Shown: one piece after another, positions 1 through 50,263 of the stretch
How the letters are laid out: every line of letters begins with the position of its first letter
Position numbering within the stretch: the first letter of the stretch is position 1
Source of the DNA: Chthonomonadaceae bacterium
GTDB lineage: Bacteria; Armatimonadota; Chthonomonadetes; Chthonomonadales; Chthonomonadaceae
Length of the DNA stretch: 50,263 bases
Reading direction: 5' to 3'
Assembly: GCA_025352825.1 (NCBI GenBank)
Contig: JANXSG010000072.1
Coordinates: forward strand, 1 to 50,263
Translations under genes and position numbers: made by a program
The notes under the pieces: model-generated
Told to the model about the DNA's origin: nothing
The model's database searches: none
Seen by the model: the letters and a program-made list of their open reading frames with translations, nothing else

Positions 1-50
1 AAAAGTGTAACTTGAGGTGATTGCAAAACCTATGGAAATACAATTTTATA

Positions 51-187
51 CCTAACCCCCTAACCCCCTTCCCTGATTCCCTCGTACCTCGGAGGGAAGG
101 GGGAATCTTTATCGTTGAATCTCCCCCTTCCCTAACACAAATAGCTTTATCGTTTGTGTGTGCAGGGAAGGGGGCCGGGAGTTAGGC
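51..187. repeat. dispersed palindromic repeat, locus 1 of 6
   Basis: The outer arms are complementary: CCTAACCCCC followed by CTTCCCTG on the left, and CAGGGAAGGGGG followed by GGGAGTTAGG on the right. Two inner inverted segments (about 70-105 and 121-180) repeat the CCCCCTTCCCT theme, and no gene lies inside. Related elements with GC-rich inverted arms lie at 5891, 31232, 39728, 45521 and 48731. The IS4 element begins exactly at its right edge. Confidence 0.65.
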
Positions 188-1670
188 ACAATTCTGTTCG
201 GTTAACATATTTTTATTGTTGGTGCAGCTCTCACTGATTGTTTTTCGCCTCGCCTATCGCGTGGATATAGAGGGAAATTCGTCATTTTGTGCTTAACACC
301 TCGCATATTTTTTCTCGGCTTGCGTTCTGGTAATCTTATTCTCAGTATATCATTTAAAATGAGGTCATAATATCTTTTCTTACCCTGAGGGGGGGGTAAG
401 GACGTACAAAGGAAGACTTCTCTTAACTGTTTCGAGCGAATGAACGAAAGAAAGCCTGTTCGGCTCGATGTCTGCTATTAGCGCAGCATCATGCATAATC
501 GTTCGAACCGCATTGTGGGCGAGCAGGAATCCCCAGAACTCCTGAAGTACACCTTCGGGTGTTTTGCTCCGCATAACAATATTGCGTCCTCGAAGATGTG
601 TTTTGAATTCATCCAGTGTCGTCTCGATCTCCCATCGCTCTGCATAGAGCCTGGCCAGTTCCAGAGCGGGAGCCATTGCTGGATCGAGTATGCTTGTCAA
701 TAAACGATATACAGTATCAATGTATTCATCGGGCGCATCATCGGTTTGCAATCGATATTCTACCACTCGAACGCGCACGCCGTTGCGTTTTTGCGCACGG
801 TCTTTGTCTGACGGGTAGATCGTAGATAGATAGGAACCATCTGCCAGATGCTCTTCGTCTGGCAATATAAGTAAATTTTTTACCCGCCACAAGAGAGCTG
901 TGCCCTGGGCGAGTGTAAGTGTCCAAAGGTCAAAACCAAAAAAGCCTCTGTCTGCAAGGCAGAGCATATCTGTAGTAAGGTTTAGTAAGACATCGTGCGC
1001 TAATTTGATCTCGCTGACGTTGTAGCCGCCGACCTTCGTTCCGAACAGAATGTGTGTACCATTCTCAAGAAGCGAACAAAACCGGATCTGCGGAAATGCA
1101 CTGCCTAATCCTCGGCTGACACCGGGCCGGCCGAAGCTGGCCTCATTCAAATTAGTATCGCCGACATTCATAGTGCTGCCATCTAGGCTTACGAGTCTCC
1201 AATCTCGGTAGAATGCACCACGGGTCGCTTTAGTGGCTATAGGTCTTATCATTTTCTCGGCTAGCAGCCTAACAGGTTCTTGGCCAAGACGAGTACGTGC
1301 TTCTGAGATAGAAGACTTAGCAGGAATGGCTATTTTAGCACGTTTATCAAACCAGTTAAAGGCATGTACGACTACAGACAATATCTCTTCGTAGGATATT
1401 TGCATATAAAGTGCGAGTACAATAACATAATAAACCATGAGGGTTGCGGGCAGAGCGCGTTCACGTATACTCCGCCGCCCTGACTCAGCAAGTACTTCGT
1501 TTACTTTTGCTAGCGGGTATACTTTTGCGAGTACAGAAACGCTTATAATGTCGGTGATGCGCACACCACCAGGTAAAGCTGCTGCTTCTTTAGGCATTTG
1601 ATAACCTCTTCTTTCGATATGTGATAGAAGAGATAATACCATAAAATTATGTTAAACGAACAGTATTGGG
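188..1670 (-). mobile_element. IS4-family insertion sequence with terminal inverted repeats
   Basis: The element carries one IS4-type transposase. Its ends are inverted repeats of about 21 bp: left end 189-209 reads CAATTCTGTTCG then GTTAACATA, and the complement of the right end (1648-1668) reads CAATACTGTTCG then TTTAACATA. A direct repeat GTTAGGC lies just outside both ends (181-187 and 1671-1677), as expected for a short target-site duplication. The exact outer bases are uncertain by 1-3 nt because the two ends differ there. Confidence 0.75.
202..1597 (-). CDS. IS4-family DDE transposase, frameshifted near the C-terminus
   Basis: This gene would catalyse transposition of the surrounding IS. 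The N-terminal part resembles the IS4 N-terminal domain (GVRITDIISVSVLAKVYP region), followed by an RNase H-like DDE core. Acidic residues are visible in LVSLDGSTMNVGD (first D), CLADRGFFG (second D) and YAERWEIETTLDEFK (the E). The start at 1597 has AGAGG 7 nt upstream; an in-frame ATG at 1642 has none. In the primary frame a stop occurs at 380-382, just after a run of eight C (387-394 on the + strand as G). In the neighbouring frame translation continues through an IS4-like tail (RYYDLILNDI, LPERKPRKN, KMTNFPLYP) to a stop at 202-204. A seven-C run would restore the full protein of about 460-480 residues. It may be a real inactivating mutation, a sequencing error or slippage. Confidence 0.8.
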
Positions 1671-1739
1671 GTTAGGCGAAAAGTTATATTGCACTGACTT
1701 ATCCAATTACCTCGTATGCATAAAAAAGTTTCGTTTCGA

Positions 1740-2924
1740 TCAAACCTCCCCAGCAGTCTGAACTGGGGCGATGATATTGAAATGAACTGGTAGGGCTGGA
1801 GTCGAATTTGGAGCTGTATTTGGTCGTACATCAAATTCCAGACGGACAACATCAGTTCCTATGCCAACTCCATTCGCAGGCGCACGCCATACCCATCCTT
1901 CTGAGTCTTTTAAATATCCTCGGCCAAACCAGTCGATCGCAGGGGTAATTACTGCAGTATCGGGCATCACCGAAATTCCATACGGATCGCTGATGATGAA
2001 GCGTCTTTTGGTAAGTTCACCTAAATTGGGGGGAGGAGTCTTCTCCTTCCCACCAGAATGCTTTTGCTTCGTTAAACCACCTGATCTAGCAGGATCCATT
2101 TTTCCAAGCAGTTCAACTATCCCTGGCTGCTCAAACTCTCCATTTCCCAGGGATACATTGGAGTTAGCAAGATTTCCACCATCAATTTTCAGATGAAAAG
2201 ATATCTGGTTCTGTATAGCTGAAAGCAATGTTACATTTTGTGGAACTATACGCACACTGGAGACTTTTACGCTTATGCCTCCGATTGTCTGTTGCGCGCC
2301 CGTATCGACCAGATTTTCTGCAGAGGGCAGTTGACGAACGGTGTTGGGGAGATCGATTGTAAACAACATCGGAGAAGAGAACTGGCGCGGTGGATTTTGA
2401 CTGCGTGGGCTCCAGTGCAAGCGGCATGTTATTCGGCGGGCTGAGTGATCGTACCCTGGAAGATAGACGCCTACGATACGGCCGTGAATATCAAGAAATC
2501 CATGATAGCGCTGACCTAGATCGTCCACAAAAGCAGTCTGCCCAATGCGATGACATTCTAAAAACTTCGCATCGGGTAAAAAACTATTATAATCCAGCCA
2601 GAGTTCAAGTGCACCTGTATCGCCATGGAAGCGGCTGGTGAGCTTCTCCTGGTTTCCCAAACTACGAATTCCCAGTTGAGTCAGCCACTTTTGAAAGATG
2701 GTACCTCGAGTGAGCTGATGCTTAGAACCATATGTGGTTCCGATAACCCAGGCAGAAGCTACACGTGGGTCTGTCTGAAGCTGAAGTAGTTGTCGATTTT
2801 GCCATATTTCGATTGAACCAGCACCTGCCACTAAAATAACCATGACAGCAAGATATGTGAGTGCCAGCCGAAGTCTTCGATGCCTCTGTAGATACATTGC
2901 ATTCTCAGGTTTCGTGTTTGTCAT
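1740..2924 (-). CDS. unknown membrane-anchored extracytoplasmic protein
   Basis: I do not recognise this 394-residue protein. It has a short basic cytoplasmic N-terminus (QRHRRLRL), one hydrophobic segment at about residues 20-38 (ALTYLAVMVILVAGAGS), then a long polar region. That region alternates short hydrophobic and polar stretches, suggesting beta-sandwich domains. A low-complexity basic loop rich in K, G and P sits near residues 285-305. The most likely location is the outer face of the cytoplasmic membrane. It lies 29 bp downstream of the BadF-like kinase gene on the same strand, so the two are probably co-transcribed. The stop lies about 70 bp from the IS right end, so the insertion did not break the gene. 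Confidence 0.6.
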   Translation of the reverse strand: MTNTKPENAMYLQRHRRLRLALTYLAVMVILVAGAGSIEIWQNRQLLQLQTDPRVASAWVIGTTYGSKHQLTRGTIFQKWLTQLGIRSLGNQEKLTSRFHGDTGALELWLDYNSFLPDAKFLECHRIGQTAFVDDLGQRYHGFLDIHGRIVGVYLPGYDHSARRITCRLHWSPRSQNPPRQFSSPMLFTIDLPNTVRQLPSAENLVDTGAQQTIGGISVKVSSVRIVPQNVTLLSAIQNQISFHLKIDGGNLANSNVSLGNGEFEQPGIVELLGKMDPARSGGLTKQKHSGGKEKTPPPNLGELTKRRFIISDPYGISVMPDTAVITPAIDWFGRGYLKDSEGWVWRAPANGVGIGTDVVRLEFDVRPNTAPNSTPALPVHFNIIAPVQTAGEV

Positions 2925-2953
2925 GTATTACTTTTGCTATCTGATATTGGAAA

Positions 2954-3934
2954 TCAGCATCTGGTTGCTCCAATACGAGGCAGTGTACCATCCACACGTT
3001 CGATAATGCGGTCATCAATCTCTATTTGAAGTGATTCCAGAGCCAACATCGCGGCTCCCAATGCGAGTGGAGCACAGGCAGGAAGAATTTCTGCCAGCGG
3101 ATGCTTTTGGCGTATCACTTCCCGGAAACTGCGAAGCACTAATCTTCCAGATCGAAATACCACTCCTGCCCCAGAAATTTTGAACTTGCTCTGACCGAAT
3201 CCCGGATCGGACGCAAGCGCTGTAACAAGTAGTGCTAGCTCTCTGCCAGCATCACGAAGTATTTTACGTGCTGTAGTGTCCCCTTTAGCTGCCACCAGGC
3301 TTACGATATCCGCAATCGCGATAAATTCCGATCGATTCCGGTTTTTAGACTGAATCAACGAGGTGAGCTGATGCAGATCTTCTATTTCAAACTGCTGCCT
3401 AATCAGAGGAAGTATTTGAGTGGTTGGTGTGAGGCCGTCAGCCGCTCTGCAGCATGCATTCAAAGCGCGTTGGGCAATCCAGTTGCTGCTGCCTTCATCC
3501 CCGGCAGGCTGCCCCCAGCCACCCACCGATCGTTCCTGATTGTGCTGGTTTCTGGCGAGTGCAGCTGCTCCAATACCTGCATAGACTGCAATTCCTGGCT
3601 TCCCTAGCGTTGAGGAATAGAGTGCGGCCCTAACCTCCGAATGCACCACCAGGCTGCCAACTTGCAGGATATCGCAACAAAGCTCTTCAACCATACTGTC
3701 TGATCCTGCTGAGATCAAGCAAGCTCCCGCAATTCGTGAGTTTTGGAGATCTGCCGACATGAGTACAGCCCGAATTGAGTCGTCTAGCGAATGCCTCAGC
3801 CTTTCACGGCCACCCTCTTCGCCCAAGTGATTACTAAATCCGGAATTACCAATACCAAGCAGGCAGCCATTCTCGTCGGCAACTACTGATGAGGAACCAT
3901 TTTGACCAATTTCAATACCGATGACATAGCGCAT
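2954..3934 (-). CDS. BadF/BadG/BcrA/BcrD-type ATPase, N-acetylglucosamine kinase-like
   Basis: This 326-residue protein belongs to the ASKHA sugar-kinase/ATPase fold. The best landmark is GGWGQPAGDEGSSNWI (about residues 138-153), matching the GGWG...GDEGS signature of the BadF/NagK group, and the C-terminal acceptor-binding glycine segment ISGAGVVF is present. The expected role is phosphorylation of an amino sugar such as GlcNAc in cell-wall recycling. Two usual motifs deviate: the phosphate-1 loop reads GIEIGQNGS where GIDGGGTKT is typical, so the catalytic Asp is Glu and the G-rich turn is altered, and phosphate-2 reads AGIGA rather than SGTGS. Activity or substrate may therefore differ. 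It probably forms an operon with the downstream gene at 1740-2924 and is divergent from the DUF1015 gene. Confidence 0.75.
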   Translation of the reverse strand: MRYVIGIEIGQNGSSSVVADENGCLLGIGNSGFSNHLGEEGGRERLRHSLDDSIRAVLMSADLQNSRIAGACLISAGSDSMVEELCCDILQVGSLVVHSEVRAALYSSTLGKPGIAVYAGIGAAALARNQHNQERSVGGWGQPAGDEGSSNWIAQRALNACCRAADGLTPTTQILPLIRQQFEIEDLHQLTSLIQSKNRNRSEFIAIADIVSLVAAKGDTTARKILRDAGRELALLVTALASDPGFGQSKFKISGAGVVFRSGRLVLRSFREVIRQKHPLAEILPACAPLALGAAMLALESLQIEIDDRIIERVDGTLPRIGATRC

Positions 3935-4037
3935 AGCCTCTGCTTTGCCTCCGCATAGTTACATCGCTAGTTCCTCTCATCGAATTATGATTCCTCCTTA
4001 TCACCATTCTACCCTCCCTGTTCTGCCTGATGTGTAG

Positions 4038-4068
4038 TTGACCATTCTTGCCTGCTATGGTCTATAAT
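4038..4068 (+). promoter_or_regulatory. candidate sigma70-like promoter for the DUF1015 gene
   Basis: TTGACC (4038-4043) and a perfect TATAAT (4063-4068) are separated by 19 bp, slightly long for a housekeeping promoter. They lie about 150 bp upstream of the DUF1015 start in the divergent intergenic region. Confidence 0.3.
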
Positions 4069-4118
4069 AGAGTGATTAATGATATAGTTTCAAGAGTTGA
4101 TGATAATTCTAATTAGAT

Positions 4119-4139
4119 GCGAAGAAATTCATTTCGTCG
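4119..4139. promoter_or_regulatory. 21-bp imperfect palindrome, shared with the mbfA upstream region
   Basis: The element begins GCGAAGAAAT and ends ATTTCGTCG, with self-complementary arms CGA.GAAAT / ATTTC.TCG. The same 21 bp occur at 39879-39899 with one difference (C to T). Both copies sit in 5' regions, about 75 and 35 bp upstream of a start codon. It could be an operator, a leader hairpin or one more small dispersed hairpin repeat. Confidence 0.4.
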
Positions 4140-4214
4140 AATACTACGCAGTTAACTTAAACTGACGCAATATTTATACAATTCCACCCACTAAAATGAG
4201 AAAGTTGAGCATTC

Positions 4215-5537
4215 ATGGCTACTATTGCCCCATTCAAGGGCGTACATTACGATCCTGATTTGGTTTCCATTTCAGATGTTATCGCACCTCCCTACGATGT
4301 GCTCTCTCCTGCTCAGCAGGATGCCTACTATGCACTTCATCCTGAAAATATTGTAAGGCTGATGCTTAACAAAGATCAGCCTGAAGATTCGGAAACAAGC
4401 AACCGTTACACACGGGCTGCTGAATTTCTTCAACAGGCGCTGCAAGCTGGTATTCTGGTGGAGGACTCAGAATCTGCTTACTACGAATATATTCAGAAGT
4501 TTGAACACCCGCTCGATTTTAATCAAATTGTGGAGCGAAAAACACTTTTCGTTGCGCTTAAACTAGCTCCCTATGCAGAAGGGATAGTGCTCCCACACGA
4601 GGAAACTCATCCGAAGGCTAAAGCGGACCGTCTTAATTTGATGCGAGCAACGCGCTCCAATCCAGAACCTATTTATGGTCTGTACGAAGACCCGGAGATG
4701 GAAGTCGCAAAAGCCCTCGACGAATCTGGAGCCGGATCAGAGCCGTTATTAGTGGCGACATTTGCTGGCAAAAGTGGCTCGGATGCAGAACAGCACCTGA
4801 TCTACCGACATGCTGGCGCTTCGATTATTACAAAGCTGAACGCCTTTTTTGAGCCCCGGCGTGTCTGGATAGCAGACGGACACCATCGTTACGAAACGGC
4901 TCTCAATTATCAAGCGGAAACGACTGCTGCCGGGAAATCATCGCCCAAATCTGAAGACTTTCTGCTTATTGGACTGAGCGCTTTTGAAGATCCCGGACTG
5001 GTAGTTCTGCCCACACATCGCCTGGTAAAAAATGTCTCTCCGGGCCGTTTCGATGATCTGTTGCTGCAGCTGAAGCGGTATTTCAACGTCCAAATGATTC
5101 CCATTGATGAGGCACGTGCCTGGATAAAACAGGAAGTGGCCGGTGAAAAACGGATTGTGATTATCAAAAAAGGGGCGTGTTATGCACTGACACTTCTTGA
5201 TCTGGCCGTGGCAGAAGCCGCCATGCAGGGGTCTCACTGTGCAGCCTGGAAAAGATTAGATGTCACCATACTCCAGATGCTGGTTCTAGATAGATCGCTC
5301 GGGATCTCCTGGACTTCACTGGCGCACACACACGATATCGCATATACTCGGGATGAGCAGGAGGCAGTGGATAGGGTTTTGAGCGGAGAGTTTCAGCTAG
5401 CTTGCCTGCTGCAGAACCCAGCGGTTGATGAGGTACGGGACGTAGCCTCCGCCGGCGACAAGATGCCTCAGAAATCGACATTTTTTTATCCAAAGCTCTG
5501 GAGCGGTCTCATACTGCGCCTATTTGAAAGTCGGTAG
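4215..5537 (+). CDS. DUF1015 family protein
   Basis: This 440-residue protein matches the DUF1015 family along its length. It opens with a PFKGVHYDP...VIAPPYDVLSP segment, has an LPHEETHPKAKADRL region near residue 130 and the signature ADGHHRYETAL near residue 217. Family members are cytosolic proteins of unknown biochemical function, roughly 400-450 residues long, so the size is normal. The ATG at 4215 is the family's usual start (MATI.PFKG). A small membrane protein gene starts 9 bp after the stop and is probably co-transcribed. No substrate can be deduced from the context. Confidence 0.85.
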   Translation: MATIAPFKGVHYDPDLVSISDVIAPPYDVLSPAQQDAYYALHPENIVRLMLNKDQPEDSETSNRYTRAAEFLQQALQAGILVEDSESAYYEYIQKFEHPLDFNQIVERKTLFVALKLAPYAEGIVLPHEETHPKAKADRLNLMRATRSNPEPIYGLYEDPEMEVAKALDESGAGSEPLLVATFAGKSGSDAEQHLIYRHAGASIITKLNAFFEPRRVWIADGHHRYETALNYQAETTAAGKSSPKSEDFLLIGLSAFEDPGLVVLPTHRLVKNVSPGRFDDLLLQLKRYFNVQMIPIDEARAWIKQEVAGEKRIVIIKKGACYALTLLDLAVAEAAMQGSHCAAWKRLDVTILQMLVLDRSLGISWTSLAHTHDIAYTRDEQEAVDRVLSGEFQLACLLQNPAVDEVRDVASAGDKMPQKSTFFYPKLWSGLILRLFESR

Positions 5538-5546
5538 TTCCTAATT

Positions 5547-5864
5547 ATGAACGATGTGATCAAGCACACTCTTCTCACACAGTCGCCTAAAGCCATGTTT
5601 ATGACAGTGCTTTTTGCTGTTTTTCTAATTCTCTTAGGACTGGGGATGGACACACTATCGTTATTCCTTTTACATCGTCGCCGGAAGAGCTCCAAGGCAG
5701 GACATGCCGGACTGCCTTTGATACCGTGGATGATCTATTTTTTGGCGTCTGTCTTCTGGTGGATGCGGGGCTGGATGCCAGTGGCTATAGTTTCCCTTAC
5801 AATTCTGACTTTCTGGCATGCATATGTCTGCCTTACGATATATCGCCCACAAAAGCAGTTATAA
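5547..5864 (+). CDS. small three-helix membrane protein of unknown function
   Basis: The product is 105 residues with about three hydrophobic segments: residues 17-40 (MFMTVLFAVFLILLG...), then two close helices at 57-72 and 76-95. A basic loop (HRRRKSSKAGH) after the first segment suggests a cytoplasmic loop there. It starts 9 bp after the DUF1015 stop on the same strand, so translation is probably coupled. I recognise no family. It is judged real because of its hydrophobic pattern, its length and its tight spacing to a well-supported gene. Confidence 0.55.
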   Translation: MNDVIKHTLLTQSPKAMFMTVLFAVFLILLGLGMDTLSLFLLHRRRKSSKAGHAGLPLIPWMIYFLASVFWWMRGWMPVAIVSLTILTFWHAYVCLTIYRPQKQL

Positions 5865-5890
5865 GGAGAAAATTAAACGCAGTGAATTGT

Positions 5891-6058
5891 GCCCTCACCC
5901 CCCGCCCCCTCTCCCAAAAACAGGAGAGGGGTGACAAAGGCAAAAGGATGCCATTTCTGCATAAAGTTCTCAATGAATTCCAACTTTGTGGTAATCAGGA
6001 AACATAGATTATTACACCTCCTCTCCTGTTTTTGGAAGAGGAGGCAGGGGGTGAGGGC
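5891..6058. repeat. dispersed inverted-arm repeat, locus 2 of 6
   Basis: The left arm runs GCCCTCACCCCCC...CTCTCCC then AAAAACAGGAGAGG. The right arm (from about 6020) is its complement with a few mismatches, ending GGGGGTGAGGGC. Each arm is about 39 bp, with some 90 bp between them. It fills most of the gap between the small membrane protein and the esterase. Short open frames crossing it are repeat-encoded and not convincing genes. Confidence 0.75.
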
Positions 6059-6111
6059 CAACGAAGATTGACCGTGATTTATTTTAACCAACAGCAAACG
6101 AGGAGTCCGAG

Positions 6112-7185
6112 ATGAATTCAAAACGATCTATTAGCATGATAACAGCGGGGGCTGTACTGGTGATGTTTCCCCAAATTCCAACTACTGCAGCACCACTAAA
6201 TTCGAGAATTGGCAATTCACATACCGTGGAGGCAGTCGATTTTTCCAAACTTCTGCCATATATCCATCATTCAGGCGAGGGTGACTACCTTATCGTGCCT
6301 CCGTACGCAAACGCCCCAGAACTGACGCCAAGAGATGGAGTACCGAAGGGCAAGATTTATCATTTCACGATGGATTCTGCGGACAGTAAGATTTATCCGG
6401 GAATCAGTAAAACATCGCCAGGAGTGGTGGTACCTTATCATCGCCGAGTGACAGTATACGTACCCAGTCAGTATGTTCCTGGGAAAGCGGCGCCATTTCT
6501 GGTTTCGCAGGATAGTATGGGCTCGAATCGTCTTCCTACCATTTTGGATAACATGATTGCCGAACATCGCCTCCCAGCTATGGTCGCTGTGATGATTGAT
6601 TCTGGAGGAGGAGATGCACAGGGCAGCGAACGCGGACTCGAATACGATACGGTGTCCGGGAGATATGCAGAGTTTATCGAAATAGAGGTTCTGCCTAGAA
6701 TCACGAAGGACTACGGGGTAATTTTCACCAAAAACCCTAAGGGGCGGATGACAATGGGAGGCAGTTCGGGAGGTGCATGCGCCTTCTCAATGGCCTGGTT
6801 TCATCCGGATCTTTACCATCGAGTGTTATCCTACTCCGGCACCTTCGTGAATCAGCAGTCACCACTGAACCCTGCAAGCCCTCATGGGGCATGGGAGTAT
6901 CACGAACATATCATTCCTCAAAGTAAGAGAAAGCCTCTGCGAATCTGGCTGGAAGTCGGCGAAAATGACATTCGATCTCACGATCCGGAATCCACCTATC
7001 ACAACTGGCCGCTCTCCAATCAGCGGATGGCTGCAGTATTGAAAGCTAAAAAGTATCACTATCAGTACGTGTTCGCAGCGGCGGCTGGGCATGTGGATGG
7101 CAGAGTAGTTTCTCAAACCCTGCCTCAAGCCCTCGAATGGGTGTGGCATGGCTATCCGATAGACGAAGCTCCCGAATCAGAATAG
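6112..7185 (+). CDS. secreted esterase of the enterochelin-esterase/feruloyl-esterase-like group
   Basis: This is a 357-residue alpha/beta hydrolase with an N-terminal signal peptide (basic start, hydrophobic ISMITAGAVLVMFPQ, cleavage likely after TTAA). The core resembles Fes/esterase D-type proteins: after the VTVYVPSQY strand comes the nucleophile elbow GGSSGG with Ser219. A probable acid is Asp286 in EVGENDIRSH and a probable His is His327 in AAGHVDG, so the triad appears intact. It likely hydrolyses ester bonds of polysaccharide-linked or siderophore-like substrates outside the cytoplasm; the substrate cannot be told. A purine-rich GAGGAG precedes the ATG. It stands alone between a dispersed repeat and tig. 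Confidence 0.75.
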   Translation: MNSKRSISMITAGAVLVMFPQIPTTAAPLNSRIGNSHTVEAVDFSKLLPYIHHSGEGDYLIVPPYANAPELTPRDGVPKGKIYHFTMDSADSKIYPGISKTSPGVVVPYHRRVTVYVPSQYVPGKAAPFLVSQDSMGSNRLPTILDNMIAEHRLPAMVAVMIDSGGGDAQGSERGLEYDTVSGRYAEFIEIEVLPRITKDYGVIFTKNPKGRMTMGGSSGGACAFSMAWFHPDLYHRVLSYSGTFVNQQSPLNPASPHGAWEYHEHIIPQSKRKPLRIWLEVGENDIRSHDPESTYHNWPLSNQRMAAVLKAKKYHYQYVFAAAAGHVDGRVVSQTLPQALEWVWHGYPIDEAPESE

Positions 7186-7351
7186 AATGAATGACTTAAT
7201 ACCTCAATTATCTGAACTCGGATTTAACGGATTTATTGATTTACTGGGATTTTGTGGTAGGCGGTAAGATTGTGCGAGATTCCCAATGGGATATACCATC
7301 CTTCGAGATTGCGAACGACTACTATGCATCGGCGTGAGAACGATTGAGGTC

Positions 7352-7381
7352 TTGACAGCGGGTGATGCTTTGGAGTACCCT
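7352..7381 (+). promoter_or_regulatory. candidate promoter upstream of tig
   Basis: A consensus -35 TTGACA (7352-7357) is followed after 18 bp by TACCCT (7376-7381), a poor -10. It lies about 80 bp upstream of the trigger factor start. The rest of the gap 7186-7461 shows no recognisable gene. Confidence 0.35.
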
Positions 7382-7461
7382 ACACTACTCATTAAGTCAA
7401 CACAAATATACCATAGTGAAGACAGTGCCGACAACCCACTTATAAAGGAACTGATACGGTT

Positions 7462-8817
7462 ATGCAGGTTACTTCCGAGCAGACAAATATGTGTACCATC
7501 GTGCTTGATATTGTAGTCGATGAACAACAGGTTGCGCGAACATTCGACAGCGTCTATAAAGAGTTCAGTAAGCACGTGAATGTTCCCGGCTTCCGCCCTG
7601 GAAAAGCACCACGGGCAATCGTAGAAAAGTATGTCAATAAGGACAAAGTACACGAACGAGCACTCGAAAAACTGATCTCGGCTAGCTACTTTGAAGCAAT
7701 CGAAGAAGAAGGTATCACACCATATCGCCAGCCATCTATCGACCCAGAACCAATCACAGATAAACAGCCCTACAATTTCAAAGCAACAGTACCTCTAGCT
7801 CCAGTAGTGACCCTGGGTACATATACAGGTATCTCTGTAGAAAAGCCAATATTCACCATCACGGATGATGTCATTGATAATAAGATCCGGGAGATGCGGG
7901 AAGAGAAGGCCAGACTGGAGAGAGTCACCGATAGAGGCGTGCAGGATGGTGATGTGCTAATTGCTGAAAACCACATCGTAATCGAGGGTGAAGAGAACAA
8001 CGATGCTCCCCGTAGGCAGCTTGTTCAGGTAGGCAATAATGTTCCTGGTTTCGATGAAGCGATTATGGAAATGCTTCCAGACGAAGAGCGTACCTTTGAA
8101 CTCACTTTCCCAGAAGATTTTGATGAGGAAGCGAAGCGGGGCAAAAAAGCGACGTATACCGTTAAGTTAAGCAGTATTAGCGCGAAGCGGCTGCCTGAAC
8201 TGGATGATGCTTTTGTGCAAAGCGTTTCGGATGCCAAATCAGTTGATGAGCTTAAAGCGTTGGTGAGGGATTCCATGGAGTTCCAGGCCAGGCGTCTTTC
8301 AGATCAGATAGCAGAACAACGAATCATTGAACAGATCGTCAATCAGGGTGATATCCAGTTCCCAGAGGTTCTGGTAAATGATGAAATTCAAGATGATTTC
8401 CGCAGGCTGGGTGAAGAGCTCAAACACCATCAGGTGGACTATCAGAGTTTTCTCACGCAAAAAAGAGTGACCGCTGAAGAGCATCTTGAAGCGACACGCC
8501 AGCAGGCCGATGCGCGTGTTCGTACAGTATTGGCACTGCAAATGATTGCTGAGACAGAAGGTCTGCAAGCGACGAATGAAGAGATCGACGCAGAATTCAT
8601 TAACCTCTTGAATGCAGGAAAAATAACCGACGATCAATACGAAGAGTATAAACCGAATGAACGGCGCAGAGTTCAGGTGGCAAACGCTATCGTCCAGCAG
8701 CGGCTTCACGACTATCTCTTCGAAAATAACACGATCGTCGAAGTAGTGCAGGCAGCGGGGCCAGATCCAGATGCTCTCAAAAAAGCCAATTCAGAAGAAG
8801 TAGTCGAAGAAGAATAG
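7462..8817 (+). CDS. tig: trigger factor, ribosome-associated chaperone
   Basis: Trigger factor binds at the ribosome exit tunnel and shields nascent chains; the family also carries a peptidyl-prolyl isomerase domain. The 451-residue length is typical. The ribosome-docking signature GFRPGKAPR is at residues 43-51. The middle region contains the FKBP-like PPIase domain (about 155-240, ...RGVQDGDVL... to ...YTVKLSSI...), and the rest is the helical C-terminal substrate-binding domain ending in an acidic tail (SEEVVEEE). The start has AAAGGA about 10 nt upstream. It leads the order tig-clpP-clpX-lon, a conserved protein quality-control cluster. A hairpin repeat lies between it and clpP. Confidence 0.95.
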   Translation: MQVTSEQTNMCTIVLDIVVDEQQVARTFDSVYKEFSKHVNVPGFRPGKAPRAIVEKYVNKDKVHERALEKLISASYFEAIEEEGITPYRQPSIDPEPITDKQPYNFKATVPLAPVVTLGTYTGISVEKPIFTITDDVIDNKIREMREEKARLERVTDRGVQDGDVLIAENHIVIEGEENNDAPRRQLVQVGNNVPGFDEAIMEMLPDEERTFELTFPEDFDEEAKRGKKATYTVKLSSISAKRLPELDDAFVQSVSDAKSVDELKALVRDSMEFQARRLSDQIAEQRIIEQIVNQGDIQFPEVLVNDEIQDDFRRLGEELKHHQVDYQSFLTQKRVTAEEHLEATRQQADARVRTVLALQMIAETEGLQATNEEIDAEFINLLNAGKITDDQYEEYKPNERRRVQVANAIVQQRLHDYLFENNTIVEVVQAAGPDPDALKKANSEEVVEEE

Positions 8818-8838
8818 TAAATAATAGCCTTCTATTTC

Positions 8839-8950
8839 GGGGGGTTGAAAACTCCCGGCATCAAAAAACAGGCGTCTTTCAGACGCAATTCCCGTCTGCT
8901 GAGCGGTTGGCCGCAGGCCTCCCAGAAGGGTATTTCAGTGCCCGGCAATG
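8839..8950. repeat. hairpin repeat family B, copy 1
   Basis: The unit begins with a GGGGGTTGAAAACTCCC stem-loop, continues GGCATCAAAAAACAGGCG, then a GCGTCTTTCAGACGC stem-loop, and ends about 60 bp later with CAGTGCCCGGCAATG. A nearly identical unit lies at 29814-29926, with shorter copies at 29929 and 16548. It fills the tig-clpP gap and could act as a transcription-attenuating structure. Confidence 0.75.
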
Positions 8951-8999
8951 AATTCCTTCACCATTAGTCCCGTAAACACCTCATCAGGAGTACCAGAGA

Positions 9000-9632
9000 A
9001 TGGATCGCATATTTCGCCCGACGCAGGGAGTGATGAAGACTCCCCAGAATGTAATTCCGATGGTTGTAGAGCAGAGTGCACGTGGTGAGCGCGCATACGA
9101 CATCTACTCGCGGCTGCTGAAAGATAGAATTATTTTTATTGGCGAGCCAGTAAGTGATCATCTCGCCAACCTAGTCATCGCCGAACTGCTCTTCCTGGAA
9201 AAAGAGGACCCTGATGCAGATATCGATGTGTACATCAACAGCCCGGGCGGAAGTGTCTCTGCAGGACTGGCTATGTACGATGTGATGAACATGATAAAGT
9301 GCGATGTAGCCACGATATGTGTAGGAATGGCAGCTTCCATGGGCGCAGTACTGCTTGCTGGCGGTGCAGACGGCAAGCGATACGCACTGCCAAATGCACG
9401 TATTATGATCCACGCTGTTGCAGGAGGCTATGAGGGTACCGTACAGGATGCCGAGATACGCCTGAAGGAGATGGTTCGCGCGCACGATACTCTTAACGAA
9501 ATTCTCGCGAAGCATACCAAGCAGCCAGTCGACAAAGTTAGAAGAGATATGGATCGAGACTATTTTATGTCCCCCCAAGAAGCGCTCGAGTATGGAATAA
9601 TAGATAAGATAGCGGAAAAGGGCGAGCGATAA
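9000..9632 (+). CDS. clpP: ATP-dependent Clp protease proteolytic subunit
   Basis: ClpP forms the tetradecameric serine-protease barrel fed by ClpX. The catalytic triad is Ser113 (GMAASMGA), His138 (MIHAVAGG) and Asp187 (RDMDRDYFM), with the same spacing as the E. coli enzyme. The substrate-loop signature [11 protein letters not shown] is at 79-89. The chosen ATG at 9000 has AGGAG 9 nt upstream. A second ATG at 9033 (MKTPQNVIP) has a close AGGGA and would give the more usual length, so the true start may be either. It is followed by clpX 134 bp downstream on the same strand. Confidence 0.95.
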
Positions 9633-9766
9633 GCCGATAATCCGATGTCGGCGCCCCGCCATCCTATGGCTGGCTTTTGATTGACTGCATATCTGCACAC
9701 TGTGTATGTAAGGCAAACCATCAGAATAGCTATAGTGTGCTCGGTAAAAAGCCATGGGAGATAACT

Positions 9767-11047
9767 TTGTCTAGGGCCTTTGATCGAATTGATGGTCGTT
9801 GTGTGCTCTGCGGTAAAACTCGCGAGCAGGTTAAAAAGCTGATTCTGGGTGTCCACGGTGGAGTGTGCCTGGACTGCGTAGAGCTATGTAATGATATTGT
9901 ACGCAGTGAGGGGCAGGATGCCGATAAGACGTTGCTTGCCCAGCCCGGCTCCATGCCAAAACCGAAAGAGATCTACCGGATTCTCAGCCAGTATGTGATC
10001 GGGCAGGAGCGTGCCAAGCGAAGTCTTTCCGTAGCGGTTTATAATCACTATAAAAGAATTAACGCCATCAGCCATGATGTGGAACTCCAAAAAAGTAACA
10101 TTATGCTAATCGGCCCTACAGGCTCAGGTAAAACTCTTCTGGCGCAGACGCTCGCCAAAATACTGAATGTCCCTTTTGCTATTGCAGATGCTACCTCCCT
10201 GACAGAGGCTGGATATGTGGGTGAAGATGTTGAGAATATTCTCCTCAAACTGATGCAGTCTGCGGAGACTGGCGCCAATGGAAATGTCGAACAGACAGTC
10301 CGAAACGCTCAGCGGGGAATTATCTACATCGATGAGATCGACAAAATCACTCGTAAAAGTGAAAACCCATCCATTACGAGAGATGTGAGCGGTGAGGGTG
10401 TACAGCAAGCCCTATTGAAAATCCTGGAAGGAACCATTGCAAACGTCCCACCGCAAGGCGGACGAAAGCATCCTCAGCAGGAGTATGTTCAGCTGGATAC
10501 CACCAATATTCTCTTTATCTGCGGGGGTGCATTCGAAGGGCTAGACAACATCATTGATCGCAGAATGCATCAGCGCTCTATGGGAATACGAGCCAGCATG
10601 AGTTCAAAGAGCGAGAGCCAGGCGAATAAGGGAAGCATTTTTGCACATGTCATGCCGGAAGACCTGCTGAAGTTCGGCCTAATCCCAGAATTTATTGGAC
10701 GCCTCCCTATAGTGACAACCCTTGACTCTCTGGATGAGGAAGCGCTGGTAAAGATTCTTGTAGAACCCAAAAATGCGCTGGTGAAGCAGTACACCAAATT
10801 CTTCGAATACGATGGAGTCGAACTCCAGTTTACAGATGGTGCGCTTAAGCAGATTGCCCATGAAGCTATGAAGCGCAGTACGGGTGCGAGAGCGCTGCGC
10901 ACTATTATAGAAGAAGTGATGCTCAATATTATGTATGAGATTCCATCATCTACAGACATCAAGCGCTGTGTTATCGAAGAAGATACCGTACGAGATCGGA
11001 TAGACCCCGTAGTCTTCACAGAAACTCAGCTCCGTCAGGCCAGTTAG
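9767..11047 (+). CDS. clpX: ATP-dependent Clp protease ATP-binding subunit
   Basis: ClpX is the AAA+ unfoldase that delivers substrates to ClpP. The N-terminal zinc-binding domain has Cys12, Cys15, Cys34 and Cys37. The AAA module has Walker A GPTGSGKT near residue 120, Walker B IIYIDEID, and the family's GGAFEGL and FIGRLP motifs. I chose TTG at 9767 because GGGAG lies 6 nt upstream and the resulting N-terminus ([16 protein letters not shown]) matches the family. The frame remains open upstream to an ATG at 9677, but that adds 30 residues without family resemblance. It sits between clpP and lon. Confidence 0.95.
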
Positions 11048-11107
11048 ATGATTTCTCCGGGCAGGGATTAACCTTAGCCCCGGCAATTGCAACCTTTTAA
11101 TACAGCA

Positions 11108-11168
11108 GTCTAACGATGATATAATCCGGCTGGAATCTTCCCTGCCGGATTATGTCATCATGTTAGAC
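11108..11168 (+). terminator. long inverted repeat between clpX and lon
   Basis: The left arm (11108-11130, GTCTAACGATGAT then ATAATCCGGC) pairs with the right arm (11144-11168, GCCGGATTATGTCATCATG then TTAGAC) over roughly 22 bp with small bulges and a 13-nt loop. TTTT follows directly, and the lon Shine-Dalgarno AGGAG begins 2 nt after that. It could be an intrinsic terminator of clpX, an attenuator controlling lon, or an operator; a TATAAT (11120-11125) lies inside the left arm. Confidence 0.55.
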
Positions 11169-11183
11169 TTTTAGGAGTTTTAT

Positions 11184-13643
11184 ATGCCTCGATCACCTCG
11201 ACGGCCGAGATCGGCAGATTCTCTCGTAGAAGCAGCCACTCCCGTACGTAAACCTCGTGCTCCCAAAAAGCCTAACCCGTCTCCTGTGAATGGCAGTACT
11301 CCCCTCAAAAAGACAGAATTTCCTCTTGTACTCCCTCTGCTGCCAATTCGCGACCAGGTCTATTTTCCACACATGATTTTTCCTTTGGTCGTTGGACGAG
11401 AGAAATCGGTACGCGCACTGGAGGAGGCTGCCTCTCAGGAGAGATACATTCTGATAGTAGCTCAGAAAAATCTGCAGGCTGAAGTCCCGGAGCCAGAAGA
11501 TATCTATGAGGTGGGAATCGTTGCCGAGATTATGCAGATGCTTCGTGTACCGGATGGCACCGTACGTGTTATGCTTGAAGGTATTGAACGGTGTAAAATC
11601 ATCAAATATGTGAACACCGAGCCGTACTATTCGGTGCTTGTAGAGCCTCTTCCCACGAATGAAGTCAAGGATCTGGCTACGGAAGCATTTATGCGCAGCG
11701 TAGTCACACAGTTTGAGCAGGTTGTCAATATCAGCAAGAATATTCAGCCTGAGGCGCTCATTAATGTAATGAATACGGAAGAGCCTGGCCGGTTGGCGGA
11801 TGTCATCACCCCCTACTTGCGCCAGATGCGCATTGAGGCTCAGCAGGAGGTTCTCGAAACTCAGAGCGTAACGGATCGACTGCACAAACTCTCGTTGGTT
11901 CTTAAAAAAGAGGCCGAAATTCTGGAGATTCAGCGTCACATCCGCTCGCGGGTTGAGAAGGAGATGGGCGACACCCAGCGTGAATTCTTCCTGCGGGAGC
12001 AGCTCAAAGCTATTCAACAAGAGCTTGGCGAACGTGACGAACGCAGCAGTGAGATAGATGAGTATCGCTCTAAAATCGTGGAGTGTGCCATGCCTACCGA
12101 TGCGGCGGAGCGCTCGAACCGAGAGGTAGACCGCCTGGAGAAGATGCCATTTGCCGCGCCGGAAGGTGTGGTCATCCGAAACTATCTGGACTGGCTTGTC
12201 GCTCTTCCGTGGAACAAAACTACTCCGGATGATATCGATCTGAACGAGGCCGCCAAGACGCTAGATGAAGATCACTACGGTTTGGAAAAAGCGAAAGAGC
12301 GTATCGTCGAGTTCTTGGCAGTTCGAAAGCTGACGGGTTCTTCGAAAGGGCCGATTCTCTGTTTTGTTGGCCCGCCTGGCGTGGGTAAAACTTCTATTGG
12401 TAAGAGTATCGCGAAGGCTCTGGGGCGTAAATTTATCCGAGTATCTCTGGGCGGCGTGCGGGACGAGGCCGAGATTCGAGGGCACCGCCGAACCTATGTT
12501 GGGGCGCTGCCTGGCCGCATCCTTCAAGGCATTAAACAGGCCGGAACCAAAAATCCTGTCTTTATGCTGGATGAGATAGATAAACTGGGAATGGATTTTC
12601 GGGGCGATCCGTCGTCTGCTTTGCTGGAGGCGCTCGATCCGGAACAGAACTCGGAGTTTAGCGACCACTATATGGAGGTTCCGTTCGATCTTTCGGATGT
12701 GATGTTCGTGACGACAGCAAATCTACTCGACCCGATCCCGGCGGCTCTTCGTGACCGTATGGAAGTGATCACTTTCGCCGGCTATACAGAGCTCGAAAAG
12801 CTGAATATTGCGAAGAGTTTCCTGGTTCCAAAACAGCGGCGTGACCACGGCCTGACGGAAGATAACCTGGTAATCACGGAGGACGCTCTGCGAACTCTCA
12901 TCCGAGAGTACACGCGCGAGGCCGGGGTACGTAACCTGGAACGGGAGATAGCTACGCTCTGCCGTAAAATTGCCCGCAAGGTGGTGGATGGCAATGTGGA
13001 TAAGGTGACTATCGATGCCCCAGATATGAAAGAGTGGCTGGGTTTACGGCGCTACCACTATGGCGTGATGGAGGAGCAGGATCAGATCGCGGCGGCGACC
13101 GGGTTGGTATACACTGAGTTCGGCGGGGATATCGTTACCATCGAAGTGAGCCTGCTGAAAGGCCGAGAGGGCAAAGTCCAACTCACTGGCCAGCTTGGTG
13201 ACGTGATGAAGGAGTCGGCACAGACTGCTCTCTCGTTCATTCGGTCGCGGGCAGCGGAACTAGGTGTCGATGAGGATTTCTACCTGAATCAGGATGTGCA
13301 TGTGCATGTTCCTGCAGGTGCGGTACCTAAAGATGGCCCTTCCGCCGGTATCACTCTGGCTACTGCAATCGCCTCTGCCCTAACACGCCGTCCAATACGC
13401 AAGGAGGTGGCAATGACGGGTGAAATAACTCTGAGAGGTCGTGTACTTCCGGTAGGCGGCATCAAAGAGAAAGTTCTTGCTGCGCACAGAGCAGGCATTC
13501 GCACGGTGATACTTCCTAAAGAGAATGAAAAAGATTTGGAGGAACTTCCGGAGAATGTCCGTGGTGAGATGTGCTTCCTCCACGTATCCCATATGGACGA
13601 AGTTCTCAAGTTAGCTCTACAGCCCAAGGTAGAGAGGAAATAG
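11184..13643 (+). CDS. lon: ATP-dependent Lon protease
   Basis: Lon is a soluble AAA+ serine protease that degrades damaged and regulatory proteins. The 819 residues contain the N-terminal substrate-binding domain ([19 protein letters not shown] from about 51), AAA+ Walker [10 protein letters not shown] near residue 396 with Walker [11 protein letters not shown], and the C-terminal protease domain. The catalytic Ser lies in [10 protein letters not shown] near residue 719 and the Lys in [12 protein letters not shown] near 763. The first 50 residues are basic and proline-rich (RRPRSADS..., PKKPNPSP), longer than in most Lon proteins. The start has AGGAG upstream, directly after a long hairpin. 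It closes the tig-clpP-clpX-lon cluster. Confidence 0.96.
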
Positions 13644-13694
13644 CGTGCCACTTAGTAATTCAGTTAGTATAGATGGGCAAAGCAAGATTATTGA

Positions 13695-13793
13695 TCAAGT
13701 ATATTGTCGCTTAAATTGTCCACCTGCCGCATATAACCGCTGAACAACATTGCCCTGAGGATCGAAAGTGTAGAAACAGTGGCCACTGCATAT
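13695..13793 (-). pseudogene. fragment resembling an RHS/YD-repeat protein
   Basis: On the minus strand an open stretch of 32 codons reads CFYTFDPQGNVVQRLYAAGG and then QFKRQYT, closely resembling the Y-x-x-D-x-x-G-N-x-x-x-x YD/RHS repeat seen near the C-terminal core of RHS proteins. A stop codon precedes it and another ends it, with no start or flanking RHS sequence. It looks like a relic of a larger gene lost from this site between lon and the prepilin. The match is short, so this is tentative. Confidence 0.35.
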
Positions 13794-13856
13794 TCAAGAG
13801 TGTGATAAGAGCATATGTTTTGACGATCAATAATCTAACTTTCAATCCATAGTGCA

Positions 13857-13888
13857 TAAAAAAACAGGCAGCTTGAGCTGCCTGTTTT
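13857..13888 (-). terminator. intrinsic terminator of the prepilin gene
   Basis: AAAACAGGCAGCT and AGCTGCCTGTTTT form a perfect 13-bp stem around a 2-nt centre (13861-13888). On the minus strand it is followed by a run of T. It lies about 28 bp past the prepilin stop. It may also stop lon transcription from the other side. Confidence 0.8.
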
Positions 13889-13915
13889 ACTGATTCTCAC
13901 ACGAGCATACTAGGT

Positions 13916-14809
13916 TTAGTAGCCCAATGTTTTACAGTTACCTGGATTATTTCCGCCATCGTAGTCGCTATAGTAGGAACAGAGGTCAGCTGCGGAGGAA
14001 GGATCGCCGTAGTTGGTCTTAGCACCCGGGTATCGCTGCCATTTCGCATGGGTGTCGACATACACAAAGTTGTTACCCAGTGTGTGGCGAGCAGTGGAGG
14101 TGGCGCGGACTACACTCTCACAAGGAGTATCGGTAAAGCCAGGCCAGTGTGCTGGTCGCATGGCGTTCAGGGTTATGCTGGAGAGAGGCGGCTCATTGGT
14201 GTCTGCTTCCATGAAGATCTGTGAAGGGGCAGAAGCCGCTGCCAGAGCTTTGCCACGTTTTGGTGTACCACGCACTGTTGTCTTCACCTGAATGCCATTG
14301 AAATTGACTAAGACAACATCGCCGCCATTCGGGGCTGGTGCTCCGTTTCCAGCATCGAAGAGGCCAGTTCCATCACTCCAGGTTATTCCCATGTTAAACC
14401 CATATCCCCACAGATATGGCTCGCCGGTCGGGTTATCACGCTCGCCTGGCTTCAGGTACCAGGTACCGTAGTCATCAGAGGTGTTTTCGCCACATGCTGC
14501 ATCAGCAGTGGTGGTGGAGACCGTTTTGGATGGGCATAGCAGAATCTTGGTGCTCTTCATGTAGGGCTGTACGAAGAAGTTGGCATCTCCGAGAAAGCCT
14601 TTTGCCCAGGATGTTGGAAAGGTTTCATCAGCGTCCTGAACATACATCATGAGAGAGAGGCCGAGTTGCTTCACGTTGGAAAGACAAGCTGTGGCACGGG
14701 CTTTTTCACGCGCCTGTGCGAACACAGGGAAAAGAATGGCTGCCAGGATGGCGATGATTGCTATGACGACTAGCAGTTCGATAAGGGTAAATCCCTTGCG
14801 ATTCGACAT
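13916..14809 (-). CDS. type II secretion/type IV pilin-like prepilin with H-X9-DG-like tail (DUF1559-type)
   Basis: The 297-residue product begins MSNRKG, then [20 protein letters not shown], a class III prepilin leader with the usual cleavage after Gly and Glu at mature +5. The helix continues into the [18 protein letters not shown] segment typical of this family. The globular domain has [18 protein letters not shown] and DETFP motifs. The C-terminal motif reads H-X9-DT ([12 protein letters not shown]) rather than the usual H-X9-DG. The start at 14809 has AAAGGAG 5 nt upstream; the frame extends to 14890 without support. A perfect-stem terminator follows. Paralogues are at 33053 (+) and 49030 (-). 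The product is probably a minor or pseudo-pilin at the cell envelope. Confidence 0.9.
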
Positions 14810-14972
14810 ATTTTTCTCCTTTAATGGTGATCGGGAATATAATTCCCTTAGTGGGGAAATAGAAGCTATGCCTTGCCATGAGAAAGGCATTAGCAGATTA
14901 CAAAAACGCCAGCAGATAAATACAAATTAAAAAACTTGTATTTATATATGGGCATTTTGGTTCATCATAGTT

Positions 14973-15000
14973 AGTATAGCATAAAATGTTTTCCCTGCAA
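14973..15000 (-). promoter_or_regulatory. candidate promoter of the prepilin gene
   Basis: On the minus strand TTGCAG (15000-14995) and TATACT (14978-14973) are 16 bp apart, giving a leader of about 160 nt. The rest of 14810-15147 is AT-rich intergenic DNA with no recognisable gene. Confidence 0.4.
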
Positions 15001-15147
15001 ACAGGTATTTCGTTAAGAAACTATTAAATTTTGATTAAGGAACGAATCCAGTTCGATGCAATGTTTTTAATGCGCACATCATCAGCCATAAAAACACAGT
15101 TTTAATGCACTTTGAATTTGCAATTTTGTTATCAAAGGAGCAGAGGT

Positions 15148-15219
15148 ATGCGAGAGCGGTCTGTGGAACTTCCATCTACTATATTATCAGAAAACATCTG
15201 TCTTCGGGAAAGTAATTGA
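15148..15219 (+). CDS. possible 23-residue leader peptide overlapping the solute-binding protein start
   Basis: An ATG with a strong AAAGGAG/AGAGG region just upstream opens a 23-codon frame (MRERSVELPS...). It ends in TGA at 15217-15219 and overlaps the TTG start of the solute-binding protein by 3 nt. That protein has only a weak ribosome-binding site of its own, so translation could be coupled. The frame is short and the peptide resembles nothing I know. It may instead be a decayed older start. Confidence 0.35.
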   Translation: MRERSVELPSTILSENICLRESN

Positions 15220-16538
15220 CTGTTATGCGCATGGTATCAGCTCCCAACTCCACCATATTATTAATCCCTTTTGCTGTTGCGCTGTTGCTATGCTTTCCTG
15301 GATGCAGTAGGATCCACCCTTCACAAAAGGAAGTTCTGACAATATGGTCAGCTCCAACGGGATTGGAGGAGCAGTCGTTCAAGAAGCTGTGCGCCAGGTT
15401 TGAAAGAGAGCATCCGCAGATTACTATCAAACACATGGGGGGGCTGACACAGGAGAAACTTGAGAGCGCTATCGTAGCTGGATGCCCGCCCGACCTCGCC
15501 TATATCTATAATATCGTTGGGATTGCCCCCATGGCTGCGAATGGCGCTCTGGTTTCTCTGGACTCCTATTTCCAGAGGTCTGGGCTTCATGAGAAGGATT
15601 TCTTACCAGGAGCCATTGCACAGATGCGCTTCCGAGGCAATTTGTATGCCATGCCTACCACTCGGGATTCACGCGCATTGTATTATAATCGGACTCGCTT
15701 TAAAGAAGCTGGCCTCGATCCTGCCCATCCACCGCAAACACTGGAAGAGCTGGTTGAATACGCTAAAAGAATGACACATACGGGTTCGGATGGAAATCTC
15801 ACCAGTTTAGGCATGTTTTTACCGGCAGATGCTGCTGTACTGTTTGCAATATTTGGTGGGGGTATATGGGATGATCATCGACAGGCTCTCACCATAAACC
15901 GAACAGAGAATGTAGAAGCCTTGAAATGGCTGGTCGATCTTGCAGATGCACAGGGAGGATTCAGGGCAGTTTCGGCGTTCGCGGCCGGATTTGGCAGTGA
16001 TACCAGTTCTCAAAATCCGCTGGCTACAGGGAAAGTCGGAATGAAAATTGATGGGGAGTATGAGGCAATGCATATCGAAAAGTTTGCGCCAGAGACCGAC
16101 TATGCGCTGGCGGAACTGCCCCACCCGCAATCGCGGCCTGATCTGAAAAACATAGCTTGGATGGATGGAGATTTTATTGCAATACCCAGTGGATCGAAGC
16201 ATCCATATCTGGGATGGGAGTTTATTCGATGGATGCAGATGCCTTCCCAGCAAAGTGAATATGCGGTCTCCATGAGTAACCTGCCCACTATTCTCTCTAT
16301 CCGACATGCACCAGAATTCTCAGGGGGCTCCAAAAGTAAAAGGGCGCTCGGTTTCGTACTAAACCACATTGCCAGCGAATCGCCCAATCCACGTTTCTTA
16401 CCTACACTGCCCGTGATCCAGGTCTTTGAGAATGCACTTCGTAACACCATTGATAAGGCACTCTACCATGATCTTACTCCTGCAGAGGCTCTTAACCAGC
16501 TTCAAGCCAAGATGGAAAAAGAGCTGCAGCTATATTGA
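15216..16538 (+). CDS. extracellular solute-binding lipoprotein, family 1 (sugar ABC-type)
   Basis: The 440-residue protein has a lipoprotein signal: a hydrophobic segment TILLIPFAVALLLC and lipobox FPGC near residue 30. The mature part opens with VLTIWSAPTGLEEQSFKKL and carries the two-lobe family 1 pattern (QITIKHMGGLTQEKLESAI, CPPDLAYI, YAMPTTRDSRALYYN). It probably captures an oligosaccharide or related solute at the membrane for an ABC importer, but no permease or ATPase gene is near. The TTG at 15216 overlaps the stop of a short upstream frame; ATG codons at 15225 and 15231 are alternatives. Its 3' end runs into a hairpin repeat that may terminate transcription. Confidence 0.85.
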   Translation: MTVMRMVSAPNSTILLIPFAVALLLCFPGCSRIHPSQKEVLTIWSAPTGLEEQSFKKLCARFEREHPQITIKHMGGLTQEKLESAIVAGCPPDLAYIYNIVGIAPMAANGALVSLDSYFQRSGLHEKDFLPGAIAQMRFRGNLYAMPTTRDSRALYYNRTRFKEAGLDPAHPPQTLEELVEYAKRMTHTGSDGNLTSLGMFLPADAAVLFAIFGGGIWDDHRQALTINRTENVEALKWLVDLADAQGGFRAVSAFAAGFGSDTSSQNPLATGKVGMKIDGEYEAMHIEKFAPETDYALAELPHPQSRPDLKNIAWMDGDFIAIPSGSKHPYLGWEFIRWMQMPSQQSEYAVSMSNLPTILSIRHAPEFSGGSKSKRALGFVLNHIASESPNPRFLPTLPVIQVFENALRNTIDKALYHDLTPAEALNQLQAKMEKELQLY

Positions 16539-16547
16539 AGTGGATAC

Positions 16548-16596
16548 AGGGATTGAAAAATCCCGTCTGGAAAAAACAGGCGTCTTTCAGAAGCAT
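16548..16596. repeat. hairpin repeat family B, partial copy
   Basis: A GGGATTGAAAAATCCC stem-loop is followed by AAAAAACAGGCGTCTTTCAG, matching the front half of the units at 8839 and 29814 with the second stem imperfect (AGAAGC instead of AGACGC). It begins about 10 bp after the solute-binding protein stop and could serve as its transcription end. Confidence 0.55.
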
Positions 16597-16703
16597 GCGT
16601 TATCGTAATAAGTGGTTCCTATAGTGCGAAAGCGTATTCGTCATTAAAATGAAACGAATGTCGTCTGCCTGAATGAAAGATTTGAGCAGCCATGGAGGCG
16701 AAA

Positions 16704-17303
16704 ATGAATAATCACGAGGTTATGAATGGTAATCCGCAAATGAATGGCGAACTGATAGTAGTTTCTGGGCCGTCTGGTGTTGGTAAGGATGCCCTGCTGG
16801 AACTGCTTTTCGATAGTCTGCCGGGAGTGGTGAGAAGTGTGAGCGCAACGACTCGCCCTCCTCGCGATGCCGAAATTGACGGCAAAGATTACCACTTTAT
16901 ATCAAGAGGAGAGTTCGAAAAAGGGATTGAATCGGGATATTTCTATGAATATGCAGAGTACGGCGGAAATCTGTATGGGACGCCCAAATCTGCAGTCGAT
17001 GAACAGCGCGCAGCGGGTAACGACGTTATCTTGAAAATCGAGGTTCAAGGCGCGGAGTTGGTAAAAAAACTAACTCCAGATGCTCACCTGGTTTTCATCG
17101 AGCCGCCATCCTTCGAAGAATTGGAGAAAAGGCTGCGCTCCCGTAAGACCGATACCGACGAAAAAATTGCCGAACGTCTTGGCATCGCGCAAAAAGAGCT
17201 TGGTCTCAGTGAAAATTACGATTATCGAATAGTAAACGATGATCTGCTAGAAACTGCAAGCAGACTTAAAAATCTAATTCTCTCTTTGCGAGATCGTACT
17301 TGA
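16704..17303 (+). CDS. gmk: guanylate kinase
   Basis: Guanylate kinase converts GMP and ATP to GDP and ADP in the cytosol. The P-loop GPSGVGKD is at residues 22-29, followed by the GMP-binding pattern SVSATTRPPRDAEIDGKDYHF and YGTPKSAVDE. The lid and C-terminal segments EKRLRSRKTDTDEKI and NYDYRIVNDD are present, and the 199-residue length is normal. The ATG at 16704 has GGAGG 5 nt upstream; an ATG at 16692 overlaps that site and is less likely. In many bacteria gmk is followed by rpoZ and coaBC. Here coaBC is 5.4 kb downstream and no rpoZ was seen between them. Confidence 0.95.
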   Translation: MNNHEVMNGNPQMNGELIVVSGPSGVGKDALLELLFDSLPGVVRSVSATTRPPRDAEIDGKDYHFISRGEFEKGIESGYFYEYAEYGGNLYGTPKSAVDEQRAAGNDVILKIEVQGAELVKKLTPDAHLVFIEPPSFEELEKRLRSRKTDTDEKIAERLGIAQKELGLSENYDYRIVNDDLLETASRLKNLILSLRDRT

Positions 17304-18296
17304 CTACTTTTCATGATGATGTTCTTTAAATAGTTCTCTGCCTTCATGTATAGCCAAACCGATCTGCTCTCTATCACCCTTACGCCCGTTGTACCAGAGA
17401 AGCCATCGGTTTTTATCAAAAATTGTATACGGTTTATAAACTGCATCAAAATCCCAGTCATGGGGAAATCTTCGGCTCCAAATAATTGGATTATTTTTGA
17501 ATCTTTGCCAATCGGTAACTCCATTGCGTGAGCGTGCCAATCCGATCTGAGCATAGCTGACATCTTCAAAGCCAATGTAAAACATGATGTAGCAGCCGTT
17601 ATCTTTGATGACCTGGCATGCGGTCACTCGATCTTGTTCCCATTTATTCTTTTTTGCCGGTCGGAATATCGGGTTACCAACATGCCTCTTCCAGTTAAGG
17701 CCGTCCTTGCTTACTGCGTAGCCAATGGCGTTTGGTTCACTCTGCTCACCGCCGGAATACCACATCTTATATTCATTGGCTTTGGTATCCCAAAGTACAT
17801 CCGGGCACATCAAAGCCACACCTTCCCACTTCGAATCAGGGCTTAGGACGGGTTTTGCACTGAGTCGATTCCAATGAACCCCATCGCTGCTGTCGGCAAA
17901 TCCGATCGCCGAATGTCCGTTTGCCTGGCCTGTGTACCACATTAGATAGCGATTTCCCTTGCGGATAACTACAGGCCGATTAACAACATACTCCCAACCG
18001 GACTGCTCATTCGGCCCGAGCACAATAACAGGTTTGCTCCAATGAATTCCATCTTTACTCTCAACGACGGCAATACTGTTTTTGGGCCGCCAGGAGAACC
18101 ACATCCGAAATATTGCTCCCTCTTTCAATACAGAGATATCGAAACAGGTTCCTAGATTACCACCGAGTACAGGGTTTCCTGGCCATTTTTCCCATCTGCC
18201 CGAAGTTTCTGTTGTGATCTGATGTGAAGTTACTCCTCCATTCATAGCGAGTATAATGACAAGAGGCAGTAGAGAGAACATAGTATGAAACCTCAT
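17304..18296 (-). CDS. secreted five-bladed beta-propeller protein, glycosidase-like (GH43/GH32/GH130-type fold)
   Basis: The 330-residue product starts with a signal peptide (MRFHTMFSLLPLVIILAMNGG). It then shows five similar blades of the form G-x-x-W-x-x-x-x-x-P-(V/I)-(L/F)... alternating with MWYTG, MWYSG, MFYIG and LWYNG strands. This is the pattern of glycosyl hydrolases and phosphorylases of the furanosidase/GH130-like propeller fold. A role in carbohydrate processing outside the cytoplasm is likely; the exact family and catalytic acids cannot be fixed by eye. The start at 18296 was chosen for its signal peptide; a longer frame to 18458 overlaps the upstream hydrolase. It is the last gene of the lnt-hydrolase-propeller operon, and its stop abuts the gmk stop from the opposite strand. 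Confidence 0.65.
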   Translation of the reverse strand: MRFHTMFSLLPLVIILAMNGGVTSHQITTETSGRWEKWPGNPVLGGNLGTCFDISVLKEGAIFRMWFSWRPKNSIAVVESKDGIHWSKPVIVLGPNEQSGWEYVVNRPVVIRKGNRYLMWYTGQANGHSAIGFADSSDGVHWNRLSAKPVLSPDSKWEGVALMCPDVLWDTKANEYKMWYSGGEQSEPNAIGYAVSKDGLNWKRHVGNPIFRPAKKNKWEQDRVTACQVIKDNGCYIMFYIGFEDVSYAQIGLARSRNGVTDWQRFKNNPIIWSRRFPHDWDFDAVYKPYTIFDKNRWLLWYNGRKGDREQIGLAIHEGRELFKEHHHEK

Positions 18297-18300
18297 TTTA

Positions 18301-19023
18301 TTAAAGATTGAGCAGCCATTCATAAATCTTGGCACGGGATCTGTCCGGTGCATCCAGATGTGAACTATCCACGATAGTGATTTCGTCTTTTGAACCGCAT
18401 AGTTCTGCAAGGGCTTGAACTCGCTCAGCCTTGATAAGCACGTCATTTTTTGCCGCAATGAACAGCATTTGCAAGCCTGCCAACTGTGGTGGATACCCGC
18501 TCCAATGATCGAGCTGTTGAATCAGATCTGCTGCGGATGCACCTGCGATATAGTCCTCTCGTTGGCGGAGCATAGCCTGTCCAACTGTCGATGAAAACCC
18601 ACGTGCAGATTCCGATCCCAAAGCAATCGAGACAACACCAGCAACCTGTTTACCTTCTGAATACTGTCGAGATGCCTGTTCAATCGAGGCCATTGCCCCC
18701 ATCGAATGTCCGGCGAAAACCAGACTCTTATCCCCGAACTCACATCGGGCAAACTCCGCCACTGCGCCGCAGCTTTTCACCCACTCATCTATCGAATTAA
18801 GTTCACCGCCACTCCCGCCAAGTTTGTGCCCAGGTGCATCGTAGGTGATTCCCGGATATCCTTTTAGTGCCAGGTAGGATGCCAGCCCATCCATGCTGTG
18901 TTTACAGGATGTAAACCCGTGCGAATAGATTAGGAATGGAGAACGCGGTTCGATTTCCGGCTGATAGTACAGGGCAGATAGTTTGAGCGATCCGCAGGGA
19001 ATGCCATAATTAGTGAGTTTCAT
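18301..19023 (-). CDS. alpha/beta hydrolase
   Basis: The 240-residue protein has the alpha/beta-hydrolase fold: oxyanion segment SHGF at 34-37, nucleophile elbow GHSMGA with Ser107, probable acid Asp194 in FIAAKNDVL and His222 in DSSHLD. No signal peptide is visible, so it is cytosolic. Substrate is unknown; such enzymes are often carboxylesterases or acyl-thioester hydrolases. Its ATG overlaps the lnt stop by 4 bp (ATGA), so the two are translationally coupled, and the propeller gene starts 4 bp past its own stop. Physical coupling to lnt could mean a role in envelope lipid handling, but that is only an inference. Confidence 0.8.
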   Translation of the reverse strand: MKLTNYGIPCGSLKLSALYYQPEIEPRSPFLIYSHGFTSCKHSMDGLASYLALKGYPGITYDAPGHKLGGSGGELNSIDEWVKSCGAVAEFARCEFGDKSLVFAGHSMGAMASIEQASRQYSEGKQVAGVVSIALGSESARGFSSTVGQAMLRQREDYIAGASAADLIQQLDHWSGYPPQLAGLQMLFIAAKNDVLIKAERVQALAELCGSKDEITIVDSSHLDAPDRSRAKIYEWLLNL

Positions 19024-20591
19024 TTATTCTCATTGTCGATGGACGGACTGCGGGATTTCCATAAAAACGCCAGTATCATCAGGAAGCATGCTGCAACGAA
19101 CCAGTCACCGAATTTGGTATACGGCGTAATCCCTTCTTCCAGGGAAACGGTTCTAATGGCGTATTCCGCTTGATCGCTAGGTATCTGCTGATGGCTGATC
19201 CCATAAGAATCAATAAAACAGCTGATTCCGGAGGTTGTGGATCGAACAATGCTGCGTCTATTCTCGACAGCGCGCAACGTAACTAGTGCGAGATGCTGTT
19301 CCCTTGCGGCTCGACTGTGAAACCAGCTGTCGTTACTCTGATTCACGAGCAGGTTTGCTCCGGCAAGAGTCTCTTCACGGGCATATCGTGGAAAAGCCGA
19401 TTCAAAGCATATAAACGGCCCCAGTCTGACCTCATCGCCCGTGCTATTCTTAGTTTGGAGAAGTACCGCTCCTGGACCCGGAGTCACGTCTCCAAAATCC
19501 ATCTGAAAGGCATCCATCACAGATTGAGGTATCCAGCTTCGGTAGGGAATGAACTCTCCGAAGGGCACCAACTGACGTTTGTTGTATCTCTGGGTAGATT
19601 GTCCGTTACTTTCGAAAAGAACCGAGCTGTTGTACTCTGTGCGCGAATTTTGTTCACCAGTCCGGCTGCCATAGATCATAGGACGATTCAGGGATTCGGC
19701 TAACATTGACAGAGCTTCATGTGTGGGTGGATAGCTCCACGCGTCGGCAGGCACGGCAGATTCCGACCATATAAAGAGTTCAGGCGGAGGCGAGCTTCCG
19801 GCAGCAGCACGACTCAAAGAGGATATGACTTGAAGCTCTTTCGGAACAGCAGCAAGCTTCTCATGGACGTCGAAATTGCACTGCAAGTTTGCCACACGAA
19901 CGCTATGATGTGTGTTGATACCGGTGATCCGCGCTAATCCGTATAGTGATGCCATTATAACAACAAACATGGCCATGTAAACCGAACGGCTTGAGTTCGG
20001 ATGCGTTCGGTTAAGCCACCAGTTCGCAAGTGCAGCGTTCATAAGAATAACGAAAAAACTGATGCCATAGGCTCCACCGATATCTGCTATTTGGAGTATG
20101 GGTAGGTTGTGAGTCTGGCTCATGCTGATCTGTCCCCAGGGCATCGCAAGCGCGCCTAGTGTACGTATCCATTCACATATCACCCAACTTGAAGCTATGA
20201 GTACTACCTTTCTACCTCCCGATATCTTCCTCGTTAGATACCACGCGGCTCCGCTCCATAACGCATAGAATCCAGCCATGAGCAGCGTAAGACCGATAAG
20301 CGCCAGCCAGCCTATCATGGAGCCTGTCCAATAGACTATCGTCAGTCCTGTCCAATACCAGAGTGGCAGCAGAAAACACCATCCGAAGATATAGCCCCGC
20401 CATGCCGCCTGCCGTGCATTTCGAGCCCTGCTCACGGATATAATCAACGGCGCAAGAGACACCCATGCGAGCGGCCAGATATTGATTGCTGGGAAGGCAA
20501 GCCAGAACAAAAGCCCCGAGACTACTGCTAGTCTCAAGCCATACAAACGTTTAGAGGATGCGTTCGGCTGTTCGGAAGAAATGTTCATCAA
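19020..20591 (-). CDS. lnt: apolipoprotein N-acyltransferase
   Basis: Lnt adds the third acyl chain to the N-terminal Cys of lipoproteins at the periplasmic face of the inner membrane. The N-terminal half (about residues 15-215) has several transmembrane helices. The C-terminal half is a nitrilase-like domain with the Glu-Lys-Cys triad: Glu277 (FIWSESAVP), Lys338 (YNKRQLVPFGEF) and Cys395 (GPFICFESAFP). A final hydrophobic helix follows near residue 505. At 523 residues its length is normal. Presence of lnt fits a cell that makes lipoproteins, several of which are predicted in this window. It heads a three-gene minus-strand operon; its start region overlaps open sequence ahead of the divergent lipoprotein gene. 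Confidence 0.93.
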   Translation of the reverse strand: MMNISSEQPNASSKRLYGLRLAVVSGLLFWLAFPAINIWPLAWVSLAPLIISVSRARNARQAAWRGYIFGWCFLLPLWYWTGLTIVYWTGSMIGWLALIGLTLLMAGFYALWSGAAWYLTRKISGGRKVVLIASSWVICEWIRTLGALAMPWGQISMSQTHNLPILQIADIGGAYGISFFVILMNAALANWWLNRTHPNSSRSVYMAMFVVIMASLYGLARITGINTHHSVRVANLQCNFDVHEKLAAVPKELQVISSLSRAAAGSSPPPELFIWSESAVPADAWSYPPTHEALSMLAESLNRPMIYGSRTGEQNSRTEYNSSVLFESNGQSTQRYNKRQLVPFGEFIPYRSWIPQSVMDAFQMDFGDVTPGPGAVLLQTKNSTGDEVRLGPFICFESAFPRYAREETLAGANLLVNQSNDSWFHSRAAREQHLALVTLRAVENRRSIVRSTTSGISCFIDSYGISHQQIPSDQAEYAIRTVSLEEGITPYTKFGDWFVAACFLMILAFLWKSRSPSIDNENK

Positions 20592-20668
20592 GAAGGGGAT
20601 CCAACTGCGGTAAGAGAATAGTATCGTATGATATTATACGTCAAAGAGTGGCGTTCAGGAGTATTCGT

Positions 20669-21457
20669 ATGAAATACCGGTCGAATTTGATTGCTCTCGT
20701 TTACATAATCGCCTTAGTACTTATATTCACCGGATGCGCGAGCCTTCCGCCATCGACCAACACACTTTCTGGGAAAAGACTGGCAGTGACGGTGCATTTT
20801 CGATCCCCTGTTAATGCATTTAATCACTACTTTTTCCTGATCAACAGTGCCAACAATCAGAATGCCGCAGGGCCTGTGCCGGTAGTAATTCCTCCATACG
20901 GAAATGGGTTCGCTACGGGAGTGGCAGGTGCGAGCGGGTTTACCGATTTCATCCGATTCGATAATCAGCAGCCGCAGGGATATGGCCTATACCACGTGAT
21001 TGGGGATGCAAACCGGTCGAATTTTGTATTAGAAGGACGGCCAGTAAGTTTCACTATTCCGGATTCAAACGACCCTCGAACAGCAAATACACTAACATTT
21101 GAAATCGATCTATCGCAGCTTATCACCGATGCGAACGGCGCACCGCTGGCAGATCAAACTCAGGCTGCGACGTTGGCGAAAGCTCTGCGGTGGCTTCAGG
21201 TGAATATCGTCGCTACTGATCAGATCCCCAAAGATGTAGTAACACAAATCAACAAACAGGTCGATGCAATGGGAGACAGCCGTTCGCAAAACTCCGCCAG
21301 TGCTTTTCTTCTTCTGGATCTATCACAAAATCGTACAATATCAAACACCGATTTCATCGGACAGTCCATCGAAGAACCTACCGATATCGATGTATTTGGC
21401 GGTAACGATCCCACCTTAGATATCACTGACTGGAGTATCACAGTCCGTCAACAATAA
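20669..21457 (+). CDS. unknown lipoprotein
   Basis: I do not recognise this 262-residue protein. It starts MKYRSN and has a hydrophobic stretch LIALVYIIALVLIF ending in the lipobox FTGC near residue 21, so it should be a membrane-anchored lipoprotein. The mature part is polar, with strand-rich segments such as RLAVTVHFRSP and NTLTFEIDLSQLI, and ends IDVFGGNDPTLDITDWSITVRQQ-like. The ATG at 20669 has CAGGAG 7 nt upstream; the frame is open to 20558 but lacks support. It is divergent from lnt and followed by the decayed toxin-antitoxin pair. Confidence 0.75.
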   Translation: MKYRSNLIALVYIIALVLIFTGCASLPPSTNTLSGKRLAVTVHFRSPVNAFNHYFFLINSANNQNAAGPVPVVIPPYGNGFATGVAGASGFTDFIRFDNQQPQGYGLYHVIGDANRSNFVLEGRPVSFTIPDSNDPRTANTLTFEIDLSQLITDANGAPLADQTQAATLAKALRWLQVNIVATDQIPKDVVTQINKQVDAMGDSRSQNSASAFLLLDLSQNRTISNTDFIGQSIEEPTDIDVFGGNDPTLDITDWSITVRQQ

Positions 21458-21487
21458 TACCAGTCATAAATAATTATTGCTCATTCC

Positions 21488-21516
21488 TTGCGTCCTTTTC
21501 GTTTATTTCGTATAAT
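21488..21516 (+). promoter_or_regulatory. sigma70-like promoter of the decayed toxin-antitoxin pair
   Basis: TTGCGT (21488-21493) and a perfect TATAAT (21511-21516) are 17 bp apart, just ahead of the antitoxin remnant. The promoter may still be active although the genes are broken. Confidence 0.5.
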
Positions 21517-21532
21517 AAGATGAGGCGACTAT

Positions 21533-22006
21533 ATGCAAGCCCTGAAAAAACAAGCAAAAAAACCTTTATGACGCCGATACTCGACAAGCAAAGGCATCTA
21601 GTATTGCTTTGAAGAATCTGCTGAGGAACGATGAACTGTCTTCACAGCAGACTACTCTACGAGCTAATATGAAGAAATCAGAAGGTGAAAAGTCCGAGGT
21701 GCTGCTTCTAGGGGTGACCCTCTCCTTACTCTCGAACATCCTTAGTGAATTAGATAAAGGAAAGCATGTTATGGTGCTGGCAACCGATACAGAAGTGACT
21801 ACCCAGCAAGCTGCAGACTTCCTAAACTTCTCGCGTCCCTATCCAGTTAAACTCCTTGAAGAAGGACGAATTCTTTATCGTTTAGTTGGGCCTCGACGAC
21901 GTATTCTATTAGGTGACCTATTGCCTATAAGGAGCAGGAAGAGGTTGAACGGCACCGTGGCCTGGATGAGCTTGTCGCCGAATCTCAGAAGCTCGGTTTG
22001 TATTGA
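21533..22006 (+). pseudogene. broken excisionase-type HTH antitoxin gene
   Basis: The conserved core TEVTTQQAADFLNFSRPYPV and KLLEEG is the helix-turn-helix of excisionase-like antitoxins that precede PIN-domain toxins. After DLLPI the frame breaks. Shifting by one base continues as YKEQEEVERHRGLDELVAES, then QKLGLY and a TGA at 22004-22006, exactly the expected antitoxin tail. The N-terminus is also disturbed: the ATG at 21533 runs into an A7 tract followed by a stop, while the core frame is open from about 21555. At least one and probably two frameshifts are present. The stop overlaps the toxin ATG as TGATG, showing the original operon arrangement. Confidence 0.75.
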
Positions 22007-22567
22007 TGCTATCAGCGGTTCCGGATTCATGCGTCCTTTATTCCGTACCGCTGCGAGATTTTCATATGAGATTGGCGGTCAGACTCTATCAGCCAAAATG
22101 GACAGATGCAATTCATGAGGAGTGGATAAGTAATGTTCTGCAAAACCGCCTGGAGCTAACTTTGGCGCAGCTGACACGCACGAGAGAGCTAATGAACAGA
22201 CATGGAGGTGTAAATGCCTGGTATCTATGTATGAGGCTTTGATACCTACTTTGGTACTTCCCGATCCAGAAGATTGTCATGTACTGGCCGCCGCAATCAC
22301 CTCAGTGTCTTCTAGTATCGTAACATATAACCTTTCCAATTTTCATGAACAAACTCTTTCCGCGTATACGTTCGCGCTATCCACCCGGACGACTTTGCGG
22401 TTGATCTATATCAAACCGATCCAGATATATTTATTTAACTGGTAAAACTGCATCGGCAGGGGCTTAATAATCCTCGTAAGGAAGTCGAAGAGTATCTAAC
22501 GACACTCGCTCATTGTGAACGAAACAAAACAGTTGAAATTGTTCAAACTCGCCACAATAAAATTTAA
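22006..22567 (+). pseudogene. broken PIN-domain toxin gene
   Basis: The remnant reads in pieces as a PIN-domain ribonuclease toxin: DSCVLYSVPLRD with the first acidic residue, then WTDAIHEEWISNVLQNR and RTRELMNR. After a frameshift near 22205-22225 come YEALIPTLVLPDPEDCHVLA and SIVTYNLSNF. After another near 22370 come HPDDFAVDLYQTDPDIFI, a stop at 22436-22438 and a tail ending at 22567. Intact members run in one frame of about 180 residues. The gene therefore carries at least two frameshifts and one stop, and cannot make a functional toxin. Confidence 0.8.
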
Positions 22568-22663
22568 CTCTTGCTAGAATCAAATTCGATTTTGTGATTT
22601 CTGAGAAGACAGATTTCAAATCATACATATCAAAATAAATCAGGTAAACTCCTCACATCTAGA

Positions 22664-23902
22664 ATGAAGGAATTAAACATAGACAGTCTCAGTGGAAAAA
22701 GAATATTCCTAGGTGTGAGCGGGAGTATTGCTGCCTATAAAGCTGCCGACATCTGCAGTCAGCTAAGTAAGCTGGAGTCAGATATACATGTGGTGCTCAC
22801 TGCGCATGCCGCAAAATTTGTCGGCGAGGCGACTTTTCGCGCACTCACCCGCAACCCCGTACTCGTCGATATATTCGATGAGCCGACCGCCAAACGTATA
22901 GCGCATATCGATCTGGCACAGAGCGCTGATCTCATACTGTTAGCTCCTGCATCCGCGAACCTCCTGGCTAAGATGGCGCATGGTATTGCTGACGATATGC
23001 TCACGACTTGCCTTCTTGCGACACCTCTCAGCACTCCGATTCTAGCCGCGCCTGCCATGAATACCGTTATGTGGGAACACCCTGCAACCCGAGCGAATAT
23101 AGAAACTCTGCAAAGTCGAGGAGTTCAAATCGTCGAGCCGTATTCTGGGCTATTAGCCTGCCAGGATGTAGGGATGGGCAAGCTGGCGACAATCGAGGAG
23201 ATTGTAAATGCAGTTGTGCGGCGTTTGCATCAAAACCAGTATCTAGCCGGCCGTAAAATACTTGTCACAGCAGGCGCTACTCGTGAACCACTCGACCCGG
23301 TACGATTTCTCTCCAACAGATCGAGCGGCAAAATGGGGTTCGCCATCGCAGCGGAAGCAGCTTCTCGCGGAGCAGACGTGACTGTGGTATCCGGGTTTAC
23401 CTCGGTTATACCGCCCGATGGCATCGAAGTAGTGCAAACACTGACTGCGCAGTCGATGTTCGAAGAGTGCAGTTCCAGGTTTTCATCGTGCGATGTATTT
23501 ATCGCTGCTGCCGCAGTATCCGATTTTACTCCGATAGAACCATCTGATCAAAAAATAAAAAAGTCGTCCGATAACGATAATCAATTTCTAAGTATAGAGT
23601 TAAAACGGACCACGGATATTGTATCCACCTTAGCTAAGCAGAAACGAAAAGATCAGGTTGTGGTTGGTTTTGCTGTAGAAACCGGCGATCTGTTAGTGAA
23701 AGCTCATTCTAAGCTGGCCTCTAAAAACCTCGATCTGCTTGTGGCGAACGATGTGACTCAGCAAGGCGCAGGTTTCGATACGGACACGAATATAGTCAGC
23801 ATACTATGGGCGGATGGAAGAATTGAAGATTTACCACTTCTAACGAAGCGAGAAGTTGCTGAACACATTCTAAATGTAGTGAAACCGATGCTCTCAGAAT
23901 AA
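22664..23902 (+). CDS. coaBC: bifunctional phosphopantothenoylcysteine decarboxylase / phosphopantothenate-cysteine ligase
   Basis: CoaBC carries out two successive steps of coenzyme A synthesis in the cytosol. The N-terminal CoaC half is an FMN-dependent decarboxylase: GVSGSIAAYKA at about 18-28, the HIDL histidine, LLAPASANLLAKMAHGIADD and the GLLACQDVGMGK flap with its Cys. The CoaB half begins with ILVTAGATREPLDPVRFLSN and RSSGKMG, followed by AAAVSDF and ending near VANDVTQQGAGFDTDTN. The 412-residue length is typical. No strong ribosome-binding site precedes the ATG. It is followed by rodA 61 bp downstream. Confidence 0.95.
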   Translation: MKELNIDSLSGKRIFLGVSGSIAAYKAADICSQLSKLESDIHVVLTAHAAKFVGEATFRALTRNPVLVDIFDEPTAKRIAHIDLAQSADLILLAPASANLLAKMAHGIADDMLTTCLLATPLSTPILAAPAMNTVMWEHPATRANIETLQSRGVQIVEPYSGLLACQDVGMGKLATIEEIVNAVVRRLHQNQYLAGRKILVTAGATREPLDPVRFLSNRSSGKMGFAIAAEAASRGADVTVVSGFTSVIPPDGIEVVQTLTAQSMFEECSSRFSSCDVFIAAAAVSDFTPIEPSDQKIKKSSDNDNQFLSIELKRTTDIVSTLAKQKRKDQVVVGFAVETGDLLVKAHSKLASKNLDLLVANDVTQQGAGFDTDTNIVSILWADGRIEDLPLLTKREVAEHILNVVKPMLSE

Positions 23903-23963
23903 CAAGCTTGGCTCTAACCATAGAAAATCGTAAAAAAGACCCTAGAAAGTCCGTGAGCGCCTC

Positions 23964-25070
23964 ATGCTGGAAAACAGACTGAATAGAAACGTTGATTGGC
24001 TATTCGTGGGATTGACCTATATGTTAGCTGCATTTGGCGTCGTCATGATTATCAGCGCTACACGGGGAGATGTATCGTTATATCACAAAAAACAGATCAT
24101 TAATATAATTATGGGATCGGCTGCCCTTGCGGTTTTTCTCCTGCTGGACTACCATCATCTTGCTCGTCTGGCAAAACAAATTTATGCGCTTAATATCGGA
24201 ATGCTGCTGCTGGTGTTTCTGCCTATCTTTCGACACGCAAGCAATGGAGCAGGCCGCTGGATCCGAATAGGGGGGTTCCTTTTTCAGCCTTCTGAGTTTG
24301 CGAAGCTGTTTACCATCATCACTCTTGCGGTTTTTCTCGCTGATCGGCGAGAGACTATCAAGGAACCCGGCACGGTCTACGCCTCCCTTTTCTATATCGG
24401 AATCCCTGCGGTATTAATCCTGAAGCAGCCTGACCTGGGTACTTCTCTCGTGATTTTCGCGATCTGGTTTGCTATGCTTTTCATTGCTGGAGCACGCATG
24501 AAACAGCTATTAGGCTTAGTTGCAGCAGGGGCGCTGCTAGCAATAGTACTCTGGAACTCAGGAGTGATGAAAGACTATCAGAAGCTGCGAATAAGAACAT
24601 GGATGTCTCAGGACAGCGACAAGGGTGATGCTGGCTATCATGTGCACCAGGCACGGATCGCAATTGGATCTGGCGGAATGTGGGGCAAAGGGCTTTTTCA
24701 CAGCACGCAGGTACGTGGAGGTTTCATACCGGAGAAGCAAACGGACTTTATTTTTACTTCTATCGGTGAAGAGCTTGGGTTTGTGGGCGCAATCACTCTC
24801 ATTACGATCTATGCGTTCTGGCTTTTTCGGGGAATCATGATTATCGCCAGCTCAGATGAAGACTATCTCGGCAAGCTAATGTCGACAGGGATCGTGGCTA
24901 TGTTCGGATTCCATATAATCATCAATGTTGGAATGAATATAGGGATGGTTCCGGTTGTAGGCGTGCCCTTGATTCTGATCTCTTATGGCGGAAGCAGCAT
25001 GATCACAACTCTTGCGGCAGTCGGGCTGCTGCAGAGTATATCACGATATCGTCATCAGCTCCTATTTTGA
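23964..25070 (+). CDS. rodA: rod shape-determining protein RodA (SEDS glycosyltransferase)
   Basis: RodA is the SEDS-family peptidoglycan glycosyltransferase of the elongation machinery, working with a class B penicillin-binding protein. The 368-residue protein has about ten transmembrane helices and the family landmarks GAGRWIRIGGFLFQPSEFAK near residue 97, KQPDLGTSL near 151 and EKQTDFIFTSIGEELGFVG near 258. The C-terminal GVPLILISYGGSSM signature is also present. FtsW is the close alternative; the size and NVGMNIGMVPVVGVPL favour RodA. No mre genes or PBP2 are present here. It follows coaBC and may be co-transcribed with it. Confidence 0.9.
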   Translation: MLENRLNRNVDWLFVGLTYMLAAFGVVMIISATRGDVSLYHKKQIINIIMGSAALAVFLLLDYHHLARLAKQIYALNIGMLLLVFLPIFRHASNGAGRWIRIGGFLFQPSEFAKLFTIITLAVFLADRRETIKEPGTVYASLFYIGIPAVLILKQPDLGTSLVIFAIWFAMLFIAGARMKQLLGLVAAGALLAIVLWNSGVMKDYQKLRIRTWMSQDSDKGDAGYHVHQARIAIGSGGMWGKGLFHSTQVRGGFIPEKQTDFIFTSIGEELGFVGAITLITIYAFWLFRGIMIIASSDEDYLGKLMSTGIVAMFGFHIIINVGMNIGMVPVVGVPLILISYGGSSMITTLAAVGLLQSISRYRHQLLF

Positions 25071-25115
25071 AATTATCTTTCATATTTATCGGGCAGATCG
25101 CCCTTGAGGAAGTCA

Positions 25116-27146
25116 TTGATTTCACATTCTCAGCCATTCAATGTATACGCTGATAAGATAAGCGAATCAGCCCAGATCGCTGACAAGCCCCATGGCATTA
25201 CCCCGAGAGCGCTTATAATTGGGCTGTTGTTGATCCCTTTGATGTGTTTCTGGATAGAATATACAGAGATTGTAGCGGAAGCAACCGATCTGGTGGCAAT
25301 GTCGCTGATTATTGCGGTTGTATTTGCCCTTTTCGTGTTGATCGGAATAAATGTATTTCTAAAAAAAGTTTTTCCGAAAGCGGCATTCACGCAGGCAGAG
25401 CTGATGTTCATCTACATCATGCAGACGGTTTCGGTCGGGATCTCCGGTATTGGGATGATGCAGTTTCTCTGTACTTTCTGCGGAAATATCTTCTACTATG
25501 GCACTCCCGAAAATAACTGGCAAGCGGCACTGCTTCCCTCCGTAAAACCCTGGCTGCTGCCCAAAGAATCGGTAACGAAAGCATTCTATATTGGGCAAAG
25601 TAGTTTCTGGACGCCAGAACACATTATGGGCTGGATCGCCCCTATTCTGGTGTGGAGCGCATTTATTTCAGTGCTGCTCTGGGTGATGCTGTGTATCAAT
25701 ACACTCATCCGCAAACAGTGGATGGATCAGGAGCGTCTCAGTTTTCCAATCACGCAACTCCCTCTGGAAATTGCTAAAGACGGCGGTGCAGAAGCCATGT
25801 TGGGGAATAAGCTGATGTGGTTCGGGTTCTTGATACCTGTGGTGCTGGAGACCTTAGCCAGCCTCAACTACCTCTACCCGGGTGTTCCCTTTCTTCCCAT
25901 CAAACCGAGTGATCCTCGACTCGACCTGACCTCTTTTTTCACCGCTTCGCATCCCTGGAACGGCGTCGGATATCTCGTGCTCTCTTTCTATCCCCTGGTT
26001 ATCGGGCTGACTTACTTCCTTCCCCTGGATGTTGGTTTTTCACTCTGGTTTTTCTACTTGCTCACAAAAATCCAGAGTGTAGCAGCCACTGCGATGGGAT
26101 ATCATGATGCCGGCGCGAGTATGGCGATGTCCCGCATTCCCTACATCGGGGAGCAGTCTGCCGGCGCTTTTCTAGGAGTAGCCATCTTCGCCTTATACGG
26201 GTTACGGCATCAGCTTGCTGCGATTCTGCGGAGCACTTTGCACCCGATTTGTAACGCGCAAGCTGCCAAAGAAGATGCCAACGAACCTATGCCGTATCGG
26301 CTTGCACTCGGTGGCGCTTTCGGCGGATTTTTAGCGCTGACATTCTTTGGGATGACGCTGGGGATGTCGTGGTATCTGCCGCTTATTTACTTTACGCTCT
26401 ATTTCCTCACTACCATCACATTCACACGTATTCGAGCGGAGGCCGGCCTACCCTGGGGATACGGCCCTTCTATGAACATGCATGATATGTTGAAGTCGAC
26501 TGCTGGTACACGTATGTTCAGCCTGCAAAATCAGATCGGGCTCAATCTGCTCCTCTGGCACGACCTCGATTTTCGCTGTAACGCCATGCCAAACCAGCTT
26601 GAAGCGATGAAGATCGGGCAGTCGTCGCGCATGAATCTACGGCACGTGGCTGCCGTGATCGTTCTGGCAACGATTGTGGCCTGCTTCTCTTCGTGGGCTG
26701 CTGTTCTGACATGCTACTACCACAATGGCGCTGCCACTGCAAAAGTGAACGGATGGCGAACCGATATGGGAAATGTACCCTGGCGAGCCATGAAAGACTG
26801 GATCGACACACCGCTAAAGCCAGATATGTCGCGATTGGAGGGAGTCGGCCTGGGGTTTATTGTGACTGCTTTCCTGACAGTGATGCGCGTGAGATTTACC
26901 TGGTGGCCCTTTCACCCGATCGGTTATGCCGTAGCAGGAACCGATACTATGACCTGGCTATGGTGCGCCACACTGGTTGGCTGGGGCTTGAAATCAATAA
27001 TAATTCGATACTGGGGCATGAAATCTTACAAACGGTTCATACCGTTCTTCATCGGGCTGATACTTGGGGACTATATTACGGGAAGCGTGTGGGCAATCTA
27101 CGGATCGATTCTGGGAATCAGAACCTACCGTGCCTTCCCTATTTAA
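25116..27146 (+). CDS. DUF6785/DUF6784-type polytopic membrane protein
   Basis: This protein of about 676 residues has a dozen or more hydrophobic segments from residue 30 to the end (for example ALIIGLLLIPLMCFW). Conserved-looking blocks include FTQAELMFIYIMQTVSVGIS, RKQWMDQERLSFPITQLPLE and RIRAEAGLPWGYGP. Together they match the DUF6785 group that is frequent in Armatimonadota and Planctomycetes; I know of no assigned function. The blocks have a transporter-like character, but that is inference. Two TTG codons (25104 and 25116) are possible starts; GAGGA lies 5 nt before 25116, which decides for it. It stands 45 bp downstream of rodA. Confidence 0.75.
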   Translation: MISHSQPFNVYADKISESAQIADKPHGITPRALIIGLLLIPLMCFWIEYTEIVAEATDLVAMSLIIAVVFALFVLIGINVFLKKVFPKAAFTQAELMFIYIMQTVSVGISGIGMMQFLCTFCGNIFYYGTPENNWQAALLPSVKPWLLPKESVTKAFYIGQSSFWTPEHIMGWIAPILVWSAFISVLLWVMLCINTLIRKQWMDQERLSFPITQLPLEIAKDGGAEAMLGNKLMWFGFLIPVVLETLASLNYLYPGVPFLPIKPSDPRLDLTSFFTASHPWNGVGYLVLSFYPLVIGLTYFLPLDVGFSLWFFYLLTKIQSVAATAMGYHDAGASMAMSRIPYIGEQSAGAFLGVAIFALYGLRHQLAAILRSTLHPICNAQAAKEDANEPMPYRLALGGAFGGFLALTFFGMTLGMSWYLPLIYFTLYFLTTITFTRIRAEAGLPWGYGPSMNMHDMLKSTAGTRMFSLQNQIGLNLLLWHDLDFRCNAMPNQLEAMKIGQSSRMNLRHVAAVIVLATIVACFSSWAAVLTCYYHNGAATAKVNGWRTDMGNVPWRAMKDWIDTPLKPDMSRLEGVGLGFIVTAFLTVMRVRFTWWPFHPIGYAVAGTDTMTWLWCATLVGWGLKSIIIRYWGMKSYKRFIPFFIGLILGDYITGSVWAIYGSILGIRTYRAFPI

Positions 27147-27209
27147 ATTCTCAGGTTTTCAGTGTCTACAACCTGTAAAACTTAATACGAAGATAATTCC
27201 GATTCGCTT

Positions 27210-27560
27210 TCACAAATGAACTTCACGCTGGGGAGCTCCCGGTCCGCCTTGACGAATTACAACTCTTGCTTTCTGACAGAGTGGATAAGCGCGCAGGATT
27301 GATTCAATTCCGGTAAATAGTGCTTCTGCATCTGGACCATACATGAAAAGGATGGCTTCACCTTGTCCGAATTCATTTCCATCGAATTTCCCGAGGGAGT
27401 TTAATTCAATTACCTCCATAAGTTGATCTTCGAGTGTAGAGGTATCGTATTCTGAGTAGACTTCTTCGGAAAGCCCTTGACCGTCAAGATAGACAAGCAC
27501 GGCCTGATCGTTATGAGGAGCTTCCACCTTTTTTTTGAATAGTTTGGACAGAATACCCAT
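27210..27560 (-). CDS. small conserved-looking protein of unknown function
   Basis: The 116-residue product starts MGILSKLFKKKVEAP, an amphipathic basic N-terminus that could touch the membrane. It continues with an acidic region (SEEVYSEYDTSTLEDQLMEV) and a body EFDGNEFGQGEAILF-like in character, here KFDGNEFGQGEAILFMYGPD. Proteins with this FDGNE...LFMYGPDAE pattern occur widely as uncharacterised small proteins. The ATG at 27560 has AAGGG 8 nt upstream; an upstream open stretch to 27677 is unlikely. It probably forms a unit with the gene at 27653-27940 on the same strand. Confidence 0.65.
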   Translation of the reverse strand: MGILSKLFKKKVEAPHNDQAVLVYLDGQGLSEEVYSEYDTSTLEDQLMEVIELNSLGKFDGNEFGQGEAILFMYGPDAEALFTGIESILRAYPLCQKARVVIRQGGPGAPQREVHL

Positions 27561-27652
27561 GGAAAATACCCTTTTTTCTGATTCTTTTTTAAAATATTCG
27601 ATACGTACACTGCCAATAGATTGCTGCTTTGATACATTCAAACCAATGCACC

Positions 27653-27940
27653 TTATGGAGGCGTAACTAGTAGACATTGGGTTATCGGCGAATTTTCTAA
27701 CACTCCTCCCCCATCAATAGCAATGAAGACCCTTAGGATACGTTTATGTCTATCATCCCAGACTGCCTCGATTTCGATCTGATATACTTCGCCTGAGGGA
27801 CCGACAATCTCAAAACTATCAGGTTGGGAGAGAAACGCGAGCAGATCGTCATATCCTCGAGCTTCATATTGCGTTATATAATCATCAAGAATTGATGCAG
27901 CTTCTACTTTGCTCATGTTCGGTTCAATGTGTGCAGGCAT
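27653..27940 (-). CDS. small protein of unknown function, partner of the 27210 gene
   Basis: The 95-residue product starts MPAHIEPNMSKVEA and has a helical N-terminal half (ASILDDYITQYEARGYDDLL). A strand-rich second half follows (DSFEIVGPSGEVYQIEIEAV then RVFIAIDGGG). I recognise no named family. The ATG at 27940 has GGGAG 7 nt upstream, which favours it over an ATG at 27964. It precedes the 27210-27560 gene by 92 bp and both are likely transcribed together. Confidence 0.6.
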   Translation of the reverse strand: MPAHIEPNMSKVEAASILDDYITQYEARGYDDLLAFLSQPDSFEIVGPSGEVYQIEIEAVWDDRHKRILRVFIAIDGGGVLENSPITQCLLVTPP

Positions 27941-27964
27941 GATTAATCTCCCAAGATGATTCAT

Positions 27965-28311
27965 AACACTGCGTTCAAGATAAATTAGTATACTCCGATT
28001 TGAGTCATGAGTTGAAGAAAATTTAAATTATACGAGTCCTATGAAATCTTCTATTGAAATCCATAAGATTATTACTTCCAATATTGGATAACCTTGTGTA
28101 TAATATATTAGAGCCTGCGACATTTACTGCACCAGAAATGGTTGACTGTCCACTGGAGGAAACTCCTTTATGCCGCAGGTTTTTTTTGTCTTCTTTAATT
28201 CCACTTCTATCAGCTACCTTCCATTTTAGCAGTCGATCAACCAAAAGTTCCTCTTTTCACATTTTCGCAGGGTATCCTCTGATAGATATTCACCGCAAAG
28301 AAAGTTTATAG
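27965..28311. other. intergenic region without a recognisable gene
   Basis: This AT-rich gap separates the small unknown pair (-) from the chromate transporter (+). It holds a TATAAT at 28099-28104 without a good -35, a small GGAG-GAAA-CTCC stem-loop at 28155-28166 and a T8 run at 28180. Overlapping open frames on both strands lack family resemblance or ribosome-binding sites and are not called. Confidence 0.4.
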
Positions 28312-28917
28312 ATGTCTACTTCTCCACCTAAACCCTGCATCTGGTTGTTCCTGCGTTTGTGGTTCTCTATCGGAGTGCAGTCTTTCGGAGGCGGCACAGC
28401 AACATTTACGCTTATTCGGCGAACAGCAGTTGAGCAAAATGAGTGGCTCACCGATAATGAGTTCAATAACGACTGGGCTCTCTGCCAGATTACTCCTGGA
28501 ATTAATCTACTAGGGCTAACTATACTTATCGGCAGACGGGTTGCTGGTATACCGGGGATCATCGCTGCCCTGTTAGGGCTTTTGGTTCCAAGCGTAACCA
28601 TTACCATTTTGATAACAGCTTTTTACGCGCAGATAAAAAGCTGTCCAGCAGTTCAGAATGCTTTCCACGGCATCATTCCGGCATGTGTTGGTTTGGGGTT
28701 GGTAACCGCGCATCAGATGTCAGTGTCTCCATTGAAAGCAAGTAAAAAAGAGGGAAATGGCAGTTTCGCCCTTAGCGCTGCGCTATTAGTTTTCAGTGGC
28801 CTTGCAGTAGCACTATGGAAACTACCTGTAGTGTTGGTATTATTCGCCGCGGGGTTAGTCAGCGCGTTTGCGCATTGGGTTCGATCTAAATCGAAAACTA
28901 GTGAGTCAACACTATGA
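28312..28917 (+). CDS. chromate transporter, first half-size subunit (CHR family)
   Basis: The 201-residue protein matches one half of ChrA-type transporters (short-chain CHR family). It has the N-terminal signature FSIGVQSFGGGTATFTLIRR and the Q-x-x-PGxN-like CQITPGINLLGLTILIGRR, followed by about five hydrophobic segments. CHR proteins move chromate or similar oxyanions across the membrane; short-chain members work as pairs encoded by adjacent genes, as here. The next gene overlaps its stop by 4 bp (ATGA), so the two chains should be made in equal amounts. Confidence 0.88.
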   Translation: MSTSPPKPCIWLFLRLWFSIGVQSFGGGTATFTLIRRTAVEQNEWLTDNEFNNDWALCQITPGINLLGLTILIGRRVAGIPGIIAALLGLLVPSVTITILITAFYAQIKSCPAVQNAFHGIIPACVGLGLVTAHQMSVSPLKASKKEGNGSFALSAALLVFSGLAVALWKLPVVLVLFAAGLVSAFAHWVRSKSKTSESTL

Positions 28918-29420
28918 ATCTTCTACTCTTCTTCGGGCTAGTTTTAAAAGCATCCCTATTCTCAACCAGTGGTATGGGAAACGTCCCAGCGCTTCATAAC
29001 GATCTGCTCGCACGTAACTGGTCTACCGAAAAACAGTTTGGAGAAGCGTTAGCTGTAGGGCAGCTATCCCCTGGCCCGAACGGCTTGTGGGTAGTAAGCC
29101 TCGGATATCTGCTTGGGGGATTGCGAGGATCACTTCTAGCGCTTCTTGCGATCATATGCCCCACTGTGCTGGTGCTGCTTATGAACAAACTCTATGCCAG
29201 AGTGAAGCATCATGCAGCGGTGGATGGATTTATTCGAGGAATGGGTTTAGCTGTCGTGGGAGTCTTTGTTGTTGTACTTTTACAGCTGCTTTACAGAGTT
29301 GGACTGGATGTTCGAAGCGCTTCGATTACGCTCTGCAGTATCGGGCTTGGCCTCTACCGTCGGATATCAGTTATTGTAATACTTTTTCTTGCAGGTATAG
29401 CAGGGATTCTATTTCGCTGA
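28914..29420 (+). CDS. chromate transporter, second half-size subunit (CHR family)
   Basis: This 168-residue protein is the second half-size CHR protein. It carries LLFFGLVLKASLFSTSGMGN and GQLSPGPNGLWVVSLGYLLG, the equivalent of the CHR signature with its PGPNG turn, and about five hydrophobic segments. Its start overlaps the stop of the preceding subunit, so a heterodimer is likely. Oxyanion specificity cannot be read from the sequence. A consensus promoter for the next remnant begins about 30 bp after its stop. Confidence 0.88.
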   Translation: MNLLLFFGLVLKASLFSTSGMGNVPALHNDLLARNWSTEKQFGEALAVGQLSPGPNGLWVVSLGYLLGGLRGSLLALLAIICPTVLVLLMNKLYARVKHHAAVDGFIRGMGLAVVGVFVVVLLQLLYRVGLDVRSASITLCSIGLGLYRRISVIVILFLAGIAGILFR

Positions 29421-29448
29421 CTCCGCGAATAGAATTAAATATTTGTTC

Positions 29449-29504
29449 TTGACAATCGAATTTTAACGCGTTAGAATGTGCTTAGAGTTATATAGTTATA
29501 TAAC
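29449..29504 (+). promoter_or_regulatory. consensus promoter with palindromic operator ahead of the GntR remnant
   Basis: TTGACA (29449-29454), a 17-bp spacer and TAGAAT (29472-29477) make a near-consensus sigma70 promoter. About 17 bp further lies GTTATATAAC (29495-29504), a perfect 10-bp palindrome preceded by a half copy GTTATATA. This is a plausible operator of the GntR-type regulator that once followed. Confidence 0.6.
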
Positions 29505-29522
29505 ACCAAGCATTCACTATTT

Positions 29523-29675
29523 ATGAACAATGAAGCCATAGACAAAACAAGCCGACTTCCCCGTTACCTGCAGGTTCGAAGTATGCTGGAAAAATCTCTT
29601 GCTCGGCGCGAATATTGTGTAAGGAAGCAGATTCCGGTTGTGAATAGTAGTGCAGGCTCAGCAGTGACTCGTTAG
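29523..29675 (+). pseudogene. GntR-family regulator remnant (N-terminal piece)
   Basis: The 50-residue frame contains RLPRYLQVRSMLEKSLARRE followed by YCVRKQIP. This matches the start of GntR-type winged-helix domains (Y-x-Q-V-x-x-x-L...G-x-x-LP), but the recognition helix and the whole effector domain are missing. The sequence then turns into unrelated residues and stops. The conserved Gly of that motif is Arg here. It has a good promoter and operator, so it was probably a self-regulated gene that was truncated. The DNA from 29676 to 29813 shows nothing recognisable. Confidence 0.55.
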
Positions 29676-29813
29676 ATACATCCTGCTAAGCTGTACCCTC
29701 ATCCATATTAGCATTAGGTTAGGGAGTTAAATTGCGTTCAAAATGCGTGCAGTATTGCTTTTTCCAACGACGGGATTTAGGGGACGTGAAAGTAATCGCA
29801 AAAACGACTATTT

Positions 29814-29978
29814 CCGGGAGTTGAAAACTCCCGGCATCAAAAAGCAGGCGTCTTTCAGACGCGAATCCCGTCCAGAGTACGGCTGGCCGCAGGCCTTCAA
29901 GACGGGTACTTCAGTGCCCGGCAATGTTCCGGGAGTTGAAAACTCCCGGCATCAAAAAACAGGCGTCTTTCAGACGCG
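29814..29978. repeat. hairpin repeat family B, one full and one partial tandem copy
   Basis: Copy 1 (29814-29926) runs from the stem-loop CCGGGAGTTGAAAACTCCCGG through GCGTCT/AGACGC to CAGTGCCCGGCAATG, like the unit at 8839. Copy 2 (29929-29978) repeats only the first two stem-loops. Between 29979 and 30211 nothing else is recognisable apart from an AT-rich stretch ahead of the next gene. Confidence 0.8.
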
Positions 29979-30211
29979 ATCTACGTCCAAAGGTGTTCCT
30001 CGGAATAAGTTCGAATGAGGATTGAGAGAGTTCTGATCTCGGTAATTCATTCTGCAAAACCTTTCCAGAGAATTTTAAAAAAATATATATTATTTATTTT
30101 CCTTTCATGTGATTTTCATCTAGACAGTGGATACTATCATCGTTGGGCAATGATGAGCAACATAAATGGGCCGAGAACCAAAGAGGTTCCCGGTGGAGAG
30201 AGGAAAAGAAA

Positions 30212-31075
30212 ATGAAAACTGGAAACTCTTGGAAAACAAAAAAGATTATCCTGGCAGCTCTGGTTGCAGGATCGGTCAGCGGATCGATAGCTTTCGCTCA
30301 AGGTTCGGAAGGTTTCGGCGGCCCTGGTGGTCCTCCCCCCAGGCATGGCAGAGGAATGCCGCCATTTGGCAGCCCAAGGCGAGTAACTGTTTTAGACTTA
30401 CCGATGCCAGTTCTCAGCGCTGGACTTAAACTTACAGAAGATCAGCAGAGCAAGGTTCACGACATACAGAAGAGCTTCCGCGATCAGCGAGATTCACTAA
30501 TGCCCCGACGAGGACCAGATTCCGGAGGGCCGCCAGATCAGAGCACCATGCAGGCTAACATGGAAAAGCTAAAAGCGCTGGATGCAGCAGCAAACAACAG
30601 CATCAAAGCGGTGCTGAACGCTGACCAGAAGGCGCTGTTGCCAGATCTGCTCAAAAATATTGAAACGCTGCGAGCTGCGGGTATTCCAGCGGAGCTTTAT
30701 GGCAAGCTTAACCTCAGCGATGGGCAGACAAAGAAAATTGCCGAAATAGTGCAGCAGGCTCAGCAGGATATGCATGCCAAAATGGAAGCTGCTCGCCAGA
30801 GTGGTGATTTTGAAGCCACTCGCAGCGCTATGGATCAATCGAGGGCAGAAACCCATCAGAAAGCGATGGCGATCCTTACCGACGATCAGAAATCCATGGT
30901 CGAGCAGTTCATAAAGGATCACCCTCGGCCTCAAGGAGGCAGAGGGGGAGGCCCGGGTCGAGGGCATGGCGGCCCGCCACATGACGGTTTCGGCCCACCT
31001 CCTGGCGGAGGTCCAGACGGTGGGCCACCACCACCTGATGGCCCTCCACCAGGCGGTGATCCCTCAAACTCCTGA
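30212..31075 (+). CDS. Spy/CpxP-like periplasmic protein with Gly/Pro-rich tail
   Basis: The 287-residue product has a Sec signal peptide (MKTGNSWKTKKIILAALVAG, cleavage after IAFA). A first Gly/Pro/Arg-rich stretch follows, then an all-helical region with two LTxxQ-type repeats (LKLTEDQQSKVHDIQKSF and LNLSDGQTKKIAEIVQQAQ) plus a third, ILTDDQKSMVEQF. These resemble the Spy/CpxP periplasmic chaperone and metal-stress fold. The last 45 residues are almost only Gly, Pro, Asp and Arg (GGRGGGPGRGHGG...), probably disordered. The ATG at 30212 follows GGAGAGAGG. A chaperone-like or metal-related role is inferred from the fold alone. A strong hairpin terminator follows. Confidence 0.7.
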   Translation: MKTGNSWKTKKIILAALVAGSVSGSIAFAQGSEGFGGPGGPPPRHGRGMPPFGSPRRVTVLDLPMPVLSAGLKLTEDQQSKVHDIQKSFRDQRDSLMPRRGPDSGGPPDQSTMQANMEKLKALDAAANNSIKAVLNADQKALLPDLLKNIETLRAAGIPAELYGKLNLSDGQTKKIAEIVQQAQQDMHAKMEAARQSGDFEATRSAMDQSRAETHQKAMAILTDDQKSMVEQFIKDHPRPQGGRGGGPGRGHGGPPHDGFGPPPGGGPDGGPPPPDGPPPGGDPSNS

Positions 31076-31108
31076 TGAGTTCAGGCGGTTCGAAGGGATT
31101 CAAGCGAA

Positions 31109-31151
31109 CAAAGAAAACGAGTGCTGAAAATTTCAACGCTCGTTTTCTTTG
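31109..31151 (+). terminator. intrinsic terminator after the Spy-like gene
   Basis: CAAAGAAAACGAG (31109-31121) and CTCGTTTTCTTTG (31139-31151) are perfectly complementary over 13 bp, with a further TGAAA/TTTCA stem in the loop. The T-rich right arm takes the place of a separate U tail. Confidence 0.75.
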
Positions 31152-31231
31152 TGACTCTACTCTATCGGAAATCTTGTTAGAATAGTATTCATGTGGTAAT
31201 TGCAAAAAGTCTGCAGTATACGCACATTTTA

Positions 31232-31411
31232 GCCCTCACCCCCTGCCCCCTCTCCCAAAAACAGGAAAGGGGAAAACTAAATATGTGGCTTACTATCTCC
31301 CATTTCTTGGGAGATTCGATTTTATTAAGATCAAAACCTTATATCATATTGAAAAACCTACGCCAATGCCCCCCTCTCCTGTTTTTGGGAGAGGGGGCAG
31401 GGGGTGAGGGC
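31232..31411. repeat. dispersed inverted-arm repeat, locus 3 of 6
   Basis: The left arm starts GCCCTCACCCCCTGCCCCC then TCTCCCAAAAACAGG. The right arm from about 31373 is its near-exact complement ending GGGGGTGAGGGC. Roughly 100 bp of AT-rich DNA lie between the arms. The arms match those at 5891-6058 closely. Confidence 0.8.
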
Positions 31412-31608
31412 GTTGTTCATTTTATAACTACTTTGAATAATTGTAAGAGACTCTAACGGCTGATATTTCTTATGATGTGTTGGCAGCTACTTGTTCATAT
31501 TTCGATGCGTAATCGCATAATTTAGAATGCAATTGTGCTCACGCCACAATCCTGCACCTTCGATATATGATTATTTTTGTTTTAATTAAGATATTTTCAT
31601 AAATGCTC

Positions 31609-31661
31609 TTGACATCTGATCGCAATATGTTTATAATACAAACGGTTGCAACAAACGGTTG
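31609..31661 (+). promoter_or_regulatory. fully consensus promoter with repeated operator-like motif ahead of the LacI gene
   Basis: TTGACA (31609-31614), a 17-bp spacer and TATAAT (31632-31637) match the sigma70 consensus exactly. Immediately after the -10 the 10-mer CAAACGGTTG occurs twice (31639-31648 and 31652-31661). Each is a near palindrome (CAA.CG.TTG), the style of LacI-family sites. Their position over the transcription start would allow strong autorepression. Confidence 0.75.
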
Positions 31662-31698
31662 TGTAAAGCAAAAAGCAATTTATGTGGAGAGATTCGAT

Positions 31699-32877
31699 AT
31701 GGCAGCGACCATCAACGAGCTTGCCGCTCGTTTAAATTTAAATAAAGCAACAGTGTCCAGAATCCTTAACGGAAAAGGAGAAGGATTTTCCGTACAAACG
31801 CGGCAGCGAGTACTTTCCATGGCAGTAGAAATGGAATATCAGCCGAATCTAGCAGCTCGTGCCCTGGCAACAGGTGACTATCTAGGAATGGAGAACAGAG
31901 ATTCAAATGTCCCGCGAATTAGCCTCGTGGTGCCAAACCTATCTGCCCCCGTTATCCTCGCGGTCTGCCAGGGGGTGGAACGGCAAGCCCGGCAGCGCGG
32001 ATATCAGGTACTGCTGGCAAGTTCGGAATTTGGGCTTGCTCATGAACAAGAGTTAGCCGAAGAGCATCGGCAGGCAGGAGTGAAGGGAGTCATCCTCTAT
32101 CCTGTGACACGGCATCGGCAGGAAATGGCGCACGACTATATTATGGCGTGGCCAAAAGATTTTCCGCTAGTAGCAATCGATATTGCCTGCGAAGAGTGGC
32201 CCTGTTTTCGTGCACAGTTCGATAACTACCGCCTTGGATATGATATGACGATGGAACTGATCCGGCACGGGCATAGAAACATCGTTTTTATGAATGCAGA
32301 GCCGGATCGACTCCACTCTTCCATTCATGAGCGCAGAGCGGGATGGCAAAAAGCTTGTAATGAATTGGGATTTCAGATATCCAAAAGCTATGATGGATGG
32401 CCTGTAAACATGCACGAATTCGTCTCCTTTCCACCCGACCATGCTGAATTTGAAGATATCGTGAAGAGCCTTCTCCAGCTTAGCCCAAGTCCTGATGCTG
32501 TCATCGCATGGAACGATGTGGCAGCAGTGCATTTAACACAGGCGCTCATTAATGCAGGAATCAGAGTTCCGCACGAAATTAGAGTCACTGGGTTCGATAA
32601 TGAACCGTTGATTACTCGTCTATTCCGACCCCTATTTCCCACTTCTATGCCAGATTTTGTACATCTAGGGGAGTGGGCGGTGGAGAATCTGATCGCGATG
32701 ATTGATGGAACAAACGCCCCAGTGAGTGCTTTTGATCTTACTGTACCCATTTTATGGCGGGAGCCGCAGCTTGGGTCAGCTCAAGAATCGTCTTTTTCAG
32801 ACGTGGTAGTTTCCTCAGAGCCTACCAGAATGGCAGCTTTTCAGGCCGAAGCCGTAGGGCAGGCTCTCACGAATTAA
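31699..32877 (+). CDS. LacI-family transcriptional regulator
   Basis: The 392-residue protein has an N-terminal LacI helix-turn-helix (MAATINELAARLNLNKATVS, then RILNGKGEGFSVQTRQRVL) with the hinge region near residues 45-60. The C-terminal periplasmic-binding-protein-like sensor runs from RISLVVPNLSAPVILAVCQG through VIAWNDVAAVHLTQAL to VTGFDNEP. Such regulators usually bind a sugar or nucleoside and repress nearby genes. No sugar operon adjoins: a prepilin gene follows 175 bp downstream. The ATG at 31699 follows GGAGAG; the frame is open to 31603 but that would overlap the promoter. Autoregulation through the repeated CAAACGGTTG is likely. Confidence 0.9.
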   Translation: MAATINELAARLNLNKATVSRILNGKGEGFSVQTRQRVLSMAVEMEYQPNLAARALATGDYLGMENRDSNVPRISLVVPNLSAPVILAVCQGVERQARQRGYQVLLASSEFGLAHEQELAEEHRQAGVKGVILYPVTRHRQEMAHDYIMAWPKDFPLVAIDIACEEWPCFRAQFDNYRLGYDMTMELIRHGHRNIVFMNAEPDRLHSSIHERRAGWQKACNELGFQISKSYDGWPVNMHEFVSFPPDHAEFEDIVKSLLQLSPSPDAVIAWNDVAAVHLTQALINAGIRVPHEIRVTGFDNEPLITRLFRPLFPTSMPDFVHLGEWAVENLIAMIDGTNAPVSAFDLTVPILWREPQLGSAQESSFSDVVVSSEPTRMAAFQAEAVGQALTN

Positions 32878-33009
32878 TACGAAAGGTGGTGATATAGCAA
32901 GACTATTGCTGAGTGAACTCAGATGTTGATTTCCATTCTAAGGTTACCGTACCATCCGATGTACTTATTCACCGTCGAGTTAGTGTTTCAATACACGCTC
33001 ATTTACCTT

Positions 33010-33025
33010 GCGGGCAGACGCCCGC
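33010..33025 (+). other. small leader hairpin before the prepilin
   Basis: GCGGGC and GCCCGC flank the loop AGAC, a 6-bp GC stem about 28 bp ahead of the prepilin ATG. It may protect the 5' end of the mRNA or be another small hairpin module. No factor can be named. Confidence 0.35.
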
Positions 33026-33052
33026 GAACTTGATTTCCAAAGGAGATGAATC

Positions 33053-33904
33053 ATGGCAAGGAAAAACTCAAGAGGATTTACACTTATCGAACTCCTCGTT
33101 GTCATCGCAATTATTGCGATCTTAGCGGCTATTCTATTCCCAGTATTTGCCAAGGCTCGTGGTATGGCGAGAAAGATCTCTAGCCTTTCGAACATGAAGC
33201 AGCTCGCGCTCGGCGATCTAATGTATTCACAGGACTACGACGAAGCGTTCCCATTCAACGATTGGTGGGATCAGCAGCACTGTAACCCGGCTGTGTATCC
33301 TAGCACGACTTGTGCTGGCGCTTTCACGGGCGGACGCCGCACATATGCCGATTCGATACTCCCGTATGTGAAAAACAAACAGGTGTTTGCCAGCCCCAAC
33401 CACCCCAAAGAGCTTCTCGCTTATGTGCAGAACATATGGCTGACTCCTATTGCCTGGGCGACTTCCGCTGCTGTTAACGGTAACGGAAATCCCACTAACT
33501 TCAAGTACATCGCCACTCAAAGCCAGATAAACGAGCCTTCCGATAGGATAATGCTCGGAGAATGGGCTGTTCCAGGAGCGGCAGGCGACTTCGGACCCTG
33601 GTATGTCTATATATTCCAGGATTCGTTCAACCAGTTAGCATCAGCACAATCAAAGCAGCTTATCTGGGCATTCTGTGATGGCCATGCGAAGTCCTTGACT
33701 TTCAAGTCACTCGTGACACCTAAATTCAAGCTCAACGCAGTGGACGACTGGCACTTGGATTCTGCCGGTGTGAGCGGCGCCCCAGCGGATGGTGATCTGG
33801 TGGCGATCGATAATCAAGGACTGCGTTTCGCCACAAGCCCAGAAGAAGCAGGCGCGATCTGGGCGGCGGCTCCCTTCGACCCTAAGAACAGCGACATCTG
33901 GTAA
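33053..33904 (+). CDS. type II secretion/type IV pilin-like prepilin (DUF1559-type)
   Basis: This 283-residue prepilin has a leader MARKNSRG followed by [20 protein letters not shown] and PVFAKARGMARK. The globular domain has NMKQLALGDLMYSQDYDEAF. The C-terminal motif is Q-X9-DG (Q-SKQLIWAFC-DG), with Gln where His is usual, followed by a longer extension of about 60 residues than in its paralogues. AAAGGAG lies 7 nt before the ATG. It is followed by an unknown membrane-anchored protein, a TPR protein and a CRTAC1-like lipoprotein on the same strand. The paralogue at 49030 lies upstream of a second TPR-CRTAC1 pair. Confidence 0.88.
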   Translation: MARKNSRGFTLIELLVVIAIIAILAAILFPVFAKARGMARKISSLSNMKQLALGDLMYSQDYDEAFPFNDWWDQQHCNPAVYPSTTCAGAFTGGRRTYADSILPYVKNKQVFASPNHPKELLAYVQNIWLTPIAWATSAAVNGNGNPTNFKYIATQSQINEPSDRIMLGEWAVPGAAGDFGPWYVYIFQDSFNQLASAQSKQLIWAFCDGHAKSLTFKSLVTPKFKLNAVDDWHLDSAGVSGAPADGDLVAIDNQGLRFATSPEEAGAIWAAAPFDPKNSDIW

Positions 33905-33925
33905 CTCTGCCAGTATTGTTATATC

Positions 33926-33958
33926 AACTCCTACCCTCGCACTCGCAGGGTAGGAGTT
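33926..33958 (+). terminator. hairpin after the prepilin gene
   Basis: AACTCCTACCCT (33926-33937) and AGGGTAGGAGTT (33947-33958) form a perfect 12-bp stem with a 9-nt loop, 22 bp past the prepilin stop. There is no long T run, so it may be a processing or attenuating structure that sets the prepilin message above the downstream genes. Confidence 0.65.
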
Positions 33959-33995
33959 GTGGTCAAAAACTACGGAAAGGTACACTGAAGCTACC

Positions 33996-34493
33996 ATGAC
34001 TAGCCCGATATCCCGCCTCACTGACCTGCGTGAGCTATCCGGATCTAAAAAGATAGCCGTCATCTTCGCGGCTGCGGCCATAATAGTTGTTGTCATCGGG
34101 TTTCTGCTTTCTAAATCGGGCCTCATAGGCGGCCCAGATTCCGTTGCCGGCTATTTTTTAATACAGGTTAATCCCACTTCTGAAAGCGCTAAGTCTGACC
34201 CATTCAGGGACGCAATCTGGGGATTCGAGCGCTTCGCTCTTAATGGAGACCGCACATTTCGACTAGGTGGCCTGAGGGGCACATGGAAAAGATCGGGTTC
34301 CACGTTAACCTTAAATCCGACTGTATCCCCGAAACCAGAAGAGTTCTATGCTAAGACGTCGATGGCACAGGCCATCACCATACTTCTTAAACCCTCCGAG
34401 TTCAAGATCAGCACGGACGAGAAAACTCTCACAGCCGTAAGCCCGACAAACGGACCAATAGTGTTCGTGAAATCAAATGACATCTTCCGGTAA
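33996..34493 (+). CDS. unknown single-span membrane protein with lipocalin-like beta domain
   Basis: The 165-residue product starts MTSPISRLTDLRELSGSK. It has one hydrophobic segment (KIAVIFAAAAIIVVVIGFLL) near residues 20-40, then an outer domain. That domain contains RFALNGDRTFRLGGLRGTWK, an SGSTLTLNPT strand pair and ISTDEKTLTAV, a pattern of short beta hairpins like small lipocalin-type domains. I recognise no family. The ATG at 33996 lacks a strong ribosome-binding site. Its 3' end overlaps the TPR gene by 17 bp, so it belongs to the prepilin-TPR-CRTAC1 group. Confidence 0.6.
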   Translation: MTSPISRLTDLRELSGSKKIAVIFAAAAIIVVVIGFLLSKSGLIGGPDSVAGYFLIQVNPTSESAKSDPFRDAIWGFERFALNGDRTFRLGGLRGTWKRSGSTLTLNPTVSPKPEEFYAKTSMAQAITILLKPSEFKISTDEKTLTAVSPTNGPIVFVKSNDIFR

Positions 34494-35556
34494 TAATAGC
34501 CATAGAGATAGGGCAAAAAAAGCTTCCCTTGCACGCCGGACACGTCATCGACCTGTCATTACAGTGGCGATAGTGCTGCTGGTATTTATTGTGGCAGTTA
34601 TCCTGCGTCGGTGGTCAGACGGTTTGCCAGAGCCGAATGCTGCTCAAATGTCGTTACAGCAGATGGAACAGCGTGCTCGTGCCGATCCGAATAACCCACA
34701 AGCCCAACTGGATTGGGCAGACCGGCTCTCTCTAGAAGGCAGTTTCGAAAAGGCACAGGTTGTCTACGATCACGCTTGCCACTTAGCCCCCAAAGATGCA
34801 AGACCCTTTGCTGGTCGGGCCAGGGTTGCCTTTGCGCTTCGGCGACCACAAGAAGCCCAGTCCCTTTTCCAAGATGCTATACAGAGAGACCCGAATGACC
34901 CGGAGTTGTGGCGGGGGCTGGCGCAGGTATACGAACATCTCCATTCATCTAAAGAAGCTATGGCCACCTATCTTCGATTAACTCAGCTGCGCCCTCAAGA
35001 GCCCCGATGGTGGCGTCAGTTAGGTATCCATTACGCAAGGCTTGGCTCTTGGCTCCCGAGCCGGAATGCATTAAAGCGTGCGGTCGAACTCGACCCTTCT
35101 GATGTGTCCGCACTGCATCACCTGGGACTCGTCAGCATCCGGCAGGGAAGGTTGGCAGAGGCGAAGGAAGCACTCGACAGGGCAATCATTCTCGAGCCGA
35201 ACCATCCCTCTGTTCTGATGCTCGAAGCGGATTTGATTCTGCTTATGGATTCGTCTCCGAAAGCTTTGATTCATGCCGAGGAGCTAATCAATCGCTCTCT
35301 CGCACAGGGTATCACGGGACCGCGTCACCAGATGCGCGGACGAATATACCTCGCACAACGCAGCTGTTCGAAAGCGATTGAAGAATTCCAATCTGCTTTG
35401 CGACTGGATCCAAGTCTTGTTAACACCCATGTCTATCTCTCTCAGGCTTACGCTCTGAACGGACAACCGGAACTTGCTCGCAATGCCTCGCGAGAATATA
35501 TGAAAAACCGGCTCGAAAGACCGAAAGACCTGACGGGAGAGGAGGCACAGCAATAA
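34477..35556 (+). CDS. membrane-anchored TPR-repeat protein, module copy 1
   Basis: The 359-residue protein has a strongly basic N-terminus (HRDRAKKASLARRTRHRP), one transmembrane segment at about 27-44 (VITVAIVLLVFIVAVIL), and then about seven tetratricopeptide repeats. Typical ones are NNPQAQLDWADRLSLEGSFE, WWRQLGIHYARLGSW and ALHHLGLVSIRQGRLAEAKE. The positive-inside rule places the repeats outside the cytoplasm, where they could scaffold other exported proteins. It overlaps the preceding gene by 17 bp. GGAGAGGAGG within its last codons serves the next gene, whose first codon overlaps its TAA. Confidence 0.85.
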   Translation: MTSSGNNSHRDRAKKASLARRTRHRPVITVAIVLLVFIVAVILRRWSDGLPEPNAAQMSLQQMEQRARADPNNPQAQLDWADRLSLEGSFEKAQVVYDHACHLAPKDARPFAGRARVAFALRRPQEAQSLFQDAIQRDPNDPELWRGLAQVYEHLHSSKEAMATYLRLTQLRPQEPRWWRQLGIHYARLGSWLPSRNALKRAVELDPSDVSALHHLGLVSIRQGRLAEAKEALDRAIILEPNHPSVLMLEADLILLMDSSPKALIHAEELINRSLAQGITGPRHQMRGRIYLAQRSCSKAIEEFQSALRLDPSLVNTHVYLSQAYALNGQPELARNASREYMKNRLERPKDLTGEEAQQ

Positions 35557-37310
35557 AACGATCAACGAACCAGACTCGAAACCTCGAAATATCTGCCGTT
35601 GTCCTCCTGGCCCTTGTCACCGTGGCAGGATGTTCGCCGAGGTATGGGGCAGCACACACAAAGTCAATGCGAAAGCAGTTGCGTGCTGCAATCTATAAGG
35701 ATGTCTCCACACAGGCCGGTCTTAATTTTCATAGCGAACAGACAAGTCGTGTTCATCGAAACCTTCGTGAAACGTTAGGAAATGGCTGTGCATTCTTTGA
35801 TTTTGACTGCGACGGTCATTTGGACATTCTTCTCATCGACAATGACCACGTGGCTCTGTACCGCAATCGAGGCGATGGAACTTTCGAAGATGTCTCTTAC
35901 AAGCTCCCAACCATTCCACCCCACACCAAGCTGCAAGGTTGTTCCATTGCCGATTACGACAATGATGGCTGGCCTGATATATTTCTGACTGGGTATGGTC
36001 GAACGTTTCTCTTCCATAACATCGGAGAATCAGGTTCGGCGTTGCGAGTGAAGTCGGCAGGCAAAACCCAAAATAAGCAATTCGTGGATGTTACCCTGGG
36101 TTCCGGTTTGGAGGCGCGCGGTCCGTATGACTGGACAACAAGCGCGACCTGGGCGGATGTGGATGGTGATGGGAGGCTTGATCTCTACGTCTGCCGCTAC
36201 GTGGAATTTACTCCAGCCTCAAACCAACTATGTTCCTATGTCACGCTGGACGGTTCGTCCGTCAAAATGGCCTGTGGTCCGGAGATATATCCTGCGCAAA
36301 AAGGTTCACTCTACCATAACATGGGTGGCGGACGGTTTCGTGATATTACGATCGAGTCTGGGCTTGGGAATGCGCACGGAAAGGCGCTTGGTGCACTCTT
36401 CTGTGATTTCAACGACGACGGTCTGCCAGATCTCTATGTCTCCAATGATAAGATGCCCGGTGATCTCTTTGTGAACGTAGGTAAAGGTCATTTTCGTAAC
36501 ATCGGTGTTGAAACGGGTACCGCCTATGGGGCGAACGGTATGACTCAGGCCGGCATGGGGTTGGATTGGGGCGACTACGACAACGATGGTCGGTTCGATC
36601 TTCTCATCGCAACCTTTGAAGGTGAACCGAAAAGCCTCTACCACAATGAAGGACGCTCCCTCTTCACCGACAAAAGTTATTATAGTGGCATTGGTGCAGC
36701 GACACTGCGTACACTTGCATTCGGCGCCTCCTTCGTGGATGCAGACAATGATGGCCTACTCGACATTGTTTTTACAAACGGTCATGTCCTTAGTGAAGTT
36801 GAGAAGGTGGATCCCGAAAACTCATATCCCCAGCCCACTCAGTTCTTTCGTAATCTGGGAGACGGTCGTTTTCAGGATGCGAGCGCAGAAGCTGGCCCGG
36901 ACTTCCTTCGTAAAATCGTCGGCCGTGGGATGGCGTTGGGCGATTATGACGGGGATGGAAGGAGCGATCTGCTCATCATGGATGCTGGTGGCAAACCGCT
37001 CCTATTGCACAACGAGAGTGGAACTGGCAATCATTGGCTTACCCTGCGCTGCAAGCGTACGCCAAACGGGGCCGACGCTATAGGTGCACGCGTTACGATT
37101 CTGGTGGGCAAAAGAAAATATGTTGCGGAAGTACGTGCCGGAGGCAGCTTTCTGTCTTCTAATGCCCCGGAGGTACATTTTGGTCTTGGAGCATCGACTC
37201 TCATCGACCGGGTGGAGGTACGGTGGACTGGTGGCCGGAAGAGCGTATTCCGTAACATTTCTGCTGACCAAACCTATCAAGTTTCACCAGGGGGAATCGG
37301 CCCACGATAA
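35553..37310 (+). CDS. CRTAC1-like FG-GAP/VCBS and ASPIC/UnbV lipoprotein, module copy 1
   Basis: This is an exported Ca-binding-type propeller protein. At least seven D-x-[DN]-x-[DN]-G loops are visible (FDFDCDGHLD, ADYDNDGWPD, ADVDGDGRLD, CDFNDDGLPD, GDYDNDGRFD, VDADNDGLLD, GDYDGDGRSD), then an ASPIC/UnbV C-terminal domain (HWLTLRCKRTPNGADAIGAR...HFGLGAS...VRW). The N-terminus is a lipoprotein signal: KRSTNQTRN, a hydrophobic stretch ISAVVLLALV and lipobox TVAGC. That signal begins at codon 35553, which is ATA, 7 nt after GGAGAGGAGG and overlapping the TPR stop. The first standard start in frame is GTG 35622, which has no ribosome-binding site and would remove the signal. I therefore favour ATA initiation or an ATG-to-ATA change; 35622 is the conservative alternative. 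Confidence 0.85.
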   Translation: MKRSTNQTRNLEISAVVLLALVTVAGCSPRYGAAHTKSMRKQLRAAIYKDVSTQAGLNFHSEQTSRVHRNLRETLGNGCAFFDFDCDGHLDILLIDNDHVALYRNRGDGTFEDVSYKLPTIPPHTKLQGCSIADYDNDGWPDIFLTGYGRTFLFHNIGESGSALRVKSAGKTQNKQFVDVTLGSGLEARGPYDWTTSATWADVDGDGRLDLYVCRYVEFTPASNQLCSYVTLDGSSVKMACGPEIYPAQKGSLYHNMGGGRFRDITIESGLGNAHGKALGALFCDFNDDGLPDLYVSNDKMPGDLFVNVGKGHFRNIGVETGTAYGANGMTQAGMGLDWGDYDNDGRFDLLIATFEGEPKSLYHNEGRSLFTDKSYYSGIGAATLRTLAFGASFVDADNDGLLDIVFTNGHVLSEVEKVDPENSYPQPTQFFRNLGDGRFQDASAEAGPDFLRKIVGRGMALGDYDGDGRSDLLIMDAGGKPLLLHNESGTGNHWLTLRCKRTPNGADAIGARVTILVGKRKYVAEVRAGGSFLSSNAPEVHFGLGASTLIDRVEVRWTGGRKSVFRNISADQTYQVSPGGIGPR

Positions 37311-37414
37311 CCTCATCCCTGTCTCTTTTCCCATGTTGCTCGCACCGCTCGCATAGATAATTCTAAAAAGCGCAGCTAAATCGCAGGTATAATAGCGTAG
37401 GAGTTTTCTTCCCT

Positions 37415-39697
37415 ATGCCCAACAACCATGATGTAACTCATATTTGCCATGCTGCAGAGGATGATAAAAATATTGGTCATCCTCTGCTGGATGGGCTGAA
37501 TGCAGTGCAGCGAGAAGCTGTACTGCACCATGAAGGGCCGCTGCTTATCTTCGCAGGGGCAGGAAGTGGAAAGACTCGAGTACTCACGCACCGCATTGCC
37601 TATCTCATTGCAGAACGCGGTATCGCCCCCTGGAATATTTTCGCAGTGACTTTTACCAACAAAGCTGCCAAAGAGATGAAAGAACGCCTCGGAAAGCTCG
37701 TGAGTGAGCGCCGAGCGAAAGCGATCTGGGCCGGGACTTTCCACTCTACCAGTGCCAGACTGCTCCGTGAATTTGGTGAAAATATCGATGTACCCCGCAA
37801 TTTCCTCATCTACGACGATAGCGACCAGCTCCATCTGATACGCGACAGCCTGCGCGAGCTCAATATCGATGAGCAGAAGTTCGCTCCACGTGCATTTTTA
37901 GCCCACATCAGTGAATCAAAAGAAAAGATGGTATCACCTGCAGCGTGGACTGCCCCTAAAGGAGGTCAGTTCTACGGTCACTTTCGTAGTGTCTATATTC
38001 TATATCAAGAGAAGTTACGACAGAATTCTGCGCTGGATTTTGATGATTTACTGAGTGAAACTGTCCGTCTGCTGGAGACCTGCCCGCATGTCCTCAAAAC
38101 GCTTCAGGATCGATTTCAATATATTTTGGTAGACGAGTATCAGGATGTAAACTACGCGCAGTATCGTATGTTGAGTCTGCTTGCGAAGAAGAGAAGAAAT
38201 ATCTGTGTGGTGGGGGATGACGATCAGTCGATCTATCTTTTCCGAGGCGCTGATGTCGGACTGATTCTGAAGTTCGAAGAAGACTATCCTGATGCCCTCA
38301 TTCTTAAGCTCGAACAGAACTATCGTTCCACCCAAAATATTCTGGAAGCAGCGTATTCAGTAGTAAGCCAAAACTCTAAGCGCAAAGAGAAAAAGCTGTG
38401 GACTGAGAACCCTCAAGGCGGGCTGATCGTAATACATGAAGCGGCGAATGAAAAGGAAGAGGCGCATTGGCTGCTGCAGCGTATTCTTGATGAAGTTCGT
38501 TATAAAGACCGGAAGCTCAGTGATTTCGCTATTCTATATCGTACAAATGCTCAGTCAAGGGCGCTGGAGGACATGTTTCGGAACTTTGTCACCCCCTATA
38601 AGATCGTAGGCGGAATGCGATTCTACGAGAGAAGAGAGGTTAAGGATGTCCTTGCCTACATGCGGTTAGTGCATACGCCAACTGATAGCGTGAGCCTGAA
38701 ACGTATTATCAATGTGCCTGCCCGAAGTATTGGCGCCACTAGTATCAAGGCAATAGAAGACAGTGCTCGTGCCAGCGGAGTATCCATGTGGGAAGCGCTG
38801 CAGCAGACGCACTCAATCCCTGGCCTGCTTCCGCGAGCCCGTTTACGGCTGAACGATTTCGCGTTGATGATCAGAAAGCTGCAGGAAGAGAAAGATCATC
38901 TCAGAGTGACCGAACTGCTGCAGCACATCCTGGATTCAACCGGATATCTGGATGCTCTGGAATTGGATAAATCGATTGAAGGGCGTTCTAGAGCGGAAAA
39001 CGTTCGTGAAATGTTCTCCGTCACTCAGGAATTCGAGAAACAGAACGAACTGCCCACACTTACTTCATTTCTAGAGCAGATTTCACTAGTCGCAGATATC
39101 GATTCACTGGATGTGGATACAGAGGCAGTCACTATGATGACCCTGCATTCCTCCAAAGGGCTGGAGTTTCCTGTTGTGATAATAGCTGGAATGGAACAGA
39201 ATCTCTTCCCTCATGTTCGATCGCACGGAAATCCATACGAGATGGAGGAGGAGTACCGCCTCTGCTATGTGGGGATTACTCGTGCCAAAGAGGAACTGTT
39301 CCTCACCCATACCAGCCGCAGAACGATGTTCGGAATGCTCTCCAACAGTTCACCCTCAGAGTTTCTGAAACACATTCCGAGGCATCTGTATAACCCACCT
39401 CGAGGAAAATCTACCCGGACTGAAAAACGTGCTCTATCGAGTTTCGATCCAGATGAGCCAGATCAGGATCAAGTTTTCCAATGGCATGAAAGCCCAAAAG
39501 TTCCTGCTAATGTCTCAAATGAAGCTGAAAAACCAGTCTTTACAGTGGGTGATAAAGTGAAGCATCCGGTATTTGGCAAAGGTGTGATACTATCGACGGA
39601 GGGAATTGGCGTTAACTCATCAGCAAAAATCGCTTTCGCCAATCAGGATATCAAAAATATACTTCTGGAATATACCAAGCTCGATAAAATGCCTTAA
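37415..39697 (+). CDS. pcrA: UvrD/PcrA-type superfamily 1 DNA helicase
   Basis: This is a 3'-5' DNA helicase used in repair and replication-conflict resolution. The 760 residues contain the SF1A motifs in order: LNAVQREAV (Q motif region), GAGSGKTRVLTHRI (Walker A, about 47-60), FTNKAAKEM, ILVDEYQDVN (Walker B), VGDDDQSIYLFRGA, LEQNYRST, and the C-terminal TLHSSKGLEFPVV and VGITRAKEEL. The tail has VGDKVKHPVFGKGVI, the Tudor-like domain of PcrA that contacts RNA polymerase. Length and tail favour PcrA/UvrD over Rep. Upstream is the CRTAC1-like gene, 104 bp away on the same strand. Confidence 0.93.
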   Translation: MPNNHDVTHICHAAEDDKNIGHPLLDGLNAVQREAVLHHEGPLLIFAGAGSGKTRVLTHRIAYLIAERGIAPWNIFAVTFTNKAAKEMKERLGKLVSERRAKAIWAGTFHSTSARLLREFGENIDVPRNFLIYDDSDQLHLIRDSLRELNIDEQKFAPRAFLAHISESKEKMVSPAAWTAPKGGQFYGHFRSVYILYQEKLRQNSALDFDDLLSETVRLLETCPHVLKTLQDRFQYILVDEYQDVNYAQYRMLSLLAKKRRNICVVGDDDQSIYLFRGADVGLILKFEEDYPDALILKLEQNYRSTQNILEAAYSVVSQNSKRKEKKLWTENPQGGLIVIHEAANEKEEAHWLLQRILDEVRYKDRKLSDFAILYRTNAQSRALEDMFRNFVTPYKIVGGMRFYERREVKDVLAYMRLVHTPTDSVSLKRIINVPARSIGATSIKAIEDSARASGVSMWEALQQTHSIPGLLPRARLRLNDFALMIRKLQEEKDHLRVTELLQHILDSTGYLDALELDKSIEGRSRAENVREMFSVTQEFEKQNELPTLTSFLEQISLVADIDSLDVDTEAVTMMTLHSSKGLEFPVVIIAGMEQNLFPHVRSHGNPYEMEEEYRLCYVGITRAKEELFLTHTSRRTMFGMLSNSSPSEFLKHIPRHLYNPPRGKSTRTEKRALSSFDPDEPDQDQVFQWHESPKVPANVSNEAEKPVFTVGDKVKHPVFGKGVILSTEGIGVNSSAKIAFANQDIKNILLEYTKLDKMP

Positions 39698-39727
39698 AGC
39701 AGCCTGCTCATTCCATTTAGCTCTTTG

Positions 39728-39856
39728 CCTACCCCCCCCGGCCTCCTTCCCTGACCACGCAAACGATAAAGCTGTTTGCGTTAGGGAAGGGGGAGAACTA
39801 ACGATCAAAATTCCCCCTTCTCCTGTTTTTGGGAGAAGGGGTCACGGGATGAGGGC
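39728..39856. repeat. dispersed inverted-arm repeat, locus 4 of 6
   Basis: It starts CCTACCCCCCCCGGCCTCC then TTCCCTG and ends GGGGTCACGGGATGAGGGC. Inner inverted parts are TTCCCTGACC...TTAGGGAAGGGGG and CCCCCTTCTCCTGTTTTTGG, which folds on itself. It combines features of the 51-187 and the 5891-type elements. Confidence 0.65.
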
Positions 39857-39878
39857 TGACAGGAAGATTAGCCACAAG

Positions 39879-39899
39879 CGAAGAAATTTATTTCGTCGC
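39879..39899. promoter_or_regulatory. 21-bp imperfect palindrome before mbfA, second copy
   Basis: This is the same element as at 4119-4139 (GCGAAGAAAT at one end, ATTTCGTCG at the other), one base different, 35 bp ahead of the start of the iron-transporter gene. A metal-responsive operator is one possibility. A mobile small hairpin is another, since a dispersed repeat ends just 22 bp upstream. Confidence 0.4.
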
Positions 39900-39933
39900 A
39901 TTCATTTGCAATGTCTTTAGGAGAAAGAATAAT

Positions 39934-41073
39934 TTGAAGGAACAGCAGGTCATAGGTGCACTTAGAGAGGCGTATGAGAAGGAGATAGAAGCGGCAGCAC
40001 TATACCGTGTACTGGGTGAACAGCAGACTGAAGAGAAGCGGCGCCAGATATTCTATCGTCTTTCTCAGGCAGAAGAGGAGCATGCCAGTCAGTTCGCGGC
40101 AAGGATCACCGAACTGGGCGGCACAGCGCCGATGGAATCTGCGGTTCCCACTGCTGCTCAGCGGCTGCTGGCCAAATCGATCGGTACCGACGCGATGCTG
40201 CGGCGCATCGAAGCAGAAGAAGAGCGAAATATTGTACAGTTCGAGAGAAATGCTCGTACTCTGGCCGAAGATGAACCGTCTCATCAGCTATTCCTCAGGA
40301 TAGAATCGGAAGAGCGGCAGCACGCTGTTTTACTCCACACGCTCAAAACCCATAACGAGCCCAGGACAAGACTGGATGCCATGCTAAAAGGGGAAAAATG
40401 GCACGCCAACACCGGGAGCTGGATAGGGGATGCAATCTATGGAGTTAATGACGGGCTGGGAGCAGTTTTTGGGGTGGTTAGTGGTATGGCAGGAGCAAGC
40501 AGCAGTGGGCAAATCGTGCTCGTTTCTGGTCTGGTGGCAATGCTGGCATCAGCTCTCTCCATGGGCTCCAGTGCGTTCATGGCCAGCAAATCCGAACGCG
40601 AAGTTTACGATGCGGAATTGGCGCGTGAAAAAATGGAGATCGACACCTCTCCCGAACATGAAAAAGAGGAGCTGGAACTTCTCTATCAGCTTAAGGGGTT
40701 CTCACCAGAAGAGGCTGCCATGATGGCCGATCGTATCTCAAAACAGCCAGACTTGTTCTTGAAGACAATGGCTCAGGAGGAGCTGGGGCTGGGAGACCGT
40801 CATCTCTCCAACCCGTGGGTGGGGGCTGCATCTGCCGCACTCTCCACTGCTGTGGGCGGAATCGTACCGATCATTCCATTCTTCTTTTTGCATGGAATGG
40901 CGGCAGTGCTGGCCGCAGCAGTGGTAGGAATGGCTGCCCACTTTGCAGTGGGTGCTGCTAAGAGTATCATCACTGCTCGGAGCTGGTGGGCGAGTGGATT
41001 TGAAATGACACTTATCGGATTTATCACAGGAGGAGTCACCTTCGCGCTTGGTAAGTTGTTTCATGTGGGATAG
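39934..41073 (+). CDS. MbfA-type membrane-bound ferritin: ferritin-like domain fused to VIT1/CCC1 iron transporter
   Basis: The 379-residue protein joins two modules. Residues 1-145 are a ferritin-like four-helix domain with di-iron-type Glu/His motifs (YEKEIEAAALY, SQAEEEHASQF, RIEAEEERNIVQ, RIESEERQHAV). Residues from about 165 form a VIT1/CCC1 transporter with WIGDAIYGVNDGLGAVFGVV, a cytoplasmic charged loop (SEREVYDAELAREKMEIDT) and about five hydrophobic helices. Characterised MbfA proteins export iron and help against iron and peroxide stress. The start is TTG at 39934 with AGGAG about 10 nt upstream. It stands alone between a dispersed repeat and the HD oxygenase gene. Confidence 0.88.
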   Translation: MKEQQVIGALREAYEKEIEAAALYRVLGEQQTEEKRRQIFYRLSQAEEEHASQFAARITELGGTAPMESAVPTAAQRLLAKSIGTDAMLRRIEAEEERNIVQFERNARTLAEDEPSHQLFLRIESEERQHAVLLHTLKTHNEPRTRLDAMLKGEKWHANTGSWIGDAIYGVNDGLGAVFGVVSGMAGASSSGQIVLVSGLVAMLASALSMGSSAFMASKSEREVYDAELAREKMEIDTSPEHEKEELELLYQLKGFSPEEAAMMADRISKQPDLFLKTMAQEELGLGDRHLSNPWVGAASAALSTAVGGIVPIIPFFFLHGMAAVLAAAVVGMAAHFAVGAAKSIITARSWWASGFEMTLIGFITGGVTFALGKLFHVG

Positions 41074-41158
41074 TCCGTTACTAGTTAGATGGGGTTCAGC
41101 ATGTACGCAATTTAATCGCGAAGATTTTATCCCAAGTTCGTACTACACATATTGGTAG

Positions 41159-41260
41159 AGATAAGCTCTTATCTTAACGCTAATGAGAAAGGCGGGTGAT
41201 ATTTTTGACGATGAGATGACATCTGTATTACCCATCGAAAGGTCACTTTTTATATTCTGG
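41159..41260 (+). other. possible structured 5' leader of the HD oxygenase gene
   Basis: AGATAAG and CTTATCT (41159-41174) form a 7-bp inverted repeat. Further on GGGTGATA pairs imperfectly with TATTACCC (about 41195-41235) around AGATGACATCT. The arrangement suggests a folded leader, but it matches no riboswitch class I can recognise. The remaining sequence of 41074-41327 shows no gene. Confidence 0.25.
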
Positions 41261-41327
41261 CCAAGCCAGATTTGTATAAGGAAACATGGTTTATGTTTAT
41301 TCGAACGCATAAGGTTGAGGGAAATAT

Positions 41328-41885
41328 ATGAGTGTTCTAGTTGAGATTGAAAAACTGTTTGAAAATCATGGTGGAGAGCTATATTTTGGTGAACTGGTAA
41401 CCCAAGCGGAGCATGCTCTTCAAGCAGCTCTGGAAGCAGAAACAGAAGGAAGCACGAGCGCTCTGATCACTTCCGCGCTTCTGCACGATGTTGGTCATCT
41501 TTTGCAAGGTCTGCCCGAAGATATTGCTCAACAAGGGGTGGATGCGCACCACGAAGTCATCGGCTCGAAGTGGCTTGGAAAATATTTTGGCGCAGATGTG
41601 TGCGAACCAATGTGCCTGCATGTGGATGCCAAGAGATATCTTTGCACGGTTGAGCCAGAGTATCTCGCCACACTCTCTGATGCTTCCGTGCTCAGCTTAA
41701 AACTGCAGGGAGGGCCGTTTAATCCGGAACAGGTGGCAAAGTTCGAATCCAATCCTCACTTTAAGGAAGCTGTGCGGCTGCGCCGCTGGGATGACCGTGC
41801 CAAAATTGTGGGGCTGGAGACGCCGGATGTCGCACATTTTCGCCCCTACATTGAAGCCAGCCTTAAGATGAACAGTCCCCAATGA
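41328..41885 (+). CDS. HD-domain mixed-valence diiron oxygenase-like protein (PhnZ/TIGR03276 type)
   Basis: This 185-residue protein matches the HD proteins tied to phosphonate breakdown (PhnZ type). The metal-binding set is visible: His29 (TQAEHALQ), His53 and Asp54 (LLHDVGHLL), His75 (DAHHEVIG), His98 ([11 protein letters not shown]) and a late Asp. Tyr19 and Glu22 in ELYFGE sit where PhnZ has its substrate-gating Tyr and Glu, which favours true oxygenase activity over phosphohydrolase activity. The family signatures LQGGPF and LRRWDD are present. PhnZ cleaves a C-P bond using O2; TmpB acts on trimethylated analogues. No phnY/tmpA or phosphonate transport genes are nearby. Its stop overlaps the rnhA ATG by 4 bp. 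Confidence 0.82.
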
Positions 41886-42388
41886 CCTTAGATTTTGAAG
41901 AAGAGGCCTTGCCTTCTCCTGAGATGAAACACGTCATCATCTATACCGATGGCGCCTGCATGAATAATCCTGGCCCGGGTGGATATGGTGTGGTGCTGAT
42001 CCACGGAGAAAAACGCCGGGAACTATCCGGTGGATTCCGGAAGACTACCAACAATCGCATGGAGATCACGGCGGCTATCGAAGCCCTTAAATCGCTGCGA
42101 TATCCATGCAAAGTTACACTGCGAACCGATTCTCAATACCTGGTAAACACGATTGAAAAGGGCTGGGCAAAAAAGTGGCGCGCCAACGGCTGGATGCGGA
42201 ACCCGAAGGAACGCGCGCTTAATCCTGATCTCTGGCAGAAGCTGCTTGCACTATGCGACATGCACAGAGTGACTTTTGAATGGGTTCGTGGCCATGCGGG
42301 AAATATAGAGAATGAGCGCTGCGATAGATTGTGCGTGGAGGCTTCGAAGCGGGCTGACCTGCCGATAGATGAAGGATATGAAGCCTAG
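41882..42388 (+). CDS. rnhA: ribonuclease HI
   Basis: RNase HI cuts the RNA strand of RNA-DNA hybrids. The catalytic residues are Asp23 ([16 protein letters not shown]), Glu61 ([13 protein letters not shown]), Asp83 (LRTDSQYLV) and Asp148 (ENERCDRL), with the assisting His138 in RGHAG. The basic protrusion [20 protein letters not shown] is present, so it is the E. coli-like form. The 168 residues include about 15 extra N-terminal residues ([14 protein letters not shown]) before the first strand. The ATG overlaps the stop of the HD oxygenase gene, so translation is coupled. A DUF4287/DUF5655 gene follows after 36 bp. Confidence 0.95.
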
Positions 42389-42424
42389 AACTCAACTTAT
42401 TGACTTTAGCGAGGAGTAAATGAA

Positions 42425-43045
42425 ATGTCTGAGCAGAAACAGAAGTCGATCTACTCTCCCAGTCCTTCTTTTGCTTACTACCAGGCCCTCATTGAGAACA
42501 CGCTCGCTCGCACCGGAAAGACATTTGAAGAGTGGGTAGCTATCCTACATAGTGATGGGCCGTCAGACGAAAAAGCTCAGCAGGGCTGGCTCAAAAAAGA
42601 GTACGGCCTTTCTGTCAACCCTTCTTCATTGGTTGTTGCGACGGATAAAGAGGGAGCCACTGTTGAAGACTACAACCCGGAAACGTATGTGGATAAAATG
42701 TTCTCTGGGAAGAAAGAACCGCTTCGCCCACTCTATGAACAACTATTGAGGATTGGATTATCTATTGGTGATGAAGTTAAGGCTTGCCCCTGTGAGACTA
42801 TCGTTCCGCTCTATCGCAATCACGTATTCGCCCAGTTAAAACCAACCACTTTCACAAGAATTGACGTCGGACTAGCTCTAAAAAACACTCCCACTCCAGA
42901 AGACGGCCTGATAGATACCGGTGGATTCGCAAAGAAAGACCGAATTACCCATCGTATCCCCATATCCAGCATTGATGATATCAATGATACAGTTTGTCAT
43001 TGGTTAAAGATCGCCTACGAGATGGACGAGAAAAAGTCTAAGTGA
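42425..43045 (+). CDS. DUF4287 plus DUF5655 domain protein
   Basis: The 206-residue cytosolic protein has an N-terminal DUF4287 helix pair (SPSFAYYQALIENTLARTGK TFEEWVAIL region, about residues 14-40, then QQGWLKKEYGL). A C-terminal DUF5655 part follows, with LYEQLLRIGLSIGDEVKACP near 105 and VPLYRNHVFAQLKPTTFTRI then DVGLAL near 135-160. The fold is thought to be small and alpha/beta; I know of no established function. GAGGAG lies about 7 nt before the ATG. Its position 36 bp after rnhA suggests one transcript with the HD oxygenase and rnhA. Confidence 0.8.
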   Translation: MSEQKQKSIYSPSPSFAYYQALIENTLARTGKTFEEWVAILHSDGPSDEKAQQGWLKKEYGLSVNPSSLVVATDKEGATVEDYNPETYVDKMFSGKKEPLRPLYEQLLRIGLSIGDEVKACPCETIVPLYRNHVFAQLKPTTFTRIDVGLALKNTPTPEDGLIDTGGFAKKDRITHRIPISSIDDINDTVCHWLKIAYEMDEKKSK

Positions 43046-43059
43046 TCACAGGCATATTT

Positions 43060-43290
43060 ATGAAATATTACCTAAACCCAAAACATTTACTTATAGGTTT
43101 GCTGGTCTGACTGATACTATGGGGAGGCTTTCAAATAAATGGAGCGCTTAACCAAAAAGCAAGATTCGGTACACAACTATTACCAGTTCGCGATTGGGGA
43201 TTTGGTGGAATAATTGGATGTGGCAAAAATGGGGTTACAACTACGCAAAAAGTCGGCGTTATTGAGTTTAGTAAAACAACGCCGCGTTAA
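43060..43290 (+). pseudogene. possible small secreted protein interrupted by an in-frame TGA
   Basis: From ATG 43060 a 76-residue frame runs to TAA 43290 except for one TGA at codon 17 (43108-43110). The part around the stop is a signal-peptide-like stretch (HLLIGLLV, stop, LILWGGFQINGA), and the rest is a plausible soluble tail (LLPVRDWGFGGIIGCGK). The TGA sits inside the hydrophobic core, so read-through would restore a secreted or anchored small protein. A nonsense mutation is the simplest view. No family is recognised. Confidence 0.35.
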
Positions 43291-43344
43291 ATATTATATC
43301 CTTAACTATGTTCGTTAAGCCCTATTGAACTCTATAATAAATTC

Positions 43345-43368
43345 CCCTTCCAAAACGATGGAAGGGGA
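43345..43368 (-). terminator. terminator hairpin after typA
   Basis: CCCCTTCC (43345-43352) and GGAAGGGG (43361-43368) form an 8-bp stem with an 8-nt loop, about 30 bp beyond the typA stop. On the minus strand it is followed by AATTTATT, a weak U tract. It may work from both sides. Confidence 0.55.
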
Positions 43369-43396
43369 GCTGTTTGTTTTCGATTTATGAAATAAA

Positions 43397-45238
43397 CTAT
43401 GCGCGGACGACTTCTCCACCACGTTTTTCCGCTCGTTTGCGAAGGTTGATATCCAGGATTCGTTTTCGAAGCCGGATGTTTTTGGGTGTCACTTCCACCA
43501 ATTCATCCGGGCCGATGTATTCGATTGCCCTGTCCAGAGACATATCGATCGGTGTAGATAGTCGTACACTCATATCACTGTTGGAAGAGCGCATGTTCGA
43601 AAGCTGTTTCATCTTGCAGATGTTCACGTCGAGATCGGAATCTCGCACATGTTTCCCCACGATCATCCCCTCGTAAACTTCCACGCCCGGGCCGAGAAAG
43701 AGAACACCACGCTCTTCCGCATTAGAGATACCGAATGGGTTGGTGGTGCCGCTCTCGGTAGCTACGAGCGAACCGCTCTTGGCTCCCCCGATTTCTCCAG
43801 CAAATGGTTTGTAAGAGTCAAAGAGAGTATTGATTACGCCGGTGCCGCGTGTTGCCGTCAGAAAGTCGTTTCGGAAACCGAGAAGACCGCGTGTAGGTAC
43901 CAGGTAGCTGAAGAAGACACTGCCCTTGGCGAGTTTCATATCCAGCATTTCACCGCGACGCTGTCCCATCTGTTCGACCACCACACCCTGATGCTCTTCG
44001 GCAACTTCAATCTCGACGCGCTCGTACGGCTCCAGCTTCTTGCCATCGTCGTCCTGATGGAAAATAACTTCAGGCTGCGCCACTTGCAGCTCATATCCTT
44101 CGCGCCGCATGGTCTCGATCAGAATAGCCAGATGGAGTTCACCGCGGCCACTGACCATGTAGGTGTCTGGGCTTTCGGTCTCTTCCACGCGCAGGCTAAC
44201 ATTGGTTTCGAGTTCTTTATATAGTCGCTCTCGAAGTTTACGGCTGGTGCTCCATGTTCCCTCGCGACCTGCCAATGGGCTGGTATTGACACCGAAAGCC
44301 ATTCGCAATGTTGGTTCATCTACGCGCACTGTGGCTACTGCAATCGGCATTTCGCGGCTTGCGATAGTCTCTCCGATACCAACATCTGCCAGTCCGGAAA
44401 CGATGCATATCTCGCCGGCAGCGACCTCTTCCTGCTCGACTTTTTTCAGGCCTTCATACACAAATGTGTTGACGATCTTACCCGCGCGAATATCTCCATC
44501 TCGATTGATAATCGCAATATTTTCTCCAGGATGCACTTTACCGGCGTGAATTCTGCCAATCCCGAAACGGCCGCGATACTCATCGTAGTCGATACTAGAA
44601 ACAAGAATTTGCAACGGTGCATCCACATCGCCTACAGGAGCGGGAAGTTTTGAGATGATGGTTTCAAACAGTGGCTGCAGATCGGTACCGGGCTGTTCCA
44701 GATCCATTGTAGCGATACCCTGGCGGGCGCAAGTATAGACCACCGTGAAATCAAGCTGCTCTTCGTTCGCGCCAAGCTCAACAAATAGATCGAAAGTCTG
44801 ATCGACAACCCAGTCTGGGCGTGCATCGGCGCGATCGATTTTATTCACGACGACTATAGCTTTATGGCCCAATGCAAGCGCTTTGGAAGTTACAAATCTT
44901 GTTTGAGGCATAGGCCCATCGACTGCATCTACGAGAAGCAGTACGCCGTCGACCATGCCCATAACACGCTCGACTTCACCGCCAAAATCGGCATGGCCAG
45001 GGGTGTCTACGATATTAATCTTGATACCGGCATACTGCACCGCTGTGTTTTTACTGACGATGGTGATGCCGCGTTCTCGCTCGAGATCGTTCGAGTCCAT
45101 GACGCGTTCGGCAATTTCCTGGTTGGCGCGGTAGACATTTCCCTGCCGGAGCAGGCCGTCTACAAGAGTAGTTTTTCCATGATCAACGTGCGCTATAATG
45201 GCTACGTTGCGAATATTTTGCTGGTTGTGCTGGCTCAT
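43397..45238 (-). CDS. typA: ribosome-associated GTPase TypA/BipA
   Basis: TypA/BipA is a translational GTPase related to EF-G that binds ribosomes, assists large-subunit assembly and aids growth under cold and other stress. The 613-residue length is typical. G motifs are [14 protein letters not shown] (G1, about 15-28), RGITI (G2), [15 protein letters not shown] (G3) and [12 protein letters not shown] (G4). The C-terminal part has the family stretch [20 protein letters not shown] and ends [16 protein letters not shown]. The start follows AAGGAAAC. A GC-rich hairpin with T5 lies 75 bp upstream in the leader, suggesting attenuation. Repeat locus 5 lies further upstream. Confidence 0.95.
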
Positions 45239-45312
45239 CTGTTTCCTTTATTACTTCTCTTGCGCTCTATTCCTGTGATATAAGAAGTAAGGATGAGCGC
45301 AGACACTAAAAA

Positions 45313-45332
45313 GCGCGGCCATTTTGCCGCGC
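45313..45332 (-). terminator. GC-rich hairpin with T tract in the typA leader (attenuator-like)
   Basis: GCGCGGC and GCCGCGC form a perfect 7-bp GC stem around a 6-nt loop. On the minus strand it is followed at once by TTTTTAG, the form of a strong intrinsic terminator. It lies between a candidate promoter (near 45375) and the typA start, so typA transcription would have to pass it. Confidence 0.65.
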
Positions 45333-45374
45333 AGGTGAAGGTTTCCCCATGATACCCGTGCTTAAGACCGTTAT

Positions 45375-45383
45375 ATTATACCA
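45375..45383 (-). promoter_or_regulatory. extended -10 promoter candidate for typA
   Basis: On the minus strand the sequence reads TGGTATAAT, a perfect TATAAT with the TG extension and no clear -35. Transcription starting about 7 nt further would yield a leader of about 35-55 nt up to the terminator hairpin. Confidence 0.5.
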
Positions 45384-45520
45384 CAGTTCCGTGATTCTAC
45401 CATTATTATGCGCAGGGTAAGCATAATTTAACAAAATATTGAAATATGTTACAGCATGCATTGAATGAGATATATTATGATTATTGCCAGTGATTGCTGG
45501 CTGTGCTTATAGAACGTTAA

Positions 45521-45640
45521 CCTCACCCCCCGGCTCCCTCTCACAGCCTGCTCGTTCCTCGCAAGGGGGAGGGGGTGACTCAATAAAAGCATTTCTCCCC
45601 TTCTCCTGTTTTTGGGAGAAGGGGTCAGGGAGGTGAGGGC
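45521..45640. repeat. dispersed inverted-arm repeat, locus 5 of 6
   Basis: It starts CCTCACCCCCCGGCTCCC then TCTCACAGCCTGCTCG and ends CTCCTGTTTTTGGGAG, AAGGGGTCAGGGAGGTGAGGGC. The arms are mixed: the left inner part resembles locus 6 (TTCCTCGCAAGGG), and the right resembles loci 2-4. This hybrid indicates that two sub-types recombine. Confidence 0.75.
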
Positions 45641-45691
45641 AGATGAGATGCAATTCCAGATATGGGCTTCAACCTTGGGTGTCAAATGAGT

Positions 45692-47392
45692 CTAGGCTTC
45701 AGCTACTTTTAAAATCTGGTTTGCTTGTACTTGAGTTAGTGTCTGGATTTTGCCCGAGAGCCAGTGGATATCTAGTTTCTCTACTACTTTTGCATCTCCA
45801 AGCCCAAAGTGAACTCTGTGGTCACTCTCTCCTCCATAGCTTCCACCACCCAATACCACTCTCAGTTTCTTCTTGCCTGCGATGGTGGCGATACACTTTG
45901 TGCCTATCGGAGTGGAACAGCCTAGGGCAGTCGTGAGCTTTAATATAAGCCAATTTCCAGCAGTACAGTCGTTATGGAGAAGCGTAGGGCGGTCGTCTTC
46001 TGCGGTCACAAGGATATCAATGCGGCCATCGTTATCGATATCGCCAAAATAGGCGCCTCGATGGACGCGGAAATCGTCGGATGGCAGAGAATCCGGTGCA
46101 TCCGTAAAGTGCCCGTGTCCATCGTTGAGTAGAAGTTGGTTGCGTTCTTTATAGGTTTTTGAGGAGTCTTTCAAGTAAGCGTATGGCGAAATATGCCCAT
46201 CTGCACAGAACAGATCGAGGTCGCCTGAGTTGCGTGTATCCAGAAAGCCGATGCCGAAGGCGAGATAAGGCCGGGTGGCCGCGCCTATTCCCGAAGCTGC
46301 GCTGATATCTGTAAAATATCCCCCATCGTTTCGATAGAGAGTATGAGGTTCATCTGCAAAGGTGGTCACCACCATATCGAGATCGCCATCATCGTCGTAG
46401 TCGCCTACAGCGATACCCATGTTTGCCTGCGGCAGTCCCGTCGCTCCGAACGCCACATTCTGCTGGATGGCGACTTCTTCGAACTTTCCGTTTCCCAGAT
46501 TGTGATAGAAGGTGTTTGCTCCCAAATCGTTCGCTACCATGAGATCGAGCCGCCCATCCCCATCAAAATCAGCTGCCGCCACCGCCAGGCTGCGCCTGGT
46601 TTCTCCTGCCATCCCGGCGCTTTTAGCCACATTGGTGAAAGTGCCGTCGCCATTGTTGTGGAAGAGGGCATTTGTCGCAGGCTGATATGTGGTCGGATGG
46701 CAAACATCCAGCATTCCGTTTGAAGCCAGGCAGTCGACATTCTTCTCCACACTCCATTCGCAGTAACGTGTGACAAACAAATCTAGAAAGCCATCACCAT
46801 CGTAGTCGAACCAGACTGCGCCGCTCGAAAATCCCCCCAGCCCTACGCCAGCTTTCGCTGTGACATCTTCGAATGTGCCATCGCCACGATTGCGGAAGAG
46901 AGTGTTCCGCCCATAACAGGCAACGTAGATATCTGGATGGCCATCATTATTGTAGTCGCCCACAGCGGCTGCAATTCCATACGCCGTTTCAATGCCGCCA
47001 AAAGCGTTTGGGGATAGTGTAAAATTGCCTTTGCCGTTGTTAAGATAGAGATGGTGCTGGAGAGGAGGATTTTTGGCGGCGCAGACTCCCAGTGGCTTCG
47101 GCTGGGGAAAGTAGATATCCAGAAAGCCGTTCCCGTTCGAATCGAAGAGGGCTGCCCCCGCTGCTATCTGCTCGATAAAATATCGTTTCCCGCAGCCGCC
47201 ATCGGACTGTGTGAAGTCGATTCCTGCAGATTTCGTGATATCTGTGAACTTCACACCAGGTAATTCAGGTGATGACTTGGGGATATTGCTCCTGGCTTTA
47301 CCGCTTTTCGGGCCGCAGCCAGATAACCCGGGAAGTAAGCCTGAGAGCGCCAATCCGCATCCTGATTGAAGTAATGAACGCCGAGTGATCAT
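45692..47392 (-). CDS. CRTAC1-like FG-GAP/VCBS and ASPIC/UnbV protein, module copy 2, Tat-type lipoprotein
   Basis: The 566-residue protein is the second Ca-binding propeller-type protein. Loops include FDSNGNGFLD, GDYNNDGHPD, FDYDGDGFLD, ADFDGDGRLD, GDYDDDGDLD and GDIDNDGRID. The C-terminus is an ASPIC/UnbV-like domain (WLILKLTTALGCSTPIGTKC, HRVHFGLGDAKVVEKLDIHW). The N-terminus MITRRSLLQSGCGLALSGLL with a following LSGC suggests a twin-arginine signal with lipobox, unlike copy 1, which has a Sec-type signal. The ATG at 47392 overlaps the TPR stop as TGATG, with CAGGGA just upstream. A TTG one codon earlier is an alternative. Role unknown; the coupling with TPR is conserved in both copies. 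Confidence 0.88.
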   Translation of the reverse strand: MITRRSLLQSGCGLALSGLLPGLSGCGPKSGKARSNIPKSSPELPGVKFTDITKSAGIDFTQSDGGCGKRYFIEQIAAGAALFDSNGNGFLDIYFPQPKPLGVCAAKNPPLQHHLYLNNGKGNFTLSPNAFGGIETAYGIAAAVGDYNNDGHPDIYVACYGRNTLFRNRGDGTFEDVTAKAGVGLGGFSSGAVWFDYDGDGFLDLFVTRYCEWSVEKNVDCLASNGMLDVCHPTTYQPATNALFHNNGDGTFTNVAKSAGMAGETRRSLAVAAADFDGDGRLDLMVANDLGANTFYHNLGNGKFEEVAIQQNVAFGATGLPQANMGIAVGDYDDDGDLDMVVTTFADEPHTLYRNDGGYFTDISAASGIGAATRPYLAFGIGFLDTRNSGDLDLFCADGHISPYAYLKDSSKTYKERNQLLLNDGHGHFTDAPDSLPSDDFRVHRGAYFGDIDNDGRIDILVTAEDDRPTLLHNDCTAGNWLILKLTTALGCSTPIGTKCIATIAGKKKLRVVLGGGSYGGESDHRVHFGLGDAKVVEKLDIHWLSGKIQTLTQVQANQILKVAEA

Positions 47393-48723
47393 CAATTTCC
47401 CTGCAGCGCTTTAAGGCCGTTCAAGGCGTGAGCGTTCTTGGAGTCTATCTGAACTACGGTCTCGTATTCGTCCCGCGCCATCGGTTTCATCCCGAGATCG
47501 CGGTAGCGATCTGCCAATGCCAGGTGAAAATTAGCACTCTCAGGATGAGTGAACACCAGTGACTGCAGATGCTTGAGCTGCTGGGCATTGAATTCGACTT
47601 CGCGTGCTGCTTCTGCCACCTTAGCGGATCTGGATTTATTACCCATGCGCCCGTAGATTACCGCTAACTGCTGCAGTGGAAACGACCGATTGGGGTCGAG
47701 CCGAACAGATGTCTCATATGCCATTTTCGCTTTATCTAAGCTATTCGCATGAAGCAGCGCGCTTCCAAGCCTCTCCTGAAATACGGGGTTATCTGGTTTC
47801 GCTGCCACTGCCTTCTGAAAATAGAGGAGCGCCTTTTCGTCGGCTCCAGGTTCCCCGCTCTCCTGCCATAATCGTCCCATCATTTCATTAAGATTGCCGT
47901 CCTCCGGCTGGGCAGATAAAGCCGTCTCGACTATCTTCCTTCCTTCCACTCGCTTCTGTTGTTTCAGGTAGAGGTTCCCCAGACCATAAGCTATATCCGC
48001 CTGTTCCGGGTGAATGCCGTTCGCTGTGATCAGATGTTGTACAGCAAGATCGATGTTGCTTTGTGCAGCATAAGCGCGCCCTAAAAGATAGTGGATACCT
48101 GCTTTGTCTCGCCATTGTGGGAGTAAGTTGAGCAGTGTCTTTTGCGCATTTTCGATGTCAGCAGAGTGGATTCCCATTCCATTCGATTGGATCGCCCACT
48201 GTAGTGTGGCAGCGGCCACACCAAACTGGTTATGCGGGTCGGATGGCTTTAGCTGAAGCGCACGTTTACCTGCCCAGAGTGATCGTTGGTAGTTCTCCAT
48301 GCTGTAGAGTGTGACAGACAACCCCTGCCATGCCCGATCGGAATTCGGCCACACTTGCAGGATAGCTGCATAGGCACGCACTGCATCCGGGTATCTTTTT
48401 GCACTGCTGTAGACTTGAGCAAGAGTGATCTGAGCAGTCTCATTCTGTGGCTGAAGGCGTGCGAGTATCTCCACCTCACCAGCACACTGTTCCTGCATGC
48501 CTAACCTGGCATAAATTTCTGCGAGATCCTGATGCGGCCTGACTTCGGCAGGGTTAGCAGAAATTTGATGGCGCAGCTGAGCAATCTGCTTTGCCTCCCG
48601 CTGAATCAACTGCCGCTGCTTTGCAGCAGGATCGGCAAGCGGCTTCCGCCTCGACATCACCACCGTGCGCGCACCCAGCGCGATCACAATGGCAACAATA
48701 CCAAAAATAATTAGCTTATTCAC
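47392..48723 (-). CDS. membrane-anchored TPR-repeat protein, module copy 2
   Basis: The 443-residue protein starts with a membrane segment (MNKLIIFGIVAIVIALGART) followed by basic residues (MSRRKP), then about nine TPR units. Typical ones are VRPHQDLAEIYARLGMQEQ, PDNPVFQERLGSALLHANSL and SANFHLALADRYRDLGMKPM. In contrast to copy 1 the positive charges lie after the helix, so the repeats could face the cytoplasm, or the segment could act as a signal peptide. Its stop overlaps the start of the CRTAC1-like gene. Repeat locus 6 lies directly upstream, separating it from the prepilin at 49030. Confidence 0.85.
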   Translation of the reverse strand: MNKLIIFGIVAIVIALGARTVVMSRRKPLADPAAKQRQLIQREAKQIAQLRHQISANPAEVRPHQDLAEIYARLGMQEQCAGEVEILARLQPQNETAQITLAQVYSSAKRYPDAVRAYAAILQVWPNSDRAWQGLSVTLYSMENYQRSLWAGKRALQLKPSDPHNQFGVAAATLQWAIQSNGMGIHSADIENAQKTLLNLLPQWRDKAGIHYLLGRAYAAQSNIDLAVQHLITANGIHPEQADIAYGLGNLYLKQQKRVEGRKIVETALSAQPEDGNLNEMMGRLWQESGEPGADEKALLYFQKAVAAKPDNPVFQERLGSALLHANSLDKAKMAYETSVRLDPNRSFPLQQLAVIYGRMGNKSRSAKVAEAAREVEFNAQQLKHLQSLVFTHPESANFHLALADRYRDLGMKPMARDEYETVVQIDSKNAHALNGLKALQGN

Positions 48724-48730
48724 TCAGTAA

Positions 48731-48965
48731 CCTCACCCCCCGACCCCCTCTCCCGTCTTGCTTATTCCTCGCAAAGGAGAGGAGGAGGGTTAGATCTGAT
48801 GATGTTGATATTGATATAGATTGTCCATTATACCCACAAGACTTGGAATGATTTCAATAACTATCCTATGCACCTTTATACTTTGAAGTGAATGCTTTTA
48901 CTTTAAGCCTCCCCCTCTCCTTTGCGAGGAACGAGCAAGACGGGAGAGGGGGTCGGGGGGTGAGG
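48731..48965. repeat. dispersed inverted-arm repeat, locus 6 of 6, 52-bp arms
   Basis: Left arm 48731-48782 and right arm 48914-48965 are inverted copies of 52 bp with about two mismatches. Each starts CCTCACCCCCCGACCCCC and includes CGTCTTGCT and TTCCTCGCAAAGGAGAGG. The 131 bp between them are AT-rich and show no gene. This is the most intact copy and looks like a miniature inverted-repeat element. Confidence 0.85.
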
Positions 48966-48968
48966 TAA

Positions 48969-48997
48969 AAAAGCCCCATAAAAATTATGGGGCTTTT
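48969..48997 (-). terminator. intrinsic terminator of the 49030 prepilin
   Basis: AAAAGCCCCATAA and TTATGGGGCTTTT form a perfect 13-bp stem with a 3-nt loop. On the minus strand the right arm ends in a run of T. It lies 33 bp past the prepilin stop. Confidence 0.85.
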
Positions 48998-49029
48998 CAT
49001 ATAGAAACGGTACTTCTCTGGGTTGCTTC

Positions 49030-49947
49030 CTAGTTGGGGAAGTAGGTCAGAGTTGAACCGCTGCGGTTTTTCGGAGGAGTACCGGTGGTATCCCACACTA
49101 CGCAGGTGGATTTGACCTGGTAGAACTTGACATGACCATCGGCAAACTCATAGTTTGCACCACCTGTGTGACGGGCCAGGGGAGCCGGGGGATTGTAGTC
49201 CCATGATGCCCAGTCGTCTCCAAGGCCATGGTAAGCTGTGTTATTACACAGATCTTCCATGGGCAAATTATACGCGCCATTCACATACAGAGGATCTTTA
49301 GCTGGTCGTGAACCATCTGGATAGGTTCCAAATGCTCGTCCACGATGACCAACAGTGTAGCCTCCACGATCGTAGAGATTATTTTCGTTCGTAGGATCTG
49401 CTTGAGTTTCATCAGCACGAGCGCCTGCTCCACTGCTTCTACTTCCTTCCGAGATCAGAATAGTACTGGAAGGGAAAGAGAGTGAACCATCACTTATTGC
49501 ATTGCTAATCATAGCTCCATTACCGTAATCGCCGGCAAGTCTTCGGTTAATGACGTAGTTTGTAACTCCAGTAGGACCGTCATTGTTACCGTTGAAATTG
49601 ATTCCATCGTCAGTGGATGGCTCTTTGAAGAGGTTACCGCTCTTGACATAAGGAAGTACTGCATGTTCCCAGCCAAATGCATTATAAGTGAACCGACTGT
49701 CCATCGGATCAACTCCACCAGGACCGGGGTAGTACACTGCAAGCGGGAATGTCTCATCATAGTCCTGGACATACATCAATACCGCCAGGCCAATTTGCTT
49801 CTCGTTAGAGAGGCAAGTGGCTCCATATGCTTTTTCACGAGCCTGTGCAAAGACAGGGAATAAGATTGCGGCGAGAATCGCGATAATTGCGATCACGACG
49901 AGCAGCTCTATCAACGTGAAGGCTGAGGACCTTCTACTATTTCTCAT
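49030..49947 (-). CDS. type II secretion/type IV pilin-like prepilin with H-X9-DG motif (DUF1559-type)
   Basis: The 305-residue prepilin begins MRNSRRSSA, then [20 protein letters not shown] and [18 protein letters not shown]. The residue before Phe is Ala, not the usual Gly, which may slow or alter cleavage by prepilin peptidase. The body contains [19 protein letters not shown]. The tail has the canonical H-X9-DG ([12 protein letters not shown]). GGAG lies 7 nt before ATG 49947; a second ATG at 49974 overlaps that site. A strong terminator follows. TPR and CRTAC1-like genes lie downstream on the same strand across repeat locus 6. Confidence 0.9.
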
Positions 49948-50055
49948 CAGTTGTCTCCTTGTAATATTTCTCATGCCGGGAATTTCTGGGATATCCCGGC
50001 TGCCAATCCTGTGTTTACGGAATCCATCAAAATACAGTCATTAGAACATCAGCAT

Positions 50056-50263
50056 CTATTGAACACTAGGCGGAGCAGAAACACCAGAATTCTGGTGTGT
50101 TCGAAAATACTCCAATGCTGCCTGTTTCTTCATACTCCCGGATTTAGTCGAATCCAGATCAAAATGACTCGCATCCAACCGCGGTTTTTGTTTCATCGTT
50201 CTGAAGGCAAAGAAGCCCAATATCAAAACAACGACAACTACTATTGCGGCAATTGCTGGCGGC
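50056..50263 (-). CDS. partial small membrane-anchored protein at the window edge
   Basis: The frame is open from the window edge to TAG at 50056-50058 and encodes the last 68 residues of a minus-strand protein. It starts with a hydrophobic helix (PPAIAAIVVVVVLILGFFAF), then RTMKQKPRLDASHFDLD and a polar tail ending SAPPSVQ. Its 5' end is outside the window. It lies 108 bp upstream of the prepilin on the same strand. A single-span membrane protein is likely; no family is recognised. Confidence 0.5.
   Translation of the reverse strand, partial: PPAIAAIVVVVVLILGFFAFRTMKQKPRLDASHFDLDSTKSGSMKKQAALEYFRTHQNSGVSAPPSVQ

Follow-up and report, generated by a model that had tools for sequence, protein, structure and literature searches.

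Triplex-type repeat units in inverted doublets, some of them carried inside MITEs, between the genes of a Chthonomonadaceae bacterium

Bacteria commonly contain intrastrand triplex repeats (PIT elements; Hoyne et al. 2000, as cited by Holder et al. 2015), which have been associated with instability of the genome; in E. coli, they are represented by BoxC/PIT/TM_ECO, a class II intrastrand triplex motif (Holder et al. 2015, PMC4666352). In the accessible parts of that report, five inverted pairs of two sub-types are counted among 23 copies, in vivo footprinting of the motif showed no triplex, and TM_ECO was not found to be associated with high-mobility elements. The repeats described here share the layout of this motif, and some copies of them are cargo of MITEs with clear target duplications.

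The DNA analyzed here (the window) is a stretch of 50,263 nucleotides, contig C70 of a 4.87-Mb draft genome (298 contigs, 95%-complete). A helicase encoded in the window shares 55% identity with one of an uncultured Chthonomonas and 52% with one of a Chthonomonadales bacterium, which points to an armatimonadete as the most probable source. The initial annotation had recognized in it a family of palindromic elements with GC-rich inverted arms at six loci (51, 5891, 31232, 39728, 45521 and 48731), and every one of these is present. The arms are indeed inverted and GC-rich, but the maximum length of 52 bp given for them was too low, the longest measuring 63 nt. Chance does not account for the six loci: the arm pattern matches the window 4 times with up to 3 mismatches, compared to 0 matches in 100 dinucleotide shuffles, and a finder for a hairpin with a C-rich tail detects 7 units in the window and 0 in each of 100 order-1 simulations. 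The arms are not confined to these six places; a genome-wide search (up to 2 mismatches) yielded 67 + 79 matches, against 2 + 6 for the reversed control pattern, that is, 146 versus 8.

In aligned copies, every arm folds on itself: the tail CCTCACCCCC and a short spacer precede the stem CCCCTCTCC, which a loop separates from its complement, GGAGAGGGG. Read along the G-rich strand, a C-stem and a loop come first, followed by the G-stem, a short turn and a G-tract, the last tract being the mirror of the G-stem; class II intrastrand triplexes have this layout, with a mirrored G-rich third tract in addition to a C-rich stem and its G-rich complement. The loops are of type A (CAAAAACA), type B (about 20 nt around TTGCTCGTTCCTCGCAA), type C (around AACTCGCAAGCTCGTT) or type D (CGAAGCTTCG), and type E units have the tail CCTAACCCCC, the stem CCTTCCC and a loop with CAAACGATAAAG. 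Among the 68 loops of the 466-kb sample defined below, 36 measure 7-10 nt and 32 measure 20-24 nt. Duplex folding as DNA yields the expected hairpin, with energies better than those of shuffled sequences for the G-strand units at 31371 (z -2.6) and 48904 (z -2.2) and not clearly better for the other three of the five units tested (z -0.5, -1.1 and -0.7). The window contains no Rfam match at the gathering score.

The focal locus is bordered by two minus-strand genes, a TPR gene starting at 48723 and a pilin-like gene at 49030-49974, and its inverted arms at 48730-48792 and 48904-48966 are 63 nt long and 94% complementary. Sequence, arm comparison and the unit finder place the left unit at 48731-48792, with the C-rich strand on the plus strand; it consists of the tail CCTCACCCCC (48731-48740), the spacer CGA (48741-48743) and the stem CCCCCTCTCC (48744-48753), followed by a long loop and then GGAGAGG. 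When read from the sequence with the 3-nt spacer, the tail agrees with the mirrored stem at 10/10 positions under triplex rules; a script restricted to shorter spacers scored the unit 7/9 in its register. An AT-rich center of 111 nt (48793-48903) is followed by the inverted right unit (48904-48965, minus strand), which has a loop with TTGCTCGTTCCTCGCAA and the G-rich strand on the plus strand. Outside the element, a separate hairpin and T6, read from the sequence at 48966-49005 on the minus strand, are the likely terminator of the 49030-49974 gene, and received no score in the terminator scan. On the minus strand (48723-48743), the unit end GGTGAGG precedes the GTG start codon of the TPR gene by about 7 nt and could be used as the ribosome-binding site of that gene.

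Two other loci, at 5891-6058 (arms 5891-5929 and 6020-6058, 39 nt, 92% complementary; no recognized shell) and at 31232-31411 (arms 31232-31272 and 31371-31411, 41 nt, 98% complementary), are doublets with A loops. The two inner-arm sub-types and the hybrid at 45521 that had been distinguished are borne out for the latter locus (45521-45640, a B-loop unit and an A-loop unit), but the locus at 39728-39859 is a hybrid too, of a type-E unit (loop CGCAAACGATAAAG) and an A-loop unit, and the locus at 51-188 is of a related, different type, namely, a type-E palindromic doublet (CCTAACCCCC tail, CCCCCTTCC stem, CTTCCC) within the outer MITE layer that we denote shell A. Left of the 31232 doublet, a degenerate shell-A terminal repeat, GTGGTAATTGCAAAAAGTC, was recognized by eye at 31193-31211 (plus strand); the 60-nt flank that contains it gave no significant repeat by blastn. 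The window has several additional palindromes. A near-perfect one of 45 bp (31108-31152) separates the 31232 doublet from a gene that ends at 31075; a stretch adjoining the 39728 locus (39860-39900) is similar to GCGACGAAATGAATTTCTTCGC, a palindrome with long inverted copies; and a second intergenic repeat family (CCGGGAGTTGAAAACTCCCGG ... GGTACTTCAGTGCCCGGC) is present at 29768-29988, 8832-8952 and 16547-16596 and is related to the palindromes flanking a Y1 transposase gene on the stretch denoted L031.

Covariation between stem and third strand provides a sequence-only test for the maintenance of triplex geometry. Under the triad rule, a T in the stem should meet A or T at the mirrored position of the tail, and a C in the stem should meet C. 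We shuffled the tails among the units in 1000 permutations, choosing the register anew for every permutation. For the 148 distinct units of this genome, 1178 of 1332 positions were compatible, against 1136.7 +/- 5.7 in the permuted sets (maximum 1153; z 7.3), and for 39 units of relatives, 307 of 351, against 290.5 +/- 3.1 (maximum 302; z 5.3); these figures can be inflated by common descent, and the statistic does not fully part structural selection from the descent of a few subtypes. An earlier run with shorter spacers, also with the register chosen anew per permutation, gave z values of 4.6 and 5.5. The dinucleotide AA occurs in the tail of 14/31 units with a TT stem and 13/117 units with other stems (Fisher 6.6e-5), and in the relatives, in 6/10 and 2/29 units, respectively (0.0014). 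Relatives of the genus denoted g4 show a clean paired change, with the stem CCCCTTCTCCC accompanied by the tail CCCTCAACCCC. As far as can be judged from the aligned units, stem and tail vary together in the manner that triple-helix pairing requires.

Densities and gene contexts were taken only from a sample of eleven segments of at least 15 kb (465,758 bases), since a larger collection of 858 kb is enriched for arm and shell matches. The sample yields an estimate of about 700 units per genome, which may be high because the sampled contigs were chosen for holding arm matches. The arms are mostly arranged as inverted doublets of a fixed size, about 122 or 180 bp: in the stretches analyzed for pairing, 118 of 176 units form 61 inverted pairs. 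All 19 A-A pairs measure 174-181 bp, 15 of the 19 B-C pairs measure 117-125 bp (the remaining four, 179-258), both C-C pairs measure 122-123 bp, and three of the five D-D pairs measure 181-184 bp (the remaining two, 53 and 56); within one size class, the interiors of the doublets are similar.

Beyond the arms, many copies have additional sequence in common, in which two terminal repeats, those of shells A and B, are prominent. The shell-A repeat GAGGTAATTGCAAAAGTC occurs at 94 + 101 places in the genome (control, 1 + 0), and the repeat of a second shell, B, AGGGGTTGTGAAAGTAAT, which continues to GCGACGGGCTAA, at 46 + 41 places (control, 0 + 0). Shells and interiors have been combined in several ways because the pairs of shell ends hold different interiors. 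Of 36 non-overlapping shell-A pairs in the collected sequence, 27 hold triplex-type units, 5 hold a different palindrome, GCGACGAAATGAATTTCTTCGC (for which loci L213, L215, L224 and L229 are named), and 4 were scored as neither (49, 58, 73 and 112 bp, the 112-bp one with a short CCTAACCC palindrome); of 20 shell-B pairs, 11 contain the palindrome family that also flanks the L031 Y1 gene, 8 contain triplex-type units and 1 was scored as neither. The palindromic modules AAGCTGGCATAGCCAGAACC and TTGCGTTCAGAATGAACGCAA recur around shell B (flanks of L234, L239 and L241; copies in C39, C63 and C124). An insertion of shell B at the center of the GCGACGGGCTAAAG palindrome was considered and dropped; both halves of that palindrome are the outer part of the terminal repeat of shell B itself, and we therefore claim no insertion at the dyad.

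In a first test on 40 shell-A pairs, some of them overlapping, a target duplication of 4 bp stood out among lengths 2-12, and the 4-mers on the left and right are identical in 10/35 pairs, against an off-pair mean of 0.44 and a maximum of 2. With terminal inverted repeats, a target duplication of constant length, many copies and no gene, shell A is a MITE. Its parent apparently is a decayed IS1182/IS5-like element of 982 bp (L285:852-1833), as judged from shell-A-type ends enclosing pieces of a transposase (DUF772, DDE_Tnp_1_6) with stops and weak IS1182/IS5 matches. A search of the draft genome with PF01609 found 7 places, none of them an intact transposase between two shell-A ends, and the idea of an intact autonomous shell-A element was dropped, the decayed one being the only element with such ends that was found.

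A transposase with matching ends was found for one layer of a nest. At the start of the window, 14-1713, three elements are nested: a shell A with degenerate ends (GAGGTGATTGCAAAACCT at 14-31, plus strand, 4 mismatches; 1696-1713, minus strand, 2 mismatches) contains the type-E doublet (51-188), and an IS4-family insertion sequence (189-1668, minus strand; ends CAATTCTGTTCGGTTAACATA and TGTTAAACGAACAGTATTG) sits in the end of that doublet. The insertion sequence encodes an IS4-family transposase (380-1642, minus strand; NF033592, 204.9 bits, cut-off 115) and is flanked by an imperfect 10-bp target duplication, GAGTTAGGCA (179-188) and GGGTTAGGCG (1669-1678), identical at 8/10 positions; shell A at 14-1713 has no visible target duplication (ACTT/GTAT). 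The ends of this insertion sequence begin with CAATTCTGTTCGG, and the same ends are found on two elements elsewhere, a 290-bp element at C32:9817 with a perfect 10/10 duplication (AATCTAATCC) and a 291-bp element at C138:2836 with an 8/10 duplication, both of which carry shell B with a B-C triplex doublet. The 290-bp element, an IS4-type MITE, has ends and duplication length in common with the resident insertion sequence. It adjoins an A-loop unit, and the C138 element occupies the same GGGTTAGGCA-type target as the insertion sequence in the window. Shells are nested within one another, and small palindromic elements pile up. According to Tobes and Pareja (2006, PMC1525189), insertion sequences are said to use REP palindromes as targets; here, the end of a type-E palindrome is occupied at an identical position by the IS4-family element of the window and by one MITE, with these two as the only cases.

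Most of the doublets have no visible shell, since only 9/34 sampled loci have a recognized end of shell A or B within 90 nt (71/3000 random positions) and 34/52 outward 60-nt flanks in the collected sequence are unique. The other 18/52 flanks are repeated, compared to 16/163 control intergenic 60-mers. Hence, about one third of the loci have repeated flanks and there the doublet is inside an outer MITE shell, whereas two thirds are unique-flanked, including the focal and the 31232 loci by the 60-nt test; within the window, only the locus at 51 is clearly in a shell. At the arms themselves, a search for target duplications in 67 elements gave only weak signals among 132 shift/length tests and nothing convincing; the duplications of 4 bp (shell A) and 10 bp (IS4-type MITE) belong to the outer shells of some carriers, the terminal repeats of which are sequences other than the arms. 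The elements are, then, a dispersed, non-autonomous, MITE-related family as initially proposed, but the arms are not demonstrably its transposing ends, nor is the family demonstrably active. The shell-less doublets may have been inserted long ago and their shells since eroded; alternatively, doublets might be mobile by themselves. We regard it as rather unlikely that the triplex doublet is mobile in its own right, through an enzyme that would recognize three-stranded ends rather than a fixed sequence; if true, this would explain why units with varied stems and loops and matching third strands occur across Armatimonadota and in a cyanobacterium, why the sizes are near 122 and 180 bp, and why the majority is in unique DNA without a target duplication.

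The distribution of the units extends beyond this genome. The arm pattern is present in 16 of 61 genomes, including this one (G003, 38 places; G006, 9; G012, 8); in G003 and G012, many arm matches lie less than 100 nt from contig ends, as if the repeat breaks assemblies. Among 20 stretches from genus g4 (G003 and G012), 19 have a single unit, five of these ending at a contig end close to the unit, and one has two units in the same orientation. Units with the core GCTCGTTCCTCGC of the B-type loop are present in G042, which belongs to a different family of the phylum. In a Pseudanabaena plasmid, two such units stand inverted to each other within a gene annotated as a methyltransferase. Shell-A ends are found in other genera of the order, with 95 matches in G020 and 147 in G025 and any match in 15 of 41 genomes, this one included; seven distinct shell-A pairs from other genera measure 88-120 bp, contain no CCTCACCC doublet and have an exact 4-bp duplication in 5/7 cases. 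Phage and plasmid origins were considered and rejected; among phages, only a 19-nt match turned up, and among plasmids, two Pseudanabaena records matched over about 45 nt.

As initially noted, all six window loci lie between genes, and so do 33 of the 34 loci of the 466-kb sample, in which 82% of the bases were called coding (gene positions are from a simple purpose-written caller). For the 30 loci with two gene neighbors, these are in tandem in 18 cases, divergent in 6 and convergent in 6 (3 more loci are at segment ends), compared to 188 tandem, 43 divergent and 30 convergent among all gaps of at least 40 nt. The alternative suggestion of a structure at mRNA ends, that is, a 3'-end stabilizer or bidirectional terminator acting in RNA, agrees with the formation of hairpins by the units and with a median distance of 90 nt to a gene end against 213 nt to a gene start. 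However, only 6 loci are between convergent genes, so the units are not dedicated terminators, let alone always terminators of convergent genes; the stems lack the T-run that follows the hairpin of an intrinsic terminator at gene ends, and the gene upstream of the focal element is already followed by a separate hairpin with T6. Furthermore, in the accessible parts of the study on the E. coli motif, earlier tests are described as having revealed no promoter or terminator activity, and purine-motif triplexes are stated not to form in RNA (PMC4666352), yet stem and tail covary. We give an RNA-level role hardly any credence.

The readings at the DNA level differ in what is taken to move or to be conserved. 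The doublet could be a mobile unit of the REP/BIME or REPIN kind, for which a Y1 (HUH) transposase of the RAYT/IS200 type would mobilize the single strand without target duplication: the anatomy resembles head-to-head REP dimers, as far as these are described in the consulted sections of the review (PMC3733652), no duplication was detected at the arms, the 34/52 unique flanks indicate that the repeat often stops at the tails, and the genome has two Y1_Tnp genes (L031 1402-1872, 156 aa; L032 1483-1896, 137 aa). However, the palindrome that borders both genes is a different one, containing GGTACTTTAGTGCC or a near copy, and not the CCTCACCC units; the scores of both proteins pass the IS200/IS605 cut-off without reaching the REP-transposase cut-off; and the units have no GTAG or CGTC tag at the stem foot. 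With other ends on the two Y1 genes, RAYT-driven movement was dropped, and this kind of origin seems unlikely to us. That the G-run tract GGGAGAGGGGGCAGGGGGTGAGGG is kept as a G-quadruplex and not as part of a triplex is highly improbable: although all 6 canonical G4 motifs of the window are within these loci, a G-quadruplex requires neither the A/T matching of stem and tail nor a C-rich partner, and the two units of the focal locus, each with a complete hairpin and tail, gave no canonical G4 match in the scan. The arms have the terminal inverted position expected of the repeats of a DDE transposon, and several internal sequences have the same ends, but an ordinary MITE family in which the fold is incidental is very unlikely given that the symmetry of tail and stem is mirror and not only inverted, that the unit is alone in 19/20 g4 stretches (five cut by a contig end), that its occurrence, with differing loops, extends across the phylum and to a plasmid of a cyanobacterium, and that no duplication was found at the arms.

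The interpretation that we favor, and consider reasonably probable as a whole, is that of triplex-type units that are arranged in doublets and have spread partly as passengers of MITEs. The unit is a C-rich/G-rich hairpin in which the G-rich strand turns into a second, mirroring G-tract that could fold back as a third strand, and two such units inverted around an AT-rich center make up each doublet (about 122 or 180 bp). The doublets would have spread through intergenic DNA at least partly inside MITE shells with terminal repeats of their own, for which resident insertion sequences would supply the DDE transposases in trans, presumably an IS1182/IS5-like enzyme, of which a decayed copy is all that is found, for shell A, and the IS4-family enzyme present in the window for the 290-bp shell. 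Insertion of shells and doublets into one another would then account for the nested palindromes. In the cell, the units would probably, in single-stranded form, locally impede replication or strand exchange rather than terminate transcription.

Compared to PIT/BoxC/TM_ECO, as described in the accessible parts of the report, the units have the same C-rich stem, G-rich stem, short turn and mirrored class II third tract, and are likewise intergenic, with many copies and inverted pairs of two sub-types (PMC4666352). The loops, in contrast, measure 7-10 or 20-24 nt here and 3-6 nt in TM_ECO, and the turn lengths differ as well; the published TM_ECO pattern (loop of 3-6 nt, 3-nt turn) has 0 matches in 465,758 bases, and we therefore regard the units as a variant of the kind, not TM_ECO itself. 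Another difference is that some copies here are inside MITEs with target duplications, whereas TM_ECO is described in those parts as without mobile-element association (PMC4666352). With REP/BIME/REPIN and RAYT (Di Nocera et al. 2013, PMC3733652), so far as the consulted sections of the review describe them, the elements have in common head-to-head hairpin dimers with outward tails, intergenic location and mosaics of several palindromes; they differ from these in lacking the GTAG/CGTC tag, in the mirror symmetry of tail and stem, in that the Y1 genes of this genome carry other palindromes, and in that some copies are in DDE-type shells. Our literature search, with most subscription papers outside its coverage, found a single paper on units of this kind (PMC4666352) and no report tying such units to MITEs. 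The likeness to bacterial MITEs with IS5/IS1182-like or IS4 ends, namely, terminal repeats of resident insertion sequences and duplications of 4 or 10 bp, covers only the shells; the inner doublet, unlike these, is a separate module that also occurs shell-less. The carriage of triplex-type units by MITEs is the new point, and suggests one way in which such repeats could spread.
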